A DNA stretch of 64,000 nucleotides from Akkermansiaceae bacterium (GTDB taxonomy: Bacteria > Verrucomicrobiota > Verrucomicrobiia > Verrucomicrobiales > Akkermansiaceae). Every line of letters starts with the position of its first letter. Within the stretch, counting starts at the first letter, position 1. The stretch is taken from NCBI GenBank assembly GCA_013041925.1, contig JABDRB010000003.1:186001-250000 (forward strand), in the 5' to 3' direction. The notes under the pieces are model-generated. The model was given only the letters and a program-made list of their open reading frames with translations. It did no database searches and had not been told where the DNA came from. This document shows, piece after piece, positions 1 to 64,000 of the stretch. A program made the translations under genes and the position numbers.

Positions 1-388
1 CAACCTGCAGTTTCAATTTGTAGTTCTCTGCGGGGGCGTAGCGATAAACCGCCCCCTCCTCATCCATTTCAAACATCTCTAATGCGGCACCCATGTTTTC
101 GCTGGTCGATAACACCGCGCGGATGGGTGCTGGCTGCCAAATAAATAAGGCACTGAGCAAGGCGATCAATGAGACCGACCCCAGCACCCGCTTCCATGCC
201 GCGCTTTGACGAAGCCTTTGGGAATTGTGACCAAGGTGCAGGACAATGAGTCCAAGAAACACAAAGCCCATCAGCGCATGCAAACCCGTTGTCTTGATCG
301 AGAATGGCAGGAAAAATGCCATAACCCCAGAAACCACCATAACCCCAAAGGCCAACAGCATCATGAGATTCACGGTCTTGCGGTCCAT
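1..388 (-). CDS. DUF4405-like membrane protein (partial, runs off left edge)
   Basis: The reading frame opens at an ATG at 388 and stays open to base 1, so only the first 129 residues are seen. There is a hydrophobic segment at about residues 8-27, a second at about 34-52 with histidines near both ends (HALMGF and LHLGHN), and a third at about 68-84, followed by an acidic soluble stretch. Paired histidines in short membrane helices are typical of DUF4405/cytochrome b-like haem proteins, which often accompany FMN- or FAD-linked redox proteins; that family call is from memory of the pattern. It starts 21 bases after the FAD oxidoreductase stop on the same strand, so the two are probably co-transcribed, which fits a redox role. 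No clear ribosome binding site is seen. Confidence 0.5.
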   Translation of the reverse strand, partial: MDRKTVNLMMLLAFGVMVVSGVMAFFLPFSIKTTGLHALMGFVFLGLIVLHLGHNSQRLRQSAAWKRVLGSVSLIALLSALFIWQPAPIRAVLSTSENMGAALEMFEMDEEGAVYRYAPAENYKLKLQV

Positions 389-409
389 ATCTGAGAGGTC
401 ATTTATCCT

Positions 410-1660
410 TCAAACTTCAGGCACAATGGCCCTTTGGTTTTTGAGTTCACCGCGCACTGCCGCTATCGGCACGTTCGAGGGTGTGGTGCCACCAGCAATC
501 GCTAAGGTCGCCGTAACCGCCGCCGCTTGAGCCATCGCCATGCAGGGGGCCTGCACGCGCAGTCCCGAATTAGCCAGTCGGTCACTGCTGATCGATCGTC
601 CGGCCACCATGACATTGCGACTGCCTTTGGGGATCAGTGCGCCCAAGGGAATGGTCGGCACGACCCCCGGCTTCAACGGCTTGGGCTTCACCCCAGTCTT
701 GCTATGCAAATCAACGGGGTAAAAGGCATAGGCAACAGCATCATCAAATACCTTGCCGGAGGTGTAGTCGTTGACCGTAATGAAGGTTTCACCCACAATG
801 CGGTAGCTCTCGCGAAAGCCCGTTTCCGGTTGTAGATGCATCAGGCGCTTGCCTCTCTTTCTGACTTTTTTGAGAATTGATTTTCTTCCTGTTAAATTGG
901 CCTCGGTCACCGTGCGAGAATTCGTCGAGTCCGCACCGTGCACATAAAGCCGGTGCAGCTGATCCGATGCCGGTATATGCTCCTCCCCCAATTGGAAGAG
1001 GTAGGATCCCGGCTGACGCTCTTCTTCCCGCAGGCGTTTGTATCCCATCATGCCCACGACCTCGGCTCCACCGGTGCAGTCGATGATTTGTTTGCAAACT
1101 ACTTTCCGGCGAGTCCCAAAACCCACGCAGTCGACTTCCCAACCATTTTCAGTCTCTCTGACCGCTTCAGGGAATTCATGATAGGCAATTTTCACGCCCG
1201 CTTGTTCACATTTTTCCTCCGCAAGGATCGAGTAGAGGAATTGATTGATATGCACTTGGTTCATCCAATGCCCACGAGGCACTTTACTAAAATCAGGAAA
1301 TTCGCCGCCATCAAGTTCGACACACTCTTTCACCAACTCCCACCCGACTCCATCGATGATTTGTTTCCCCCAAGCATCAAATAACCCCGGAAAGGCCACG
1401 CCACCAGATGTCATCGCCCCACCCAACTGACTGAATCGCTCAACCAACAGCGTCTCCGTGCCTAATCGGCCCGACTGAATCGCCGCGACCGCGCCTGCCG
1501 TGCCGCCGCCTACCACCAGCACATCCACCTCGGATGTCACATCCACTGGTTTTACTGGTTGCGCGCTCTCGCTATCTGCGGAAACGGCAACATGGGAGGT
1601 CGCGGCAGCGGTCAGACCAACGGCTGAATATTTGAGAAAATTTCTACGATTTTGTTTCAT
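410..1660 (-). CDS. Tat-exported FAD-dependent oxidoreductase (FAD_oxidored family)
   Basis: A 416-residue protein. The ATG at 1660 is chosen because it places a twin-arginine signal (RRNFLKYSAVG) at residues 4-14, followed by a hydrophobic stretch and an alanine-rich cleavage region near residue 28; the frame stays open 19 codons further upstream but gives no sensible signal. After the signal comes a Rossmann FAD site (VLVVGGGTAGAVAAIQ) and the LGGAMTSGG segment typical of the FAD_oxidored (PF12831) family, frequent in Planctomycetes and Verrucomicrobia. The C-terminus has a second FAD-contact region (NVMVAGRSISSDRLANSGLR). It therefore folds in the cytoplasm with FAD and is exported. The substrate is unknown; PF12831 members act in polysaccharide and secondary metabolism. 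It lies directly upstream of the DUF4405-like membrane gene, a possible electron partner. Confidence 0.8.
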   Translation of the reverse strand: MKQNRRNFLKYSAVGLTAAATSHVAVSADSESAQPVKPVDVTSEVDVLVVGGGTAGAVAAIQSGRLGTETLLVERFSQLGGAMTSGGVAFPGLFDAWGKQIIDGVGWELVKECVELDGGEFPDFSKVPRGHWMNQVHINQFLYSILAEEKCEQAGVKIAYHEFPEAVRETENGWEVDCVGFGTRRKVVCKQIIDCTGGAEVVGMMGYKRLREEERQPGSYLFQLGEEHIPASDQLHRLYVHGADSTNSRTVTEANLTGRKSILKKVRKRGKRLMHLQPETGFRESYRIVGETFITVNDYTSGKVFDDAVAYAFYPVDLHSKTGVKPKPLKPGVVPTIPLGALIPKGSRNVMVAGRSISSDRLANSGLRVQAPCMAMAQAAAVTATLAIAGGTTPSNVPIAAVRGELKNQRAIVPEV

Positions 1661-1810
1661 GACGATAGAACAGTGACCGTGAGGCCCTTGCTTCCAGGTT
1701 TCAATAAACCCGAACAATAAACCCGAACGGCTTCAACGATGACGACATCTTTCCACGATGGCCCACCGTGCCAAGGAGATTCTTAATGATAGATCGGAAA
1801 AGTAGGCTGT

Positions 1811-2521
1811 CTACTCGAGGTGACCCTCTGTTTGCAGTGCTTCCATGATTTTTATTGCGGCGTAGGCATCGTTGGCCGCGTAATGCAATTGCCGTGCAGA
1901 CAGCCTAGGCAGCGCCCAGTTGCTTGTAGTCGTTGATTTTGATTTCTTGAAACACTGCTTGAGCAGCACTCCCATCGCTCCTCGCACGCCAATCTGGCCT
2001 CGATAACCCAGCTTGCGAAAGACATGATCGAGATCGAGAACGTGGTTGAGCGAGATCCCCAGCCGATGCCTGATTTGTCCGTGATCATTCTTCAAGCCAA
2101 AACCGACCTTGAGAACACGGTTGGAGGCGATGACCTCGGCAGCGGCTTTCTCGCACTCGTTGTGATGCAGTTGAAATATAAAGGCTTTGTCAGTGAGGGC
2201 AAATTGCACGACATGAGGGCCAGTGCTCCTCTGTCCTTTTCTGAAGGTTGGCTTGGCTTCGGTATCAAACCCGCCGACCCCTGCAGCGACGATTTCGTCA
2301 GCCGCGCTTTGGCACTCGGCACGAGTGAAAGGCACGTAGATTTGTTCGGAGGACACCCCTTGGAAGGGAGGTAGTAGGTTGGTTTCGGCTTTCGTCGGCG
2401 CCATGAGCCGGATGCTTCCCACCTGCGCCTTGGCGGCGCTTCGTTTGTTTTTGTCAGGATGAATGGGATCTGGTTGAGTCATGAGATTTGATAGGGTGGA
2501 TATCGTGGCGAGAGATTCCAT
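1811..2521 (-). CDS. RNase D-like 3'-5' exonuclease domain protein
   Basis: A 236-residue protein with a single DEDDy-type exonuclease fold. Exo I is GFDTEAKP (about residue 84), Exo II is LKNDHGQI (about residue 143), and Exo III is LHYAANDAYAAIKIM near the C-terminus, with the tyrosine and aspartate in the usual register. It has no HRDC domain, so it is a stand-alone nuclease domain rather than full RNase D (about 370 residues). The role is probably 3' trimming of RNA or DNA, substrate unknown. The first 60 residues are low in predicted structure. The start is uncertain: ATG at 2521 or ATG at 2482 (MTQPDP), neither with a recognisable Shine-Dalgarno site. It is flanked by unrelated genes and looks monocistronic. 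Confidence 0.8.
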   Translation of the reverse strand: MESLATISTLSNLMTQPDPIHPDKNKRSAAKAQVGSIRLMAPTKAETNLLPPFQGVSSEQIYVPFTRAECQSAADEIVAAGVGGFDTEAKPTFRKGQRSTGPHVVQFALTDKAFIFQLHHNECEKAAAEVIASNRVLKVGFGLKNDHGQIRHRLGISLNHVLDLDHVFRKLGYRGQIGVRGAMGVLLKQCFKKSKSTTTSNWALPRLSARQLHYAANDAYAAIKIMEALQTEGHLE

Positions 2522-2779
2522 GATCGTTTAATAAAAGCAGGAAATCATGAGACGATCTTAGCAAATAAACCATCAAAAACACTTCGCTAGAACGGGGTTT
2601 AGTGTCAGATACGGTTCGAGGCAAATTTATTAGAGCCTTTTACCTGACTCAGGTGACAGCCAGACAACCCATCGACTACAACGGCTGCGATGCATCCATG
2701 ATCGCGAACACGATCTCGGTGCAGTGCATCTATGTGTTTCCTATAAAAGGTTTCCTTCTATGTCCAGACAGACGAATGA

Positions 2780-3004
2780 GGGGCCGAAATCATTCTCGAA
2801 AGCTCCTTTCGCGATGCGGCAATCCGGCGCAATCACTGGAAGTATATCGGTAACAAACCTCAGCTCTACAACCTGTCCAAAGATCCCGGCGAGACAGAAA
2901 ACCACATCGATCAATTTCCTGAAATCACGCAAGCATTAAAAAGTCTGCTGGATCAATACAGCACCCAACCTCTCCGCAAGAGCGACAACATCCACGTTCG
3001 TTAG
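2780..3004 (+). pseudogene. C-terminal remnant of a sulfatase
   Basis: The frame beginning right after a TGA at 2777-2779 and closing at TAG 3002-3004 reads as the last 74 residues of a sulfatase: AAIRRNHWKYIGNKPQLYNL followed by SKDPGETENHIDQFPEI and a terminal LLDQY segment. This matches the classic arylsulfatase tail, in which a WKYI strand leads into LY(N/D)L..DPGE..N. No start codon, no N-terminal sulfatase domain and no CxPSR motif are found upstream in any frame back to the exonuclease gene at 2521. It is therefore a decayed fragment. Sulfatases occur as large families in marine and gut Verrucomicrobiota, so loss of one copy is plausible. Confidence 0.7.
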
Positions 3005-3032
3005 TCGATCATAGAGACGGATCCAGCGGCCT

Positions 3033-3641
3033 CTATTCAACCCTCCTCCGCCCCTGCATGGCACGCATCAGAGTGAGTTCATCAGCGTGGTCGATCCCAC
3101 CGCCTGCCGAGATACCCTGTGCGATACGGGTGACGGAGCAATCGCGTGACGCGAGCAATTCCGCCAGATAATTTGATGTCGCCTCACCTTCCACATCGGC
3201 ACCTAACGCAAGAATCACTTCGACCTTAGGCGTCTTCTCCAGTCGACGCAGCAGCGGCGCAATGCGGAGATCATCAGGTGTGACATGGTCGAGTGGTGAA
3301 AGTTTTCCGCCAAGACAATGGTAAAACCCCTTGAAGGCACCGGACCTTTCCAGCGGCAACACATCGGTCGCTTGTTCGACCACACAGATTTCTTGGGCAT
3401 CACGACTGTCGTCACTGCATACCGGACACCCGTCGGCGGTCGCAAAAAAACCACATACGGAACAGGACGTCACTTGCTCCTTGGCACGGCAGAGCGACTC
3501 GGAGAGTTCAAGTGGGTTCGACTGTTTATGCTGTAGCAACCAGACCGCCACGCGCTCGGCGCTCCGGGGGCCGATACCAGGAAGCCGCTTCAACTCGGCA
3601 ATAAGTTCAACAACAGGTTGGGGGTAATCAGCTCTAGCCAT
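3033..3641 (-). CDS. recR: Recombination mediator RecR
   Basis: A 202-residue protein, the normal RecR length. It has the N-terminal helix-hairpin-helix (LKRLPGIGPRSAERVAVWLL), the C4 zinc finger (CSVCGFF..DGCPVC), a Toprim domain beginning ICVVE, the GAFKGFYHCLGGKLSPLDHV segment, and a C-terminal AQGISAGGGIDHADELTL run. RecR acts with RecO and RecF to load RecA at gaps. The ATG at 3641 is chosen because it starts the conserved domain; it overlaps the stop of the upstream membrane gene (ATGGCTAG). The only purine-rich site, AAGGAG, abuts the ATG with almost no spacing, so translation is probably coupled to the upstream gene. It is the last gene of a minus-strand operon with the ClpX-like gene. 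recO lies elsewhere, at 16139. Confidence 0.95.
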   Translation of the reverse strand: MARADYPQPVVELIAELKRLPGIGPRSAERVAVWLLQHKQSNPLELSESLCRAKEQVTSCSVCGFFATADGCPVCSDDSRDAQEICVVEQATDVLPLERSGAFKGFYHCLGGKLSPLDHVTPDDLRIAPLLRRLEKTPKVEVILALGADVEGEATSNYLAELLASRDCSVTRIAQGISAGGGIDHADELTLMRAMQGRRRVE

Positions 3642-4221
3642 CTCCTTGGTTTCTTTCTCTCTTTTTGGGTTGATACTTGGCATTCGGGTCTGGAACATCC
3701 ATGGCGATCTCAGCAACATCCGCCACCTCAGGTCGTGTCAGGGCATGTCTCCTCGGCGAAGAAACGTCATGTTGAAAACCTAAACCATCACACGGCATCA
3801 CGTGATGATTTACATACATCATGGTACAAAACCATGTCCAGAAAACAGCAATCAGCGGGATGATCGGCGAAAAATAAACATCCCATACGGCAAAGGTCGG
3901 AACCATCGCCAACACAATCACCACCATCGTCACCCCCACCACCATCCTCCGCCAGGTGCACGCAGAATCCAATACAGCAAAGGCCAAACCCCAGCAAAAA
4001 ATCGCCGCCATAACCACCAACACCGGCGCCGCCAGCACCGCCGAAATCGACCCGTGAAAAAGAGGATCCAACAGCACCTGCTTCAATTGCTCATCCCCCC
4101 GTGCCAGCCAGCCCAGCATCTGCATCGCCACAGCCAAGGCCAGGCCAACGCCGCCGAATAACAAGCCAGGGCCGCCCACCCTACCTACCGGCACCATGTG
4201 ATTTGGATGATGGAAACTCAT
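3634..4221 (-). CDS. Four-helix membrane protein of unknown function
   Basis: A 195-residue protein with four hydrophobic segments, roughly at residues 20-40 (LLFGGVGLALAVAMQML), 58-84 (AVLAAPVLVVMAAIFCWGL), 91-110 (VVGVTMVVIVLAMVPTF) and 115-138 (FSPIIPLIAVFWTWFCTMMY). A hydrophilic tail of about 55 residues follows, ending in a strongly basic cluster that would face the cytoplasm. I do not recognise a family. It sits between the ClpX-like gene (38-base gap) and recR (8-base overlap), so it is part of that operon, but nothing in it points to a role in proteolysis or recombination. A second possible start is the methionine at residue 9. Confidence 0.7.
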   Translation of the reverse strand: MSFHHPNHMVPVGRVGGPGLLFGGVGLALAVAMQMLGWLARGDEQLKQVLLDPLFHGSISAVLAAPVLVVMAAIFCWGLAFAVLDSACTWRRMVVGVTMVVIVLAMVPTFAVWDVYFSPIIPLIAVFWTWFCTMMYVNHHVMPCDGLGFQHDVSSPRRHALTRPEVADVAEIAMDVPDPNAKYQPKKRERNQGDG

Positions 4222-4259
4222 GAATGGGTCAATTCAGATAGCTCGTCAGAAACAACATC

Positions 4260-5915
4260 TCAGGCACCATCGCCCTTTGTTTGCTCCACGGCTTCGACAT
4301 CACCCTTCCGGGTGGCTGCCGCATCAGTATAAGACTGAACCACGGATTCACTCAAGAACTTGTCCGCATCTTCCACCGCATCGTCCCCCAGCTCGAATTC
4401 GCCTTGACCGGTATTTTTCTGAATCAGCTTCAATCCAAATTGGTAGTCTTTGAATCGCTGCTGGCAAATCTGCAAGACACTCCGCCCACCCTCTGCCGCC
4501 TCAGTGCCTAATCGACTCACCCCATCGTCCGAGATCTTCACTCGGATGGCGTGTTTCTCATAAAAATCACGACAGTAAAGGTCCGCCTCCTCGCGTGCTT
4601 TGGCAACATCCACACGCCGACCCAGTTCGCGATATTTATCAAGCACCTTGTCGTGTTGATCGATCAGGTCGGCATCGATGCTCAGTTCACTGACCGCGGT
4701 GCCGGGAAGTTCAAATTTAAAATCGCGCAGTAAACTCTCACACACCGTCATCAGGGCACGGGCACCCGTATTTTCCCTCTCTGCCTTTTCCGCAATCCTC
4801 TCGATAGCCGATAACTCAAACTTCGCTTGAATGCCGTAAGCGGCGAACTCACGCTCATACTGCCGTAGCAGGCTGCCCTCCGAGTTCTGCATGATGTTTA
4901 CAAAATCCTTCGCCTCCAACTTCTCACAAACCACACGCACGGGAAGCCGACCAATAAATTCAGCTTCAAATCCAAAATCAATAAAATCCTGCGTATTGAC
5001 CTGGCCAAACAATTCCGCATCGATCGGGTGCTCGGCGACATCCGCACCAAAACCAATCTGGCCGGAGCTCAACCGCTTTTTCACCATTTTTTCCAGTCCG
5101 GAGAATGCACCACTGACAATAAAGAGGATATGGCGTGTATTAATCGCGTCCTTCCCCGCACCCTTGCCACTCTGGAAATCCATCATCGCCATCATCTGGC
5201 TTTTCATATCATTCGGGTTGCGCGCCGATACCTCCGTCTCCTCCATCAGCTTCAGCAATGTCGTCTGCACACCACGACCACTCACATCACGCCCCATACT
5301 CTGTCCCCCACCGCTGGCGAGTTTATCCACTTCATCGATATAAATAATGCCATACTCGGCAAGATCCATATCCCCATCGGCTTTCTGCACCAACTCACGC
5401 ACGAGGTCGTCCACATCACCACCAACATACCCAGTTTCGGAAAACTTGGTAGCGTCCGCCTTGACAAAGGGTACACCAATCATCTCGGCAATGTGTTTTA
5501 CCAAATATGTTTTCCCCACTCCCGTCGGACCAACCACAATGACATTTTGTTTTTGATACTCGATTCCCTCTGGGATTTTCCCATGTTCCTGCTCGAGTCC
5601 ACGCATGTATTTAGCATGGTTGTAATGATCACACACCGCGATGGAGAGGGCTTTTTTAGCCTCGTCCTGACGGATCACAAAACGATCCAGATGCGCTTTG
5701 ATATCGCGCGGCTTATAATTAAAATCAAAAATCGCATCCGCTTGGTTGATTTCCAGTGGTTCCTCCATCGTTTCTTCCGCATCCCCCCCCTGATGCAAGG
5801 AATCAAAGCCAGGAAATGACATGGATGCGTCCACACCCATCTTCCCAAACATATCTTTGAGCATTTTCTGCAATTCATCGGCATCGGGTAAATCCTTGTC
5901 TTTTTTATCGCTCAT
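4260..5915 (-). CDS. ClpX-like AAA+ unfoldase without zinc domain, extended C-terminus
   Basis: A 551-residue protein against about 420 for ClpX. The AAA+ core is clear: Walker A GPTGVGKT, pore loop GYVG, Walker B IIYIDEVDKLA, an IGF loop (GQIGFGADV) as used by ClpX to dock on ClpP, the EFIGRLPV segment, and sensor II in NTGARALMTV. The N-terminus is short, acidic and has no cysteines, so the zinc-binding domain is missing. A second stretch near residues 460-500 (EGGRSVLQICQQRFKDYQF) resembles the sensor-II small domain again, so the small domain appears duplicated. It could be a second ClpX with altered substrate choice; no clpP is nearby. The start at 5915 (MSDKKDKD) skips 12 glycine-rich codons. 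Leads the operon to recR. Confidence 0.85.
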   Translation of the reverse strand: MSDKKDKDLPDADELQKMLKDMFGKMGVDASMSFPGFDSLHQGGDAEETMEEPLEINQADAIFDFNYKPRDIKAHLDRFVIRQDEAKKALSIAVCDHYNHAKYMRGLEQEHGKIPEGIEYQKQNVIVVGPTGVGKTYLVKHIAEMIGVPFVKADATKFSETGYVGGDVDDLVRELVQKADGDMDLAEYGIIYIDEVDKLASGGGQSMGRDVSGRGVQTTLLKLMEETEVSARNPNDMKSQMMAMMDFQSGKGAGKDAINTRHILFIVSGAFSGLEKMVKKRLSSGQIGFGADVAEHPIDAELFGQVNTQDFIDFGFEAEFIGRLPVRVVCEKLEAKDFVNIMQNSEGSLLRQYEREFAAYGIQAKFELSAIERIAEKAERENTGARALMTVCESLLRDFKFELPGTAVSELSIDADLIDQHDKVLDKYRELGRRVDVAKAREEADLYCRDFYEKHAIRVKISDDGVSRLGTEAAEGGRSVLQICQQRFKDYQFGLKLIQKNTGQGEFELGDDAVEDADKFLSESVVQSYTDAAATRKGDVEAVEQTKGDGA

Positions 5916-6127
5916 CGCGCGGACTATCCCCCAGCCTCCACCGCCACGCAACTGAAACTTACCCTCAAGCCTTCACCCACACCGAAAAATGACCAGTAAA
6001 CCTTGATCAATATCACCCACCCACCCACCCAATGACAGAAAAACCCACCCATCCATAGCGATTGCTGAAATTCATCATTGCACCGATCGCAATTTTACCG
6101 AAACTGATGCATCAGCATTTTCATCAC

Positions 6128-8800
6128 ATGAGCAAGGATCGCTACGTAATCAAAGGCAAAATCGGACAAGGGGGGGTTGGAGCTGTTTATCAAGCATACG
6201 ATAATCAGCTAAACCGTGATGTTGCCGTCAAACGCGTGCTTGCCGAGGGCGGGTTCGAAAATCAGGACGGAGCCACCAAACAGCTACTCAAAGAAGCTAC
6301 CGCTCTCTCCGCCGTTCAGCACCCTCACATCGTCACCGTTTATGATGCCGGTATGGACTCCGATGGCCCATACGTCGTCATGGAGCTCATCGATGGCAGA
6401 ACCCTCGATGAAATGGTGGAACGTGGCACCCTTACGTGGGACGATCTGCGCGAAGTCGTCCTACAAACCCAAGAAGCTCTCATCGCCGCCCAAGACCTCA
6501 ACCTCGTCCACCGCGACCTCAAACCCAGCAACGTCATGGTCTGCTGGTTGCCTTCCGGAAAATTCCAAGTCAAGATCGTCGACTTCGGACTCGCCAAATT
6601 TTCAGCCGCCCCATCGCTGCAAACCATCGACCACGGCGATGCGGTGTTCGGTTCCATCTTTTTTATGGCGCCCGAGCAGTTTGAACGGACACCGCTGGAT
6701 CAGCGCACAGACATGTATGCCATGGGCTGCCTCTACTATTACGCACTCACCGGCGAATACCCATTCGACGGGGACACCGCCGCTCAGGTCATGGCTAGCC
6801 ATCTCCAACACCATGTTAATCACCTCAGCGAAGCCCGCCCAGATATCCCACAGTGGGGGGCCGAATGGATCATGTGGCAAATCGAACGCGAAATGGACAA
6901 TCGCCCAAACTCTGCCCGCGAGGCTCTCGAACGATTCGTCCTGCTCGACAAACATTCGACCCAACCCGTCGCCACCGCAGCTCCAAGTGTTGAGGCCGCG
7001 GCAGCAGCACCCAAATTTTTGTTCCCTGTTGCCGGCCAGACCGAGCCAGCCCAACCAGCCCAACCAGCCCAACCAGCCCAACCAGCCCAGCCAGAGACAT
7101 CCGCGCAGCCCATCCAAGTGCAAGCCGCCGCAGCGCCAAACACAACCCCTCAGCTGCTGACGTCTGCCAACCCGTTACTTACACCACCCGTTAACGCTCA
7201 ACCGACACCTGAAACCGCTTCTCAGCCCGTCGCTCCCGTTCAAGCAGACCCAACCCCTCAGCCAGAAACATCCGCGCAACCCATGCAATTGCAAGCCGCC
7301 GCAGCGCCAAACACAACCCCTCAGCTGCTGACGCCTGCCAACCCGTTACTCACACCACCCGTTGACGCTCAACCAACACCTGAAACCGCCTCCCAACCCG
7401 CTGCTCCCACTCAACCTGCTCCCACTCAACCTGCTCCCGCCCCTCAGCCGGCTACACCTGCACAACCAATCAAATTACAAACGGCGCAACCAACCCTACT
7501 AACCGCCACTGCAACAGCCCCCAACCAACCTGCCAACGCTCCCGTAGCCACCCCTCCTCAGTCGACAGCAGCACAAGCCATTAACTCGGCAACATCAGCC
7601 CAACCGACCGCTGAAGCCGATGCCACACCTCAGATTGAGAAAAAAACCATGCCACCCGCTGTCAAGTGGACCATCATCGGGATACTTGGCCTCGTCATCA
7701 TCGTTACCAGCTTCGTCATGGTCCACCTCGGTGGCGAACGCAAACAGACGGAACTGGTCAATGGCGTCATGACAAAAGCGAAAGCGCTCAACGACGAAGG
7801 AACACTCCAGGACGGCATCGAACTCACCGAGGAGGAACTCCAAGGCACACTCAAACGTGCTACCAGCATGGCTGAATCCAAGCAACGCCCTATCATTTTA
7901 AAAACACTCGCCTATGCTAAAGCGAAGGGCGACTACGATGCCGATCAAGTTATCCTCGAACATGTCACCACGGCACGATGCCCCGAAAGCATTCGCTCCG
8001 ACATTTTCAAAATGGTCATGAGTCGGAGAAAAAACGTCGCCAATATCCCCGTATTACTGGCGTTTGCCAAAAACACCACGGAGAACAAAGCCGCCACTGA
8101 GGCCATCCATGCGGCCCGCCATGTAGCCAAAGGACAACCTGCTGATGAATTCATCAGCGATTTTCTCTCCCTGATCAATGACACCCCAACGGATACTCTC
8201 CGTATTGCCGCTGAACAAGCGGCCGCGAGCATCATTAATGAGTCCAAAAACAAAACCCGTTTCACCGATGCGATCTATGGTTCCTACCAATCCGCCATCG
8301 ACAACGCCCCGAAGTTCATCATGCTTCGCTTACTAGGAGTCACGGGGGGCAAAAAAGCCATCGAGGCCGTTACCTCAGCTCTGAATTCGGATGACATAGC
8401 ACTTCAGAGTGCTGCCATCGTCGCACTGGGGCAATGGGTCGACGACTCACAAATTGAGACATTGATCCAATTTATCGACCAGTGTGACAACCTACAGATC
8501 CGTCAAAAAGGTTTCACCGCAGCTTATTCCTTTCTCCGACTTGACCGCAAACGCAAGCAAGATGACCATCAGAAATATTGGACAACCTTTGCCGCAATCG
8601 CCAGCAACCAAGCAGAAAAACTTAAAATCATCAATGGAATGGCCCAGCAAGAACACCCATGGGCCCTCTCCGTCCTCGATGACTTCATCAAAGACGAAGA
8701 TGACAACGTCAACTACAAAGCCGAAAAAGCCAAAGGCTACCTTGAACGCCGTATCAGTGAGCAAAAAAGCAATAGCCCTGACAAAAAACCTACGGAATAA
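6128..8800 (+). CDS. Transmembrane Ser/Thr protein kinase with HEAT-like repeats
   Basis: An 890-residue protein. The N-terminal kinase domain (about 6-260) has the glycine loop GQGGVGAVY, the VAVK lysine (35), HRDLKPSN, DFGLAKF and APEQF, so it looks active and PknB-like. Residues about 300-510 are a Pro/Ala/Gln/Thr-rich linker containing PAQ repeats and a 57-residue duplication. A single membrane segment follows (WTIIGILGLVIIVTSFVMV, about 540). The remaining 330 residues are helical with repeated AA..AI..AL patterns such as ALQSAAIVALGQWV, consistent with HEAT repeats outside the membrane. The kinase would face the cytoplasm and the repeats the periplasm, suggesting a sensor. ATG 6128 is chosen over an upstream TTG because the kinase domain begins there. 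It is divergent from the clpX-like gene. Confidence 0.88.
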   Translation: MSKDRYVIKGKIGQGGVGAVYQAYDNQLNRDVAVKRVLAEGGFENQDGATKQLLKEATALSAVQHPHIVTVYDAGMDSDGPYVVMELIDGRTLDEMVERGTLTWDDLREVVLQTQEALIAAQDLNLVHRDLKPSNVMVCWLPSGKFQVKIVDFGLAKFSAAPSLQTIDHGDAVFGSIFFMAPEQFERTPLDQRTDMYAMGCLYYYALTGEYPFDGDTAAQVMASHLQHHVNHLSEARPDIPQWGAEWIMWQIEREMDNRPNSAREALERFVLLDKHSTQPVATAAPSVEAAAAAPKFLFPVAGQTEPAQPAQPAQPAQPAQPETSAQPIQVQAAAAPNTTPQLLTSANPLLTPPVNAQPTPETASQPVAPVQADPTPQPETSAQPMQLQAAAAPNTTPQLLTPANPLLTPPVDAQPTPETASQPAAPTQPAPTQPAPAPQPATPAQPIKLQTAQPTLLTATATAPNQPANAPVATPPQSTAAQAINSATSAQPTAEADATPQIEKKTMPPAVKWTIIGILGLVIIVTSFVMVHLGGERKQTELVNGVMTKAKALNDEGTLQDGIELTEEELQGTLKRATSMAESKQRPIILKTLAYAKAKGDYDADQVILEHVTTARCPESIRSDIFKMVMSRRKNVANIPVLLAFAKNTTENKAATEAIHAARHVAKGQPADEFISDFLSLINDTPTDTLRIAAEQAAASIINESKNKTRFTDAIYGSYQSAIDNAPKFIMLRLLGVTGGKKAIEAVTSALNSDDIALQSAAIVALGQWVDDSQIETLIQFIDQCDNLQIRQKGFTAAYSFLRLDRKRKQDDHQKYWTTFAAIASNQAEKLKIINGMAQQEHPWALSVLDDFIKDEDDNVNYKAEKAKGYLERRISEQKSNSPDKKPTE
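7045..7092 (+). repeat. 9-base tandem repeat coding for PAQ
   Basis: About five near-perfect copies of a 9-base unit (CCAGCCCAA) encode a Pro-Ala-Gln run in the linker of the kinase. A unit of three codons can change copy number without shifting the frame. Confidence 0.85.
7088..7408 (+). repeat. Direct duplication of about 150 bases in the kinase linker
   Basis: The stretch 7088-7237 is repeated at 7259-7408 with a 171-base offset (57 codons) and only scattered differences. Both copies encode QPETSAQPxQ and then AAAAPNTTPQLLT. The high identity points to a recent in-frame duplication of the extracytoplasmic or cytoplasmic linker. Confidence 0.85.
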
Positions 8801-8898
8801 ACCGGATCAAACTCGTCCCCCATCTGTAAATCCGTCCCCCTGAAAAAATCCATTTTTCCATTGCCTCCCCGCATCTTGGCATTCATGATCAATACACG

Positions 8899-9327
8899 AT
8901 GAAAAAAGCACTTACGATCGCAGCCGCCATCCTATGCACCACTTCCGGTGTCATGGCCGATATTCAGGCGCCTCCTGGCTCCACATTTACGTCCACCCGT
9001 AAGCTTGGCCGAGCCATCAGCAACATTCTTTATGGTATCGTCGAAGTGCCTGAGCAAATTTTCCGCAAGAGCGACCAATATGGCCGTAAGGCGGGCTGGA
9101 GTTACGGCGCTCTTGATGGCGGCCGCCGTGCATTCAAGCGTCTGGGTTACGGTTTCTACGAGCTCGTTACCTTCCACTGCCCCACATATCACGGCACCTT
9201 CAAACCTCCTTATCAAAAGTGTGGTGAAGACGCCCGCATCGAGATGAATCCGCACGACGGACTCTCTGAGTTTCCACCCACCTTGGGGGCTGAAAGCTAC
9301 TACCATACCCGCAGCCAACAATGGTAA
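8899..9327 (+). CDS. Secreted small protein, exosortase-associated TIGR04073-like
   Basis: A 142-residue protein with a signal peptide (MKKALTIAAAILCTTSGVMA, cleavage near residue 21). The mature part begins with STRKLGRAISNILYGIVEVP and continues with basic, aromatic segments. The RKLGRA..NILYG..E.P pattern is what I remember of the exosortase system-associated TIGR04073 family, found in Verrucomicrobia and relatives that carry exosortase/PEP-CTERM sorting. The precise function is unknown. It is followed by a strong terminator and lies 98 bases after the kinase gene on the same strand, so it may have its own promoter. No exosortase or PEP-CTERM gene is in this window. Confidence 0.7.
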   Translation: MKKALTIAAAILCTTSGVMADIQAPPGSTFTSTRKLGRAISNILYGIVEVPEQIFRKSDQYGRKAGWSYGALDGGRRAFKRLGYGFYELVTFHCPTYHGTFKPPYQKCGEDARIEMNPHDGLSEFPPTLGAESYYHTRSQQW

Positions 9328-9381
9328 ACGGTCGTAAAACAAACCACCCATAGCTAAGCCTCTCTCATCGATTATTCAATC

Positions 9382-9416
9382 ATCCCGCCGCTGAAATTCA
9401 GGGCGGGATTTTTTTG
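9382..9416 (+). terminator. Rho-independent terminator
   Basis: An 8-bp perfect stem (ATCCCGCC / GGCGGGAT) with a 12-base loop is followed by a run of T. It ends transcription of the TIGR04073-like gene. Confidence 0.88.
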
Positions 9417-9532
9417 TGTTGAAACACTGAGTATCCGACTCCAAAGGTAAGCTCAACGCTTTGTTTCCATAACCCCATCCCCGTAAGCACCTTCCTATCA
9501 CTGGGGTGCTTGCATACCTGAGTCAAACCACG

Positions 9533-10096
9533 ATGAAACGTCGATATCTTAAAATGGTCCGAAGGGCGTATCGCTACCTTCGCCACCCGCATATCCGCAA
9601 ACGCCCATGGCTGGTGACTCTGACCAAGCCCTTGTTTGATCGTGACCTCTGGCACCCGTGCCGTAATTCGGTGGCCGGCGCTGTCTCCATTGGGCTTTTT
9701 TGCGCCATGCTTCCCATTCCGTTTCAGATGCTGATCGCCGCCCTCGCCAGTGTAAGGGCCAAGGCAAATATCCCGATTTCCATGGCGACATGCTGGGTTA
9801 CCAATCCATTTACCCACCTACCCATCATCGTTCCTCTTCAAATCAAATTTGGACACTGGATTGGCACCGTCGTTGATATCCCACTCCCCTTTGATAAGGA
9901 AGCGCACATCCCGTTCCCTGGAGTTGACATCACGGGGAGCCCTGCTGATTTCGTGGTCGGCTTCCTCGTGATGGGAGTGCTCCTCAGCATTCTTGCCTAC
10001 CCCGTCGTCTATGGGCTTGCCTCTTTCCTCCCCAACCGTGGACGTCGTATGACGGCCGCGATGAGACGGGAACAAAAAGCCGCTGACGATATTTAA
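9533..10096 (+). CDS. DUF2062 membrane protein
   Basis: A 187-residue protein. After a basic N-terminus (about 45 residues, rich in Arg and Lys) comes the DUF2062 core: a DLWHPCRNSVAGAVSIGLF segment, an amphipathic helix with FQMLIAALAS, and TCWVTNPFTHLP, followed by a membrane segment near residues 140-162 (FVVGFLVMGVLLSILAYPVV). DUF2062 proteins are small inner-membrane proteins of unknown function, sometimes fused to glycosyltransferases. The ATG at 9533 gives the basic start; the frame extends nine codons upstream. Its 3' end overlaps the end of lspA on the other strand by 4 bases. Confidence 0.8.
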   Translation: MKRRYLKMVRRAYRYLRHPHIRKRPWLVTLTKPLFDRDLWHPCRNSVAGAVSIGLFCAMLPIPFQMLIAALASVRAKANIPISMATCWVTNPFTHLPIIVPLQIKFGHWIGTVVDIPLPFDKEAHIPFPGVDITGSPADFVVGFLVMGVLLSILAYPVVYGLASFLPNRGRRMTAAMRREQKAADDI

Positions 10097-10728
10097 CCCT
10101 GCTTTTTCTTTGCCATCATCTCCTTTTTCCCCTCAAGCATAGCTGTGAGAAAAAGCAAGACGGCCGCGCTCGTAATACAGCTGTCTGCCACGTTAAACGC
10201 CGGCCAATGGCCGCCACTCGATGGCATGATCTTCTCGTAGAGCGGAAGTTTGAAATCCAGAAAGTCAACGACATACCCTTGGCTGATTCGACCCCAGAAG
10301 CCGGCGTCCTGATAGGGTTCCAACCAAAACCCCTGAAACAAACGATCCGTCAGATTCCCCAAGACCCCCGCGATCAACAAGGGAGCTGACCATCGTGCCG
10401 GGCCCGTAAAGGATCCACGTTTCCAGAAAAATAAAATCAACCCGAGCGCGACGACCAACACGATGAGAAACACAACGGGTGCCCACGTTGTGCCATTCCC
10501 AATCCCAAAAGCCACCCCTTGGTTATGCCTGCGAACCAGATTAAAAAACCCCTCGATGATAGGACGGGTATCTTCTGGAACAAAAAACTTCTCTCCCTCA
10601 ACCAGCACAAAGGGTAGTTTGAAATTAAAAACCACCCACCACTTCGATATCTGATCGAGGATCAATAGGGGCAAACTCACCACCAACAACAGTCGGATAA
10701 TCTTCGCGGAGGATAACGTTTCTGACAT
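10093..10728 (-). CDS. lspA: Lipoprotein signal peptidase II
   Basis: A 211-residue inner-membrane aspartyl protease that removes signal peptides from diacylated prolipoproteins. Four membrane segments are visible. The conserved blocks are LDQISKWW in the first helix, FNLVRRHNQGVAFGIGNG, the first catalytic aspartate in GVLGNLTDRLF, the VVDFLDF strand, and the second catalytic aspartate in FNVADSCI. Length is slightly above the usual 160-170 because of an insertion (about residues 45-60) before the FNLV block and a lysine-rich tail. It starts 11 bases after the ileS stop, the common ileS-lspA arrangement. Several lipoproteins in this window (14154, 21566, 34413) are probable substrates. Confidence 0.95.
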   Translation of the reverse strand: MSETLSSAKIIRLLLVVSLPLLILDQISKWWVVFNFKLPFVLVEGEKFFVPEDTRPIIEGFFNLVRRHNQGVAFGIGNGTTWAPVVFLIVLVVALGLILFFWKRGSFTGPARWSAPLLIAGVLGNLTDRLFQGFWLEPYQDAGFWGRISQGYVVDFLDFKLPLYEKIMPSSGGHWPAFNVADSCITSAAVLLFLTAMLEGKKEMMAKKKQG

Positions 10729-10739
10729 AGATCGGAGGG

Positions 10740-13460
10740 TTAGATCACTTCACTGCAGCGCTGACAAAGATCCGTCACGAGCGGCTCGTATCGGCGACAT
10801 CGCGGACACATGCCGTAATCAGAGGCTTTGGCTGAAGCGCTCACGTCATCACCCACCACCACACGCAGCTCAGATAGAATAAAGAACTCGGTCACAAATT
10901 CACGATCGTCGAGCAGTGCTAGGCAAGGATGATCCGCCGGTAAGGTCACCGTAACGTCAGCCTCGTTGTTTTTATTGAACGCCTTCGCCTGCACCTCTTT
11001 TTCAATCGCCGTCTGGATGATCGCACGAAGCTCAAGCAAGCTATTCACCTGACCGATCGCTTCGCCAGATGCAAACTCAGGATCCACATCGGGGAAGTCC
11101 TGCTCGTGCACACTCCCCGAGTTACCTGCGTGCTCCCACGCCTCATCGGCGGTGAACACAAGGATGGGGGCAATCAGGCGGCAAAAGGCATCAAAAACCC
11201 TGTGCATCACCGTCTGAGCAGCGAGACGGCGCGTCGAATCCTTCGCATCGCAATACATGCGATCCTTGGTGATATCCACATAAAGCGCACTCAGCTCATG
11301 CGCACAGAACTGGTTGATCTGGTTAAATACCTTGCGGAACTGGTAGGCCTCATACGCACTGCGACATTCCGTGATCACTTCATTAAGCCGCTCAAGCACC
11401 CAGCGGTCGAGCAGCGTCATCTCCGCCTTGGCAACCGATTGGGTAGCGACATCAAACCCACTGACGTTTCCTAATAAAATACGCAGTGTGTTGCGAAGTC
11501 GACGATATGGATCCGTGACCTGCTTAAAGAGTTTATCAGAAAAAGGAACCTCGGTCTGCCAGTCCACCGACGCCGCCCATAGGCGCACAATATCCGAGCC
11601 AAACTGGTCGTAGTAATGCTTGGCATTAATCGGCTTCTTACCCGATTTCGAGATTTTTTTACCCGAGGTATCGACCACAAACCCGTGGGTCATCACTGCC
11701 TTGTAGGGCGCGGTGCCACGGGCTGCAATACTAAGCATCAGCGAACTCTGGAACCAACCACGATGCTGGTCGGTGGCTTCCAAATAAAGATCAGCTGGCG
11801 CAGAAAGCTCGGGGTGACGATCCATCACGGCGACATGACTCGACCCAGAATCGATCCAGACATCCAAGGTGTCCCGGCATTTCTTACTCCCCTCAGGAAG
11901 ACCAAGGCGCGCTGCCAGCTCCGCGTCGTCGAGCTCAAACCAGATATTGGTGCCTTCTTTTTCAACCAGGTCAGCAATCTTACCAATCAGCTCGGTGCAG
12001 ATAATCGCTTCTCCCTCGGGGGAGAAAAACACAGGAAGAGGAACCCCCCACGTCCGCTGCCGTGAGATACACCAGTCAGGGCGTGTTTCCACGGTGCCGT
12101 AGATCCGATTGCGCCCCCACTTCGGCAACCATTCCACCTTGTCGATTTCCTCCATGGCTTTCCCGCGGATGTCTTTCAGTGAGATGAAAAATTGCTCCAC
12201 GGCGCGGAAAATAATGGGGGTCTTCGAGCGCCAACAGTGAGGATACTGGTGTGAGTAGAGCTCTTGCCCAAGAAGATTTCCGCTCTCATCAAGGATCTCG
12301 GTGATCCGTTTATTTGTTTTGAAAACGTGCTGCCCCACCAATTCGTCCATCCCACACTCATCGGTGAACTTCCCATCGGCGTCTACCGGAGAAAGTAATC
12401 CGAGGTCGTTTTGCATGCCCGCGACATAGTCATCAGCACCGTGACCAGGTGCGATGTGCACCGCTCCGGTTCCCGTTTCCGCGGTCACGAAGTTGGCGAG
12501 AATGATCTTGGACGTGCGTGGTAAAAATGGATGACTGGCGTGTTTCCCCTCCAATTCTTTACCTCGGAAACGACTCTCCTGCTCGACGAGGGAAAAACCT
12601 GTTTTAGCGGCAAAATCTTCCAGCAAATCAAGCGCGATGACAAGTTTGACTCGGCGTCCATCTTCGTGTGTAAATTCCCCACAGACATAGTCGAACTGCT
12701 CATGCACGGCGATACCGAGGTTGGCAGGCAACGTCCATGGAGTGGTCGTCCAGATCACCATGGAGGCATCTGCCAAATCGCCGTCGGCATCGGCCAAAGG
12801 GAAACTTACGTAAGCGGCCATGCTCTTTTTATCGAGATACTCGACCTCGGCTTCGGCGAGTGCCGTGCCAGCACCGTAACTCCAAAGCACAGGCTTGCGG
12901 CTCTGATAAACGGCATCCATTTCCGCCAGCTTGCCAAAGGTGCGGATAATGTCCGCCTCATAACTCGGATCAAGAGTCAGGTATGGGTTTTTCCAATCCC
13001 CAAACACACCCAGACGCCGAAAACTCTCGCGCTGGATATCGACAAAGCCCATGGCAAAGTCTTGGCAACGTCGGCGCACCTCGGCGGGCTCTTCATCACG
13101 CGCGTCCTGCATCACCTTAAACTCAATCGGCAGACCGTGGCAGTCCCAACCTGGGATATACGGCGTCTCGAAGCCAGCCATCGTCTTAGATTTCAACACG
13201 AGATCCTTAAGCACCTTGTTCAGAGCGGTCCCCATATGCACGTCGCCATTGGCAAAGGGTGGCCCGTCATGCAGAATAAATCGTGGGGCTCCTTCTTTTT
13301 TACGGCGTTGCTGAATGCGCTGATACAGATCCTGATCGTCCCAACGCTGCAAACGGAGGGGTTCATTTTTCACCAAGTCGCCACGCATCGGAAAACTCGT
13401 ATCCGGCAGGCTCAGGGTGTCTTTGTAATTAGTCGGCTTGTTTGATTCGTCTGCACTCAT
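10740..13460 (-). CDS. ileS: Isoleucyl-tRNA synthetase
   Basis: A 906-residue class Ia synthetase that charges tRNA-Ile with isoleucine. Seen are the FILHDGPPFANGDVHMGTAL block with the HIGH-equivalent motif (about residue 70), the editing (CP1) domain with IVWTTTPWTLPANLGIA, the WCISRQRTWGVPLP segment, and the KMSKS loop GKKISKSGKK. The C-terminus has a zinc-finger (CPRCRRYEPLVTDLCQRC), as in bacterial IleRS. Length fits the bacterial type. It is the first gene of an ileS-lspA operon; the thioredoxin-like gene ends 145 bases upstream and might be read through. Confidence 0.97.
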   Translation of the reverse strand: MSADESNKPTNYKDTLSLPDTSFPMRGDLVKNEPLRLQRWDDQDLYQRIQQRRKKEGAPRFILHDGPPFANGDVHMGTALNKVLKDLVLKSKTMAGFETPYIPGWDCHGLPIEFKVMQDARDEEPAEVRRRCQDFAMGFVDIQRESFRRLGVFGDWKNPYLTLDPSYEADIIRTFGKLAEMDAVYQSRKPVLWSYGAGTALAEAEVEYLDKKSMAAYVSFPLADADGDLADASMVIWTTTPWTLPANLGIAVHEQFDYVCGEFTHEDGRRVKLVIALDLLEDFAAKTGFSLVEQESRFRGKELEGKHASHPFLPRTSKIILANFVTAETGTGAVHIAPGHGADDYVAGMQNDLGLLSPVDADGKFTDECGMDELVGQHVFKTNKRITEILDESGNLLGQELYSHQYPHCWRSKTPIIFRAVEQFFISLKDIRGKAMEEIDKVEWLPKWGRNRIYGTVETRPDWCISRQRTWGVPLPVFFSPEGEAIICTELIGKIADLVEKEGTNIWFELDDAELAARLGLPEGSKKCRDTLDVWIDSGSSHVAVMDRHPELSAPADLYLEATDQHRGWFQSSLMLSIAARGTAPYKAVMTHGFVVDTSGKKISKSGKKPINAKHYYDQFGSDIVRLWAASVDWQTEVPFSDKLFKQVTDPYRRLRNTLRILLGNVSGFDVATQSVAKAEMTLLDRWVLERLNEVITECRSAYEAYQFRKVFNQINQFCAHELSALYVDITKDRMYCDAKDSTRRLAAQTVMHRVFDAFCRLIAPILVFTADEAWEHAGNSGSVHEQDFPDVDPEFASGEAIGQVNSLLELRAIIQTAIEKEVQAKAFNKNNEADVTVTLPADHPCLALLDDREFVTEFFILSELRVVVGDDVSASAKASDYGMCPRCRRYEPLVTDLCQRCSEVI

Positions 13461-13605
13461 GGCTATCTAAAGTCTCTCTTGGTTGAGGGCGCGGACGCTA
13501 AACACTCAAACCCATGGGGTCAACCGCGTAGTTTCCATGCGTGAACCCACCCGCCTCACTTTCCATGTCGACCCATCGCCAGAATGGCCGAGCGCAGGCC
13601 GATTT

Positions 13606-14154
13606 TTACTCCCGTGTCACTCCAGGTGGCAGCCACTCGTTGGGCATCGGCTTGATCGCTGGCTCAGCACCTGCAGGCTGGTCGCCATCGACAACCACGG
13701 CATACTGGTCAATCCTCCGCTGGATCTCCTCCTCTGGGTAGGCACCCGTAAATTGGTGCACCAATGACCCACCTCGATAAAATAAAAATGCCGGCACACC
13801 CCGGATCTGGTGGTTCGCCGCCCATGCTCGGTTGGCATTGGCATCCACCTTCACAATGCGCACCTTTTCACCATTGGCACTTGCAAGTCGCTCCAGCACG
13901 GGAACGAGCGTTTTACAGGGGGGTCACGTATCGGTATAAAATTCCACCACCACCATGCGTTTCTCCGTCGAAATGATCTCTTTTCCCTCCTCCTCATCCA
14001 CCTTCACCACATCAACCTCCTGGGATCCAGATGATTCCCCATCACCCAGCAACCCCTTGGCCTTGTCCGTCAAATGGGCCACCTTGTCACAGGATACCAA
14101 TGACCCCAACATCGCCAAACTCAACGCGGCTGATAAATACTGAATCCATTTCAT
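13606..14154 (-). CDS. Candidate selenoprotein: thioredoxin-fold lipoprotein with UxxC site
   Basis: Two open segments in the same frame are separated by one TGA (13924-13926). Read through, they give a 182-residue protein. Residues 1-23 are a lipoprotein signal with lipobox LVSC, so it would be membrane-anchored outside the cytoplasm. A charged linker leads to VVVEFYTDT, then TGA, then PPCKTLVPVLERL and a normal thioredoxin body with GVPAFLFYRGG (cis-Pro loop). Aligned with thioredoxin (FWATWCGPCK), the TGA falls exactly on the first active-site cysteine, giving U77-P-P-C80. A hairpin meeting bacterial SECIS spacing lies just downstream. Alternatives: a TGC/TGT to TGA nonsense mutation, or a sequencing error; a frameshift is excluded since both halves share one frame. 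No Sec machinery is visible in this window. Confidence 0.7.
13889..13910 (-). promoter_or_regulatory. Putative bacterial SECIS hairpin
   Basis: In the mRNA sense, 13 bases after the TGA, CGCUC (13910-13906) pairs with GAGCG (13893-13889) around a 12-base loop that starts with GUU. From memory, bacterial SECIS elements need a short stem, a 3-14 base apical loop with a G in its first positions, and a loop 16-37 bases after the UGA; here the loop starts 19 bases after it. The stem is only 5 bp, so this is suggestive rather than proof. Confidence 0.45.
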
Positions 14155-14277
14155 CTATTCCATTTATCACCTCTCCGTGAAAAATCAAGACTTAGGTATC
14201 CCTTTGCACGTTGCTTCGCATTCTACCCTGTCAGGATTTACTCTGTCTTTTCTGAAAAAACTCCCTATCATTTCGTC

Positions 14278-15126
14278 GTGAACGTCGGAATCATCGCAAA
14301 CCCCAACAAAAAAGGAGCAGCAGAAACCATTCGCAAGCTCTGCCAAGCCCTCGAAAAACAGAGCATCGCTCCTGTCTTGGAAACCCACACCGCAGCCCTT
14401 ATCGGCGCCGATAAGGGCGAGGACCCCGCAACCTTTGCCGATCGCTGCGACGCTGTCGCCGTCCTCGGAGGCGATGGAACCATGCTCGATGCCTCCAATA
14501 AAATTGGGCCCGCAGACATCCCCGTCGCGGGGATCAACACGGGTAATCTCGGTTTCCTCACCACATGCACCAACGATGAGCTTGAGATCTTCGCCAAAGC
14601 CCTCGCCAACAAAAACTACACCCTCATCAAGCGCATGCAGCTGCGCGCCTTCGTCATTTCAGCCGACGGAACGGAACAAAGTTTCCGCGCACTGAATGAG
14701 ATCACGCTCGCCCGTGGTCAAACGGGCCGACTGGTCTCTCTCGATGCCTGGGTCGACGGCGAATTGCTGAACCACTACCGCGCGGATGGCTTGATTGTTG
14801 CGACCACAACGGGGTCGACCGCTTACTCGCTCTCCGCAGGTGGACCATTGATCGCCCCCAAAGCCGATGTCTTTGTGATCACCCCCATTTGCCCGCACAG
14901 CCTGAGTAACCGCTCCCTCGTGGTCTCAGACAGCTCCACCGTGGAACTGGCTCCAGCAAAAGATGCTGAGTGCCCGATGCTGTTTACCGTCGATGGCCGA
15001 GAAACGCTGGAGATCCAGCATGGCGACCGAGTTAAGGTCGAACAAGCGGGGCACGCACTGCCCTTGCTTCGCCTCGAAGGCCGGACATTTTATGCCACCC
15101 TGCGCCAAAAACTCGGCTGGGGGTAG
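14278..15126 (+). CDS. nadK: NAD kinase
   Basis: A 282-residue enzyme that phosphorylates NAD to NADP with ATP or polyphosphate. The diagnostic motifs are present: VLGGDGTML with the catalytic aspartate (about residue 65), GINTGNLGFL, the NEITLARG block, and YRADGLIVATTTGSTAYSLS, followed by APICPHS-like TPICPHSLS. Length matches the bacterial family. The start codon is GTG at 14278, next to no clear Shine-Dalgarno site; the motif spacing from the N-terminus (VGIIANPNK) fits the family well. The gene is divergent from the selenoprotein candidate (123-base gap) and ends 8 bases before the convergent TPR gene. Confidence 0.95.
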   Translation: MNVGIIANPNKKGAAETIRKLCQALEKQSIAPVLETHTAALIGADKGEDPATFADRCDAVAVLGGDGTMLDASNKIGPADIPVAGINTGNLGFLTTCTNDELEIFAKALANKNYTLIKRMQLRAFVISADGTEQSFRALNEITLARGQTGRLVSLDAWVDGELLNHYRADGLIVATTTGSTAYSLSAGGPLIAPKADVFVITPICPHSLSNRSLVVSDSSTVELAPAKDAECPMLFTVDGRETLEIQHGDRVKVEQAGHALPLLRLEGRTFYATLRQKLGWG

Positions 15127-15134
15127 GTCGGACG

Positions 15135-16028
15135 TTACGAAATCTTTTTGAGTTTCTTTCCGGCGCGTTTATCGATCGCCATGGCTGCCTTTTCATCCCC
15201 CGAACCACGCAAAAACTCGGCATAGTTCGTCGATACCGTGGCGTAATCCATCGGAGCCTCACGCACCTTGTTTTCGTAAATTTTTAAAGCGTCGGTAAAA
15301 TGCGTTTTCGCCCTGTCCTTATCACCGGTTTCACTCATTGCCAGTGCGAGGTTGGCGTGAGACTGAGCGGTCTCGAGGTGATGCGCACCAAAGTTCTTCT
15401 GGCGTATCTCCAATGCCATCATGTGCATCTCACGTGCCTGCTCATAATAACCGGCCGCTAGGTAGAGAGCCCCGACGTTGTTACAAATCGCGGCGGTCTC
15501 CTCGTCGTCTTCACCCAGTTTTTCATGGCAAATCTGGAGTGCTTTCAGGTAGAGGGTTTCCGCGGCATCAAAATCGCCATGGGTTTTATGAATGTAGGCA
15601 AGATTATTACACAAATCAGCCACATCGAGCATCGCTGGCGGGTCCATCCGTTCAAAAAGATCGATACTTCGTTGGTAGAACGTGATCGCTTCATGCTCGT
15701 TGCCATCAGAATCATAAATCACCGCGATGCTGGCACTGATGCGCGCGAGCTGCTCAATACATTCATCCTTCCCGTCGAGCAACTCCAACGCCTCTAGATA
15801 AGACACCCGCGAGTCTTCAAGATATCCATATTGACGGAGAAAATCACCTTTAACTTCCAAGGAAACCGAAAGGGCCTCCACACTTGCAGCATCACTATCC
15901 AAGGTTGCGCGAGCCTTATCCACCGCTGCACTTGCCGCATGCATGGCCTCATCCCATTTACCATCTTCGCAAAGTTGCTTAACCCTCGCCTGGAGCATGT
16001 TCAATAAATTAGCGGTTCCTGATTCCAT
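15135..16028 (-). CDS. TPR-repeat protein, kinesin light chain-like repeats
   Basis: A 297-residue soluble protein without signal or membrane segment. From about residue 80 onward it holds at least four consecutive 40-42-residue TPR units of the kinesin-light-chain type, for example LCNNLAYIHKTHGDFDAAE, ICNNVGALYLAAGYYEQARE and SHANLALAMSETGDKDRAKT. These units normally scaffold protein-protein contacts. The function here is unknown. The ATG at 16028 (MESGTANLL) is preferred over an upstream extension of 20 codons. The gene is convergent with nadK and lies 110 bases downstream of recO on the same strand. Confidence 0.75.
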   Translation of the reverse strand: MESGTANLLNMLQARVKQLCEDGKWDEAMHAASAAVDKARATLDSDAASVEALSVSLEVKGDFLRQYGYLEDSRVSYLEALELLDGKDECIEQLARISASIAVIYDSDGNEHEAITFYQRSIDLFERMDPPAMLDVADLCNNLAYIHKTHGDFDAAETLYLKALQICHEKLGEDDEETAAICNNVGALYLAAGYYEQAREMHMMALEIRQKNFGAHHLETAQSHANLALAMSETGDKDRAKTHFTDALKIYENKVREAPMDYATVSTNYAEFLRGSGDEKAAMAIDKRAGKKLKKIS

Positions 16029-16138
16029 CGGTGCACATAAGGTTATAATTAAAAACTGATCAGCACGGTCAATGTGCCATCTTCCCAATTAATTAACACC
16101 ACTCTCTCGCACATGACCAGAGAAAACCCATGTATCTA

Positions 16139-16672
16139 TCACGCTCCTAGAGCAACTAGGCATGCCGATCGACCACGCGGCAAACGCCCAAAAGCCTGCT
16201 CGATAGCCGATGCTGCACTGGTCCTCTGATGTGCCACACCCAGCAACCTCGCCATCTCGTGCTCGTAGTGAAGCACAGCCCGCATATCCGCCCCCTCCTC
16301 AGCCACATAGGTCAACCCGCGCTGCAATAGGTCATAAAGCTCAGGCACTGGGTGCTCGAGTTCCACCAAGTCGGCCAAAAGCTCACCAAAGTAGGCCGCC
16401 ACCACGGTATCGACATATTTTTTCCGCAATGGCTCACGGTAGTTGATCACGGCCACCTCGCGCAGCGTGTGAAGTTCACTTTTCCGACTCCGCACCCAGA
16501 CGAGCTCCGCCTCAAAAAAGAGATCCAGTTTTCCATAAAATGGGCTCTTTGCCTTACGGGCGCCCTTCGCCACGGTTTTGACCAATCCATGATCCTGCGT
16601 ACACCAGTGAACGATCAAGCTAGTTTCGGTCAACTTCGTGAGTCGGATGATCATACCCCGTGCTTTCTCCAT
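16139..16672 (-). CDS. recO: DNA repair protein RecO (short form)
   Basis: A 177-residue protein. The N-terminal OB domain of RecO is recognisable: GMIIRLTKLTETSLIVHWCT, then GLVKTVAKGARKAKSPFYG and LFFEAELVWVRSRKSELHTL. A helical part follows with AAYFGELLADLVELEHPVPE and LLQRGLTYV, as in the RecO C-terminal domain, but it stops early; RecO is usually about 240 residues and often has a C-terminal zinc site, which is absent here. RecO loads RecA with RecR by displacing SSB. ATG 16672 is used because the OB domain starts there; the open frame 35 codons upstream would overlap the prfB promoter area. Divergent from prfB. Confidence 0.85.
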   Translation of the reverse strand: MEKARGMIIRLTKLTETSLIVHWCTQDHGLVKTVAKGARKAKSPFYGKLDLFFEAELVWVRSRKSELHTLREVAVINYREPLRKKYVDTVVAAYFGELLADLVELEHPVPELYDLLQRGLTYVAEEGADMRAVLHYEHEMARLLGVAHQRTSAASAIEQAFGRLPRGRSACLVALGA

Positions 16673-16803
16673 CGCCGCCGACGTTACACCCAATCCTGAG
16701 ATCCCTCCACCCCATAATCCCAGAGACTCACTTTCTTGGTCACCTTTGATTTTTGTATTTGAGGTTTGAAACTTCAAGCGAACTCGCTATCACTCGCGCA
16801 CGT

Positions 16804-17923
16804 ATGAGTGACCACAATATCGCTGACCTCCTGGCGTTGGACACCGGCACCTTAAAGAGCCGTCTGTCTGAACTCAGGAGGTATCTTTGACGTCCCAACC
16901 ATCGAGGAAAAACTCGCAGGTTATGATCAAACCATGACCGATCCTGATTTCTGGAACGATCCCGATAAAGCACAAGGGGTCGTTGCTGAAGCCAATCTGT
17001 TGAAAGGTCGACTCAACCCATTCCTCGCTATCGAAAAACGGGCGGGCAATCTGGATGAAGTCATCGAACTGGCAAAGGAGACAGACGACATCGACTTCGC
17101 GCGTGAGGCGAATCATGATTACCAATCGATCATCCAAGAACTCGATAGCTTCGAGCTCATCACCCTGCTCGACAAACCCACCGACGCCGCCAATGCCTAC
17201 CTCAACATCCAAGCTGGAGCAGGTGGCACCGAAGCCTGCGACTGGGCGGACATGCTCCTGCGTATGTATTCTCGCTGGGCCGAGGACAAGGGCTTTACCG
17301 TCACCAGCCTTGACTATCAAGATGGCGACGGCGCTGGCTGTCGCACGGCCTCCCTCAAGATTGACGGCCCCTATGCCTACGGGTATTTAAAAAACGAACG
17401 CGGCGTCCACCGACTCGTTCGTATTTCCCCCTTTGATGCCGCAGGCAAACGCCACACCTCCTTCTCCGCTATTGATGTTTCACCTGAAATACCCAACGAC
17501 ATCGTGATCGAAATCCCAGACGCTGACGTGGAAATCAACACCGCACGCTCCGGCGGCGCAGGTGGTCAAAATGTCAATAAGGTGGAAACTGCCGTGATCC
17601 TCAAACACAAACCCACCGGCATCGTCATCCGCTCCACCCAAGAACGATCCCAACTCCGAAACCGAGAAAACGCATGGTCACTCCTCAGAGCTAAACTCTA
17701 CCAAATCGAGGAGGACAAACAAAAAGCCGAGGCTGATCGCGAATACTCCGCCAAAGGCGAAATCGGCTGGGGAAGCCAAATTCGATCCTACGTTTTCCAA
17801 CCCTACCAAATGGTCAAGGACTTACGCACCGGCGAGGAAACCGGTAACATCTCCACCGTGATGGACGGAAACATCGACGCATTCATCGAGGCCAAACTCA
17901 AAGGGAAAACCCGGAAATCTTAA
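16804..17923 (+). CDS. prfB: Peptide chain release factor 2, with programmed +1 frameshift
   Basis: RF2 terminates translation at UGA and UAA. The ATG at 16804 opens 28 codons that end at an in-frame TGA (16888-16890). Slipping +1 at CTT-T gives GAC and joins the main frame, for a 372-residue product of normal RF2 length. The product holds the SPF codon-recognition loop ([17 protein letters not shown]) and the catalytic GGQ loop ([14 protein letters not shown]). Since the stop read at the shift site is TGA, RF2 levels feed back on their own synthesis. An internal ATG at 16934 is not the true start, as it would drop conserved N-terminal residues. gmk and coaC follow on the same strand. Note that RF2 would compete with any Sec decoding at UGA. 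Confidence 0.95.
16876..16890 (+). promoter_or_regulatory. RF2 autoregulatory frameshift site
   Basis: The sequence AGGAGG-TAT-CTT-TGA-C has the internal Shine-Dalgarno-like element three bases before the slippery CTT-T, followed by the TGA stop and C. It is the same layout as in E. coli prfB (AGGGGGTATCTTTGAC). Confidence 0.95.
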
Positions 17924-17942
17924 GCTGTTACCTTCAACAAAC

Positions 17943-18545
17943 ATGAACACACGCACTGGCATCCTTTTATTGGTCTCTGGCCCATCGGGATCAGGAAAAA
18001 CCACCCTCTGCCGTCGGCTCGCCGATGAACATGAGGCCGTTTACTCAACCTCATGCACCACCCGCCCAGCTCGCAATGGGGAACAGGATGGACACGATTA
18101 CCACTTCCTCACCCGTGCCCAATTTCAGGAAAAAATCGACACAGGTGAGCTTCTCGAACACGCCGAGGTGCACGGCAATAGCTACGGCACCCTCAAGTCC
18201 GAAGTGCTCACCCACATTTCATCCGGCACCGACGTCGTTATGGATATCGATGTGCAGGGGGCCGACCAAGTGCGCGCCTGCACCGACGACGCCATTCAGA
18301 CCGCATTGGTCGATCTCTTTGTCATGCCACCCACCGAGGAAGAACTGCGTAGTCGTCTCACAGGCCGCGGCACCGACACGGAAGAGGTCATCGCCCTGCG
18401 CATGAAAAATGCCCTGGGTGAAATCGACTACTGGCCGAAATACACCTCCCGATTACTCTCTGGAACGCATCAGGAAGATTACACTCAGTTCAAATCCCTG
18501 CTCGTCGCCGAACGACTCAAAGTCACCCGAATCATCACCACCTAG
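17943..18545 (+). CDS. gmk: Guanylate kinase
   Basis: A 200-residue enzyme converting GMP and ATP to GDP and ADP. It begins with the P-loop VSGPSGSGKTTLCRRL, then the GMP-binding region SCTTRPARNGEQDGHDYHFL, the EHAEVHGNSYGT segment and DIDVQGADQVRA, and the lid residues in RSRLTGRGTDTEEVIALR. All are in family order and the length is typical (about 200-210). It starts 19 bases after prfB and 12 bases before coaC, suggesting one transcript, prfB-gmk-coaC-coaB. The gmk-coaBC neighbourhood is widespread, though often with rpoZ between; no rpoZ is seen here. Confidence 0.95.
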   Translation: MNTRTGILLLVSGPSGSGKTTLCRRLADEHEAVYSTSCTTRPARNGEQDGHDYHFLTRAQFQEKIDTGELLEHAEVHGNSYGTLKSEVLTHISSGTDVVMDIDVQGADQVRACTDDAIQTALVDLFVMPPTEEELRSRLTGRGTDTEEVIALRMKNALGEIDYWPKYTSRLLSGTHQEDYTQFKSLLVAERLKVTRIITT

Positions 18546-18557
18546 CCAGCACCCAAC

Positions 18558-19112
18558 ATGTCTACCATCATCCTCGGTATCACTGGATCAATCGCCGCCT
18601 ACAAGGCGGCAAGCATTGCCTCGCAACTCGTTAAATTGGGCCATGACATCCACTGCGTGATGACTTCATCCGCCACGGAGTTCATCACCCCACTCACGCT
18701 ACAGGTCATCTCCCGCAATCCCGTGCTGGTTTCCCTCGAGGACGAAAAACAATCGTGGAAACCAGGACACATCGACCTTGCCGACCGCGCTGACCTCTTT
18801 CTCGTCGCCCCAGCTACCGCAAACACGCTCGGCAATTTTGCCCATGGCCTCGCGCCTGACTCGCTTTCAAGCATCTACCTCGCCACACGCGCACCCGTTC
18901 TCATTGCCCCCGCGATGAATGGCAAAATGTGGCTCCACCCTGCCACCCAGCGCAATGTCGAGCGCCTCAGCCAAGACCACTGCCAATTCATCGGCCCCGA
19001 GGAAGATGGCATGCTCGCCTGCGGATACTCCGGCCCAGGAAGATTAATCGAGGAGGAGCAAATCATCGCAGCGGCAGAGGAAATACTCTCTCAGTCAGCA
19101 AGTGATGCGTAG
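18558..19112 (+). CDS. coaC: Phosphopantothenoylcysteine decarboxylase (stand-alone CoaC)
   Basis: A 184-residue HFCD flavoprotein. It shows the FMN-binding start [13 protein letters not shown], the catalytic histidine in [10 protein letters not shown], the [17 protein letters not shown] block, the PAMNGKM motif, and the flexible substrate flap ACGYSGPGR with its reactive cysteine. It decarboxylates 4'-phosphopantothenoylcysteine in coenzyme A synthesis. In most bacteria CoaB and CoaC are fused in one protein; here they are separate consecutive genes with a 26-base gap. It lies downstream of gmk. Confidence 0.93.
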
Positions 19113-19138
19113 CCACTCCACCCCGCCCCCCCTCCCCT

Positions 19139-19786
19139 ATGACCATTCTTATCACTGCTGGCCCAACCCGTGAGGCCATTGACCCCGTCCGGTTTATCAG
19201 CAACAAATCCTCCGGTAAAATGGGATACGCCATTGCCCAGTCGGCAGCCGAGCAGGGACACCGAGTGATCTTAGTCTCCGGCCCAACCGACCTCGACGTC
19301 CCAGACCGGGTCGATTTCATCCCCGTGGAAAGCTCGGTTGAAATGTTCGCCGCCGTCGAACACCAGATCGCCAAGGTGGATATTGCCATTTTTACCGCCG
19401 CGGTCGCCGACTACCGCCCGGCGTCGGTGCCCGATCAAAAAATTAAGAAGTCGGGCGAAACCATGACGCTCGAGCTCGTTCGCAACCCAGACATTCTGGG
19501 GTCGGCACGCAATCAGTTTTCCTACCAAGGCGTGCTGGTCGGCTTTGCCGCAGAAACTGAAAATCTCGAAAAAAATGCCCGCGAGAAACTTGAACGCAAA
19601 GGTTGCGATCTCATTGTCGCCAATGATGTATCAAGAAAAGACATCGGCTTCGACGCCAACGACAATGAAGTCCTGCTCGTCTTCCCTGATCACACCGATC
19701 ACCCGCACAAGGACAGCAAACAACACCTCGCTCACCTCATTCTTGAAGAGGCGATCACGTTAACCTCGGTGAGTAATCCGAACTAA
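19139..19786 (+). CDS. coaB: Phosphopantothenate-cysteine ligase (stand-alone CoaB)
   Basis: A 215-residue protein matching the CoaB half of the usual bifunctional Dfp. Seen are [42 protein letters not shown], the [10 protein letters not shown] block, and the terminal region [11 protein letters not shown] with [11 protein letters not shown]. It joins cysteine to 4'-phosphopantothenate. The N-K-S-S-G-K-M-G and A-A-V-A-D-Y motifs contact the nucleotide and the acyl intermediate in this family. The 3' end overlaps the end of malQ on the opposite strand by 27 bases, so both genes code in the overlap. No terminator is visible there. Confidence 0.93.
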
Positions 19787-21448
19787 CTCTTTGAGCCGAT
19801 CAATGTCGTCTTTGAATCGCTCAGGCATCTCCTCCAGCGACCATGGTAAACGGTAACGCCAGTTCGCTCCGCCCACAGTCCCCGGCGTGTTAATGCGCTG
19901 GGTGCTATCGATTAAATCCGTGATCATCAATGCGGCATAATTGGCGTTGGACTTTAAAAGTTTCTCAAACAAGGCCCATTTCACCACGGGCCCGTATTCA
20001 GAATAAGCCGCCGCCGTGTCACCTTTCGGAAGACCCGCAAAGTCGCTGAGCAAAGCAAGCCCACGCATCGCCCCCTCATGCTCGAGACCACCTAACATAC
20101 CCTTGAGAACATTCCACATCGCGGGGATCGAATCATGGTCATGTGTGGCATAGGTCGCAAAAGAGCACTCGGGATACACCGACCCAGGAACCGCCTCACC
20201 ATCACCACGGGCTTCCCAATGGCAAACCTTGAATCCTGCAATCCCTAGCTTTTCCAAATGCGGACGGACGTAATCAGGAACACAACCAAGGTCTTCACCT
20301 ACCACCTCTCCATCACCAGCCGCTTCCTGCACGATGCGGAGGTACCGATCGCCATCAGCCAAGTTGGCCGACCTGTTTTCCGCCGTATCATCAGGCCGAG
20401 GAGAGAAACCAGGAAGCGCTCCGCCCGTCAACTCCATCGCCTGCTTCTCGGTCAATCCGAGAAATTCGCCATTGCGCTTCGGCCTCCACGGAAAGCTGTA
20501 GATCCGATAAAACCCCAAAATGTGATCAATACGGAAGATGTGAAACACATCCGTCAGTTTTTCAATACGACGGCGCCACCATGAAAAATCATGCTGTTCC
20601 AAAACATCCCACCGGTACAGGGGAACGCCCCAATTCTGCCCCCACTGACAAGCAAAGGCGTCGTCCTTAAACACCGTTTCCGGCGGAGAGCCCCCCGAGA
20701 TCGTCAGATCAAACCACTGCGGTTCAAAAAACACATCCGCGCTGTTATAGGAAACCCCAATGGGTATATCCCCCATCAGCTTGACATCCTTCCCCTCTGC
20801 ATACTCGTGAAGCTGCCGCCACTGAGTAAAGGCATGCCACTGGACCCATGCGTAAAAGGCTAAATTCCTGTCGACTTCATCTGCCGCGAGTCCCGCTAGA
20901 TAAATTTCGGCATTTTCTGGGGTATTGTAGGCGTCCGGCCAAGTTTCCCATTCCTCCGTGCCCGCCATCTCCATCATCCACCGGTATTTGCAATAGGGAA
21001 CAAGCCACTCGCTTTCAGCTGAACGAAATGCCTCAAAGCGTGCGTCTTTTACATCCGATTGCCAAAACTTGTCAAAGCCGTCATTGAGCAACTTCCATTT
21101 TGCCTCATGGCTCGCGCCATAATCCACGAGGTCATCCGACGTCACATAAACGCCCAACTCGCTGCCCACGTCACGGATTTCCTTGATCCCTATTTCCGGT
21201 ATCGCCTCCATCTCAAGCAGCACAGGATCAAGCGCAATCGAACTAATCGCATTGTATGGGCTGTTGTCAGAACCCGTTTCATTAATCGGCAGTAATTGCA
21301 AAAAGCCCATGCGGTGCTCGGCCGCCCAGTCGATCGCGGCCTTCAGGGCCCGTGTATCTCCGATCCCCAGATCATCCTCACGCCGAAGCGAAAAAACAGG
21401 GATGAGTATCCCTAAACGTCTCAGGCGATCCATGGCAGCGTTGGTCAT
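19760..21448 (-). CDS. malQ: 4-alpha-glucanotransferase (amylomaltase)
   Basis: A 562-residue GH77 enzyme that transfers alpha-1,4-glucan segments between maltodextrins or glycogen chains. Family blocks are plain: GILIPVFSLRREDDLGIGD at the N-terminus, the LPINETGSDNSPYNAISS loop, the nucleophile in FRIDHILGFYR, the acid/base in VGEDLGCVP, and the third carboxylate in ATHDHDSIP. The length is near the bacterial amylomaltase type, about 500-560. The ATG at 21448 (MTNAAMDRL) precedes the catalytic domain; an in-frame extension of 15 codons looks non-native. No glycogen phosphorylase or other glycogen genes are in the window. Its coding end overlaps coaB. Confidence 0.93.
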   Translation of the reverse strand: MTNAAMDRLRRLGILIPVFSLRREDDLGIGDTRALKAAIDWAAEHRMGFLQLLPINETGSDNSPYNAISSIALDPVLLEMEAIPEIGIKEIRDVGSELGVYVTSDDLVDYGASHEAKWKLLNDGFDKFWQSDVKDARFEAFRSAESEWLVPYCKYRWMMEMAGTEEWETWPDAYNTPENAEIYLAGLAADEVDRNLAFYAWVQWHAFTQWRQLHEYAEGKDVKLMGDIPIGVSYNSADVFFEPQWFDLTISGGSPPETVFKDDAFACQWGQNWGVPLYRWDVLEQHDFSWWRRRIEKLTDVFHIFRIDHILGFYRIYSFPWRPKRNGEFLGLTEKQAMELTGGALPGFSPRPDDTAENRSANLADGDRYLRIVQEAAGDGEVVGEDLGCVPDYVRPHLEKLGIAGFKVCHWEARGDGEAVPGSVYPECSFATYATHDHDSIPAMWNVLKGMLGGLEHEGAMRGLALLSDFAGLPKGDTAAAYSEYGPVVKWALFEKLLKSNANYAALMITDLIDSTQRINTPGTVGGANWRYRLPWSLEEMPERFKDDIDRLKELVRITHRG

Positions 21449-21565
21449 GCGGGGATGACAGATGGATGTGCCCTGCTTAGCAATAGAAAACACGCAAATA
21501 GGTCACTTTTACCTCGCCTTTCCTGCTTGCCAAAACCCCAACAACGAGGGCATGATCAAAGTGCT

Positions 21566-21775
21566 ATGAAAACCCAATACCCCCTATTATTGGCTGCAAT
21601 ATGCCTTGGCCTCACGGCCCCCATCCTCCTGCTCTCGTGCGGAACACCCCACCCAGTGATGCAACAACAAGTCGATCAAGATATCCTCACCGCGTCGAAA
21701 AATAGAATACCCGAATGCACAACGGGCCCGATGCAAGGGCAAGGAAGCAAAAACTATGGATACGGCGGGTTTTAG
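21566..21775 (+). CDS. Small lipoprotein, unknown function
   Basis: A 69-residue protein with a lipoprotein signal: a basic start (MKTQY), a hydrophobic core and lipobox LLLSC at residues 22-26. The mature part is 45 residues ending in a glycine- and tyrosine-rich tail (GSKNYGYGGF). ATG 21566 is chosen because it begins the signal; the open frame further upstream overlaps the malQ start. It is divergent from malQ and convergent with the response regulator. I do not recognise a family. Confidence 0.65.
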   Translation: MKTQYPLLLAAICLGLTAPILLLSCGTPHPVMQQQVDQDILTASKNRIPECTTGPMQGQGSKNYGYGGF

Positions 21776-21843
21776 CCAGATGGCTCCACCTGCACACTCC
21801 AAGTGGCTCAACCCAGCATCACGGATGGGTGATCTTCTTTATT

Positions 21844-23031
21844 TTAGGCGCCAAAGCGCGTCCAGAATACATCGTTGTCAGCTAAGGATCCGATCAAGGA
21901 GTCCCAACCTCGCACCCCGACATCCACGCGTTTTTTTAAGTCAAAAAGAACTTTAAGCCTGATCATGTCCCCGCGGGTTTCAGGTGAAATCTTGAAAACT
22001 GCCCCAGCGTGTGCAAGTCTGAAAAAGGCTGCCGCCAGAGCAATACAATCATCCGATGGAGCATGGGCCGTGGCTGAACGGAAAGGTTCCAAGTTCTTTG
22101 CCAGCAATCGAGAAGATAACTTAAACTCCACCCCACCCTGAACTTCAGAAATAAGCACAACACCAGCATCACGCATGACGGCGGCCAATGCCGTTAACAG
22201 CGGCTCCACCTCCCCCTGTATCGTCTCAAGCGCACCTGGCCATCCAGTGCTTGACTCCTCATTACCTATCCACTGGTAACACTCCAATTTCTCCGTCAAA
22301 TTCCCTAAGGCACTCATGACAGGAACACTCTGGCTATAGTCCAACGCCTGACCACTCAGACGATCATCGGTCATTCCCTCTCGAATCGAACGGATAAACA
22401 CAAGATGTCTCCGGTAAAGCTCACGCCAGTTCAGCGCAGGGTCAATCCCACTCACGTCATCCTCACCCGCCACTCCCGTCTCAGCCAGTTCAACCAGTAT
22501 TTTCAAGGCCTCGCCGACATGTCGAAGCCCGTCATCTCGAAAAATAGCGAGGGTGGCAATAGACAGAATACGGTCAGAGGAGGCGAGCATCTCGACGCTT
22601 GAAAGCTTCTGGCGGAGTAGCGCATCCCGCTCTTTCTGGACGCGATACAGATCGATAGCTCGCATCAAAGCAGTCTCCAGATCATTGACCTCCCATGGCT
22701 TGGTGATATACTGATACATCCCCCCCTTGTTAACAACATCAATGGCAGCATCGATATCCGAGTAAGCTGTCGATAGAATCCGGATACAGGAGGGTTTTAG
22801 CTCCGCCACTTTCTCCAGCAACTGGGATCCCGTCATGTTAGGCATCCTCTGATCCGTTACGACAAGCGCGATATCATCGATGTGCTCGCGAAAAACCTCC
22901 AAGGCCTCAACCCCGTCCTTGGCGAGTAAAATCTTAAATTTCCCCCCGAACAAGCGGGCAAAATACTTCCGAGTTTTCTCCTCGTCATCGACGAAAAGCA
23001 CGAGATGTTCGTTATGGTTGGTATCACTCAT
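21844..23031 (-). CDS. Response regulator with large uncharacterised C-terminal region
   Basis: A 395-residue protein. Residues 8-125 are a receiver domain: acidic pair FVDDEE, phospho-acceptor in VVTDQRMPNMTG, the threonine in LSTAYSD and the KPW lysine, as in RpfG/HupR-type regulators. The other 270 residues contain no DNA-binding or HD-GYP domain that I can see. They begin with a helical part (KERDALLRQKLSSVEML) and end with an alpha/beta segment that faintly resembles a degenerate histidine-kinase ATPase (AAFFRLAHAGAVFKI). The start at ATG 23031 removes a TTG-led extension. It lies 57 bases downstream of the hybrid kinase at 23089 on the same strand, its likely partner. Confidence 0.8.
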   Translation of the reverse strand: MSDTNHNEHLVLFVDDEEKTRKYFARLFGGKFKILLAKDGVEALEVFREHIDDIALVVTDQRMPNMTGSQLLEKVAELKPSCIRILSTAYSDIDAAIDVVNKGGMYQYITKPWEVNDLETALMRAIDLYRVQKERDALLRQKLSSVEMLASSDRILSIATLAIFRDDGLRHVGEALKILVELAETGVAGEDDVSGIDPALNWRELYRRHLVFIRSIREGMTDDRLSGQALDYSQSVPVMSALGNLTEKLECYQWIGNEESSTGWPGALETIQGEVEPLLTALAAVMRDAGVVLISEVQGGVEFKLSSRLLAKNLEPFRSATAHAPSDDCIALAAAFFRLAHAGAVFKISPETRGDMIRLKVLFDLKKRVDVGVRGWDSLIGSLADNDVFWTRFGA

Positions 23032-23088
23032 CTTGTTCAAGGTTAAAATATGTCTAAATCTTCGTTACAAATCAATCCTAACAAAAAT

Positions 23089-25740
23089 CTATTTTTCATA
23101 ATTCTCGCTGGACGTCTGCAATTGCTGCTCATTAGCGGGGAAGCTGATCTTTAATTCCGTATATTTACCGAGTTCTGACGCCACACTGGCCTCGGCATTG
23201 TGTTGTTTGAGGATGCTGTGGCAAATACTCAAGCCGAGACCCATCCCTTCTCCTACATCATTTTTCGTAAAAAACGGTTCGAAAATATGGTTTACATCAG
23301 CCGGGTCAATTCCGCATCCATTATCCCTGATAGAAACATCCACCCCGCCAGCGGAACGTTTTTTTGCTCGGATCCTGATCTCGCCACGCATTAGATTGTC
23401 CGCTTTGACTTGGATTGCCCGTGATGCATTGCTCAAAAAATTAACAAACAGCTGACACAACTGCCGTTCGTTGCCGCGGATCGTCAATTGGGGGCTCACA
23501 TCCAGCTCGAAATCAATGTCAGAGAGTTCAGCGCTACACAACCTGCGTGAGCTTTCGATTACCTCTTCCAAAACAAGGTCCGTCATCATGGTGGTATCGC
23601 CACGCGTGAAGGACCTCAAATCCGTCACAATCCCAATCACGCGCTGCACCCCCTCTTGGGCGTCGTTCAATACATCGATGAAGTCTTCACGTTCATCCTC
23701 ACTGATACTGGCTTGGAAGGTTTTCAAGGCATGCAGTGCTGCCTTTGTATAGTTCAGGGGATTGTTCACCTCGTGAACGATCCCCGCACTCATACGGCCA
23801 AGCGACGATAGCTTTTCCACCTGAACCAACATACTCCCTTGCTCCTTGAGTTGATCATAAGCAGATTCTAATCGCTCATGATTCTCGGATAGCTGCACTT
23901 CAAACTCACTGCTCTCCAAAAGATTTTTAGCTCTCGCACCAAGTTCCACACCAGAAAATGGCTTGGAAATAAAATCATTCACCCCTGCATCCAGAGCCTC
24001 TAATCGTGGGGCCTCACTCGCTTGTGCCGTGATCAAAATGATGGGAACACGGGACAGACTCTCACTCTGCCGTATTTTACGAGTCACTTGAATACCATCC
24101 AAGCCAGGCATCATAAGGTCGAGAATAATCAAATCCGGTTTGCAGGCCTGCGCCAACGCCCAAGCATCTTTACCATCGGGCGCTTGGATCAATTCATAGT
24201 CCGACAACTGACGCGCAATAAACGCCCTAATCGCCTCTTCATCATCCGCAACCAAAACACGTTTTTTATCACCTTCAAGCCTGACATGGCTGACCCCCTC
24301 AACGAGATTTAGGTCCTCGCCATGCCCATTGGCTACAAGGCGCACCCCCTTGTCACTCAACGCCAATCTCGCCTTCTCGTTGAAACGCTCCAATACATCC
24401 AAGCTGGAACGGTTGGCATCTTGACTCTCAGCCCCCTCCGGCGGCTTGGGGGCCGGGATTCGCACATGGAAGGTCGTTCCTTTTCCAATCTCTGACTCCA
24501 CACTGACCTCGCCCTCCATGCTCTCCGACAAGCTTTTGACCAACGACAAGCCAATGCCGGCACCTCGGTGTTTTCTCCTCGCCGACATACCAGCCTGCCA
24601 GAATCGAACAAAAACGTTGCCCATATCCTCCTTGCTCATCCCCTCACCTGTATCTGACACAGCAAGCATCAAATCTTCACCTTCCGTATCCGCCGACAAC
24701 ACAATCGAGCCTCCCGATGGGGTAAACTTGATGGCATTGACCGCGAGATTCAGCATGATTTTATCAAGGCGGTCACGGTCGACCCAGACGACTTTCCGTT
24801 CAACGTCTTCACAGCGGCAGGAAATGTCGAGCCCCTTGAGCGTCGCCACGGGCCTTAGATTGGCCGTTATTCCATTGATGAAATCAGGCACATTGACCGT
24901 TTCAGGATGGGGATGAGATTCCCCACTATCCAGTTTAACCAAATCCAGGATGTCGTTAATCAATCTCAACAGCCGGTAACCATTCTCTTCAATGGTATCC
25001 AAGTGTCCTTCTAAAACTGGGTCCTCGTGAATCTTCTTGCTGGCACGTAAGTTCTCAGCAGGACCTAAAATAAGTGTGAGCGGCGTTCTTAACTCGTGAC
25101 TTAAATTCGCAAAAAATCGTGATTTTGTTTCATCAATGGCTTTTAACTTTTGATTCGTATCCTCGAGCCTTGTCTTGAGCTCAAACTCTCGAAAACGACT
25201 CGTCGAATTAAAATAGGTTGCCAAAATGGCGATTGCGCCTGTGACAAAGACAAAGCACGAGGGGATAAACCCCTCCTGATAGGTGACCCCAGATTGATCC
25301 ATAACGATAATAAAACTTACAAAACAAATCGCCACACTAAGGACACAATCCCTCACCCTCCAATTGAGCAACAAGGCAACCCCGACCAATACGAGATTGA
25401 TCCCACCGTAATAGGAGCTACTCCTATCCTCTGCCTCAATGATCATCACCTCAATGGCAACCACTGGAATAAGCACCAATACGTGAGTCAATATGCGAGC
25501 CAGCACAGCGGTTTTCACGTAATACATCGCCCACCCTCCCACTAACAACAATGCAGCGGCCATGCCACGGACACTCAAGAACTTCGACATCAAGTCAGGA
25601 TAGACCACGGTATCCAACAAACTCCCAACCACCATGAAGATCGCCGCAAACATGGCCACCTTGGTACTCTTCTCTCTCCGGATCTTTGACTCGGATCGCT
25701 CAAACAGCTCATGAAATTCTTTATCTTCCTTGCTTCTCAT
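23089..25740 (-). CDS. Hybrid histidine kinase with two kinase modules around a receiver
   Basis: An 883-residue membrane protein. About five or six membrane helices occupy residues 27-185. Then a first kinase module: H-box FFANLSHELRTPLTLI, N-box NLAVNAIKFTPSG, G1 DTGEGMSKED and G2 GIGLSLVKSL. A receiver domain follows (VLVADDEEA, phospho-acceptor in IILDLMMPGLDG, ITAQ, SKPF). After a coiled coil comes a second module: H-box SAGIVHEVNNPLNYTK, NFLSNASRAI, RDNGCGIDPADV and GMGLGLSICHSIL. Both modules keep the key residues, so both may be active, an uncommon layout. The ligand of the membrane part is unknown. It is transcribed with the response regulator at 21844. Confidence 0.9.
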   Translation of the reverse strand: MRSKEDKEFHELFERSESKIRREKSTKVAMFAAIFMVVGSLLDTVVYPDLMSKFLSVRGMAAALLLVGGWAMYYVKTAVLARILTHVLVLIPVVAIEVMIIEAEDRSSSYYGGINLVLVGVALLLNWRVRDCVLSVAICFVSFIIVMDQSGVTYQEGFIPSCFVFVTGAIAILATYFNSTSRFREFELKTRLEDTNQKLKAIDETKSRFFANLSHELRTPLTLILGPAENLRASKKIHEDPVLEGHLDTIEENGYRLLRLINDILDLVKLDSGESHPHPETVNVPDFINGITANLRPVATLKGLDISCRCEDVERKVVWVDRDRLDKIMLNLAVNAIKFTPSGGSIVLSADTEGEDLMLAVSDTGEGMSKEDMGNVFVRFWQAGMSARRKHRGAGIGLSLVKSLSESMEGEVSVESEIGKGTTFHVRIPAPKPPEGAESQDANRSSLDVLERFNEKARLALSDKGVRLVANGHGEDLNLVEGVSHVRLEGDKKRVLVADDEEAIRAFIARQLSDYELIQAPDGKDAWALAQACKPDLIILDLMMPGLDGIQVTRKIRQSESLSRVPIILITAQASEAPRLEALDAGVNDFISKPFSGVELGARAKNLLESSEFEVQLSENHERLESAYDQLKEQGSMLVQVEKLSSLGRMSAGIVHEVNNPLNYTKAALHALKTFQASISEDEREDFIDVLNDAQEGVQRVIGIVTDLRSFTRGDTTMMTDLVLEEVIESSRRLCSAELSDIDFELDVSPQLTIRGNERQLCQLFVNFLSNASRAIQVKADNLMRGEIRIRAKKRSAGGVDVSIRDNGCGIDPADVNHIFEPFFTKNDVGEGMGLGLSICHSILKQHNAEASVASELGKYTELKISFPANEQQLQTSSENYEK

Positions 25741-26020
25741 TGTTCAAGTTGCGTAGATTGAATGATCTGGCTTGCACACCAATCGGTTCAACTGCGGTTC
25801 AGTCGCCCCGCCGTCGCCATTCTGTTTTTCCGCAGTGACGCAACAGCCCCAAAAAAAGCAACCGCCTTGCATTGAATCTCCCATATCATCAAACCTCAAT
25901 TAGCACATAAAACGAATCGGTGTAAATATTTATCTGTAAATCAAACTAACATTAAAAAACATCGTGCCAACCCATGATTCTTGTCATATGCTGCTGCAAA
26001 ACCTTACCAGCGCACTCCCT
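25741..26020. other. 280-base intergenic region
   Basis: Divergent promoter region between the hybrid kinase and the AraC-type gene. The right half (about 25900-25960) is very AT-rich. I see no convincing -35/-10 pair, small gene or strong hairpin. Confidence 0.4.
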
Positions 26021-26383
26021 ATGAGCAGACCACCCACCCCCACGCCCTTTTTCCGCAAAGGAGACCGCGTCTATGACAAGTCCGGGGTCGATTTGCTGCA
26101 GCTTGCTGAGCAGAATAACTTCAACGTCAAGAAAGTCGCTAGCATCCTCGGATTTACCGTGATCCAACTCCAGCGGCACGTTGAGGCCGCGATTGGACTC
26201 AAACCGAAGGATCTCTTCTGCAACCACCGTGCGCTTTTAGCCAAACGTATGATCACCGAGGGCGTCAATCTGCACGACATCAGTGCCAAACTCGGCTACC
26301 TCTACTACAGCCACTTCTGCACCGATATCAAAAAGTTTTACGGTATCTCGCCCAAGCAGTTGGAGAAAAAGCTGCAGCCATAG
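26021..26383 (+). CDS. Stand-alone AraC-type helix-turn-helix protein
   Basis: A 120-residue protein that consists of little more than an AraC-type DNA-binding domain. The first HTH is near VKKVASILGFTVIQLQRHVE, followed by GLKPKDLFCNHRALLAKRMI and the second HTH LHDISAKLGYLYYSHFCTDI with the family ending KKFYGISPKQLEKKL. There is no ligand-binding or receiver domain. It could be a small regulator or a remnant of a larger one; the frame extends upstream to an ATG at 25988 (MLLQNLTSAL) which would add 11 residues. The genes it controls are unknown; the hybrid kinase lies divergently upstream. Confidence 0.8.
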   Translation: MSRPPTPTPFFRKGDRVYDKSGVDLLQLAEQNNFNVKKVASILGFTVIQLQRHVEAAIGLKPKDLFCNHRALLAKRMITEGVNLHDISAKLGYLYYSHFCTDIKKFYGISPKQLEKKLQP

Positions 26384-26397
26384 TCCCCCACCCACGA

Positions 26398-27435
26398 TCA
26401 ACGTTGGAGCACGACCACCAACGTCGCGTAGCTCAAGGCCACCATCACAAGGACGGCGCCTTCTTTTCGGCACAAGCGCATCCGTGACCACATGAAGGGG
26501 ATAATCAGGATCGTCAGTCCGAGCATCACCCCGAGATCAAGCCACGAGACCTTACCCGCATTGAGAGGTTGAACGCCCGCGGTCACTCCCATCACGGCGA
26601 GCAAGTTAAAAATACACGAGCCTATTGCGTTGCCTGTGATGATATCGCCCTGCCGCTTGAGCGAGGCCACGATCGATGTTGCCAACTCAGGCAACGAGGT
26701 CCCCAAGGCAAAAAGTGTCAGTGAGATAATAACATCAGGTACACCAAACCATTGTGCGACCTGCTCACCGTGATTCACCAACCAGTCAGCGCCAGTCACG
26801 AGTGCCGCCATCCCGATGAGAATCAGTCCCAGATCGACCAGCACCCTTGCCCCACCTTTTTTAGCCTGCTCAATTTCCTCCTCCGCAAATTCCTCAAACT
26901 CCTTGCTTCTTCCAACTCGCTTAGACAACCTGACATTCGCGATGATATAGGCCACAATCCCCGTTGCCAGCACAGCTCCTTCCCAGCGCGACAGGGACAT
27001 ATCCCTCATCATCCAGACAAAGACCAATGAACTGATCAACAAAATCGGCAACTCACGACGTATCAACTGGGAGTGGATCACCACCGGTCGAATCAGGGCC
27101 GCCGTACCGAGGATAAGCGCGAGGTTGAAGATATTCGACCCCACGATGTTCCCAAATGCCATGTCGGGACTGGTCTCACCTGGATCGATTGAAAACCCGA
27201 ACCACTCCGCGGGGGCTGCGATCACCTCAGGTGAGTTCGCCTTCAGACAAACTAGCAACTCTGGCATGCTGGTTCCAAAGGCCACCACAGTAAGCCCTAC
27301 AACCAAGGGGGAAATACCCAGCCTCAGCGCGATTTCAGACGCGCCCTTAACCAGCCATTCCGCACCAAAGTAAAGCAGCACAAGGCCACCAGTAAGCCAT
27401 AAAAAATGTATTGTCAGATCCACAGGCAGGAACAT
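26398..27435 (-). CDS. Calcium/sodium antiporter, CaCA family (YrbG-like)
   Basis: A 345-residue membrane protein with about ten hydrophobic segments and the two internal alpha repeats of cation/Ca2+ exchangers. The first is VVGLTVVAFGTSMPELLV with GNIVGSNIFNLALILGTAAL, the second is IISLTLFALGTSLPELATS with GNAIGSCIFNLLAVMGVTA. The GTS-PEL glutamates bind the cations. A cytoplasmic acidic and lysine-rich loop lies between the halves (about residues 165-190). It probably exports calcium against sodium or protons. ATG 27435 (MFLPVDL) is taken as the start; upstream codons are polar and serine-rich. Confidence 0.9.
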   Translation of the reverse strand: MFLPVDLTIHFLWLTGGLVLLYFGAEWLVKGASEIALRLGISPLVVGLTVVAFGTSMPELLVCLKANSPEVIAAPAEWFGFSIDPGETSPDMAFGNIVGSNIFNLALILGTAALIRPVVIHSQLIRRELPILLISSLVFVWMMRDMSLSRWEGAVLATGIVAYIIANVRLSKRVGRSKEFEEFAEEEIEQAKKGGARVLVDLGLILIGMAALVTGADWLVNHGEQVAQWFGVPDVIISLTLFALGTSLPELATSIVASLKRQGDIITGNAIGSCIFNLLAVMGVTAGVQPLNAGKVSWLDLGVMLGLTILIIPFMWSRMRLCRKEGAVLVMVALSYATLVVVLQR

Positions 27436-27537
27436 GCACACGCTAGACGACGAATCAAACTTCAAACTTGATGAAAAATGCATCCCTCAAAGTGCATGAC
27501 ACGCATCGATCTCGATCGCGTCGCCTCAGACCACGGG

Positions 27538-28185
27538 CTAGTCGAGAACAACCAGCGCGATCGCCACCCCCAATAAAACAAAACCAAAGGCGAGGTCAAT
27601 CCAGTGCGCCATCTTCACATACAGCCCCCTGATAGCAGGTGCCTGCAAAAGAAAAACCCACAGGCACCAAAGCATCAACCCCTCAAGCACAATCGTAGCC
27701 CAGAGCAACCCTGGCCATCCACCTGGCGACGACTGAAGGGAGAGGAAGGGCGCCGTCACCCCCGCTAAAAAAACAGCCACTTTCAGATTAAGGAGATTGC
27801 ATAACAAACCACGCCTCCAGTGAACGCCCCACCCGACCTCCACAGGCTTTACTGGGGCACCCACGTTAAGCCTCTCAGATTTCAGGCCACTCTGTATTAA
27901 TTGAAAAGCCAACCAGATGAGATAGATCGCCGCAACCCATTTGACGGCGATGACAAACCGCCCCCCTTTGGATAACACCGAGGCAACTCCAGTCACGGCA
28001 ACAGCAGCATGAAAGGCTAGCCCACAGACAATTCCAATCGCTGTCCAACATCCTGACTTCCACCCCGCTGCAAGTGCCGTGCGTGTAATGAGCAACATAT
28101 CCGGCCCAGGGCTGAACTGCCCAAGTGCCATCACCCCGACAAAAACCATCCACTCAGCTATCCATCCAAGCATTGAAGTCATCAT
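27538..28185 (-). CDS. LysE/RhtB family amino-acid exporter
   Basis: A 215-residue protein with five to six membrane segments. The LysE signature is near the N-terminus (ALGQFSPGPDMLLITRTALA, followed by GWKSGCWTAIGIVCGL), with the VKWVAAIYLIWLAFQLI helix and the cytoplasmic loop before a C-terminal LCNLLNLKVAVFLAGV. Family members export basic or neutral amino acids or homoserine lactones; the substrate cannot be read from sequence. The start codon overlaps the stop of the ABC permease gene (TGATG), so translation is likely coupled, but a functional tie with the ABC transporter is not obvious. Confidence 0.88.
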   Translation of the reverse strand: MMTSMLGWIAEWMVFVGVMALGQFSPGPDMLLITRTALAAGWKSGCWTAIGIVCGLAFHAAVAVTGVASVLSKGGRFVIAVKWVAAIYLIWLAFQLIQSGLKSERLNVGAPVKPVEVGWGVHWRRGLLCNLLNLKVAVFLAGVTAPFLSLQSSPGGWPGLLWATIVLEGLMLWCLWVFLLQAPAIRGLYVKMAHWIDLAFGFVLLGVAIALVVLD

Positions 28186-29201
28186 CAGTAGTCTTTCCGG
28201 ACAAACGAGAAACAAGCCAGCGAGATTACAACCAGCTCAAAAGCAAGTGATGTGCCGATAATATAGGCCTCCGAGTGCCTATTCTGGTAGTCTTCATCAG
28301 CGGCCGATACCGATTGATCAAAATCGTCCGCCCCTGAATCCATAAATCCAGTTGTCTGAGTCAGGTTGCGCCCGTTGATCGTTATTTTTTTCTTCAATAA
28401 ATAAATAGCATCTCGCGTTTTAGGTAACGGAGCTTCCACCCACTTAATCACTCGATGAAGGCGGGCCAGATCAGCATTTACCTCCTTAGGTTCTCGCGTC
28501 TGCTTGGCCTCCCCTGTGCCCAAATCCATTTCTATCCCTTGGGCGGGCACGACATACGCCGCTTTATAGATCAAGCTTTCCGAGACCTGACTCCCCCAGC
28601 TTATCCCCCACACCAAAAGAGCCACCAGCAAGGAGAGCATGGTCGACCTCGTCCATACCGCCATCAGCACCGACACCGAAAAAATTAAACTAAAGACAAA
28701 AACAATCAAGGGGACCGCCCAAAAAATCGTCACATTCCACGAGTCCAACCTCAATCCAATCGCTAAAAATACGATCAAACAAAAAACCAACACCTGAATC
28801 ACAACAACGAGCAGACTGCTGAGGTATTTAGTCACAAACAAGGTGACCCTACTGATGGGCTTGGAGATCGCTACGTCAATGGATCCATTTTGGAGAAAAT
28901 GGGGAAACACCGAGCAAACTGAGATCAAAGCCAAGAGCAAGGCAAACCAACCTAACCAAAAAGGAACCACCACATTGGTGAACAACAGCAAATAGAGATA
29001 CTCCATCAACGGGTTTTGGCTGTTAAACGTCTCGTTCTCCCACTCATAGGCGCCAAACAACACCGAGACCCCATCCGGACCAAAACCGATCGAAGCATAG
29101 ATCAATGCCACCAGCGTCGATAACGCCAGCGAAACCCAAAACAACTTCTTAGCCGCCAATAATCGGTAAGAATCCCAAATTATGGTGATGATCTGTCTCA
29201 T
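28185..29201 (-). CDS. ABC-2 type transporter permease
   Basis: A 338-residue membrane protein with about six hydrophobic segments: one near residues 22-42, then four or five between 70 and 200, and a last one at the C-terminus (ELVVISLACFSFV). A hydrophilic region of about 110 residues (220-325), rich in charged residues, sits between helices and would be a large extracytoplasmic domain. The VFPHFLQNGSIDVAISKPIS segment is the usual cytoplasmic coupling region of ABC-2 permeases. The start overlaps the ATPase stop (ATGA), so the two form one exporter. The substrate is unknown. Confidence 0.82.
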   Translation of the reverse strand: MRQIITIIWDSYRLLAAKKLFWVSLALSTLVALIYASIGFGPDGVSVLFGAYEWENETFNSQNPLMEYLYLLLFTNVVVPFWLGWFALLLALISVCSVFPHFLQNGSIDVAISKPISRVTLFVTKYLSSLLVVVIQVLVFCLIVFLAIGLRLDSWNVTIFWAVPLIVFVFSLIFSVSVLMAVWTRSTMLSLLVALLVWGISWGSQVSESLIYKAAYVVPAQGIEMDLGTGEAKQTREPKEVNADLARLHRVIKWVEAPLPKTRDAIYLLKKKITINGRNLTQTTGFMDSGADDFDQSVSAADEDYQNRHSEAYIIGTSLAFELVVISLACFSFVRKDY

Positions 29202-30142
29202 CGTTTCTCCTCCTCCCCTCCTGACTCGCTAGGTTCGCCGCCCGCTGTCGCTTCCATAAATAAACCTTCTAACGATTGCCTCACCTCACGCATTTCCACC
29301 ATGATCACCCCATCCGCACGCAAGGCATCTAAGATAGGCTGCATCAACACCGGATCCCGCTGGTAAACACTTAAGACATCCCCCGCTATTTCTACGCCGT
29401 CATCGATCAACCTCTGTTGCAGATCAACGGGTATACCACCCTGAGTTCGAATCTCATACCGCTGGCTTTTCTCTGTCAGCTCACTGATGCTCCCCTGCCT
29501 GACAATTTCCCCCTTATCCATAATGGCCACACTGTCGCAAATCATTTCCAGTTCCCCTAATAGGTGACTGTTGATAAATACCGTCTTGCCATCATCACGC
29601 ATCGTCTGAAGAACACGCCGCATCTCGAGTCGACCCTTCGGATCCACCCCGTCAGTCGGTTCATCAAGGAATACGATTTCAGGGTCATTCACCAGTGCTT
29701 GGGCGATGCCTATACGCTGCTTCATCCCTTTGGAGTAGCTCCCCATTTTACGCCCCCCCCAGTCCTGCATCCCGACCATCTCCAGCAACTCAACCGAACG
29801 CACCCGCGCCTTCGCCCGAGGAACCCCAGCAAGCCCCGCCACATAACGGATCACCTCGCCCCCTTTCAAGTATTCAGGAAAACGCGCGTGCTCCGGCAGA
29901 TACCCAACCTTCGCCAACGTTGGCTGATGGCCCACGGGTTCGCCTAACATCGTCCCCACACAGCGTGTAGGCCGGACAATGCTCATCAAAATTTTGACCA
30001 GCGTGCTTTTCCCTGCCCCATTCGGCCCCAGCAACCCGAAAATCACGCCACGGGGGACCTGCAACGACACACTACGCAGGGCCTCCACGCCGCCACGATA
30101 TCGTTTCCGAGTTTCCGCTATATCAATAACAATTTCAGACAC
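29198..30142 (-). CDS. ABC transporter ATP-binding protein
   Basis: A 314-residue ATPase subunit of ABC-2 exporter type. Motifs: Walker A GLLGPNGAGKSTLVK, Q-loop region GYLPEHARFPEYL, signature MGSYSKGMKQRIGIAQAL, Walker B IVFLDEPTDGVDP and the switch histidine in INSHLLGEL. The last 90 residues form a C-terminal regulatory part with alpha/beta character, as in natural-product and Gld/Nos-type exporters. It pairs with the permease that follows by a 4-base overlap. It drives export by ATP hydrolysis at the inner membrane face. Confidence 0.92.
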   Translation of the reverse strand: MSEIVIDIAETRKRYRGGVEALRSVSLQVPRGVIFGLLGPNGAGKSTLVKILMSIVRPTRCVGTMLGEPVGHQPTLAKVGYLPEHARFPEYLKGGEVIRYVAGLAGVPRAKARVRSVELLEMVGMQDWGGRKMGSYSKGMKQRIGIAQALVNDPEIVFLDEPTDGVDPKGRLEMRRVLQTMRDDGKTVFINSHLLGELEMICDSVAIMDKGEIVRQGSISELTEKSQRYEIRTQGGIPVDLQQRLIDDGVEIAGDVLSVYQRDPVLMQPILDALRADGVIMVEMREVRQSLEGLFMEATAGGEPSESGGEEEKR

Positions 30143-30184
30143 GCATACGATACAACATCAACCAAGCAAAACAGCAAGCGCAGA

Positions 30185-30592
30185 TCACTTCCGACGACGC
30201 ACACCCCCTCTGACTTTTTGTGTGCTAAATGACTCCCCACAGTAGGGGCATCGATATCGATCCTTAAACAACAACGAGATCGCAAGCTCCAAACGATAAC
30301 TAACTCCAAAGGCGGGCTTCGCATTCCTATGCTTCTGACATTTTCGCCCCACCCAAAGGGGCGTCATGCACAAAGAACAACGCGTGCCCGATGCCTTGAA
30401 AAAAAATACAAGGCATGAAACCACCCACAGCGCCACAAGCCCTAGGCTGATATACACCCCCCTCTCATCGTGACGGAACGCCGTGTATGCAAGTGAACCA
30501 AATGCCACCGCTCCCAGCAAAATATGCAACATTACATGACAAGCGCCTATTTGCAATTGACGTAATGCATATTTAGATCGCTGATGGTGCAT
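30185..30592 (-). CDS. Membrane protein with split zinc ribbon
   Basis: A 135-residue protein with two membrane helices near residues 20-38 and 46-66 (ISLGLVALWVVSCLVFFF). The cytoplasmic part has two CxxC pairs, CSLCMTPL and CPYCGESF, about 43 residues apart, which together could bind one zinc, and ends in a basic tail (GGVRRRK). I do not recognise a family. It is 42 bases upstream of the ABC ATPase on the same strand and may be part of that operon. Confidence 0.7.
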   Translation of the reverse strand: MHHQRSKYALRQLQIGACHVMLHILLGAVAFGSLAYTAFRHDERGVYISLGLVALWVVSCLVFFFKASGTRCSLCMTPLWVGRKCQKHRNAKPAFGVSYRLELAISLLFKDRYRCPYCGESFSTQKVRGGVRRRK

Positions 30593-30743
30593 AATCTTTC
30601 CTTTTAAACGCGTTGTATCGGGCCTTCACTTGCAGATTCCCACCTCTTATTCAGAAAGAGGAATCACGGCCATAGAACAATCGGTTTACCCGCGTGACCG
30701 ACGTCATGAGATACATAAAGCTTCGCAAAATATCAAGCAAGGC

Positions 30744-32093
30744 TTATTTTTCCACACGACTTTTAAGCTCTCCGTGGGCAACCCTACTGGTCAGCACGTC
30801 TCCTTCATTGACCTCTGTGGCATCCGTAATAATATTGCCCGCTTGGTCCATCGTGATGGAAAAACCACGGGCAAAGGTCGATTCTGGCCCCAATGTCCGC
30901 ACCAGAGACGCCATGCCCTTCAGTCGATCTTCCGCCTGATGCAGCGCGTTCTCACCGGCACGCTCGAGCAGCGCGCGGACGTGATCAAGCCGTTCTTCTC
31001 GGCGCTGCATCACACGCTCAGGGTGATGAGCGGCTTGTAAAATGGCCAACTCTTTGAGTTTACTACGCAAGTCATCAAGCTGACCTTCACAGGCGATTTT
31101 AAGATCCTGCCTGAGTCGGTCTAAATTCTGCATCGGCTCACGCAACGCCCGCTCGGTGCCATCAACACCACTTGGCATCAGCGCACGGCGAGCCGAAGTC
31201 AAAATCGCGGCATCATGCTTCAGTCGGTTTTCCAGCGCACGCTGGAGCGCACCAGAGGATTGGGAAACACGCTTCTTCAACTCTCCAGAATCCGGCACCA
31301 CCAGCTCGGCTGCTGCGCTCGGCGTCGGGGCCCGCATATCGGCTGCGAAATCCGCAATGGTAAAGTCAATTTCATGCCCCACCGCTGAGACCACGGGGAC
31401 CGGGCAGGCATGAATGGCACGCGCCACCACCTCCTCGTTAAAGTTCCAAAGATCTTCCAGCGAGCCACCACCCCGGCCGATAATCATCACATCAACGCGT
31501 GGCAGGTCATATTTTTCGGGTTCGCTCAGTTGCTCAATGGCACGGGCAATACCGATCTCGGCACCCCTTCCCTGCACGGTCACGGGATAAAGGATCGGCT
31601 GCACCCATGGGGCACGACGAGTCAGGATATTCAGCATATCCTGCAGGGCGGCTCCAGTGGGGGAGGTCACCAGACCAATGGTCATGGGAAACTTGGGAAG
31701 TGGCTTTTTTAAAACCGGATCAAACATCCCTTCTTGATCCAGTTTACGTTTAAGGGCTTCAAACTTTGCCTGCAAATCACCCAACCCAGCATCTTCAACC
31801 TGCTTGACAATAAGTTGCACCTGCCCGCGTGCCTCGTAGACGGAAACCTCACCAAAGAGGCGAGCCAGCATCCCATCTTCCGGCTGGGCCTTCGCTCGGG
31901 CGGCGGACCCTCGAAAAAGCACACAGGAAATCTGAGCCCGATCATCCTTCAAGGTAAAATAACAATGCCCACTTGCCTGCCTACGCAGGTTACTGATTTC
32001 GCCCTCCACCCAGATTTCACCAATCTCGATTTCGAGCAAATTTTTCATCCGCCTGACTAAGCGGGTTACGGTAAGAGCATCTGGCACGACCAA
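30744..32093 (-). CDS. xseA: Exodeoxyribonuclease VII large subunit
   Basis: A 449-residue protein of normal XseA length. It has the N-terminal OB domain (WVEGEISNLRRQASGHCYFT and LKDDRAQISCVLFRG), the catalytic domain with GLVTSPTGAALQDMLNIL, and the conserved VDVMIIGRGGGSLEDLWNFN and SAVGHEIDFTIADFAADMRA blocks, and a long C-terminal coiled coil. It forms exonuclease VII with XseB, degrading single-stranded DNA; no xseB is in this window. The start is TTG at 32093, backed by an AAGGAGGAG Shine-Dalgarno site at good spacing. It is divergent from glyS. Confidence 0.95.
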   Translation of the reverse strand: MVVPDALTVTRLVRRMKNLLEIEIGEIWVEGEISNLRRQASGHCYFTLKDDRAQISCVLFRGSAARAKAQPEDGMLARLFGEVSVYEARGQVQLIVKQVEDAGLGDLQAKFEALKRKLDQEGMFDPVLKKPLPKFPMTIGLVTSPTGAALQDMLNILTRRAPWVQPILYPVTVQGRGAEIGIARAIEQLSEPEKYDLPRVDVMIIGRGGGSLEDLWNFNEEVVARAIHACPVPVVSAVGHEIDFTIADFAADMRAPTPSAAAELVVPDSGELKKRVSQSSGALQRALENRLKHDAAILTSARRALMPSGVDGTERALREPMQNLDRLRQDLKIACEGQLDDLRSKLKELAILQAAHHPERVMQRREERLDHVRALLERAGENALHQAEDRLKGMASLVRTLGPESTFARGFSITMDQAGNIITDATEVNEGDVLTSRVAHGELKSRVEK

Positions 32094-32133
32094 AGCATCT
32101 CCTCCTTCCTTTGATCTGACAACCTGAAAGTCT

Positions 32134-32161
32134 TGACTCTTACTTCTTACTTCTTATATCT
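32134..32161 (+). promoter_or_regulatory. Putative promoter of glyS
   Basis: TTGACT (32134-32139), a 16-base spacer, then TATATC (32156-32161). Transcription would start only a few bases before the glyS ATG at 32171, suggesting a leaderless or very short leader. Recognised by eye only. Confidence 0.35.
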
Positions 32162-32170
32162 CCCTCCGCC

Positions 32171-33763
32171 ATGGCCGAACGCGAAAACACCGACCCCGAA
32201 AGAATGGAAAAAATCGTCTCCCTTTGCAAAAGCAAGGGGTTCATCTTCCAATCAGGAGAGCTCTATGGCGGCCTCAACGGCTGCTGGGACTACGGCCCGC
32301 TTGGCGCAGATCTCAAACGTAATATCAAAGACTACTGGTGGCGCAAAAACGTCCAGGAACGTGACGACATCGTCGGCATGGACGGATCCATCCTCACCCA
32401 CCAAGCCGTGCTCACCGCCTCCGGCCACGTCGGCGGATTCTCAGACCCAATGTGCGATTGCTTACTGAGCAAAGCCCGCCTCCGCGCCGACCAAATTGAC
32501 CCACAATCGGGAACCGCCTACCACTACACAGGGGCAAGCCATGACGAATCAGAGTGGTCCGTTGAAAAATCGTTCTCCGTCCTCCTCACCGACCCGAATT
32601 CCGATGAGAATAAAGCACGAAAAACCGCACGCCTCTACTACGCCCAATTCCTCACCAACCAGCAAATTTCGCCTAAGAAATTAAAACTCCAAGGTGAGTC
32701 GACCACCGAGGAAACCGATACCATTTCCTACAACCCCGAAAATGGTTCTCTGCTCACTGAGCCTCGTGAGTTCAATCTCATGTTCCAAACCAAGATGGGC
32801 GCATCCTCCGACGACAACGACCCGAATGCCGTCGCCTACCTCCGACCTGAGACCGCGCAAACCATCTTCGTGCAGTACAAAAACGTGCTCGATTCTACCC
32901 GACAGAAAATCCCCTTCGGCATCGCTCAGATCGGCAAGGCCTTTCGGAACGAAATCAACCCACGTAACTTCACCTTCCGATCACGTGAATTTGAGCAGAT
33001 GGAAATTGAATACTTCTGCCATCCAGACGACGGCATGAAACTCACCGACGAGTGGCTTGAAAAACGGCTCAATTTCTATGAAGAAATTGGAGTGCCACGC
33101 GAGAAACTCCACATTCTAGACGTGCCAGATGGCGAACGTGCCCATTACTCGAAAAAGACCTACGATATTGAATACGAGTTCCCCTTCGGTATTCAAGAGC
33201 TCGAAGGCGTTGCCTACCGCACCGACTACGACCTCGGCAAGCATCAGGAGTGTTCGGGGAAAACGCTCGAATACTTCAACCCTGAGACCAAGGAGAAGTT
33301 CATCCCCCACGTCGTTGAGCCCTCCGCGGGTTGCGACCGCACTTGCCTCGCCGTTCTCTGTGAAGCCTACGATGAGGAAAACCTCGCCGAAGAAGGGGCC
33401 AAACCTGATATCCGCAAAATCATGCGACTCAAACCCTGCATCGCTCCGATCAAGGCCGCCATTTTCCCACTGTTAAAAAATAAACCCGACCTCGTCGCCA
33501 AGGCAAAGGAGGTGCAAATGCTCCTTCAGCCACACATGAACGTGTTCTACGATGAAGCCGCTGCCATCGGCCGCCGCTACCGTCGCCAAGACGAAGTCGG
33601 CACGCCCTTCTGCATCGCCATCGACTTCGAAACCCTCGGAGAGGAAACCGACGACGGTCAAGACCTCACCGATACCGTCACCGTGCGTCACCGCGACAGC
33701 ATGGAGCAAGAACGCGTTGCCATCAGTGAGCTCCTCCCATGGCTGCTCTCAAGAATCGTCTAA
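32171..33763 (+). CDS. glyS: Glycyl-tRNA synthetase, single-subunit (eukaryote-like) type
   Basis: A 530-residue class II synthetase of the homodimeric alpha2 type, not the alpha/beta GlyQ-GlyS pair. Evidence: the N-terminal block [18 protein letters not shown] with [14 protein letters not shown], the motif 2 region ([20 protein letters not shown] followed by [12 protein letters not shown]), motif 3 with [16 protein letters not shown], and the C-terminal anticodon-binding domain ([30 protein letters not shown]). An insertion of about 120 residues separates motif 1 from motif 2, as usual in this type. ATG 32171 sits very close to the putative promoter. rlmH follows 20 bases after it. Confidence 0.96.
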
Positions 33764-33783
33764 TCAGAGGACGCGTCGATCCC

Positions 33784-34221
33784 ATGAAACACCTCATCCT
33801 CGCCGCAGGAAAACCCGCCCTAGGGTATGCTAAATCCGGTGTCGAGGAATACCTCAAACGCCTCAAGCGCTACGGGACCTACGAGCTCAAACACATCAAA
33901 GACGGCAACAGCAAGGACGTCTCCCAACGGCTTCACGAGGCCAGCGCCGGCACACTCCGCATCGTTATGGACGAACGCGGGGAAAGCCTAACGACAGACA
34001 AGCTTACCCAACGCATCAAAGGCTGGGAAATGCGTGGCATCAAACGTGCCAGCTACCTCATCGGAGCATCAGACGGGCACACCCAAAGTCTACGCAGCGA
34101 AGCCGATATGGTCTGGGCCCTATCCCCGCTTACGCTGCAACACGAACTTGCCCTTGTCGTTCTCTTAGAGCAGATCTACCGCATCGCCACGATTCAGCGC
34201 GGCGAACCCTATCACCGCTAG
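33784..34221 (+). CDS. rlmH: 23S rRNA pseudouridine-1915 N3-methyltransferase
   Basis: A 145-residue SPOUT-class methyltransferase that modifies helix 69 of 23S rRNA. The SAM-binding trefoil knot is seen in the C-terminal half ([18 protein letters not shown], then [20 protein letters not shown]), and it ends with the family tail [14 protein letters not shown]. The ATG at 33784 starts the family N-terminus ([11 protein letters not shown]); the same frame runs 15 codons upstream into glyS. Length is close to the usual 155. It is co-directional with glyS. Confidence 0.95.
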
Positions 34222-34233
34222 ACACCCCTCTGT

Positions 34234-34413
34234 CTATCGACGATCCAGGATACCCAGTGCCCCTGCACCCTCAGGCCCAGTCGGACGATTCCATGGCATA
34301 TCACTTTTGTCCGATGTCGGACCGATCGGCTTGCGCACCGTCTCCGAATTTGGATTACAGGAAACCAAGGGAAGGAATGCGATCGATAGAAAAACGAAGA
34401 TGATCTTGCTCAT
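34234..34413 (-). CDS. Small lipoprotein, unknown function
   Basis: A 59-residue protein with a lipoprotein signal peptide: MSKIIFVFLSIAFLPLVSC, lipobox LVSC at residues 16-19. The 40-residue mature part is rich in Pro, Gly and Ser and contains DMPWNRPTGPEGAGALG, a tail style I have seen in short verrucomicrobial lipoproteins, though I cannot name a family. ATG 34413 is chosen because it opens the signal; the frame extends nine codons further. It is convergent with rlmH. Confidence 0.6.
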   Translation of the reverse strand: MSKIIFVFLSIAFLPLVSCNPNSETVRKPIGPTSDKSDMPWNRPTGPEGAGALGILDRR

Positions 34414-34532
34414 GAAATCAACGTTAACCACTCCAATCAACGGATCAAGTGCTATTTTTCCAGCGCAGGAAATCAGCTAACCCGTATCAATCACCAACTT
34501 GTGACTTGTCCTCCCATCCATGGAGAACCAGT

Positions 34533-35264
34533 ATGCGCCCGCCCATGCGTTTTCAGCTTCCACCCGATAACCCGACCGATGCGGGACCCCTCTATCGCTC
34601 CCGCCTCTACGAGCGGTTTGTCGAGATCTTACCCGTCTGCACCTACGCCTGCGTGCTGTGGTGTGTTTCCGTTTACTTCCTTCTTAATCAAGAATCTTCA
34701 ACGCATGTTAATGTGAAAAAACTCATGCATTTCCTCGGCGCGACAAGCCATCAAGATCTAGCTAATGGCCGATGGTGGGGGCTCGTGGGCTCAGCCTTCA
34801 TCCACAAGGAGTTCTTTCACCTGGCATTCAACATGTATTGGCTGGTCCGTCTCGGATCACTCATGGAACGCGGCTTGGGTAGCCTCAAAACCTTCGCTTT
34901 CATCGTCGTCGCTGCCTATGTCAGCTCTGCGCTACAGCTGACGATCGGAGGGGGGCCTGGGATTGGGTTCTCTGGCGTGGTGTATGCGATGATCGGTTTC
35001 GTCTGGGGTGCCTGGCCGCGCTACACCGGTTTTCTGGAACGCGTCAACGGGCAGACCGTGCGCTTTTTCCTCATCTGGCAGGGGCTCTGTTTTTTGCTCA
35101 GCTGGGGAGGGATTCTTGCCATCGCCCATACCGCTCACATCTCAGGGATGATTTTCGGTTACCTCATCGGCCAATGGGCGTGCAAGGGCATCAAAGGCGG
35201 CTGGTATTGGCTCGCGGCATGCCTCGCCATGATCCTCATCGCAACGGGCTTGATCATCATCTAA
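34533..35264 (+). CDS. Rhomboid family intramembrane serine protease
   Basis: A 243-residue protein with six membrane segments. The family fingerprints are the HLAFNMYWL helix (H-x-x-x-N) after FIHKEFFH, the catalytic serine in GIGFSGVVYAMIG, and the catalytic histidine in AHTAHISGMIFGYLIG. Together these give the Ser-His dyad of rhomboid proteases, which cleave membrane proteins within or near their transmembrane helices. A soluble N-terminal part of about 40 residues precedes the first helix. The start at 34533 (MRPPMRF) is one of two close ATGs (also 34545). The substrate is unknown. Confidence 0.88.
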   Translation: MRPPMRFQLPPDNPTDAGPLYRSRLYERFVEILPVCTYACVLWCVSVYFLLNQESSTHVNVKKLMHFLGATSHQDLANGRWWGLVGSAFIHKEFFHLAFNMYWLVRLGSLMERGLGSLKTFAFIVVAAYVSSALQLTIGGGPGIGFSGVVYAMIGFVWGAWPRYTGFLERVNGQTVRFFLIWQGLCFLLSWGGILAIAHTAHISGMIFGYLIGQWACKGIKGGWYWLAACLAMILIATGLIII

Positions 35265-35276
35265 CCCGCCACCCGA

Positions 35277-35801
35277 CTATCCCGCTGCCTCATTTTCCAA
35301 TTTCCTCGCCCAGAGCCAAAGGATGTCAGACAGACGGTTTAAAAAACGGCAAGCATCTAAAGACACCCCGTCACCCAAGCCCCATGCCGCCAACTCGGCA
35401 CGCCGACAAATCGTTCGAGCCATATCCATCCATGCGGCCCCCTGATGTCCCGCTGCCCCAGGTCTCGCCCATCCGTCAAACTTCGTGGGCATCTCAACCG
35501 CAACGGTTTCCAACCAATCAATCTCTTCCTGCCCAACCGATGGAAAACCGTCGGAAAGATACTTGTCGCGTTTAGCGGCAGGCACCGAGAGCAGTCCCAT
35601 CAAGGCCACCAAGTGCCCTTGAATACCATCAATCTGCCCTTCGATCTCCTCAGAAACGCCAGACACGCGCACCATGCCCAGCGCCGACGTCAGCTCGTCA
35701 ACCGCACCACACGCCACCACCTCAGGGGCATTTTTAGGCATACGCCCACCATACATCACATCGGTTTGCCCGTCATCACCTCGTCGCGTAATAATGCTCA
35801 T
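35277..35801 (-). CDS. ATP:cob(I)alamin adenosyltransferase, PduO type
   Basis: A 174-residue four-helix-bundle protein that attaches the adenosyl group to cob(I)alamin. It shows the N-terminal phosphate-binding motif TRRGDDGQTDVMYG, the GAVDELTSALG helix, the conserved RTICRRAELAA helix and the final LNRLSDILWLWARKLE. Length and motif order match PduO/MMAB rather than CobA. Presence implies the cell uses adenosylcobalamin, for a mutase, diol dehydratase or class II ribonucleotide reductase, though none is in this window. The gene is convergent with the rhomboid gene. Confidence 0.93.
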   Translation of the reverse strand: MSIITRRGDDGQTDVMYGGRMPKNAPEVVACGAVDELTSALGMVRVSGVSEEIEGQIDGIQGHLVALMGLLSVPAAKRDKYLSDGFPSVGQEEIDWLETVAVEMPTKFDGWARPGAAGHQGAAWMDMARTICRRAELAAWGLGDGVSLDACRFLNRLSDILWLWARKLENEAAG

Positions 35802-35896
35802 GGCTATGGACTAGCACAATCACCCGCAAATGACTTGCACGAAATAGGCTGATCCGTAACTTATCCCGCATCCCCCCCCACCCACCACCTCCCCTC

Positions 35897-36664
35897 ATGG
35901 CAGACACCCTATTAAAACTCGCCCGACTTCACGACGGACCGGAAATCTTCCACAGCCTGCAGGGGGAAGGCATCAGTTCTGGCGTGCCCTCTGTCTTTGT
36001 TCGTGCCTCCCTCTGTAACCTGCACTGCCGCTGGTGTGATACCGACTACACGTGGAACTGGGAAGGCACTCCGTGGGAACACGAAAGGGATCAAGAGCCC
36101 GGCTACCAAAAATTCAGGCGCGACGACACCCTCATTGAAATCCCCGCCCGCCAAGTCGCCGAAAAAGTCGCTAGCTTCTCCTGCCTCCGTGTCATCCTGA
36201 CCGGCGGCGAACCCCTACTCCAAGACAAGGCATGGCAGACAATGATTCAGCATTTACAGGAAAAAAATCCCGCCTACCGCTTCGAAGTGGAAACCAACGG
36301 CACCATCACCCCCAGCGCTGACCTCGATGCCCAGATCCACCAATACAACGTCTCCCCCAAATTAGAAAATTCAGGAAACAGCGCCAGCATCCGATGCCAT
36401 GCCGAGACACTCGCATTTTTTGCCCAATCCCCCAAGGCATGGTTTAAATTTGTCATTTCCAGCTCAGAGGACCTTGCCGAAGTCGATACCATCATCTCCA
36501 CCCACGCCATCCCCCAGAGCCGCGTCCTCCTCATGCCCGAGGGCCGCGATGAACCAACACTGCAACAACGCAGACTCTGGCTTGCCGATGTTTGCCGAGA
36601 CCGCAATTTCCGCTACAGCGACCGACTCCACATCCAGCTCTGGGGAAGCCAACGTGGGGTTTGA
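35897..36664 (+). CDS. queE: 7-carboxy-7-deazaguanine synthase
   Basis: A 255-residue radical SAM enzyme of the queuosine and deazapurine pathway. It has FHSLQGEGISSGVPSVFVR, the cluster motif CNLHCRWCDTDYTW (CxxxCxxC), the ILTGGEPLLQ block and EVETNGTI, and the C-terminal FRYSDRLHIQLWGSQRGV ending typical of QueE. It converts carboxytetrahydropterin to 7-carboxy-7-deazaguanine. No queC, queD or queF is nearby, so the pathway is scattered. ATG 35897 begins the gene. Confidence 0.95.
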   Translation: MADTLLKLARLHDGPEIFHSLQGEGISSGVPSVFVRASLCNLHCRWCDTDYTWNWEGTPWEHERDQEPGYQKFRRDDTLIEIPARQVAEKVASFSCLRVILTGGEPLLQDKAWQTMIQHLQEKNPAYRFEVETNGTITPSADLDAQIHQYNVSPKLENSGNSASIRCHAETLAFFAQSPKAWFKFVISSSEDLAEVDTIISTHAIPQSRVLLMPEGRDEPTLQQRRLWLADVCRDRNFRYSDRLHIQLWGSQRGV

Positions 36665-36681
36665 TTTTTTCGTCTTTTTTT

Positions 36682-36710
36682 GCAACCTTTGCGCAACTTC
36701 TACCCGTAGA
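36682..36710 (+). promoter_or_regulatory. Putative ECF-sigma-type promoter
   Basis: GCAACC (36682-36687), a 17-base spacer and CGTAGA (36705-36710) follow a T-rich stretch, 18 bases before the ATG of the anti-sigma-like gene. The pair resembles ECF promoters (GGAAC ... CGTC/CGTA). Recognised by eye. Confidence 0.38.
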
Positions 36711-36728
36711 CACGGTTCAATAGTCACC

Positions 36729-37166
36729 ATGAAACGTCATTCGTCCAACGCATCGGCAAATCAGGAACCTCATCCACCGGAGCCTGAATGGGACGATGAC
36801 GACCCCACTTGGCAGATCCTCAGTCAGGCATCCACCCGCGAACCCAATGCCTTTTTTGCCCGTAACGTAGTCCGCTCAGTGCGTCTCCTCGATCGCAAAC
36901 CAACCACCTGGAGGACACACATCGTATCCTTTTTCACTCCCCGCAGACTCGCTCTCGGTGCCGCAGCCTGCGCCTGCGCCATAATCGCCTACCCGATGTG
37001 GCCAACAAGCGAAACGCAGAACCCAAACATGGCGGAAACGCCAAGCATCATCACCCCCCCATCATCGGCACTCTCTGAACTCGTCATCGAGGAAACCTTG
37101 GATCTCGCCGCAGAGGACCCCACCCTCTTCACGCACGATGAAGTGGTGGCCATGATCGGCTTTTAA
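36729..37166 (+). CDS. Single-pass membrane protein, anti-sigma-like, unknown function
   Basis: A 145-residue protein. The N-terminal 80 residues are acidic then mixed, with DPTWQILSQASTREPNAFFA and RNVVRSVRLLDRKP; one membrane helix follows (LALGAAACACAIIAYPMW, about residues 80-97), then an extracytoplasmic tail rich in Ser, Thr and Glu. The FFARNVVR pattern is like that of short proteins encoded after ECF sigma factors in Verrucomicrobia, which may act as anti-sigma factors; that is from memory. Here no sigma factor gene precedes it (queE does), so the pairing is missing. A candidate ECF-type promoter lies upstream. Confidence 0.6.
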   Translation: MKRHSSNASANQEPHPPEPEWDDDDPTWQILSQASTREPNAFFARNVVRSVRLLDRKPTTWRTHIVSFFTPRRLALGAAACACAIIAYPMWPTSETQNPNMAETPSIITPPSSALSELVIEETLDLAAEDPTLFTHDEVVAMIGF

Positions 37167-37320
37167 CCTCACTCATCGCCATACACGGGTCTCGCTAACC
37201 CGTATCGATCAAGGAGGTGTTAGCCTCTGATAAGGAGCAAAATATCCCCTTTTTGAACTTCTCCCTTTTCAACCCCCCTGAAGCTGTCAGACTGAAAGGA
37301 ACTTAGCTTTCTTTACCATT

Positions 37321-38403
37321 ATGTCTGATATCCCGGTCTACGACCATGTTGATCAATACCTGCAATTTGGAATCGAGTATGACTGCTCGGATATTCATCT
37401 TGCGACCGCATTCCCACCCGCTTGGCGCCGATTCGGCCAGCTCCAACCTATTTGGGCTGAGGCTCCACCACTCGATGAGGAAGCCACAGAGAAACTCACA
37501 CGCTCATTCCTCGGAGAAAAGGATTGGCACAGGCTTCAGGAAAAGGGTGATGTCGACTTTGCTTACCAAAATGAAAATGGCCGATTCCGTGCCTCGGTGG
37601 TCAGGCAACGCCTCGGATATGACATCTGCTTTCGTATCATCAATACCCGTGTCAAAACCATGGAGGAACTCGGCCTCCCCATCGATTCCCTTCTGCCACT
37701 GACACGCTATCAAAATGGCCTCTTACTGGTCACAGGTTCCGTCGGGTCAGGGAAATCCACCACGCTCGCATCCATCACCGACTTCATTAACTCCGACCGA
37801 GAAGACCACATCCTCACCCTCGAGGACCCCATCGAATACATCCTCGGGTCCAAAGGTTGCCACGTCAACCAACGTGAAATTCACGCCCATACAGAATCCT
37901 TCCCCAAAGCCCTGCGTGGTGCCCTCCGGGAGGACCCCGACGTCATTGTGGTCGGTGAAATGCGTGATTTGGAAACCATCCAGCTTGCCTTAACGGCCGC
38001 CGAAACTGGCCACCTTGTTTTAGCAACCCTTCACACGGGAAATGCCCCCCGCACACTCGACCGTATTCTGGACGTATTCCCCGTCGATCAACGCGCCCAA
38101 ATCCGGATCATGGTATCCGAGTCCTTGCGTGGCATCATTTCCCAGCAACTCGTTCCACGCATCGATGGAAGCGGCCGCGAACTCGCTCTGGAACTGCTCG
38201 TCAACACGGCCGCCGTGTCCAACTGTATCCGTGAAGGCAAAACCTACATGCTGCCAGGCGTGATGCAAACCGGTAAAAATGTCGGCATGATCACCATGGA
38301 CGACTCACTGCAAACACTCTACGCGCAGGGAAAAATCTCCCAAGAAGAAGCCCTCTTCCGCTGTGAGGACAAGGCCCTGATGCGCGACTTCTTTGCCATG
38401 TAA
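37321..38403 (+). CDS. PilT-like type IV pilus ATPase (first copy)
   Basis: A 360-residue secretion-superfamily ATPase. N-terminal PAS-like domain (SDIHLATAFPPAWRRFG), Walker A VTGSVGSGKSTTLASI, Asp box LTLEDPIEYIL, Walker B DPDVIVVGEMRDLETI and His box ATLHTGNAPRTLDRI. PilT-type ATPases power pilus retraction. It is followed 40 bases later by a second pilT paralogue, which keeps GPTGSGKST; the first has GSVGSGKST. Two adjacent retraction ATPases may correspond to a PilT/PilU-like pair. The sequence 154 bases upstream holds a hairpin (ACGGGT/ACCCGT) but no U-run. No pilin or other pil genes are nearby. Confidence 0.9.
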   Translation: MSDIPVYDHVDQYLQFGIEYDCSDIHLATAFPPAWRRFGQLQPIWAEAPPLDEEATEKLTRSFLGEKDWHRLQEKGDVDFAYQNENGRFRASVVRQRLGYDICFRIINTRVKTMEELGLPIDSLLPLTRYQNGLLLVTGSVGSGKSTTLASITDFINSDREDHILTLEDPIEYILGSKGCHVNQREIHAHTESFPKALRGALREDPDVIVVGEMRDLETIQLALTAAETGHLVLATLHTGNAPRTLDRILDVFPVDQRAQIRIMVSESLRGIISQQLVPRIDGSGRELALELLVNTAAVSNCIREGKTYMLPGVMQTGKNVGMITMDDSLQTLYAQGKISQEEALFRCEDKALMRDFFAM

Positions 38404-38443
38404 TCCGTTATTCTTTCAACCACATCATTCCACATTTATTCCC

Positions 38444-39553
38444 ATGGCTACCATTGATCGCCTACTCCAAAACCTCGTAGAATCCGGAGGGTCCGACCTT
38501 CACCTCAGCGAAGGTGAATACCCCAAAACTCGGGTCCACGGTGCCATCACCTTGATCCCTAATGAGGAACTTCTCACCCACGAGCGTATTCACACCCTCC
38601 TCAGCGAAATATGCGACCCCAAAGCATTCGAACTTTATCTCAAAACCGGCGACCTCGACTTTGCATACGGAATGGACGAGCAGTCACGGTTTCGCTGCAA
38701 CTACCTCAAACAGAAAAATGGCCTTGCCGCCGTCTTCCGACTGATCCCCACTGAGATTGCCTCCCTCGAGGACCTCAACATCCCCGCCGTGATTAAACAA
38801 TTCGGGCATATGCGCTCAGGACTCGTCCTCGTCACAGGCCCCACCGGATCAGGAAAATCAACCACGCTCGCTGCGCTCATCGACTACATCAATGCCAATT
38901 TCAACCGGCACGTCATCACCATTGAGGAGCCCATCGAATTCGTTCATAACAGCAAAAAATCCATCATCACTCAGCGTGAGGTGCCGATTCAGACACCCTC
39001 ATTTGCCGATGGTCTCCGCGCCACCTTGCGTGAGGACGCCGACATCGTCCTCGTCGGTGAAATGCGAGATTTGGAAACCATCTCGCTCGCCCTCACCGCC
39101 GCCGAAACGGGCCTGCTCGTGTTTGGAACACTCCACACAAACAACGCACGGAAAACCGTCGACCGGATTGTGGACGTTTTCCCCGCCGACCAACAAAGCC
39201 AAGTGCGCACCATGCTCGCGGCCTCGCTCCGTGGTGTGGTTGCCCAGTTGCTGATGAAACGTTGTGACAAACCGGGACGGGCGGCCGTCAACGAAATCAT
39301 GTTCGCCAACACCGCCGTCTCCGCTATTATTCGTGAAGGCGCTACTCAGAAACTCTACGACGTGATCATCGGTGGTAAAGCTGAAGGCATGCAGTTTATG
39401 GACGAAGCGATCTGGGAGAAGCTGCAAGCTGGGATCGTTACCCCTCAAGAGGCCTACATGAAAGCCATTGATAAAACACGTTTCAAAAAATTCCTCCCCT
39501 CAGAGCTCAGCCACCTCGGTGACGCCTCAGGGGAAAGCCCGATGCAGCACTAA
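38444..39553 (+). CDS. pilT: PilT-like type IV pilus retraction ATPase (second copy)
   Basis: A 369-residue ATPase. Motifs: GGSDLHLSEGEYPKTRVHG at the N-terminus, GDLDFAYGMDEQSRFRCN, Walker A VTGPTGSGKSTTLAAL, Asp box ITIEEPIEFVH, Walker B DADIVLVGEMRDLETI, His box GTLHTNNARKTVDRI, and the C-terminal GMQFMDEAIWEKLQAGIV. This copy is closest to canonical PilT. ATG 38444 begins the domain; the same frame continues upstream over the end of the first copy, which I regard as non-coding. The two genes are about equally long and collinear, so a tandem duplication is the likely origin. Confidence 0.93.
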   Translation: MATIDRLLQNLVESGGSDLHLSEGEYPKTRVHGAITLIPNEELLTHERIHTLLSEICDPKAFELYLKTGDLDFAYGMDEQSRFRCNYLKQKNGLAAVFRLIPTEIASLEDLNIPAVIKQFGHMRSGLVLVTGPTGSGKSTTLAALIDYINANFNRHVITIEEPIEFVHNSKKSIITQREVPIQTPSFADGLRATLREDADIVLVGEMRDLETISLALTAAETGLLVFGTLHTNNARKTVDRIVDVFPADQQSQVRTMLAASLRGVVAQLLMKRCDKPGRAAVNEIMFANTAVSAIIREGATQKLYDVIIGGKAEGMQFMDEAIWEKLQAGIVTPQEAYMKAIDKTRFKKFLPSELSHLGDASGESPMQH

Positions 39554-39554
39554 T

Positions 39555-39598
39555 AATCGCTGATTACCGCGATTTTTGCCAATTTCACGTTTGGCAAA
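39555..39598 (+). terminator. Weak terminator, two overlapping hairpins
   Basis: AATCGC/GCGATT with an 8-base loop is followed by a short T run; TTTGCCA/TGGCAAA with a 10-base loop overlaps it. Between pilT and the next gene. Confidence 0.35.
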
Positions 39599-39624
39599 TG
39601 TCATCCGCCCCGTAAAGTCCCGCC

Positions 39625-40308
39625 ATGGCTCTCCACGAACCCTGGTCCATTAAATCACGCGCTCACGTATGCGCGGTGACTGAAACGCATTTCACCGATG
39701 GCGAATCGTTTTACACCGCCCTCTTCCCCGACCCCGAATCCAGCGGCTACCTCCGCAAGGATTTTAGCATCGAGGCATGGGAAAACCGCAGCGAGCAGGA
39801 CACCCCACCATTTTCCCACTGGCAAAGCATTTACCGCGCTCCCGTCAAAGAGGAGGAAGTCGAAATCACCGAGGAAAGCCCCGAGGAACTCCTGCGCCGA
39901 CTCATTGAGGAGGATCAGGAAAATACCGAAAATGCCCGCTACATCCTCGCCATCATGCTGGAACGTAAAAAACTCCTCGTTGAGGCCGATTCCCAACCCG
40001 TCGCAACCGGTATCATCCGCATTTACGAACACCGCAAATCTGGTGACGTCTTCATCGTCAAAGACCCAAACATCCCCCTCTCCGACGTCCAAAAAGTCCA
40101 AGACGAGGTAACCGTCCTGCTCGAAAACGGAGGCCGCCAGCCCGATCCAGAAGATACGGAACCAGAAGATGAGACGTCAGAAGATCAGGAATCAGAAGAT
40201 CAGGCGTCAGAAGAGGACCAGACCCCGATCACGGAAAAAACCACTGAAGAAATCACCGAGACAGATCAGTCGGATGAGCATCGACCGGAAGAACCGCCCC
40301 AGTCGTAA
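39625..40308 (+). CDS. Conserved hypothetical protein with acidic tail
   Basis: A 227-residue protein with no signal or membrane segment. Residues 1-165 look folded: ALHEPWSIKSRAHVCAVTET, GESFYTALFPDPES, a central acidic helix (EVEITEESPEELLRRLIEED), ILAIMLERKKLLVEAD, and VFIVKDPNIPLSDVQKVQ. The last 60 residues are almost entirely Asp, Glu, Thr, Gln and Ser in short repeats (EDQESEDQ) and should be disordered. I do not recognise a named family; the folded part may bind nucleic acid or protein, but nothing proves it. It is co-directional with pilT upstream and dusB 21 bases downstream. Confidence 0.7.
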   Translation: MALHEPWSIKSRAHVCAVTETHFTDGESFYTALFPDPESSGYLRKDFSIEAWENRSEQDTPPFSHWQSIYRAPVKEEEVEITEESPEELLRRLIEEDQENTENARYILAIMLERKKLLVEADSQPVATGIIRIYEHRKSGDVFIVKDPNIPLSDVQKVQDEVTVLLENGGRQPDPEDTEPEDETSEDQESEDQASEEDQTPITEKTTEEITETDQSDEHRPEEPPQS

Positions 40309-40329
40309 CCACTCAATCACCCCACCCCC

Positions 40330-41325
40330 ATGTCTTCTCCCCTCCCTTGGTTCGCCAACAACGCGTTCCCCCTCTACCTCGCCCCCATGGCGGGTGTCAC
40401 CGATGTCGTTTTTCGCTCCATCTGTAAAGAGCTAGGTGCTGACGTCATGGTCACAGAATTTGTTTCCGCCGAGGGTATTATCCGGCAGGACGATCGCACC
40501 CGCAAATACACCGAGTTCACCGACGAGCAACGCCCGTGCGGCGTCCAGCTTTTTGGAGGCGATGGCGAAAGAATGGGCGAAGCCGCTAAAAAAATCATCG
40601 ATTGGAAACGCCCTGACTTCATCGACATCAACTTCGGCTGCCCAGTCAATAAAGTCGTGGCCAAAAATGGTGGCTCATCACTGCTCAAGAACTGCGCCTT
40701 GGTTGCCAGCGTTGCCTCAGGTGTCGCGAAAGCCGTCGGTAACCTCGTTCCCGTCACCGCCAAAATCCGTATCGGCTGGGATGAAAAATCCATCAACGCC
40801 CCAGATGTTTGCCACATCCTCGAGGAGGAAGGCATGCAGGCCATCTCCGTGCACGGCCGCACCCGCGCCCAAAGCTACCGTGGCGAGGCCAATTGGGATA
40901 TCATCGATGCCTGCGCACGTGCCGTCGCCGTCCCCGTGGTCGGAAATGGAGACATCCACAGCGGTGAGGATGTCCAACACCGCCGTGAAACCACCGCCGT
41001 CTCCGGCATCATGATCGGTCGCGCCGCCATGCAAAACCCATGGATTTTCCGCGAAGCCAAGCAATACCTCGCCACTGGTAAACAACCCGAACCCGTATCC
41101 CTGCCCGAACGATGGGAAATGATCGTCCGCCACTGCCAAATGGCCATGCAATCAGACCGATACGGCAGCGAACGCCAAACCATCATGGCCATGCGCTCAC
41201 GCCTCATGACCTATTGCAAAGGCTTCCCCGGTGCTAAACCACTCCGTCAAAAACTCTGCACCGTCTCATCCCTAGCGGAGGTCGAGGACATCGCCGCCGA
41301 CTACTTACGCGCGATATCGGACTGA
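40330..41325 (+). CDS. dusB: tRNA-dihydrouridine synthase
   Basis: A 331-residue FMN-dependent enzyme reducing uridine in the tRNA D-loop. The TIM-barrel signature runs from APMAGVTDVVFRSICKELGA, through VQLFGGDGERMGEA and DINFGCPVNKVVAKNGGSSL with the catalytic cysteine, to ISVHGRTRAQSYRG and VVGNGDI and GIMIGRAAMQNPWIF. A helical C-terminal domain follows. The N-terminus and motif spacing fit DusB best. Its last 25 bases overlap the end of the DUF502 gene on the opposite strand. Confidence 0.93.
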   Translation: MSSPLPWFANNAFPLYLAPMAGVTDVVFRSICKELGADVMVTEFVSAEGIIRQDDRTRKYTEFTDEQRPCGVQLFGGDGERMGEAAKKIIDWKRPDFIDINFGCPVNKVVAKNGGSSLLKNCALVASVASGVAKAVGNLVPVTAKIRIGWDEKSINAPDVCHILEEEGMQAISVHGRTRAQSYRGEANWDIIDACARAVAVPVVGNGDIHSGEDVQHRRETTAVSGIMIGRAAMQNPWIFREAKQYLATGKQPEPVSLPERWEMIVRHCQMAMQSDRYGSERQTIMAMRSRLMTYCKGFPGAKPLRQKLCTVSSLAEVEDIAADYLRAISD

Positions 41326-42035
41326 AAAGACGGAGGCGCCACCAGCCCCGCTGAGAGAATCATCTTACTCGCCTCTTCAAGCGACATACTGCTCCCCTCG
41401 ACCTTTTCATCATCAATGATGATGGTAAATCCCGTCATCGGGTTCGGACTGGTGGGGATAAACACCGTGGTCACATCCCTGCCAATCTGGGAATCGTGAT
41501 AGTTACCCGTCACAAACCCCAACAACCGACACCCTGGACTGGGATACTCAACATAGGCCACACTCTTGAACTTGCTCTCCCCACCGAGATTCTTCACCGC
41601 ATCCACAAACTGCTTCAACGCCGAATAAATAAAACCAAGATACGGCACGTGCTGCATCGCATGATTAAGCCAATGCAAAAATTGCCGGCCCGGTCGGTTA
41701 GCCACTCCGAACCCAATCAGCAACAGCAACATCACCGGGATAAGAAAACGCACAAAGTTCGAACCATAAAAGGCAAAATCCTCCGTCACAAGATCCGTGC
41801 CCGACTGCATGAGGTTCAACGCCCTTAACAAAAACGTGATCAATGCATCACCCACCCGCATCAGCACCTTGTAGATCACCACCATCAACCAGATCGTTCC
41901 CACAATCGGAATAACCGCTGCAAAGCCAGTCAACAACAAACGCATCACCCTGCGAATGCGCGGGTGCTTGCTGGGCACAGGCTCACCAATAGGAGGTTCC
42001 TCAACAGGCATATCAATAGATTTTTCTTTAGTCAT
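41301..42035 (-). CDS. DUF502 membrane protein
   Basis: A 244-residue inner-membrane protein. Two membrane segments near residues 33-60 (LLLTGFAAVIPIVGTIWLMV) and 92-112 (FLIPVMLLLLIGFGVANRPG), then a soluble C-terminal domain with VPYLGFIYSALKQFVDAV, VTTVFIPTSPNPMTGF and DDEKVEGSSMSLEEASKMIL. These are the DUF502 family blocks, conserved in bacteria and plant COV proteins. The molecular role is unknown. The ATG at 42035 is the only good start. It is convergent with dusB. Confidence 0.85.
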   Translation of the reverse strand: MTKEKSIDMPVEEPPIGEPVPSKHPRIRRVMRLLLTGFAAVIPIVGTIWLMVVIYKVLMRVGDALITFLLRALNLMQSGTDLVTEDFAFYGSNFVRFLIPVMLLLLIGFGVANRPGRQFLHWLNHAMQHVPYLGFIYSALKQFVDAVKNLGGESKFKSVAYVEYPSPGCRLLGFVTGNYHDSQIGRDVTTVFIPTSPNPMTGFTIIIDDEKVEGSSMSLEEASKMILSAGLVAPPSFQSDIARK

Positions 42036-42137
42036 TTTGGGTTCAATCTTCTACCAAGGCAACTATGAAACAATAATATCGTTCCTGCAACAACGCGATC
42101 ACTTGATTCTTTATTTCCCATGCCTTACAATGGCAGT

Positions 42138-43478
42138 ATGAAACCTTGGGTCATAGGCGTTATTCTTGCGCTCATTCTACCCACCCACGCCGCGATCAAA
42201 GTCATGTCCATCGGGGATAGCATGACCGAGGAATACCAGTTTGAAGCCCTCTTCTTCAGTGCACCCGACTCAGACCCGACACATGCCAACACCATGAATT
42301 GGGTGGAAATCCTTGCCCAACAGCGCGGATCCGATATCAGTTTGGGCGACTATGAAGCCACATTACTCAGCTACCGAGACTGGCGAAATTCCGGCTACGA
42401 ATACAACTGGGGCATCCCTGGATACGATACCGATATGTGGATGGATATCATCCATGCATCACTCAGCTGGCCAGCTGTTGAACTTCTTCCCGACTCAAGA
42501 AGCCGAGACAAAATGCGCAGCCAATACGATAATGTTGATGTCGTTGTTATCATGCTCGGAGGAAACGACGTCCGCAGCCGCTACGGAGACCTCTATAATG
42601 CCCAACCGAGTGACGCCACGGCGGTGCAATTCATCAGCAACGTAATCGGAAACCTCGATGACATCATCACCGAAATACGGTCCGTCGAGAACGCCCTTCC
42701 CATCGTATTGGCCAATGTCCCGGACTTGGGCGCTACCCCTGACAAAATTGCCGCACACCCAGACCCCACAAAAAGGGCCAATGCTACCGCCATCATCAAC
42801 GATCTGAATGTCGCTGTAGCCGCTCTCGCCACCACCCGATCTGTCACTCTCGCACCGCTTTCCCAATTAACCGATCGCATTCTATCAACCGATCCTCTCT
42901 ACATCGGAGCGATCGAGATGATCAAGGACAAGGACCCTGAAAACCCACCGAAATACCTTTTTTGCAAAGAAGGACTTCACCCCTCGACCAACGGTCAGTC
43001 GGTCATTGCCAACACCCTACTCGCCGCGATCAACACCGCCACAGGAGCGAACATCCCGCTGTTGACCGACCGCGAAGTCATCTCTGACCTTCTCGGCCTC
43101 AACCCAGATCAACCCTATCTCGACTGGGCAACGGCTGCTGGACTCACCGACTCGAGTATGGCTGCCGACATCGACGGTGATGGTATCCCGAGCCTCGGTG
43201 AGTATCTTCTTAATCTCAACCCACTGCTTGCCAACACGATGCATATCGCGTCAGTCCAAGATATAGCTGGAGTGCCCACCATGACCCTGAACTACACGCC
43301 AGATGGCACTGCCAGTAGGCTGGCCGATATCAGCATCAAGCAATCGAGCAATTTACAATCCTGGGCTGCCGTCCCCGCGGGAAACATCATCGACCTTGGC
43401 GGCGGAAACTATCAGGCGCGTATGCCTGCAAGTGCTGGTCTTGGATTTTTCCGTATGGAGTTCGACCTCAAACCCTAA
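42138..43478 (+). CDS. Secreted GDSL/SGNH hydrolase with calcium-binding-type repeat and C-terminal domain
   Basis: A 446-residue protein with a signal peptide (MKPWVIGVILALILPTHA). The SGNH fold has block I VMSIGDSMTE with the nucleophile serine, block III MLGGNDVRSRYGD, and block V with the catalytic pair in KEGLHPSTNGQ. After it comes DIDGDGIPSLGEYLLNLNP, a thrombospondin type 3/dockerin-like calcium loop, and about 80 residues of beta-rich sequence ending GLGFFRMEFD, a tail style common on secreted verrucomicrobial proteins. It is likely an esterase or carbohydrate deacetylase acting outside the cell. ATG 42138 opens the signal. Confidence 0.85.
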   Translation: MKPWVIGVILALILPTHAAIKVMSIGDSMTEEYQFEALFFSAPDSDPTHANTMNWVEILAQQRGSDISLGDYEATLLSYRDWRNSGYEYNWGIPGYDTDMWMDIIHASLSWPAVELLPDSRSRDKMRSQYDNVDVVVIMLGGNDVRSRYGDLYNAQPSDATAVQFISNVIGNLDDIITEIRSVENALPIVLANVPDLGATPDKIAAHPDPTKRANATAIINDLNVAVAALATTRSVTLAPLSQLTDRILSTDPLYIGAIEMIKDKDPENPPKYLFCKEGLHPSTNGQSVIANTLLAAINTATGANIPLLTDREVISDLLGLNPDQPYLDWATAAGLTDSSMAADIDGDGIPSLGEYLLNLNPLLANTMHIASVQDIAGVPTMTLNYTPDGTASRLADISIKQSSNLQSWAAVPAGNIIDLGGGNYQARMPASAGLGFFRMEFDLKP

Positions 43479-43484
43479 CATCAA

Positions 43485-45662
43485 CTACTCCTCCACAGGA
43501 ATAGCTTTGACGGGTCTTTTCCGCGCACGGAGTAATCCATCATCATCCTCCTCCACGGGCACAGCACGGAGAGGTTGCGCATCATCACCACTCGAGAAAA
43601 AACCATCGTCATCGTCTTCTTCGACGGGAATAGCCCTGGGCACACTCCCCTCATCCAAAACATAGCCGCCCCCCTCATCGTCCTCCTCTTCAATCACCAT
43701 CGCCTTGGGTGGAGGCGCGATCGCTTGGGTGATTTCCTTTTCAAAATGCCCAAAAAAGGAACTCACAATAGGGGCCGCCTTGCGACCACCACTCAACTTC
43801 TCATGGGGCTTCCCCTCATAAAGAGCCGCGAATGCGTAACGTGGGTTTTCTAAGGGGAAGAACCCCGCAAACCATGCGAGCCGTTGTTCCTTACTCTCCG
43901 GCCCCCATTGGGCGGTCCCCGTTTTCCCACATAGGACGGTGTAGCTCAGCTTCCCTCGCTTACCGGTGCCATACCCCGCATGCACCACCTGCATCATTCC
44001 TTCATGCACAACATTAACAGCCATCGGATCGATGTTGAGAAAGTTCCGCCGTTCGGGCTCGTTGGAGACCAACACCCTGCCAGCTACATCCTGGACCTGC
44101 TTAACGAGCCGAAGCTTCGGCAGTGCGCCACCGTTGGCGATGCCCGCCATACCTTGCGCCACCTGCAGTGGGGATGCCAACATGACACCTTGGCCGATCG
44201 AGAGGTTCGCCGTGTCACCATCCAGCAACTTCCTCCCGTGATGTTTTTTCATCCACGTATTATTCGGGATCAGCCCTTCGGTTTCACCGATCAGGGGCAA
44301 ACCCGTCTTCGAGCCGAACCCGAGTCGCCTCGCGACGGATAAAAAAGCGGACGGCCCCGTTTTGATCCCAACCTGATAAAACCATGGGTTACAGGATCGC
44401 GCGATCGCCCGCTTCACATCAATATACCCCTCAGGATTTTTTGACCAGTTATGAAACCAATGGTTGCCTATTTTAATCTTGGCGGGGCAATCAATCAACG
44501 TGTGTTCGTAAACATCACGGTTACTGAGGGCGGTCACGGCGACCACGGGTTTAAATGTGGAGGCCGGAGGATAGCCACCTTGAAACGCACGCGCAAAAAG
44601 CGGCGTGCTCGGGTCATCACGAAGCGCCGCGTAGCTCTCCGTCGAAATAAAGGGGATGAAATCATTGAGATCGAAACCTGGCCTCGATGCCATCGCCAAG
44701 ACTTCACCAGTATGAATATCAATCACCACAAAGGCACCGCGTTCGCTGTATCGCTTTAATACCTTTTCGGCGTATTTCTGCCACTCCAAGTCCAGCGTGG
44801 TCACAATCGTCCCCCCTGGACGCGATCGCTTTTCGTGTTTTTTCAACACCATGCTCCCATCGGCTTCAAAATCTTGACGCAAGATGCCCTCTTTCCCCGT
44901 TAACGACTTCTCGAAAATTTTCTCCAGCCCCGATCTCCCTTCAGACCGTTCAAAAAGGGGGTCACCGTAATTAATGGGACCCTTTTCCAGTTTTCCAGCA
45001 CTCCCGACGTAGCCAATGATATGCGCCGCACATTCTCCCTGCGGATAATGCCGTAAATACACAGGATGAAGAATCAAGCCGTCCATTAACTTCCCCTCCA
45101 ACTCTGCCTTACGCGTGGCGTCCACGACATGGGTCGTCGGCATCGCAAGCCACCGCCGGTGACGGTAATGTTGCCACAGCGCCTCGTCCGTCACCCGCCA
45201 ATGGATTCCAAAAACCTCATTCGCCAGCGCAATCCGCTTCCTCGCCCACGCAATGACATACGCACGATCGGCCTTTTCAAATTGCACGTACTGCAGCGCA
45301 GGATACCAAACCACCTTACTTTGGGCAAATGGCTCACCATGACGATCGGTGATCTGTCCACGTGGTGCGGGCACCGAGAGGGTCATCGTCCGGGCATCCG
45401 GGCGCACCGTCAGAGAGCCACCCAGCCCTTCACCATTTTGAGGTGGAGGAACCACTCCTTGATCCTCAGGCACGGCAACGACCACACGAACCTCTGGGCT
45501 TGCTGCAGCTTGTTCCTTAACCCCATTTTCAACCCGATTTCCCGCATCTGTCTGGGCAAGCGCCCCTCCCCCCCCCATGGCAAGCCCCAAGGAGGCCACC
45601 GCCGGCAGGGCCAAACGTCTCATGGCCATGGGGAAAACACATTTTTGCTGTCGAGTCACCAT
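43485..45662 (-). CDS. Penicillin-binding protein 2-like transpeptidase with acidic C-terminal repeats
   Basis: A 725-residue transpeptidase of the PBP2/MrdA class. The PBP dimerisation domain (GQITDRHGEPFAQSKVVWYP) precedes the catalytic domain: SxxK in GGYPPASTFKPVVAV, SxN in RSCNPWFYQVG, KTG in LCGKTGTAQWGP. It crosslinks peptidoglycan during elongation or septation. Two oddities: the N-terminus (AMRRLALPAVASLG...GALAQT) looks like a cleavable signal rather than a membrane anchor, and the last 65 residues hold three (R/K)A(I/V)PVEE units separated by Asp/Glu-rich stretches. ATG 45662 is taken; ATG 45629 is possible. No mre/rod genes are nearby. Confidence 0.88.
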   Translation of the reverse strand: MVTRQQKCVFPMAMRRLALPAVASLGLAMGGGGALAQTDAGNRVENGVKEQAAASPEVRVVVAVPEDQGVVPPPQNGEGLGGSLTVRPDARTMTLSVPAPRGQITDRHGEPFAQSKVVWYPALQYVQFEKADRAYVIAWARKRIALANEVFGIHWRVTDEALWQHYRHRRWLAMPTTHVVDATRKAELEGKLMDGLILHPVYLRHYPQGECAAHIIGYVGSAGKLEKGPINYGDPLFERSEGRSGLEKIFEKSLTGKEGILRQDFEADGSMVLKKHEKRSRPGGTIVTTLDLEWQKYAEKVLKRYSERGAFVVIDIHTGEVLAMASRPGFDLNDFIPFISTESYAALRDDPSTPLFARAFQGGYPPASTFKPVVAVTALSNRDVYEHTLIDCPAKIKIGNHWFHNWSKNPEGYIDVKRAIARSCNPWFYQVGIKTGPSAFLSVARRLGFGSKTGLPLIGETEGLIPNNTWMKKHHGRKLLDGDTANLSIGQGVMLASPLQVAQGMAGIANGGALPKLRLVKQVQDVAGRVLVSNEPERRNFLNIDPMAVNVVHEGMMQVVHAGYGTGKRGKLSYTVLCGKTGTAQWGPESKEQRLAWFAGFFPLENPRYAFAALYEGKPHEKLSGGRKAAPIVSSFFGHFEKEITQAIAPPPKAMVIEEEDDEGGGYVLDEGSVPRAIPVEEDDDDGFFSSGDDAQPLRAVPVEEDDDGLLRARKRPVKAIPVEE

Positions 45663-45787
45663 CAGTACGCGGGGACTTTTACACAGATATCTGGGATAGG
45701 CTACCAAGAATTTACACCGGAATGATCATGCACATTGCAGCCATTACGCAATTCGTCCTTGAACATTAGCCAATTCACCCCAAGTTA

Positions 45788-48101
<2,314 letters not shown>

Positions 48102-48123
48102 GCGTCCCCCCAGCCTCTTTCAG

Positions 48124-48160
48124 CTCCACGCTCTCCCTGACGGGGCGTGGAGTTTTTTTT
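48124..48160 (+). terminator. Rho-independent terminator after thiC
   Basis: An 8-bp perfect stem (CTCCACGC / GCGTGGAG) with a 13-base loop, then eight T. Confidence 0.9.
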
Positions 48161-48239
48161 ATGCCGCTACCCGATATTTCAAATGAATAGTTTAATCTTT
48201 TCATTCGCTATCAAGCATTATCCCTGATTGTATTTCGCC

Positions 48240-48611
48240 ATGTACGAAGCAACCGGAAAAATCAAAGTCATTTTCGATACCCAAACCTTCCCCAGCGGGT
48301 TTACCAAACGTGAATTTGTTATCACCGTCGGTGATGACAACTACCCACAGGATCTCAAATTTGAGATGATCAAGGACAAGTGCACATGGCTCGATAAATT
48401 TCAAACTGACCAGTCCGTCACCGTCAGCTTTGATATCCGTGGCAACGAGTTCAAGGGGAAGTATTACGTCAACCTCAACTGCTGGAAAATCCTCGCCAAT
48501 GATTCAAGCCCATCGGCAGGTGGCCAAACGCCACCCCCATCAGCAAGCCACACCAGCTCAGAAGTCGAGCCATCTCCGGATGACCTGATTAATGATGATA
48601 TCCCGTTTTAG
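48240..48611 (+). CDS. DUF3127 protein with SSB-like C-terminal tail
   Basis: A 123-residue soluble protein. Residues 1-85 are a beta-rich domain (MYEATGKIKVIFDTQTFPSG, FVITVGDDNYPQDLKFEM, VTVSFDIRGNEFKGKYYVN) of the DUF3127 type, predicted to be an OB fold. A Ser/Pro/Thr/Glu linker of about 25 residues follows and the protein ends DDLINDDIPF. The end matches the acidic tip of single-stranded DNA-binding proteins (DDDIPF), which recruits repair proteins in SSB. The layout of OB fold, disordered linker and acidic tip is therefore SSB-like. The DNA-binding role is inferred. ATG 48240 is taken over an upstream in-frame codon. Confidence 0.75.
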   Translation: MYEATGKIKVIFDTQTFPSGFTKREFVITVGDDNYPQDLKFEMIKDKCTWLDKFQTDQSVTVSFDIRGNEFKGKYYVNLNCWKILANDSSPSAGGQTPPPSASHTSSEVEPSPDDLINDDIPF

Positions 48612-48759
48612 GCGATCTCATTGCCGCGTAGTGTGCCCGCAAACATTCACGCCACGGGTCGCAAGCGGTCATCCCACCCGCCTCCAGACGTCGATCTGTC
48701 GACGCTCGCGACAAAGCCGAAGCTCGACATAGCCCATTACCCACCTAGTATCACCGCCC

Positions 48760-50382
48760 ATGAATAGTGATTTTCTCGTGATCGGCAGCGGCATTGCCGG
48801 CCTCTCATTCGCCATCCGCGCAGCCCAACACGGATCCGTAACCGTGCTAACCAAGGGAAAACCCCTCCAGTCCAATACGGCTTGGGCGCAAGGCGGTATC
48901 GCCAGCGTGCTCCCCGAGGGACTCCGCGAGGAAGGCGATAACGTGCAGAGCCACGTCGAAGATACACTCGACGCCGGCGCAGGGCTTTGTGATGAAAAAG
49001 CCGTTCAGTCCATCTTGTCGGGAGCCGCCCAAACCATCGAAGAACTGGTCGACTGCGGCGTCGGCTTCGATAAAGACAAAAAAAACACCTCCGTCTACTC
49101 ACTGGGAAAAGAAGGCGGCCATACCCACCGCCGGATCCTCCACGCCAAGGACACCACGGGGAAAGAAATTGCCGAGTCTCTGTTGGAGACCGCTCTACAG
49201 CACTCGAACATCACTATTCTCGAGGAACACTTCGCCATCGACCTCATCACCAGCGGTAAACTCGGCATGGTCTCCGAGGATCGCGTCCTAGGTGCCTATG
49301 TACTCAACGAGACGTCCGGCAAAGTCGAAATTTTCCGCTCAGACCGCGTCATCCTCGCCACCGGCGGATGTGGTAAGGTTTACCTCTACACCACCAACCC
49401 AGACAGCTCGACGGGCGATGGTGTCGCCATGGCGTGGCGGGCAGGCGCCACCATCTCCAACATGGAGTTTGTCCAGTTCCACCCGACTTGCTTTTACAAC
49501 CCGTCTGCCACCGGCCCCGAAGCCCGATCCTTCCTCGTCTCCGAGGCCGTGCGCGGCGAGGGCGGCACCCTTCTCGATGCAAATGGCCATGATTTCATGG
49601 AGAAGTATGACAAACGTAAGTCACTGGCACCTCGCGACATCGTCGCCCGTGCCATCGACCACGAACTCAAAAAAACGGGTGCCGACTGCATCTACCTCGA
49701 CGTCACCCATAAACCCAAAGGGTTTATGCAGGAGCGCTTCCCCCACATCTATCAAACTCTCTTAGGCTTCGGCCACGACTGCGAAAAGGACCCCATCCCC
49801 GTTGTGCCCGCCGCCCACTACCAATGCGGTGGCGTCGTCACCGACACCCACGGCAGAACCGACATCCCAGGTCTCTTTGCCATCGGCGAGGTCGCCTGCA
49901 CCGGATTACACGGCGCCAATCGACTCGCCTCCAACTCCCTACTCGAAGGCCACGTGCTCGCACGCAGAGCACTGGAGAAAATCCTGAACCTCTACCCACT
50001 CTCCAAATCTGCCCCCGAAGCCCCAGAGATCCCCGCATGGGAACACGGAGACACCGCACCCCCCGATGAACAGGTCGTCATTTACCACAATTGGGATGAA
50101 ATACGCCGCCTCATGTGGGACTACGTCTCCATCGTCCGCACCACGAACCGCCTCGACCGCGCCGCCAACCGGCTCAGCAACCTGCGCCGCGAAGTCCGCA
50201 GTTTTTACTGGGGCCACCGGGTCACCTCGGACATTTTAGAACTCAGAAACCTCGTCGCCACAGCCTCCGTCATTGTCGATTGCGCCCTGCGCCGCAAAGA
50301 ATCGCGCGGCATCCACTACACACTCGACTACCCAGAAAGAGACGAAAGGCAAAGAGTCCCCACCATCCTGCGGAGATTCTAA
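48760..50382 (+). CDS. nadB: L-aspartate oxidase
   Basis: A 540-residue FAD enzyme oxidising L-aspartate to iminoaspartate in de novo NAD synthesis. Blocks: FLVIGSGIAGLSFAIRAA, the GKPLQSNTAWAQGGIASVLP region, HTHRRILHAKDTTGKEI, the GVAMAWRAGATISNMEFVQF segment with FHPTCF, SFLVSEAVRGEGG, and DIPGLFAIGEVACTGLHGAN, then a helical C-terminal domain. The EFVQFHPT and HGANRLASNSLLEG motifs separate it from fumarate reductase. nadK is at 14278, but nadA and nadC are not in this window. ATG 48760 begins the FAD motif. Confidence 0.96.
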   Translation: MNSDFLVIGSGIAGLSFAIRAAQHGSVTVLTKGKPLQSNTAWAQGGIASVLPEGLREEGDNVQSHVEDTLDAGAGLCDEKAVQSILSGAAQTIEELVDCGVGFDKDKKNTSVYSLGKEGGHTHRRILHAKDTTGKEIAESLLETALQHSNITILEEHFAIDLITSGKLGMVSEDRVLGAYVLNETSGKVEIFRSDRVILATGGCGKVYLYTTNPDSSTGDGVAMAWRAGATISNMEFVQFHPTCFYNPSATGPEARSFLVSEAVRGEGGTLLDANGHDFMEKYDKRKSLAPRDIVARAIDHELKKTGADCIYLDVTHKPKGFMQERFPHIYQTLLGFGHDCEKDPIPVVPAAHYQCGGVVTDTHGRTDIPGLFAIGEVACTGLHGANRLASNSLLEGHVLARRALEKILNLYPLSKSAPEAPEIPAWEHGDTAPPDEQVVIYHNWDEIRRLMWDYVSIVRTTNRLDRAANRLSNLRREVRSFYWGHRVTSDILELRNLVATASVIVDCALRRKESRGIHYTLDYPERDERQRVPTILRRF

Positions 50383-50393
50383 CCACCCCCCGT

Positions 50394-51239
50394 ATGACCC
50401 GTTTTCTTCCAGCCATCCTTTTGTTGACTGCCCATGCTGGCTTATGGCTCCCTGCCACGGGACAGGAACATTTCCCCATCACCACAGCTGGGGCCAGCAC
50501 GCCCCGCGTAACCACCCCTCAGGCACCAGCGAACCCATTTAAAGCCATCCGCTACCCGTGGAAACAGAACATCACCACCACGATTTTCTGGATCGGAGAG
50601 AAGCCTACAGCGAACAACCCGACCCCCAACCACGCCAGCTCGTGGGACACCCAATGGCAAAACAATTATGGAGGCTATGACAACCCAGACACAGCCGCCC
50701 GTTTGCAGTATCGCCCCAAAGCATTCACCCCACAGCTCAACCCCTTCTACATCGCGCTCCCCTACAACGATTGTATCGATCACCGCAGCCACCGCCACGA
50801 GGCCCAGCGCGTGATCCCCTGGTGGGATCAACGCCCCGATAAACGTCCCGGTAAATCCGCCTGCAAAGGCCGGTGGCTCCAGATCGTCTACGGAAAAAAA
50901 GTCTGTTACGCCCAATGGGAAGATTGTGGACCATTCACCACCAACGACTGGGAATACGTCTTCGGAAACAAACGCCCGAAAAACACCCAAAACAACGGCG
51001 CCGGCCTCGATGTCTCACCCGCCGTCCGCGATTACCTCGGCATGAAATCAGGCGCCAAAGTCCATTGGCGGTTTATCGATTTTGCCCACATCCCCCGCGG
51101 CCCGTGGTCGTATTACGGAAAAAATAACCCGTTTATCGACCCCCAACTCGACCCCAACGTCCAAGCCCGCCAAGCCTATATGGACTACCTGCGGAGACGT
51201 CGCGATGAAGCCTACCGCCAAAAAAACAACCGCCGCTAG
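50394..51239 (+). CDS. Secreted protein with RlpA/double-psi beta-barrel-like domain
   Basis: A 281-residue protein with a signal peptide (MTRFLPAILLLTAHAGLWLP, cleavage near residue 24). The central region has KPTANNPTPNHASSWDTQW and then FYIALPYNDCID, CKGRWLQIVYGKKVCYAQWE, DCGPFTTNDWEYVFG and GAGLDVSPAVRDYLGMKSGA, ending in VHWRFID. The order resembles double-psi beta-barrel proteins of the RlpA/expansin type, with the VSPAV..YLG helix; the family match is from pattern only. The cysteines at about 155, 178 and 187 could form disulfides. It ends in a basic tail (RRRRDEAYRQKNNRR). Starts 12 bases after nadB. It may act on peptidoglycan. Confidence 0.65.
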   Translation: MTRFLPAILLLTAHAGLWLPATGQEHFPITTAGASTPRVTTPQAPANPFKAIRYPWKQNITTTIFWIGEKPTANNPTPNHASSWDTQWQNNYGGYDNPDTAARLQYRPKAFTPQLNPFYIALPYNDCIDHRSHRHEAQRVIPWWDQRPDKRPGKSACKGRWLQIVYGKKVCYAQWEDCGPFTTNDWEYVFGNKRPKNTQNNGAGLDVSPAVRDYLGMKSGAKVHWRFIDFAHIPRGPWSYYGKNNPFIDPQLDPNVQARQAYMDYLRRRRDEAYRQKNNRR

Positions 51240-51342
51240 ACGGACTGGTCTATTTTTCTGCGTTTTTATGAAAACTTCGCTTGCCTTTTATCGCGCTAGG
51301 CACTACTTCCTCCCCGCACCACGTATCTACGTTTGGCACCTT

Positions 51343-51430
<88 letters not shown>

Positions 51431-51439
51431 TATTACATA

Positions 51440-51474
51440 AGGCTTACAGAGAAATCTGTAAGCCTTTGTTTTTT
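51440..51474 (+). terminator. Rho-independent terminator after tRNA-Leu
   Basis: A 10-bp perfect stem (AGGCTTACAG / CTGTAAGCCT) with a 6-base loop, followed by TTGTTTTTT. Confidence 0.92.
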
Positions 51475-51814
51475 GATAGATATACGCGGCTGGCCACTGG
51501 CTGGCCATCGAGAAAGATAGTGAAGTGACTATTGACGTCTCAATTTGACCGCATCTTTTCCTTTATTTTGAGGTATTAAAAAAATTAGGAGTCCTTAAAA
51601 ATCTTTGATTGTCAGCTTGGTATTAAGGCAACCTCCGCTAAGTGGGGCGTTATTTGAGTGGAGCAGCTAGCTTTTCACCACATGACTATTCAGTCATGCC
51701 AAGTGTGGCGGAGGCGATTGCCATTATCCAAGATGTGGGCAACCATACTTACACAAGACAGTCAGAGAACCTCAGACTTTTTCCACGCTTCATTCATCCC
51801 AAACAACCAAACCA
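51475..51814. other. 340-base intergenic stretch at the island edge
   Basis: AT-rich stretch holding a short tandem repeat (GGCTGGCCACT, GGCTGGCCATC) at about 51489-51510. No gene is supported; a frame continuous with the downstream ORF exists from 51642 but shows no start or domain. No integrase remnant could be recognised in six frames. Confidence 0.4.
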
Positions 51815-51985
51815 ATGCACCATACCCCCTATCCCAACGACTATTCATACGACGCTCTTGATGAGCAAAGGCTTCAAAACGAAGAACTGGCTGACTACAA
51901 CGATGATTCAGCCAGAAGTAATGAGGCTGGCTGGTTTTACCCTGAGAGCGATAGCGATACCTACGAAGGCTCAACAGAGGATTGA
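51815..51985 (+). CDS. Small acidic protein, possible
   Basis: A 56-residue open frame from an ATG to TGA, in a different frame from the larger ORF that spans the same bases. The product (MHHTPYPNDYSYDALDEQ at the start, ending DSDTYEGSTED) is strongly acidic and rich in Asn, Asp, Glu and Tyr, with codons that look coding, while the overlapping frame gives a Thr/Ile/Met-rich sequence that looks random. It ends 34 bases before the next gene. Unknown function; it could be a small partner protein. Confidence 0.4.
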   Translation: MHHTPYPNDYSYDALDEQRLQNEELADYNDDSARSNEAGWFYPESDSDTYEGSTED

Positions 51986-52019
51986 GCCTGACTTTAAGAC
52001 ATCTTCATATCTGATTCTC

Positions 52020-52907
52020 ATGCATGACCGTCGAAAACACAAAATTGCCCCTAGCTGCCAGTTGCCTAAAAACAACTCCCACATCTTAATGTATTTTGAA
52101 GAGGCTGGAGGTTTCGGCTGGGCCGGTTTCTATATCGATGATCGCTTTCACCACTGTGCTACCAATATCGATGAGTTGCCTATTCTAGGTGTCGATGTCA
52201 CGGATCTCGTTCTTTCTTGGAAGCCTGCGTCCATAGAAGATCACGCAAAGAGGAACCATCAAACTACAAGCCGCAAACTATTGGCAAGTCTCCACAAAAA
52301 GTTTCTTGAAGCAGCCCGCGATAAGCCAATATTCATAAAACCCCAAAAAAACAAGGTTTGGAAACAAGCCTACAGCCCGGGGCGTGTGTCCATCATCTAT
52401 TCACAACGAGAAAAACATGATAAGCTAGTTTACCGCGCATGGAATTATTTTCTCACCGAAAAGTTCAGCGGCAACAACCGTAAAACAGTCTATCTTTGCT
52501 CCTCGTATCGAAGTCCGGAAACATTCCTACTTACCCCACTGAAACAATCTAGCTGTTACGGCCCCCTGTTGAAAGAAGATACGCTCAGCCTTCCTAGCAA
52601 ACAGGATGAAATTCATCTGAAATACAAAATGAAGATGTTGAGTCGACTCCCTCTAACATTCTATCATTTTGATGGGTTTAATGATCAATCCATCATCTAC
52701 CTTGAAAAGGTTCTACAGCTAAGGACCGCACCTCCAGGGTTAATCCTTATAGAAAGTTTAGTTCCATCGAGTGAGGAAGATGGAAGTCAATTCCCTGACG
52801 AATTACCTCAAAAAATCTACGAACTAGCAACGCGCTACCAAACAGCCATTCTCATCCTTGCCACTACCTTGTCGAAAAAAATAGACCCCTGTTTTCACCA
52901 TCTATAA
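52020..52907 (+). CDS. Degenerate RecA/DnaB-fold-like protein
   Basis: A 295-residue protein, taken to start at ATG 52020 (MHDRRKHK); the frame is open 126 codons further back but looks non-coding there. The N-terminal 90 residues contain YFEEAGGFGWAGFYIDDRF. The C-terminal half follows the order of the DnaB/RepA ATPase core: GRVSIIYSQREKHDKLVYRA at the place of the P-loop, RKTVYLCSSYRSPETFLLTP like the strand carrying SLEM, and APPGLILIESLVPSSEEDG at the place of Walker B, followed by ATRYQTAILILAT. The glycines and lysine of Walker A are missing, so it cannot be a normal ATPase. This fold reading is tentative. Confidence 0.45.
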   Translation: MHDRRKHKIAPSCQLPKNNSHILMYFEEAGGFGWAGFYIDDRFHHCATNIDELPILGVDVTDLVLSWKPASIEDHAKRNHQTTSRKLLASLHKKFLEAARDKPIFIKPQKNKVWKQAYSPGRVSIIYSQREKHDKLVYRAWNYFLTEKFSGNNRKTVYLCSSYRSPETFLLTPLKQSSCYGPLLKEDTLSLPSKQDEIHLKYKMKMLSRLPLTFYHFDGFNDQSIIYLEKVLQLRTAPPGLILIESLVPSSEEDGSQFPDELPQKIYELATRYQTAILILATTLSKKIDPCFHHL

Positions 52908-52962
52908 GCGACAAAAGATCTTCACCCGCCACACCAATTTTCCACTCAGTATACGGCCTTCA

Positions 52963-53856
52963 TCACTCCAGTAGCCACTTCAACACCATACCTACCGCTT
53001 GATTCGCTTTTGCGCGGCTTTTATCCCATGCGACACCTATGCTAAGTTCTTCGCTTTGAAGCTCTTTCAGATCAATCCATCGACAGCCTTTCTTTTCGGC
53101 CTGGCTTTTCGCTAGCTTGGGGAGAATACCTATACAAGGGCTATTGATGACCATGTCCAGCACCTGGGGAAAGGAGGTGCATTCCGCTGCCACCTGGGGG
53201 CCAGAGCCGGTTTTCGTGTTGAGCTGTTCGATCTGAGCCCGGAGCGCCCCACGGTTTTCTTGAATGACAAGAGGTATATCTGAAAGTGATGCCCAATTAG
53301 GAGATTTAGCTAACTTCACCAATTTAGCGTTCACGATAATTCCATAGTGATAGGCTGCGATTTTTTTAAATGCCAAGTGGCTTCGCGCATCACTTGCCTT
53401 GATGATACCAATATCGACCATGCCGCTAGTCAGTTGATCAATCGTTTTACGGGATGGGCGGTTCAAGAATTGAATCCGCGGGCAATTAGCGAGCTTGAGT
53501 TTCTTGGAAAAGACAGGGATTAACAGCCACTGGATAATACTCTCTCCCGCCGCGATCCTCACTCGCGGTCGATCATTAGAAAACTGATCAGCACTTCGAT
53601 CCAAGGCATTAAGAAATTCTGAGGTTTGCTGTGCTATTTGACGCCCTGCATCAGTGAGTTGGTGTGGCGTCGAGGTTCTATTGAGCAGGGCAAAATCAAA
53701 ATAGCCTTCCAGCTCCTTGATTTGCCGGCTTAACAAACTCTGACGGTTAGGGTCTCCACCCGCCGCACTCATAATCCCCCCGTGCTCCGCCACGGCTATT
53801 AAGGCAGCTAAGCGCTCAATGGAAAATCCTTTTTTTTGACGAAACCAATCTGACAT
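52963..53856 (-). CDS. LysR-family transcriptional regulator
   Basis: A 297-residue regulator with an N-terminal winged HTH (LAALIAVAEHGGIMSAAGGD, then QSLLSRQIKELEGYFDFALL and NRTSTPHQLTDAGRQIAQ), a linker helix, and a periplasmic-binding-like effector domain beginning VRIAAGESIIQWLLIPVFSK. The HTH carries an unusual insertion of GG residues after the first helix. ATG 53856 (MSDWFRQ) is preferred; ATG 53877 adds seven residues. It is divergent from the ATPase gene of the putative defence module and may control it. The inducer is unknown. Confidence 0.85.
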   Translation of the reverse strand: MSDWFRQKKGFSIERLAALIAVAEHGGIMSAAGGDPNRQSLLSRQIKELEGYFDFALLNRTSTPHQLTDAGRQIAQQTSEFLNALDRSADQFSNDRPRVRIAAGESIIQWLLIPVFSKKLKLANCPRIQFLNRPSRKTIDQLTSGMVDIGIIKASDARSHLAFKKIAAYHYGIIVNAKLVKLAKSPNWASLSDIPLVIQENRGALRAQIEQLNTKTGSGPQVAAECTSFPQVLDMVINSPCIGILPKLAKSQAEKKGCRWIDLKELQSEELSIGVAWDKSRAKANQAVGMVLKWLLE

Positions 53857-53890
53857 GACTGAAGAATCATGTCGCATATTAAGACAAGCG

Positions 53891-53918
53891 TTGCAATGGA
53901 AAACTAATATACTATAGT
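53891..53918 (+). promoter_or_regulatory. Putative sigma70 promoter of the ATPase module
   Basis: TTGCAA (53891-53896), a 16-base spacer and TATAGT (53913-53918), in the gap between the divergent LysR gene and the ATPase gene. Recognised by eye. Confidence 0.4.
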
Positions 53919-54015
53919 CACTTCATGTGCCCAAAGATGGGTCATGGGCATGGCTTCTTACGAAAAAGCATCTACTGCACAAGATTTACGCCAGCATTAT
54001 AAATCACCTATCAAA

Positions 54016-55608
54016 ATGAACAGTTTATCATTGGCTAACTTCAAGGCGTTTGGCCCAGAAATACAAGAGGCCAGCATCAAGCCCATCACTCTAATCTTTG
54101 GACCCAATAGCTCAGGGAAATCATCATTGATACACAGCATGCTTTGGTTGAGCCATAGCCTAAGAGGGCTAGGAAGCGACTTTAATGTTCGGATACCTGC
54201 CGGAACACCAGAAATCGATTTAGGAGGTTTTGATCAATTTGTTCACCAGTCTAACTCAGAAAAAGCAATTACTGTAGGCTGGAGCTGTGAAGCTTCAAAC
54301 ATCCCTGATGTGGATAACGAGCCTTACATACCAAAAATACGCGGATCATATGATTATGATTTATGTTTAAGGATAGAGATTTTTACAAACGGGGCGGGCG
54401 AATATTCACGGGGTATTTGTTCGATCTCATTTATGGCAGATGAGGACTTACTATTCACAGCAGTGAGTGTGGACGGAATCGGCATGGCAATAAATGACAT
54501 CAATGTCGATCATGTTATTGTTAGGGATTTGGTGGCGATGTGGAGTTCTTCAAAAATCACCAAGCATTCACAAGAAGAATACAAGAAAATCATCAAGTCT
54601 TATGCAATTCATAACATCTACCATCTAATAGATAAGGACATCGAACCGTGGATCAGGAATCCAGCTATATTCTACAATGGTGTAACTTTATATAGCGATC
54701 AAACATTGCTCACGTTGTATACTGAGGGAACCGATGCTTACAAGCGAGAGGATGATCTCTGTAGTTATTTTGACAAAAAACTAAAATTTAAGCTGCTAGA
54801 AAACCCTGAGTCAATCAATGAAGAATTGGCAAAAATCATTAATTCCCTTCTCGAATTTACCGAGCACGCTATACAAAAAAAGCTTGTAAATATGAGTCAC
54901 GTTTCGGGTTTGCGTAAATTACCTAGCCGAAATTTTGACCCTTTGAATTCTGGTGATGCTAGATGGAAAACATTTGCGACAGACGAAAAAATACGCAACC
55001 GTGTAAACAAATGGATAGGTAGTGATTTCATGAATACTCCTTACCAACTAGGTGTTAAGCGCTTTATTGCCGAAGATTTTGAAAGTGACTGCAGCAGTTC
55101 ATTGAAAGCTTCAGATATGAAACATGAATTATTTATTCATGACATAAAATCTAATACAAAACTTACTCTCCAAGACGTAGGGGTCGGAATTAGCCAGGTA
55201 GTTCCCGTTCTAATCGAAGCAATGGCGAACAAGGATACAACGGTTTGTATCGAGCAACCTGAGATTCATCTCCACCCAGCTCTCCAAGCAGAAATGGGCG
55301 ATGTCTTTATTGAGTCGGCTCTTGGTGAAAATAAAAACACCTTCTTTTTGGAGACTCACAGTGAGCATTTGATTTTGAGGATTTTGAGACGTATCAGAGA
55401 AACGGGAGAAAATGACATGTCGGATTGGCCAGAATCGTTACGGACTGCTTGCCCAAATGGCATTAGCCCTGACGATGTGGCTGTATTGTATGTGCAATCG
55501 GGTGAGAATGGCGCTCAACTCACGAACCTTCCCATTGATATATATGGTGAATTTGTTGGCGACTGGCCGGGGGGCTTCTTTGAAGAAAGACTAAAAGAAA
55601 TATTCTAA
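54016..55608 (+). CDS. AAA/ABC-type ATPase with DUF3696 (OLD-like, no Toprim)
   Basis: A 530-residue ATPase of the SMC/OLD/RecF group. Starting at ATG 54016 it opens SLSLANFKAFGPEIQEAS, with Walker A FGPNSSGKSSLI (about 28-39); the signature-like DVGVGISQVVPVLIEAMA and Walker B VCIEQPEIHLHPALQAEM (about 410) follow, then the switch histidine in FFLETHSEHLILRIL. The last 60 residues (DDVAVLYVQSGENG and DWPGGFFEERLKEIF) fit DUF3696. Unlike GajA or OLD, no Toprim nuclease is attached. Such ATPases in defence systems gate a partner effector; the next gene overlaps the stop (TAATG), so it is the likely partner. An upstream ATG at 53944 would add 24 residues. Confidence 0.85.
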   Translation: MNSLSLANFKAFGPEIQEASIKPITLIFGPNSSGKSSLIHSMLWLSHSLRGLGSDFNVRIPAGTPEIDLGGFDQFVHQSNSEKAITVGWSCEASNIPDVDNEPYIPKIRGSYDYDLCLRIEIFTNGAGEYSRGICSISFMADEDLLFTAVSVDGIGMAINDINVDHVIVRDLVAMWSSSKITKHSQEEYKKIIKSYAIHNIYHLIDKDIEPWIRNPAIFYNGVTLYSDQTLLTLYTEGTDAYKREDDLCSYFDKKLKFKLLENPESINEELAKIINSLLEFTEHAIQKKLVNMSHVSGLRKLPSRNFDPLNSGDARWKTFATDEKIRNRVNKWIGSDFMNTPYQLGVKRFIAEDFESDCSSSLKASDMKHELFIHDIKSNTKLTLQDVGVGISQVVPVLIEAMANKDTTVCIEQPEIHLHPALQAEMGDVFIESALGENKNTFFLETHSEHLILRILRRIRETGENDMSDWPESLRTACPNGISPDDVAVLYVQSGENGAQLTNLPIDIYGEFVGDWPGGFFEERLKEIF

Positions 55609-56582
55609 TGAGGGGCTTTCACGAAATAGCGGTTGATCCTTCTGCAATAAAGTCATGGCGCGATTTTCAACTCGTGTGGAGCAAAGTTGGATTCGGGTCT
55701 GGTCGCTTGATTCCCAATTACCCATCTAAAGGCCCTGACAAAGAAACCAAAGATCACGCATGGGTCTGGAGGGTTCTTGAGTCAATTCGGGCACATGACA
55801 AAAAGGGCTTAAAAAGAGCTCAAGAACTCATGATTCAAGAGAAGAAGTTGAAAATACTCTCTGCTAATAGGCAGTATGATCACCAAGATTCGTGGATGGT
55901 GAATGCTATGATTCAACAGCATGAAAATCCGTTTTCTGCAGTCATATCAGAAGAAAATAACGCTGAAAATCATGTATGCTCTTTAGATGATTTGGGTACT
56001 AACAATTGTCCCGAATGCCTAAATGACGATCAGCACGTAATTGAATTGCCTAAAAACAAAGAAGCCTTCGCAGATGCCGTTTTTCCAATGTTGAGATGTT
56101 CCAGTGCCGTTAAATTTATTGATCCGTATTACTTAAAGCACAACTCAAGGATGGGCACATTAGAGTTTTCAATAGGGCATGCTAAAGTGGTGCAAGAAAT
56201 AGCAAAACGCATGCAAAATATTAATAGGGTTCCTCGATCAGTAGAATTTCATATGCTTACCCAAGGCTTTGGATTCGAGGATGAAATCCAAAAGTTCGTT
56301 CAAGAGATGAAGGCCCACCTTCCCAAAAGTTGGCATGCTAAGGCATACCTATGGGAAGAGAAGAGAGCAGGAAAGAGATTTCATTCTCGTTATATATTAA
56401 CTGATGTCGGAGGGATTGGTAGTGAATATGGCATCGATCAAGGTCGTCGAAACAAGGATGATTACACAGATTTATATTTGTTGCCCGAAAAAATCAGATC
56501 GCAGCGCTGGGATGATTTCTCACCTACTCAAGAGGTTTTTACATTAGCAACGGAGTCTCCAAACTTTGAGGGGATACGGTAA
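55608..56582 (+). CDS. PLD-like effector candidate
   Basis: A 324-residue protein that starts inside the ATPase stop (TAATG overlap), implying tight coupling. The N-terminal 140 residues are charged and helical (DHAWVWRVLESIRAHDKKGL), with a short Cys segment (NNCPECLND). The C-terminal half has an IDPYYLK strand near residue 175 and FHSRYILTDVGGIGSEYGID near 258-277. The latter gives H259-x-R261-x4-D266, the phospholipase D catalytic pattern HxKx4D with Arg for Lys. A single copy would act as a dimer. A nuclease or phosphodiesterase effector controlled by the ATPase is the inferred role; no database match was possible. Confidence 0.6.
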   Translation: MRGFHEIAVDPSAIKSWRDFQLVWSKVGFGSGRLIPNYPSKGPDKETKDHAWVWRVLESIRAHDKKGLKRAQELMIQEKKLKILSANRQYDHQDSWMVNAMIQQHENPFSAVISEENNAENHVCSLDDLGTNNCPECLNDDQHVIELPKNKEAFADAVFPMLRCSSAVKFIDPYYLKHNSRMGTLEFSIGHAKVVQEIAKRMQNINRVPRSVEFHMLTQGFGFEDEIQKFVQEMKAHLPKSWHAKAYLWEEKRAGKRFHSRYILTDVGGIGSEYGIDQGRRNKDDYTDLYLLPEKIRSQRWDDFSPTQEVFTLATESPNFEGIR

Positions 56583-56641
56583 ATTGATTATCTCAAATAT
56601 TATCAAGAACTGGTGGAGCCAAGCCTATAAATATTGAAGCC

Positions 56642-59140
56642 ATGAAATTAACCGAAGAACAGTGTAAAATTATAAACCTAGACACTGGACAGCACTTGGT
56701 TTTAGCCCCTCCGGGCACGGGGAAAACAGAACTTCTTTCACGTCGGTTATCTAGAGCGATCGCAAATGGGGGCGATCCCAGAAAAATGATATGCCTTACT
56801 TTTACTAATCGGGCAGCACAAAACATGGCCGAACGTGTAGAAACCTCCCTAGGGGAACATGATATATTTATCGGGAATATTCACAGGTTTTGTAACACAT
56901 ATCTGAGAGAAAACAACATCATCCCCCAAAGCTCATCGATGCTGGATGAGGTTGATGTTGAGTTATTAATGTCTGAAGCTCAAGAAGGATTGCGCTCGTA
57001 TGTTGATAGCGATAAAGGAGAAGTTCCTATAAAGGTAAAGGAGCTATTAAGCCTAAATGCATATCTGAAACGGGTAGGTTTTTCTTTTCCTTCTGATATA
57101 GTTAGAAGCCCTAATATCCTACATTGGAGTGTCAACGATCAATCATATGCATATGAAACATGCAAACGATATGAAGAGATTAAGAAAGTTTGCGGCTATA
57201 TTGATTTTGATGATTTATTAACACTGACCTATCATCATTTATCTCAACAAATCGAAAACACTCAACCATTATATGACTGGGTCCAAATTGATGAGGCCCA
57301 AGATTTAAACCCGTTGCAATGGGCTATTATAAATAAGGTATCCAACAGAGAAACATCTCACCAAGTGTTCTTTGGAGATTACGAACAAGCCATATTTTCT
57401 TTTATGGGGGCCAAATTGTCGATCTTGGATGCATTGAGAAAATCATCTAGCGTCCACGAGCTTCAGAATAATTTTCGATCACCTAGCTACCTGCTGAAAT
57501 TGTATAACACCTACGCACAAGCTAACTTGGAACCCCAATGGCAACATGAACCAAAATCATTGAACAAAACCAAACAAGAATCTCACTCACTAGTCTTTAA
57601 ACAGATAATGGGCACCCAATATGAGGAAGCAGAGTGGATTGTCTCAAATAAACTACCAAGAGAGCCGAAAGATAACACGGCAATACTTGTTAGAGCCAAC
57701 ACTACCGCAGACTACTTCGCCAGTGAACTAACTAGTAACGGGACAAAATTTTTCAAAATATCTGGCGTTGACCTGTTTCACAGGAAGGTGGTCAAAGATT
57801 TAATGGCTTTTCTTAATGTTATTGTTAATGACAACGACAAAAATTCTTGGTCTAGAATATGTGTGTTATTCGGAAAAATGAAATCATTAAAATCATCTAG
57901 AGGTTTTGTCAATTCGATGTTTGAAACTGGCATAAAGCCAATAGATCTCATCTCACACCCACACTCTAACAAAAACTACCTTGATGACTTTTTACATGTT
58001 TTGCAGAATAAAAGAATCGTGGTTTTTGATACAGAAACAACTGGCCTGAATACCAGAGACGACGACGTCATCCAAATTGCCGCTGTAGAAATAATCAACG
58101 GCACAATCGGCAGTGAATTTGAAGTATATATAGACACAGAAAAAGACCTCGCAGAATCCGAAAAAATTCATAAAATATCCAAACAACTTCTTACCGAGCA
58201 ATCAAGACCTAGAACTCTGGCCCTGCAAAGCTTCCTTGATTTCGTAGGCGTTGATCTACTCGTCGCCCACAATCTAAATTTTGATATTAGCATATTAAAC
58301 TCCAACCTTAGTCGATCGGGTTTATCTGGCTTATCCGTAGACATAAAATTATACGACTCGATAGAAATAACACGAAGGCTACACCCCAAATTACCTTCCT
58401 ACAAACTGGATTATTTACTCCTTGAATTGGGGGTGGATGGGCAGAATTCTCATAATGCACTGGATGATGTAAGAGCAACAGCCAACTTAGTCCTCGCGTT
58501 AGAAAAGAGCATTGAGGACACTAGGCAACAACGTCTAAGTTTCCATAGTAATCACATTACTGTGATTAAGAATCTGAATGACAGGTTCACTCCACTCTAT
58601 ACAGCAATTACTGGAAAATTTGGTGAAATGATGCCCATATCGAGTATCATCGACATGGTAGTTTCATATATGGGGGATCATCTAAACTGTGTTATTGAGG
58701 AAGAAGAGCACAACGAAATAGCAAAGCTAACAAAACATATGAAAGCCAAATGTCAGCTTGAGGATGTTATGCTTAGTATCAATCGCCATATTCCTGAATA
58801 TACCAAATATAAAGAATCTGACCTAGTCATTGGTGATGAGAAAATCGTCATTGCAACCATTCACAAAGCAAAAGGCCTAGAATTTGACAACGTAATAATT
58901 CCTGCCTGTACAGATGACACCTATCCCAGTTATTTCAGCAAATTGGATGGGGCGGAAAGCATGCGTGAGGATGCAAGGCTACTCTATGTGGGTATGACTA
59001 GAGCTAAAAAGAGACTGCTGATTACGCACCACACCGTTAAGGTAGTTGGAGAACGGAGATTCCCCCAAAAACAATCAAGGTTTTTAAAACCCATCATAGA
59101 AATGTTAAATACACCCATGCAAGCGGAGAACCAGATATAA
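56642..59140 (+). CDS. UvrD-type helicase with inserted DnaQ-like exonuclease
   Basis: An 832-residue fusion. The helicase parts are Q motif LTEEQCKIINL, Walker A VLAPPGTGKTELLSRR (about 20-35), Ia LTFTNRAAQNMAERV, II WVQIDEAQDLNPLQ, III VFFGDYEQAIFSFMGA and IV LQNNFRSPSYL, then V IATIHKAKGLEFDNV (about 738) and VI LLYVGMTRAKKRLLI. Between IV and V, residues about 457-625, sits a DEDDh exonuclease: VVFDTETTGL, AHNLNFDISIL and SHNALDDVRATANLV. The exonuclease thus replaces part of domain 2B. It would unwind and degrade DNA 3'-5'. A 59-base gap follows the PLD gene; same strand, probably the same operon. Strongly AT-rich. Confidence 0.9.
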   Translation: MKLTEEQCKIINLDTGQHLVLAPPGTGKTELLSRRLSRAIANGGDPRKMICLTFTNRAAQNMAERVETSLGEHDIFIGNIHRFCNTYLRENNIIPQSSSMLDEVDVELLMSEAQEGLRSYVDSDKGEVPIKVKELLSLNAYLKRVGFSFPSDIVRSPNILHWSVNDQSYAYETCKRYEEIKKVCGYIDFDDLLTLTYHHLSQQIENTQPLYDWVQIDEAQDLNPLQWAIINKVSNRETSHQVFFGDYEQAIFSFMGAKLSILDALRKSSSVHELQNNFRSPSYLLKLYNTYAQANLEPQWQHEPKSLNKTKQESHSLVFKQIMGTQYEEAEWIVSNKLPREPKDNTAILVRANTTADYFASELTSNGTKFFKISGVDLFHRKVVKDLMAFLNVIVNDNDKNSWSRICVLFGKMKSLKSSRGFVNSMFETGIKPIDLISHPHSNKNYLDDFLHVLQNKRIVVFDTETTGLNTRDDDVIQIAAVEIINGTIGSEFEVYIDTEKDLAESEKIHKISKQLLTEQSRPRTLALQSFLDFVGVDLLVAHNLNFDISILNSNLSRSGLSGLSVDIKLYDSIEITRRLHPKLPSYKLDYLLLELGVDGQNSHNALDDVRATANLVLALEKSIEDTRQQRLSFHSNHITVIKNLNDRFTPLYTAITGKFGEMMPISSIIDMVVSYMGDHLNCVIEEEEHNEIAKLTKHMKAKCQLEDVMLSINRHIPEYTKYKESDLVIGDEKIVIATIHKAKGLEFDNVIIPACTDDTYPSYFSKLDGAESMREDARLLYVGMTRAKKRLLITHHTVKVVGERRFPQKQSRFLKPIIEMLNTPMQAENQI

Positions 59141-59254
59141 ATCAGCAATTTCACTATGGTAGTAGCGTTCCTCCGTTCTTTGAACCAATAGTTATGAGAG
59201 AATTGGTTGAAATTGCCTCGTATCTCCATTGTGCTAAACAGAAAATAAACCACC

Positions 59255-61933
59255 ATGAGCCCTCAACCACCAGAAGACGGGTTCCTCCGAGGGAACCTTA
59301 CAGAAACACTTGATCAACTAGCCAAGGAACTGGCTACTTGGCTGCATAGCCAGCTGTTTAGGCATGCTGGGAAAAATTGGTGGGAGAACAACGTCTGTTC
59401 GATTTTACAGGGGGATCAGCTTCAACGCATTGAGGAAGAACAATGGGTTGAAATCGAAGACCTCGATTTATACGGACTCCTTAAAGTCCTTATGGGGAAC
59501 TTTCGATTTCTTAAAGCACGTAGAGCACTAGATAACGACTCTAGGGAAATCATTCGCGGAATGAGACATGCGAGAAACCGATGCATGGGGCATCGACCTG
59601 TCAGTGGAGTTCCTCTCGAGGAAATAGAGCAGCACATCATATCGATGCAGAAGTTTTGCCGCCTCATAGGATGCAGTAAGATCCTCACAGGGAGCATTAC
59701 CGCCCTCTCAGATAAAATCAAAAATCCCCCTACTGTCATATCTAAGTTGGCACCCATTACAGTAATACCTAAACAAGCGCCACCTCTGCCTGACGAGGAT
59801 GGAACCAAGTTGGCTGACTTTTATGGGGACGACGGACTCACCCCATCTCAAGAGGCCGCAGTCCAATCCCTACAGACCTTTCTAGACTCACCAGACGACC
59901 GTTGTTTCATTCTCAACGGCTATGCGGGAACTGGTAAGACCTTCCTGATTGGAGGCCTGGTGCGTTATCTTAATCATAAACACCGCACCGCTAGTATGAT
60001 GGCTCCAACAGGCCGTGCGGCCCACGTGCTTCGTGAACGTCATCAAATCGATGCCTCCACCATTCACCGCCACATCTACTCGATGAAGTCACTCAAGGAA
60101 TACAAAGAGATCGATGAGAATGGAGACATTACTTACAAATTTTACTTTGAAACCAAGAACAACGATACAGAACACGATACGGTATTCATCGTTGATGAGG
60201 CCTCAATGATCTCAGACATGCACTCCGAGTCCGAGTTTATGCACTTCGGCTCGGGCAGGCTGCTGAGTGATCTCATCGAGTATATCAACTTCGACGCCAA
60301 CGACTATCGCAAGAAGCTGATTTTAGTTGGAGATGGGGCTCAGCTTCCCCCGGTGGGCATGAATTCATCCCCTGCTCTGAATCCCGACTATTTAAAAGAT
60401 AAATGCCACATAGTCAGCACGGCATGTGAACTAACAGATGTAGTGCGGCAAAACGAGGCAAGCCCCATCCTCAAAAATGCAACCCAGATCCGCGAACTTC
60501 TACGCGAAGAGAAGTTCCCCGCATTCGACTTCTGCTCTGACGATGAAATCATCAAGGAACGCCAACCTGGAGAATTCATTCAAACCTTTGTTGAAGACTG
60601 GCCGGTAAGAGGCACTCAAAAGCCCGTTATTGTTGCTTACACGAACAGTAGCACCAAAACATATAACGAAGCAGTTCGGAAAAAACTTTTTCCTGACACC
60701 CCCGACATCACAGACGGAGATCAGATCATCATCGTAAAAAACAACTACAACTATGAACGTTCCTTGCTCAATGGCCAGATGGGGACGGTGGTTACTGCAG
60801 CAGAGGAAACTGAGTCACGTTACGTCCCCTTGAACGTGGGAGTCGATGACGAAGGCAAAAAGAAAATTGAAAGTATCCACCTAGAATTCCGCAACGTGAC
60901 GCTCCGCTTTATGGATGACTACGGAAATCCATTCGATGTCACCTGCATGATATTAGAGACCTGCCTTAATAACGGTGAAGCTCAAATTCCCTCTGAATAT
61001 TCAAAGGCGCTATATGTGGACTTCAAACAACGAAACCCTTCACTGAAATCCAAAGATCCCGAGTTCAAAGAGGCTCTCAAAGCAGACCCTTATTTCAACG
61101 CGGTGATGCTCAAGTTCGGTTATGCCATCACCTGCCACAAGGCTCAGGGTGGAGAGTGGCATACAGTGTTCATTGACTTCTCGGGTCAAAACAAACTCAA
61201 TGCCGATGGCTTACGCTGGAGCTACACGGCGCTCACTCGGGCAGAAACTGCGGTAGTCGCCACGAACGCTCTCCACCACCAAATTCTCAAACCAACGAAG
61301 CAGAGGACTACACCCGTTGTCACTACGCCGGCACCCCCTCCCACGGATCGTGAGGATGTACATCTCAAGACGAAAGAACCCGATAATCTTGTCGCTGCTG
61401 GCGCGGCACCTTCAGAACTCACCCCCACTGCTTTGATCCGACAACAGATTGAACACCTTCTGCCTGAGGGCTGGAAAATCGATTCGACACGCACGCTTCC
61501 CTATCAGGAACAGGTGATATTGAGCGTCGGCTCCAACCATGTAACGGCGTCGATTTCCTACAAAGGCAATCACCGGATCAGCAAGATCCGGATCATGCCT
61601 GTTCAAGGCCAAGAGACGGTGGATCAACAAGCCGCCGACTTTTTGGCATCTCTGAAAGGACTTTCCCTAGTGCTTGACCAAGAGGCCCCCGAGGTTATGA
61701 AAGCTCACCAACCCTTCATCGATGAACTGAAGGGAAAGTTGGCAGAAGAACAGCTGGAGCTAGTTTCCCTCACGTCCAATACGGAATTCCATCTTGTGGC
61801 ACGAGTCCGCCTTGGCCATGAGGAAGGATCGGTTAGCTACTACTTCAACGGGAAGGAAGCCTTCACCCGTTACGCTCCTTACCCAGATTGCCCGAGTCCA
61901 ATTATTAAACGAATCCAATCGATCCATGGCTGA
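59255..61933 (+). CDS. Swt1-type HEPN domain fused to RecD-like helicase
   Basis: An 892-residue protein. Residues 1-140 resemble the HEPN domain of Swt1-type proteins: a helical bundle with MRHARNRCMGHRPV, where R107-x5-H113 fits the HEPN Rx4-6H ribonuclease motif. Residues about 195-690 are an SF1B helicase like RecD/Pif1: Walker A LNGYAGTGKTFLIGGL (about 220-235), Ia MAPTGRAAHVLRE, Walker B VFIVDEASMIS, III LILVGDGAQLPPVG, V YAITCHKAQGGEWHTVF and VI YTALTRAETAVV. The last 200 residues are unrecognised. A pair of RNA-cleaving and DNA-unwinding domains suggests a defence role. Its stop overlaps the next gene by 8 bases (ATGGCTGA). Confidence 0.85.
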   Translation: MSPQPPEDGFLRGNLTETLDQLAKELATWLHSQLFRHAGKNWWENNVCSILQGDQLQRIEEEQWVEIEDLDLYGLLKVLMGNFRFLKARRALDNDSREIIRGMRHARNRCMGHRPVSGVPLEEIEQHIISMQKFCRLIGCSKILTGSITALSDKIKNPPTVISKLAPITVIPKQAPPLPDEDGTKLADFYGDDGLTPSQEAAVQSLQTFLDSPDDRCFILNGYAGTGKTFLIGGLVRYLNHKHRTASMMAPTGRAAHVLRERHQIDASTIHRHIYSMKSLKEYKEIDENGDITYKFYFETKNNDTEHDTVFIVDEASMISDMHSESEFMHFGSGRLLSDLIEYINFDANDYRKKLILVGDGAQLPPVGMNSSPALNPDYLKDKCHIVSTACELTDVVRQNEASPILKNATQIRELLREEKFPAFDFCSDDEIIKERQPGEFIQTFVEDWPVRGTQKPVIVAYTNSSTKTYNEAVRKKLFPDTPDITDGDQIIIVKNNYNYERSLLNGQMGTVVTAAEETESRYVPLNVGVDDEGKKKIESIHLEFRNVTLRFMDDYGNPFDVTCMILETCLNNGEAQIPSEYSKALYVDFKQRNPSLKSKDPEFKEALKADPYFNAVMLKFGYAITCHKAQGGEWHTVFIDFSGQNKLNADGLRWSYTALTRAETAVVATNALHHQILKPTKQRTTPVVTTPAPPPTDREDVHLKTKEPDNLVAAGAAPSELTPTALIRQQIEHLLPEGWKIDSTRTLPYQEQVILSVGSNHVTASISYKGNHRISKIRIMPVQGQETVDQQAADFLASLKGLSLVLDQEAPEVMKAHQPFIDELKGKLAEEQLELVSLTSNTEFHLVARVRLGHEEGSVSYYFNGKEAFTRYAPYPDCPSPIIKRIQSIHG

Positions 61934-63779
61934 AGACCAGAAACCACTAACCACGCAGGAGATCAATACGCTGCGGAAGTCAGGGAAACTCGAAGATGCA
62001 CTGGGGCATGCCCGCCTTCTGCTTGAGAGTGACGCCAATGATCCATGGATCATCCGGACCTTGTTCTGGTGCCTATATGATGAGTTCAAGCGGGTCCAGA
62101 CCGCTAATGATTCCGCTGCCATTGCAGCGGTAACGAAAGAAGTGGGGTTGCTCAAGCTCCCGAATGAGGAGAGTGATCAGGTGATGCATGACTGCGCGGC
62201 GCGAATTCTAGGCACGGATCCGATCGCAAAGGCCACGCAACTCAGCAAGTCGGGAAAACATCATGATGCGGTTGCATTGCTGCGTCCGATCGCCAAGGGA
62301 GCGAACGTCACCTCTGTGATCGGAGATGCATACAGTTGGATCCTATACCGAAAGCTCAAAGAAGAAGGAGCGGACCAACCTGAAGTTACCTTCTGGTGTT
62401 TGAATGAATTCTTGGGCTGCTGGTCCTCTGATTGGGACCCCAATATCATTCTCTTCAAGTGCATATTGTTTCACATCAAGAACCATGCAGAGGGATGGAA
62501 CGGTCTTGTTCCACTAGTCGAAAAACTTGAACTCCACCGGATCCCTGCCACAGACTTTGCCGATGATCGTCCAGATACAGACTACGCTCCATTCCAAGAT
62601 CAATTACTCGGTGCTGTGCACAAATGCCTTAAAAAGCACCCTGCCATGCGGCAGCAGCGTCCGCAGTTGCAATTATGGCTGGATGCTTGGGCTAATTCTT
62701 TCAGTGATGATCAGTGGCCCCAGTATCACCTTGGTCACATCCTGCTTTGGATTGATGGAGATAAAAACAAAGCCAAGATTTTGCTCTTGAAAACGGTCCA
62801 GAGAAACCCCGGTGATTTCTGGAGATGGCAGGCACTTGCTGAAGCTCTTGATGGAGAAGAGAAAAAAATAGCGATGGCCCGGGGGATTGTCTGCCAAACC
62901 GAAGATCCGTCTTTCATGGTCCGCCTCTATAAAGACTTTGCCAATTTGCTGGCCGCTGAGCAAGCGCTGCCGGAAGCTACAGCAAGTCTGAATGAGGCAA
63001 TTCGGTTGTGTAATCTATCCGGTAACGAGTGGCGTGATCCATTCCCTGCATGGCATACCTCTAATGAAGCAGAATCATTACCCAACATTCACGATTACGC
63101 TAAGACTTTTGCTGACACCGCCGATCAACTTTTGGCGGCAGACCTACCCATTCATGTCGGCGTAATAATTAAAGAGACGGATAAACCCGGTCGGCAACTT
63201 TACTACATTGATGGACTAGGTGTCCGAAACCTTGCATTTCCCCATAACAACCTCCCCCCAACGTCCAACCCCGCTATCCAAGCCAAATTTCAAGACCAAC
63301 CTAAGGGGATTTGTAAAGTTCTCACTTGGGAGAAAACTCAAATTAGTGATGATGCAGGCACATGGCAGGAGGGCATTGTAGCACACGTCAACAAAGCCAA
63401 GGGGCTTACCGCTGTCAAAACTTCAGTAGATGAGACCATCTTACTCCACTTCGACCGCTGGCCTGAAGCCAGAGAGCTCACATCTGGGTCATTCGTCAAA
63501 CTTCAATGCCTCGGAGACCAAGGGCAGAAACCAATCGTGGCTAAATTTCTGAAAACCCCTCCAACATCTATACCCGACTTAAACATCTTGGTGAAGGGAC
63601 TATTCCGTCGGGCACGCGACAAAAAATTTGGATTTATCAACGTAGGTGACCTAAGCGTTTTTGTTCCACCTCATGTGGCCGGCACTCTACTCGACTCGAC
63701 TATCGTGGAAGGTTGGGCCATACGATCAAAAAAGAAAGATGGCGCTCTCTCGTGGGAACTACTGCCAATCATTGACTAA
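61926..63779 (+). CDS. TPR-rich protein with C-terminal OB/cold-shock-like domains
   Basis: A 617-residue protein coupled to the HEPN-RecD gene by an 8-base overlap. The first 400 residues are helical with TPR-like periodicity (LRKSGKLEDALGHARLLLES, SKSGKHHDAVALLRPIAKGA, LLKTVQRNPGDFWRWQALAE). Residues about 420-615 are two beta-rich units: one around GVIIKETDKPGRQLYYIDGL, and a final one with LFRRARDKKFGFINVGDL and SVFVPPHVAG, which reads like a cold-shock or S1 OB fold (GF-F-I pattern). S1/CSD-like domains with TPR are known from TOTE-type conflict systems, from memory. It probably binds RNA and scaffolds the HEPN-helicase. Confidence 0.65.
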   Translation: MAEDQKPLTTQEINTLRKSGKLEDALGHARLLLESDANDPWIIRTLFWCLYDEFKRVQTANDSAAIAAVTKEVGLLKLPNEESDQVMHDCAARILGTDPIAKATQLSKSGKHHDAVALLRPIAKGANVTSVIGDAYSWILYRKLKEEGADQPEVTFWCLNEFLGCWSSDWDPNIILFKCILFHIKNHAEGWNGLVPLVEKLELHRIPATDFADDRPDTDYAPFQDQLLGAVHKCLKKHPAMRQQRPQLQLWLDAWANSFSDDQWPQYHLGHILLWIDGDKNKAKILLLKTVQRNPGDFWRWQALAEALDGEEKKIAMARGIVCQTEDPSFMVRLYKDFANLLAAEQALPEATASLNEAIRLCNLSGNEWRDPFPAWHTSNEAESLPNIHDYAKTFADTADQLLAADLPIHVGVIIKETDKPGRQLYYIDGLGVRNLAFPHNNLPPTSNPAIQAKFQDQPKGICKVLTWEKTQISDDAGTWQEGIVAHVNKAKGLTAVKTSVDETILLHFDRWPEARELTSGSFVKLQCLGDQGQKPIVAKFLKTPPTSIPDLNILVKGLFRRARDKKFGFINVGDLSVFVPPHVAGTLLDSTIVEGWAIRSKKKDGALSWELLPIID

Positions 63780-63926
63780 TTCGCATACCCCCTACTACTA
63801 CACTACAAAACTCAACATCCTCAGGTATTTAGGGTAAAACCATGAGAATGGTTATATCTAACCAGCAATACCCATCCCAAGTATCATGCCCACACCGCCA
63901 TGTTAATGTAGGATACTAACGGCGTC

Positions 63927-64000
63927 ATGAGAGAAAAAACAAATCAATACGACATTATCGGTGACGTCCATGGGCGTTGGGACAAACTTGAACCACTGCT
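63927..64000 (+). CDS. Calcineurin-like metallophosphoesterase (partial, runs off right edge)
   Basis: Only 24 residues are seen: after a short basic start comes QYDIIGDVHGRWDKLEPLL. The GDVHG motif with its metal-binding Asp and His is the signature of PPP-type phosphatases (PrpE, ApaH, Ser/Thr phosphatase). The ATG at 63927 is the natural start. It lies 147 bases after the TPR gene in the same direction and may belong to the same module. Substrate (phosphoprotein, RNA end or dinucleotide) cannot be told from the fragment. Confidence 0.75.
   Translation, partial: MREKTNQYDIIGDVHGRWDKLEPL

Follow-up and report, generated by a model that had tools for sequence, protein, structure and literature searches.

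A ClpX paralogue of Verrucomicrobiota with a second small domain and a replaced RKH loop

A cell is commonly assumed to have a single ClpX, whose tag code is fixed. In the Akkermansiaceae genome studied here, a gene for a further ClpX-like protein raises the questions of what its additional C-terminal segment is and whether the protein reads the same substrates as ClpX. The gene lies in the window, the whole stretch of 64,000 nucleotides analysed. Its reading frame runs on the minus strand from an ATG at 5915 to a stop codon that ends at 4260 (4260..5915) and encodes an AAA+ unfoldase of 551 residues (Pfam AAA_2, E 3.8e-27), exactly where the first-pass annotation had placed it. An upstream TTG at 5951 gives a longer frame, to which the 563-residue numbering quoted below refers. 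Since the MSDKK start is common to the close relatives, we chose it over the TTG.

The protein stays below the cut-offs of both ClpX families, TIGR00382 (307.6 bits, cut-off 370.75) and NF003745 (341.5 bits, cut-off 359), and falls far short of that of the HslU family TIGR00390 (196.4 bits, cut-off 362.45); HslU or another AAA+ family was ruled out on these scores. ClpX structures are its best solved relatives (242 bits over residues 80‒436, 563-residue numbering), and its identity to the canonical ClpX of related genomes is 35‒41%. Twenty-six relatives of the protein itself were found at 91‒50% identity. The first-pass annotation had considered whether a canonical clpX might lie beside clpP elsewhere in the genome, and one does: the host genome (3.28 Mb in 33 contigs) encodes a canonical ClpX of 424 residues just after ClpP on contig 22. 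Two larger proteins of this genome have a ClpB-type small domain; one carries an LGF loop and the other does not, and by the loop alone, not by a family call, they would be named ClpC and ClpB, respectively. A mobile or plasmid origin of the gene was rejected. No plasmid matched the C-terminal segment, and whole-protein matches to plasmid and phage records, among the matches listed (the best 30 of 86 and 15 of 119 records), cover at most 68% of the length, approximately residues 53‒459 in the 563-residue numbering.

The loops and motifs of 67 family members were compared with those of 24 canonical ClpX proteins of Verrucomicrobiota. The 67 are each distinct sequence of at least 400 bits in the loci taken; they include three partial sequences and the third copy of genome G161. 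The N-terminal region (residues 1‒64; 5724..5915, minus strand) contains no cysteines, and one conserved short helix (residues 12‒25) replaces the zinc domain; the C4 zinc motif occurs in none of the family members, as against 23 of the 24 canonical proteins, and the loss of the zinc domain claimed at first sight is real. In the large AAA+ domain (residues 65‒336; 4908..5723, minus strand), alignment to ClpX structures locates Walker A K135, Walker B D194/E195, pore-1 Y163/V164, and the arginine finger R323, all invariant or nearly so. The Walker motifs and the pore-1 tyrosine are present in 66 of 67 members, the remaining row being incomplete, and the arginine finger and sensor II in every member. 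Sensor II is R386 of the first small domain (residues 330‒420; 4656..4928, minus strand), for which PF10431 gives 21.3 bits in the protein scan (cut-off 21.9) and 23.9 bits in the genome search. The core of the ClpP-docking IGF loop (residues 287‒289; 5049..5057, minus strand) reads [ILMV]GF in 66 of 67 members, so that the reported retention of this loop holds across the family. From this motif, docking of the paralogue to ClpP is likely. Conservation of the tripeptide could reflect ancestry, yet it has lasted while the rest of the protein fell to about 50% identity.

Behind the first small domain lies the segment that distinguishes the protein, at about residues 421‒535 (4311..4655, minus strand), which was studied by single-sequence, profile, model, and structure searches. 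Within the single protein, its local alignment to the first small domain scores 59, a value that none of 1000 shuffles reached (26.8 ± 4.8, maximum 48). Profile against profile, the score is 73.5 compared with 11.7 ± 2.1 and a maximum of 17.4 in 100 column shuffles, and a dedicated profile comparison of 27 relatives gives E 1.1e-12. Against the small-domain profile of canonical ClpX, the second segment scores 37.3; the higher score with its own family (73.5) points to a duplication within this paralogue lineage. Since full-length structure comparison rows cover only about residues 64‒430, a model of the extra domain alone was built and used for the search. The AlphaFold2 model of residues 416‒545 (65 rows) has a mean pLDDT of 79.8, and all 50 PDB entries listed for it are ClpX, HslU, ClpA, or ClpC, matched mostly in their small domains. 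The top entry aligns 82 residues with Z 8.0 and rmsd 2.3, although a Z of about 8 can be common and is not decisive by itself. Foldseek returned weak E-values for this model (best 0.16), and PF10431 detects the second segment in just one of 27 members (E 0.068). In the full-length model (pTM 0.59), the order of elements is the same in the first and second small domains. Taken with the model, the alignments firmly identify the second segment as homologous to the small domain and predict a small-domain fold. The first-pass annotation, which had read the protein as ClpX-like with a duplicated small domain and had left the matter to alignment of the two segments and structure prediction, was right on this point.

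Not borne out is the arginine of the second copy, which it had included in the likeness of the second segment to the sensor-II small domain. This residue (R478, in GGRS) is Arg in 26 of the 65 relatives that have a residue there and Lys in 14, whereas R386 is Arg in 67 of 67, and a second sensor II was accordingly rejected. Residues invariant in the second segment of the 27-row set are F451, D490, L497, G503, L521, S522, and Y529. The extra domain would be non-catalytic, because it has neither a conserved sensor-II arginine nor a large domain of its own. Two proteins do without it: the family member of genome G203, which keeps the IGF and motor motifs, and the third copy of G161, which has neither the extra domain nor IGF. 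These indicate that the motor does not depend on the domain.

In the large domain, the differences from ClpX concern residues that read substrates. The loop that replaces the RKH loop, compared as residues 225‒265 (5121..5243, minus strand), has 41 residues against 30 in canonical ClpX, is rich in Gln and Met, and lacks RKH. The RKH motif is found in 24 of 24 canonical proteins and in none of the 67 family members, whose corresponding stretch has 39‒44 residues (26 in one partial row). At the position of E. coli Thr199, where all 24 canonical proteins have Thr, the family has Gly in 61, Ser in 3, and Thr in 2 of 66 members. According to one report, E. coli ClpX reads the ssrA tag through Y153, V154, T199, V202, R228, and H230, and human ClpX, with Leu at positions 199 and 230, does not degrade the ssrA tag (PMC7652416). 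Three of these six positions (T199, R228, and H230) are changed in the family, and Y153, V154, and V202 are kept in nearly all members. That substrate choice differs from ClpX had been deduced from the N-terminus; drawn from the missing zinc domain alone, the conclusion is weaker, and the replaced RKH loop together with the lost Thr199 position provides the far better argument. On these residues, an altered substrate code of the paralogue is well argued.

In a tree of 49 rows, a subset of about half of the rows picked by even steps, the family and canonical ClpX are split by a branch with 100/100 support. By its sequences, the family is a deep, separate, and old ClpX paralogue. Of 387 Verrucomicrobiota genomes, 103 contain a match to the C-terminal profile, with no match among the genus-3 genomes listed. 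In two of the 103 (G115 and G203), the best match falls on the first small domain; the second copy of G115 is very divergent, and G203 has none. The survey covered Verrucomicrobiota, and one scan of genome contigs gave close relatives only. All 103 matched genomes were checked for a canonical-type ClpX, which is also present in 97, counted as 6 (by identity, not by a curated cut-off), 17 of 19, and 74 of 78, where the 19 included G029 from outside the 103. The third ClpX-like protein of G161 (L164, 1814‒3088, minus strand) lies on the same side of the tree on a long branch. Other diverged ClpX-like ATPases, with frames of 419‒694 residues (L181‒L186), occur in G213, G221, G033, G037, and G032; none is matched by the profile of the second small domain. 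Besides the clpX-adjacent ClpP, a second and more diverged ClpP was seen in 8 of 20 genomes (L152‒L159).

The six matched genomes without a canonical ClpX are four drafts and two finished genomes of 0.9 Mb. The drafts (G091, G370, G398, and G416) have no ClpX over the cut-off, but clpP is absent from three of them as well, and the fourth has it within 350 bases of the point where a contig starts. Since this is the pattern that an assembly gap would give, we did not count them as losses of ClpX. A tmRNA was found in three of the four, and all three tags end in Ala-Ala. The finished genomes, G073 and G094, are tiny, of the symbiont kind, Xiphinematobacter-type, and of the same genus; as they represent one lineage, their loss of canonical ClpX is one event. 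Both keep ClpP, an LGF-bearing large Clp ATPase, one without the loop, and the ClpX paralogue with the extra domain, in a version in which RKH is absent and the Thr199 position remains Gly. Both also keep a full tmRNA (L175 and L176), whose tag of 20 residues ends in AVALLG and whose tag stretch is about 30 bases longer in the alignment. All 31 others among the 33 genomes read have a tag with an Ala-Ala ending (4 plus 27; no tmRNA was obtained for G370). The 31 include G213, for which a normal Ala-Ala tag is read in a frame other than that of the ARAGORN tag (L191), which did not end in AA. Genome G045 has two tmRNA genes with differing tags (L210 and L214). The tag change in G073 and G094 could be drift in a reduced genome, and the LGF-bearing, ClpC-type ATPase could be the partner of ClpP there.

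The neighbourhood of the gene was examined in 26 loci, of which 24 were usable, the simple gene caller having missed the gene in two. In the window, a protein of 195 residues without a Pfam match (3634..4221, minus strand) is followed by recR (3033..3719, minus strand; TIGR00615, 213 bits), and the 195-residue protein stands between the ClpX-like gene and recR in the six Akkermansiaceae-type loci. On the same strand and within two genes downstream, recR is found in 9 of 24 loci, directly so in both Xiphinematobacter-type genomes. In other families, the ClpX-like gene adjoins rluD-like or HU-like genes, named by sight without a family call. The adjoining divergent gene of the window (6062‒8800, plus strand) encodes a Ser/Thr kinase with a Pro/Ala/Gln-rich repeat linker and a HEAT-repeat C-terminus. 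The ClpX-like gene is never adjacent to clpP in the 20 genomes compared. As judged from gene order, the commonest neighbours (recR and rluD-like genes) suggest no substrate, and no functional partner stands out.

We consider it probable that the paralogue docks to ClpP and unfolds a set of substrates of its own, other than ssrA-tagged ones, with the extra small domain serving as a non-catalytic accessory, where we infer the binding to ClpP and the accessory role; the claims on the motor and the fold are firm. It would act as a second ClpX-type unfoldase alongside canonical ClpX. The large domain and the first small domain would form a ring, presumably a hexamer as in ClpX, which would hydrolyse ATP and thread proteins through the pore-1 loops into ClpP, to which it would dock through the IGF loops. 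Because a longer Gln/Met-rich loop replaces RKH and the Thr199 position is usually Gly, the ssrA/Ala-Ala tag would not be read in the ClpX way. Other substrates may be picked via the replaced loop, the short N-terminal helix, and the C-terminal extra domain. This domain probably arose when the small domain of the family itself was duplicated in tandem, and it would most likely serve as a docking or regulatory module in place of the lost zinc domain.

The same domain might instead be a structural brace, packed on the neighbouring subunit or on the ClpP-facing side, that stabilises the ring or its docking and does not choose substrates. We take this possibility seriously but lean against it. The extra domain directly follows the first small domain, its invariant residues look structural, and the third paralogue of G161 has lost the domain and IGF together; on the other hand, the G203 protein without the domain still has IGF and the motor motifs. 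That the paralogue is a ClpP-independent remodelling chaperone, with the IGF loop an inherited remnant, seems unlikely. The gene lies apart from clpP in every genome compared, and the G161 third copy shows that IGF can go, but the loop persists in 66 of 67 members despite the diverging sequence next to it, and the paralogue and ClpP are kept together where canonical ClpX is gone.

A plain ClpX with an irrelevant C-terminal tail and the targets of ClpX would share the motor and the 35‒41% identity to the canonical ClpX of relatives. This is very improbable in view of the deep separate branch, the loss of RKH and Thr199, and a tail that is conserved over many families with a small-domain fold. 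Harder still to credit is that the second segment is a helical domain of other origin whose likeness to a small domain is accidental. The Foldseek and PF10431 values and the commonness of Z scores of about 8 would allow it, but the null-tested profile score, the shuffle-tested pairwise score, the element order of the first small domain, and the presence of only Clp-type AAA+ proteins among the 50 entries listed speak against it.

Under the preferred reading of a ClpP-docking unfoldase with its own substrates, a wider picture can be offered as conjecture that may well prove wrong. Verrucomicrobiota would have two ClpXP machines, a canonical one for tmRNA-tagged (Ala-Ala) proteins and the paralogue, with its second small domain as a recruiting arm, for another important set of proteins. 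Xiphinematobacter would have kept the second alone, and its tag would then have been freed from Ala-Ala. In an old paralogue that retains the motor and the ClpP hook, with half of the tag-reading residues changed, nature has separated two functions, and the change of the tmRNA tag linked to it offers a direct way to test what maintains the Ala-Ala ending. To duplicate a small AAA+ domain without its large domain is an unusual means of equipping an AAA+ ring with an accessory; no description of a ClpX with a duplicated small domain was found in listings of the open-licence PMC literature.

Among known systems, ClpX (TIGR00382/NF003745) shares with the paralogue the AAA+ core, the pore-1 loop, the arginine finger, sensor II, and the IGF loop. 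The paralogue differs from it in having no zinc domain, a replaced RKH loop, mostly Gly at Thr199, a second small domain, and a gene that is not beside clpP. HslU is likewise the AAA+ ring of a peptidase, and its small domain resembles the duplicate, but the paralogue is below the HslU cut-off and has the IGF loop. Human mitochondrial ClpX also has altered ssrA-reading residues and, in the report cited above, does not degrade ssrA-tagged proteins (PMC7652416); its similarity to the paralogue is 38% or lower, as for other ClpX structures, and its PDB rows show no duplicated small domain. A further parallel by description is ClpX3 of Myxococcus xanthus (MXAN_2743), an isolated ClpX paralogue without the N-domain and the RKH motif that exists beside canonical ClpX and matters for growth at high temperature, with no second small domain mentioned in the portion of the description available (PMC11423568). 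ClpX3 thus gives a precedent for that part of the verrucomicrobial paralogue, the absence of the N-domain and RKH.

Follow-up and report, generated by a model that had tools for sequence, protein, structure and literature searches.

Does an in-frame TGA codon at the active site of a thioredoxin gene stand for selenocysteine (Sec), or does it mark a gene that has been broken? The question is raised by a locus in the window (the whole stretch of 64,000 nucleotides from an Akkermansiaceae genome that was analysed here). We have approached it through the gene itself, the Sec machinery of the genome, the homologues, the RNA just downstream of the TGA and the history of the locus.

A lipoprotein thioredoxin gene with one in-frame TGA

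The sequence-only reading had placed the TGA exactly at the first catalytic cysteine of a lipoprotein with a thioredoxin fold, and this is what we find, on the minus strand (the strand was absent from that reading). The flanks also read as described there (EFYTDT and PPCKTLVP, here within VEFYTDT-U-PPC-KTLVP), and the Pfam thioredoxin domain PF00085 runs straight across the TGA, the only one in frame, with an E-value of 4.3e-23. The features of the locus are collected in Table 1. Further genes read through a TGA were sought over the whole window, but no convincing case emerged; each candidate was a normal stop or upstream sequence that had been read through, and these were rejected.

Table 1. 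Features of the selenothioredoxin locus (positions within the window)
Feature	Position	Strand	Basis
Lipid-anchored selenoprotein thioredoxin gene, entire	13606..14154	-	182 codons, ATG 14154, TAA 13608-13606
Lipobox LVS-C (Cys22, Asp at +2), predicted signal peptidase II site	14089..14100	-	sequence; S21 and C22 invariant in family alignment
Thioredoxin domain, residues 49-149	13708..14010	-	PF00085, AlphaFold2, Foldseek
In-frame TGA as probable selenocysteine U77, first catalytic position	13924..13926	-	TGA in 12 genomes, Cys in farther homologues
Resolving cysteine C80 of the U-x-x-C motif	13915..13917	-	invariant in family alignment
SECIS-like hairpin, 7-bp stem, loop CGUGCU at 13900-13895	13888..13907	-	fold, pairing, synonymous freeze
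cis-Pro position of the thioredoxin fold, P121	13792..13794	-	invariant in family alignment
Conserved C-terminal tail IKPMPNEWLPPGVTRE, beyond the thioredoxin domain	13609..13656	-	also on unrelated lipoproteins of two relatives
Flanking gene ileS (isoleucyl-tRNA synthetase), conserved neighbour	10740..13460	-	name inferred from sequence
Flanking gene nadK (NAD kinase), conserved divergent neighbour	14278..15126	+	name inferred from sequence

The selenocysteine machinery of the genome

The genome that holds the window (98% complete) contains selA (E 2.5e-151), selB (E 1.1e-96), selD and a tRNA-Sec, the last above the Rfam cut-off and confirmed by ARAGORN with the anticodon TCA. The selD gene (C21:73839-74765, L018) is itself interrupted in frame by a TGA, again at the active site (SCAG-U-ASK), and Sec thus seems to be used by two or more genes of this genome. 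The presence of the complete set counts against a chance nonsense mutation and against a UGA decoded in some other way.

Conservation of the TGA codon and of the sequence after it

A TGA is found at exactly this codon in 12 genomes, and in all of them it is followed by xPC. Eleven, with the host among them, belong to one genus, and the twelfth (G026) comes from a different genus of this family. Since the TGA recurs in 11 other assemblies, a sequencing error is very unlikely. Farther members of the family have cysteine instead, for example within CGPC (G019, G025 and G174) or CEPC (G022), and one genus-mate has serine. We found selB in every TGA genome except G003, an assembly that is 84% complete and whose near-identical kin have the gene; no selB was found in G019, G025 and G031, all three with Cys at the TGA codon (in G031 as CGVS). 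At this locus an in-frame UGA takes the place of a redox residue for which homologues use Cys. Two further TGA matches, in G037 and G039, were not counted, being ordinary WCGPC thioredoxins with the TGA at or beyond the normal C-terminus.

The part of the gene after the TGA is maintained under purifying selection. The dN/dS ratio for this part was 0.07 and 0.13 in comparisons of the host genome (G000) with G010 and G012, respectively, and 0.25 for the near-identical pair G009/G003, while saturated pairs gave no value. One stop codon does break the frame, as it would in a pseudogene that a chance mutation had silenced and in which decay is under way. However, the TGA recurs in 12 genomes, one of them of another genus, the sequence downstream is conserved with low dN/dS and the host has the full Sec machinery, which leaves this explanation with a very small probability. 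The earlier statements that the TGA is not a chance event and that the gene has not decayed hold. The selenocysteine reading built on them is supported, as all the computational checks suggested with it turned out in its favour, and comparison of the homologues led us to reject pseudogene, sequencing error and general readthrough alike.

Readthrough of another kind, by a near-cognate tRNA such as that for Trp or by general suppression, would put a residue other than Sec at this position. Some readthrough of UGA does occur in bacteria, but here the TGA falls exactly on the catalytic Cys, the homologues carry Cys and not Trp there, selA, selB, selC and selD are all present and the hairpin described below is conserved beyond coding need, so that we give this possibility practically no weight. 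Another alternative is that the UGA normally terminates translation, giving a short lipoprotein, with the Sec form as a minor, selenium-dependent product; bacterial Sec insertion is in competition with termination. Such a regulatory stop is at odds with the conserved C-terminal tail and with the strong selection that acts downstream of the TGA, and the truncated form would be left without the thioredoxin core; we regard this alternative as highly improbable.

A hairpin under selection downstream of the TGA

Just after the TGA the sequence TCGTTCC-CGTGCT-GGAGCGA can fold into a hairpin (-9.2 kcal/mol) with a stem of 7 bp and a loop of 6 nt in which positions 2-3 are G-U; 23 nt lie between the TGA and the loop. 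A hairpin with the loop CGUGYU lies at the same position in all TGA copies, a few of them with a single mismatch in the stem. The published model of the bacterial SECIS (bSECIS) asks for an apical loop of 3-9 nt, a stem of 4-16 bp, a G in the first two loop positions, a distance of 16-37 nt from the UGA and a minimum free energy of at most -7.5 kcal/mol (PMC13188914). The window hairpin satisfies this model, which is, however, unspecific when taken by itself. Of 600 TGAs sampled at random from the window, 150 (25%) pass it as well, and G007, a true TGA member, does not, so that we have rejected a bare match to the model as proof. Nor is the fold of the single sequence extreme (z of -1.96 for 43 nt and -0.30 for 56 nt), and a search against Rfam gave no match at the locus.

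The comparative evidence is stronger than the match to the model. Codons +7 to +11 after the TGA are nearly fixed synonymously (GCT, CCC, GTG, YTG, GAG), with a synonymous diversity of 0.16 against 0.60 elsewhere; only 2 of 20,000 random codon sets were equally low, and 93.5% of the stem cells are paired against 26-51% in slid controls, counts to which related sequences contribute and which should not be taken as probabilities. Compensatory changes at two stem pairs add covariation to this synonymous freeze, and both point to selection on the hairpin beyond that on the protein.

Protein architecture and predicted function

An AlphaFold2 model built from the family alignment has a pLDDT of about 95 over residues 51-150 and the order of helices and strands of thioredoxin, and the best matches found by Foldseek among solved structures are thioredoxins. 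The protein combines this fold with a [CU]xxC motif and the cis-Pro and thus belongs to the thioredoxin domain family. It scores 79.1 bits against the equivalog model of the housekeeping thioredoxin (TIGR01068), below the cut-off of 96.8, and we have therefore treated it as a thioredoxin-domain protein and not as the housekeeping enzyme; no NCBIfam thioredoxin model reaches its own cut-off. At the other end, the Ser-Cys of the lipobox (LVS-C, residues 19-22) is invariant in 14 homologues, and a signal peptide with a lipobox ending in Cys places the protein among the predicted bacterial lipoproteins.

The TGA, the homology, the machinery, the hairpin and the selection have all been established computationally, and we infer that the gene almost certainly encodes a functional selenoprotein with Sec inserted at U77. 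The ribosome would meet the UGA at codon 77, and the hairpin just downstream would recruit SelB with Sec-tRNA(Sec), leading to insertion of the residue. After export the protein would receive its lipid at Cys22 and stay anchored at a membrane, facing the extracytoplasmic space. An Asp after the lipid-modified Cys would favour the inner membrane by the rule known from E. coli, a rule that may not hold here, and the inner membrane is the most likely anchoring site. There the U-P-P-C thioredoxin domain would engage in thiol/selenol-disulfide exchange, in which it would probably reduce partner proteins and be recharged by the DsbD-type transporter encoded in the genome (C9:81488-82138). The most likely function is thus that of a membrane-tethered extracytoplasmic thiol-disulfide oxidoreductase with the selenol as the attacking residue.

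In the family member of G254 (L073) both active-site cysteines are replaced by Ser (ADWSGPSK), which suggests a non-redox role. The host genome has a thioredoxin-domain paralogue (C29:216127-216447, L043) in which Ser stands in the place of Sec and the second Cys alone is kept; it also ends in RPMPQNWLPQGVTRK.

Distribution and history of the ileS-nadK locus

Among 388 sampled genomes of the phylum, no member of the subfamily was found at E <= 1e-36 outside the family-level group to which the window belongs. The rest of the order gave weaker matches, the strongest being in G047 and G098 and the others near the level of thioredoxins in general, and a search of contigs with the protein returned only one distant archaeal thioredoxin.

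Within the genus, the gene lies between ileS and nadK in every locus long enough to include both flanks. Three genomes, all of which retain selB, have something other than a TGA gene at this place. G013 (L025) has TGT (Cys, in CGPC) at the codon, followed at the same position by CGCTCC-CACGCT-GGAGCG, a stem of 6 bp in which the G-U of the loop has become A-C; this stem is likely to be the relic of a SECIS left after a Sec-to-Cys change. In G004 (L031) the gene adjoining ileS has TCT (Ser) at the codon and keeps the second Cys alone, and the hairpin loop is absent; a Ser in a positional orthologue means that the Sec residue is not needed in every species. The site in G011 is occupied by a different lipoprotein (L084:763-1404), which begins in a similar way (SCDKISE) and has the tail of the selenothioredoxin (KPMPKDWLPPGVTR) but neither a thioredoxin domain nor any Pfam match; the start of nadK is readable on its other side.

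A lipoprotein resembling that of G011, also without a thioredoxin domain, is found in G012 (C1:450697-450725, L099). Both have the lipobox start of the selenothioredoxin and its C-terminal tail PM..DWLPPGV, and the tail may serve all of them in binding or sorting.

The family protein tree is poorly resolved inside the TGA clade, and we have used ileS for the order of species. In the ileS tree G013, G004 and G011 are nested among the TGA genomes; the main splits of the genus are strongly supported, although G013 and G004 are placed only weakly within their subgroups. The simplest reading is that Sec would be ancestral in the genus and was followed by a change to Cys, a change to Ser and a replacement of the gene. 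Independent gains of Sec would be a less simple reading, and reversion is favoured by the relic stem that G013 retains.

Change from Sec to Cys is rare in bacteria and documented mainly for FdhA and SelD (2026 review, PMC13188914). Because of this rarity the locus offers a natural test of what makes a species retain or give up selenium, as closely related genomes, with selB kept, carry Sec, Cys, Ser or a different gene at one place. We lean slightly towards a wider picture, of a lipid-anchored selenothioredoxin subfamily restricted to one family, with Sec, a Sec-to-Cys change with a relic SECIS stem, a Sec-to-Ser change and replacement by an unrelated lipoprotein keeping start and tail, all at one ileS-nadK site within one genus. 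On this picture the locus would add to FdhA and SelD another of the rare Sec-to-Cys changes in bacteria, and the tail would act as a shared interaction or sorting element.

Comparison with known selenoproteins

Standard annotation would end the gene at the TGA and miss the selenothioredoxin in every related genome. Among open-licence papers we found none on a lipoprotein subfamily of selenothioredoxins. Selenoprotein thioredoxins with UxxC (PF00085) have been listed for Treponema denticola, Geobacter and Anaeromyxobacter (PMC1794560) and appear also in the inventory of PMC13188914. The protein described here has in common with them the thioredoxin fold, Sec as the first residue of the CxxC motif, a bacterial SECIS just after the UGA and Cys homologues. 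It differs in the lipoprotein signal and the conserved C-terminal tail that flank the domain, in that the subfamily was found in one family-level group, and in scoring below the NCBIfam thioredoxin cut-offs.

Other selenoproteins are similar in part. The thiol:disulfide interchange, TlpA-, DsbG- and DsbA-like proteins (PMC13188914) share the UxxC in a thioredoxin fold and are partly extracytoplasmic, whereas here the domain is the classic thioredoxin PF00085, with Thioredoxin_2 and DSBA matching much more weakly. SaoT, a thioredoxin-like selenoprotein, and the HUIPC-motif selenoprotein (NF040730 and NF047660) are likewise thioredoxin-like with UxxC; neither model is among the NCBIfam matches at E <= 0.001. 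The Sec-containing SelD is a TGA gene of the same genome, also with the TGA at the active site, but it is another protein and belongs to the Sec pathway itself. Thioredoxins with UxxC are an established selenoprotein family, to which this locus adds a lipid-anchored, predicted extracytoplasmic form, and what would be new here is the lipid-anchored subfamily with its conserved tail.
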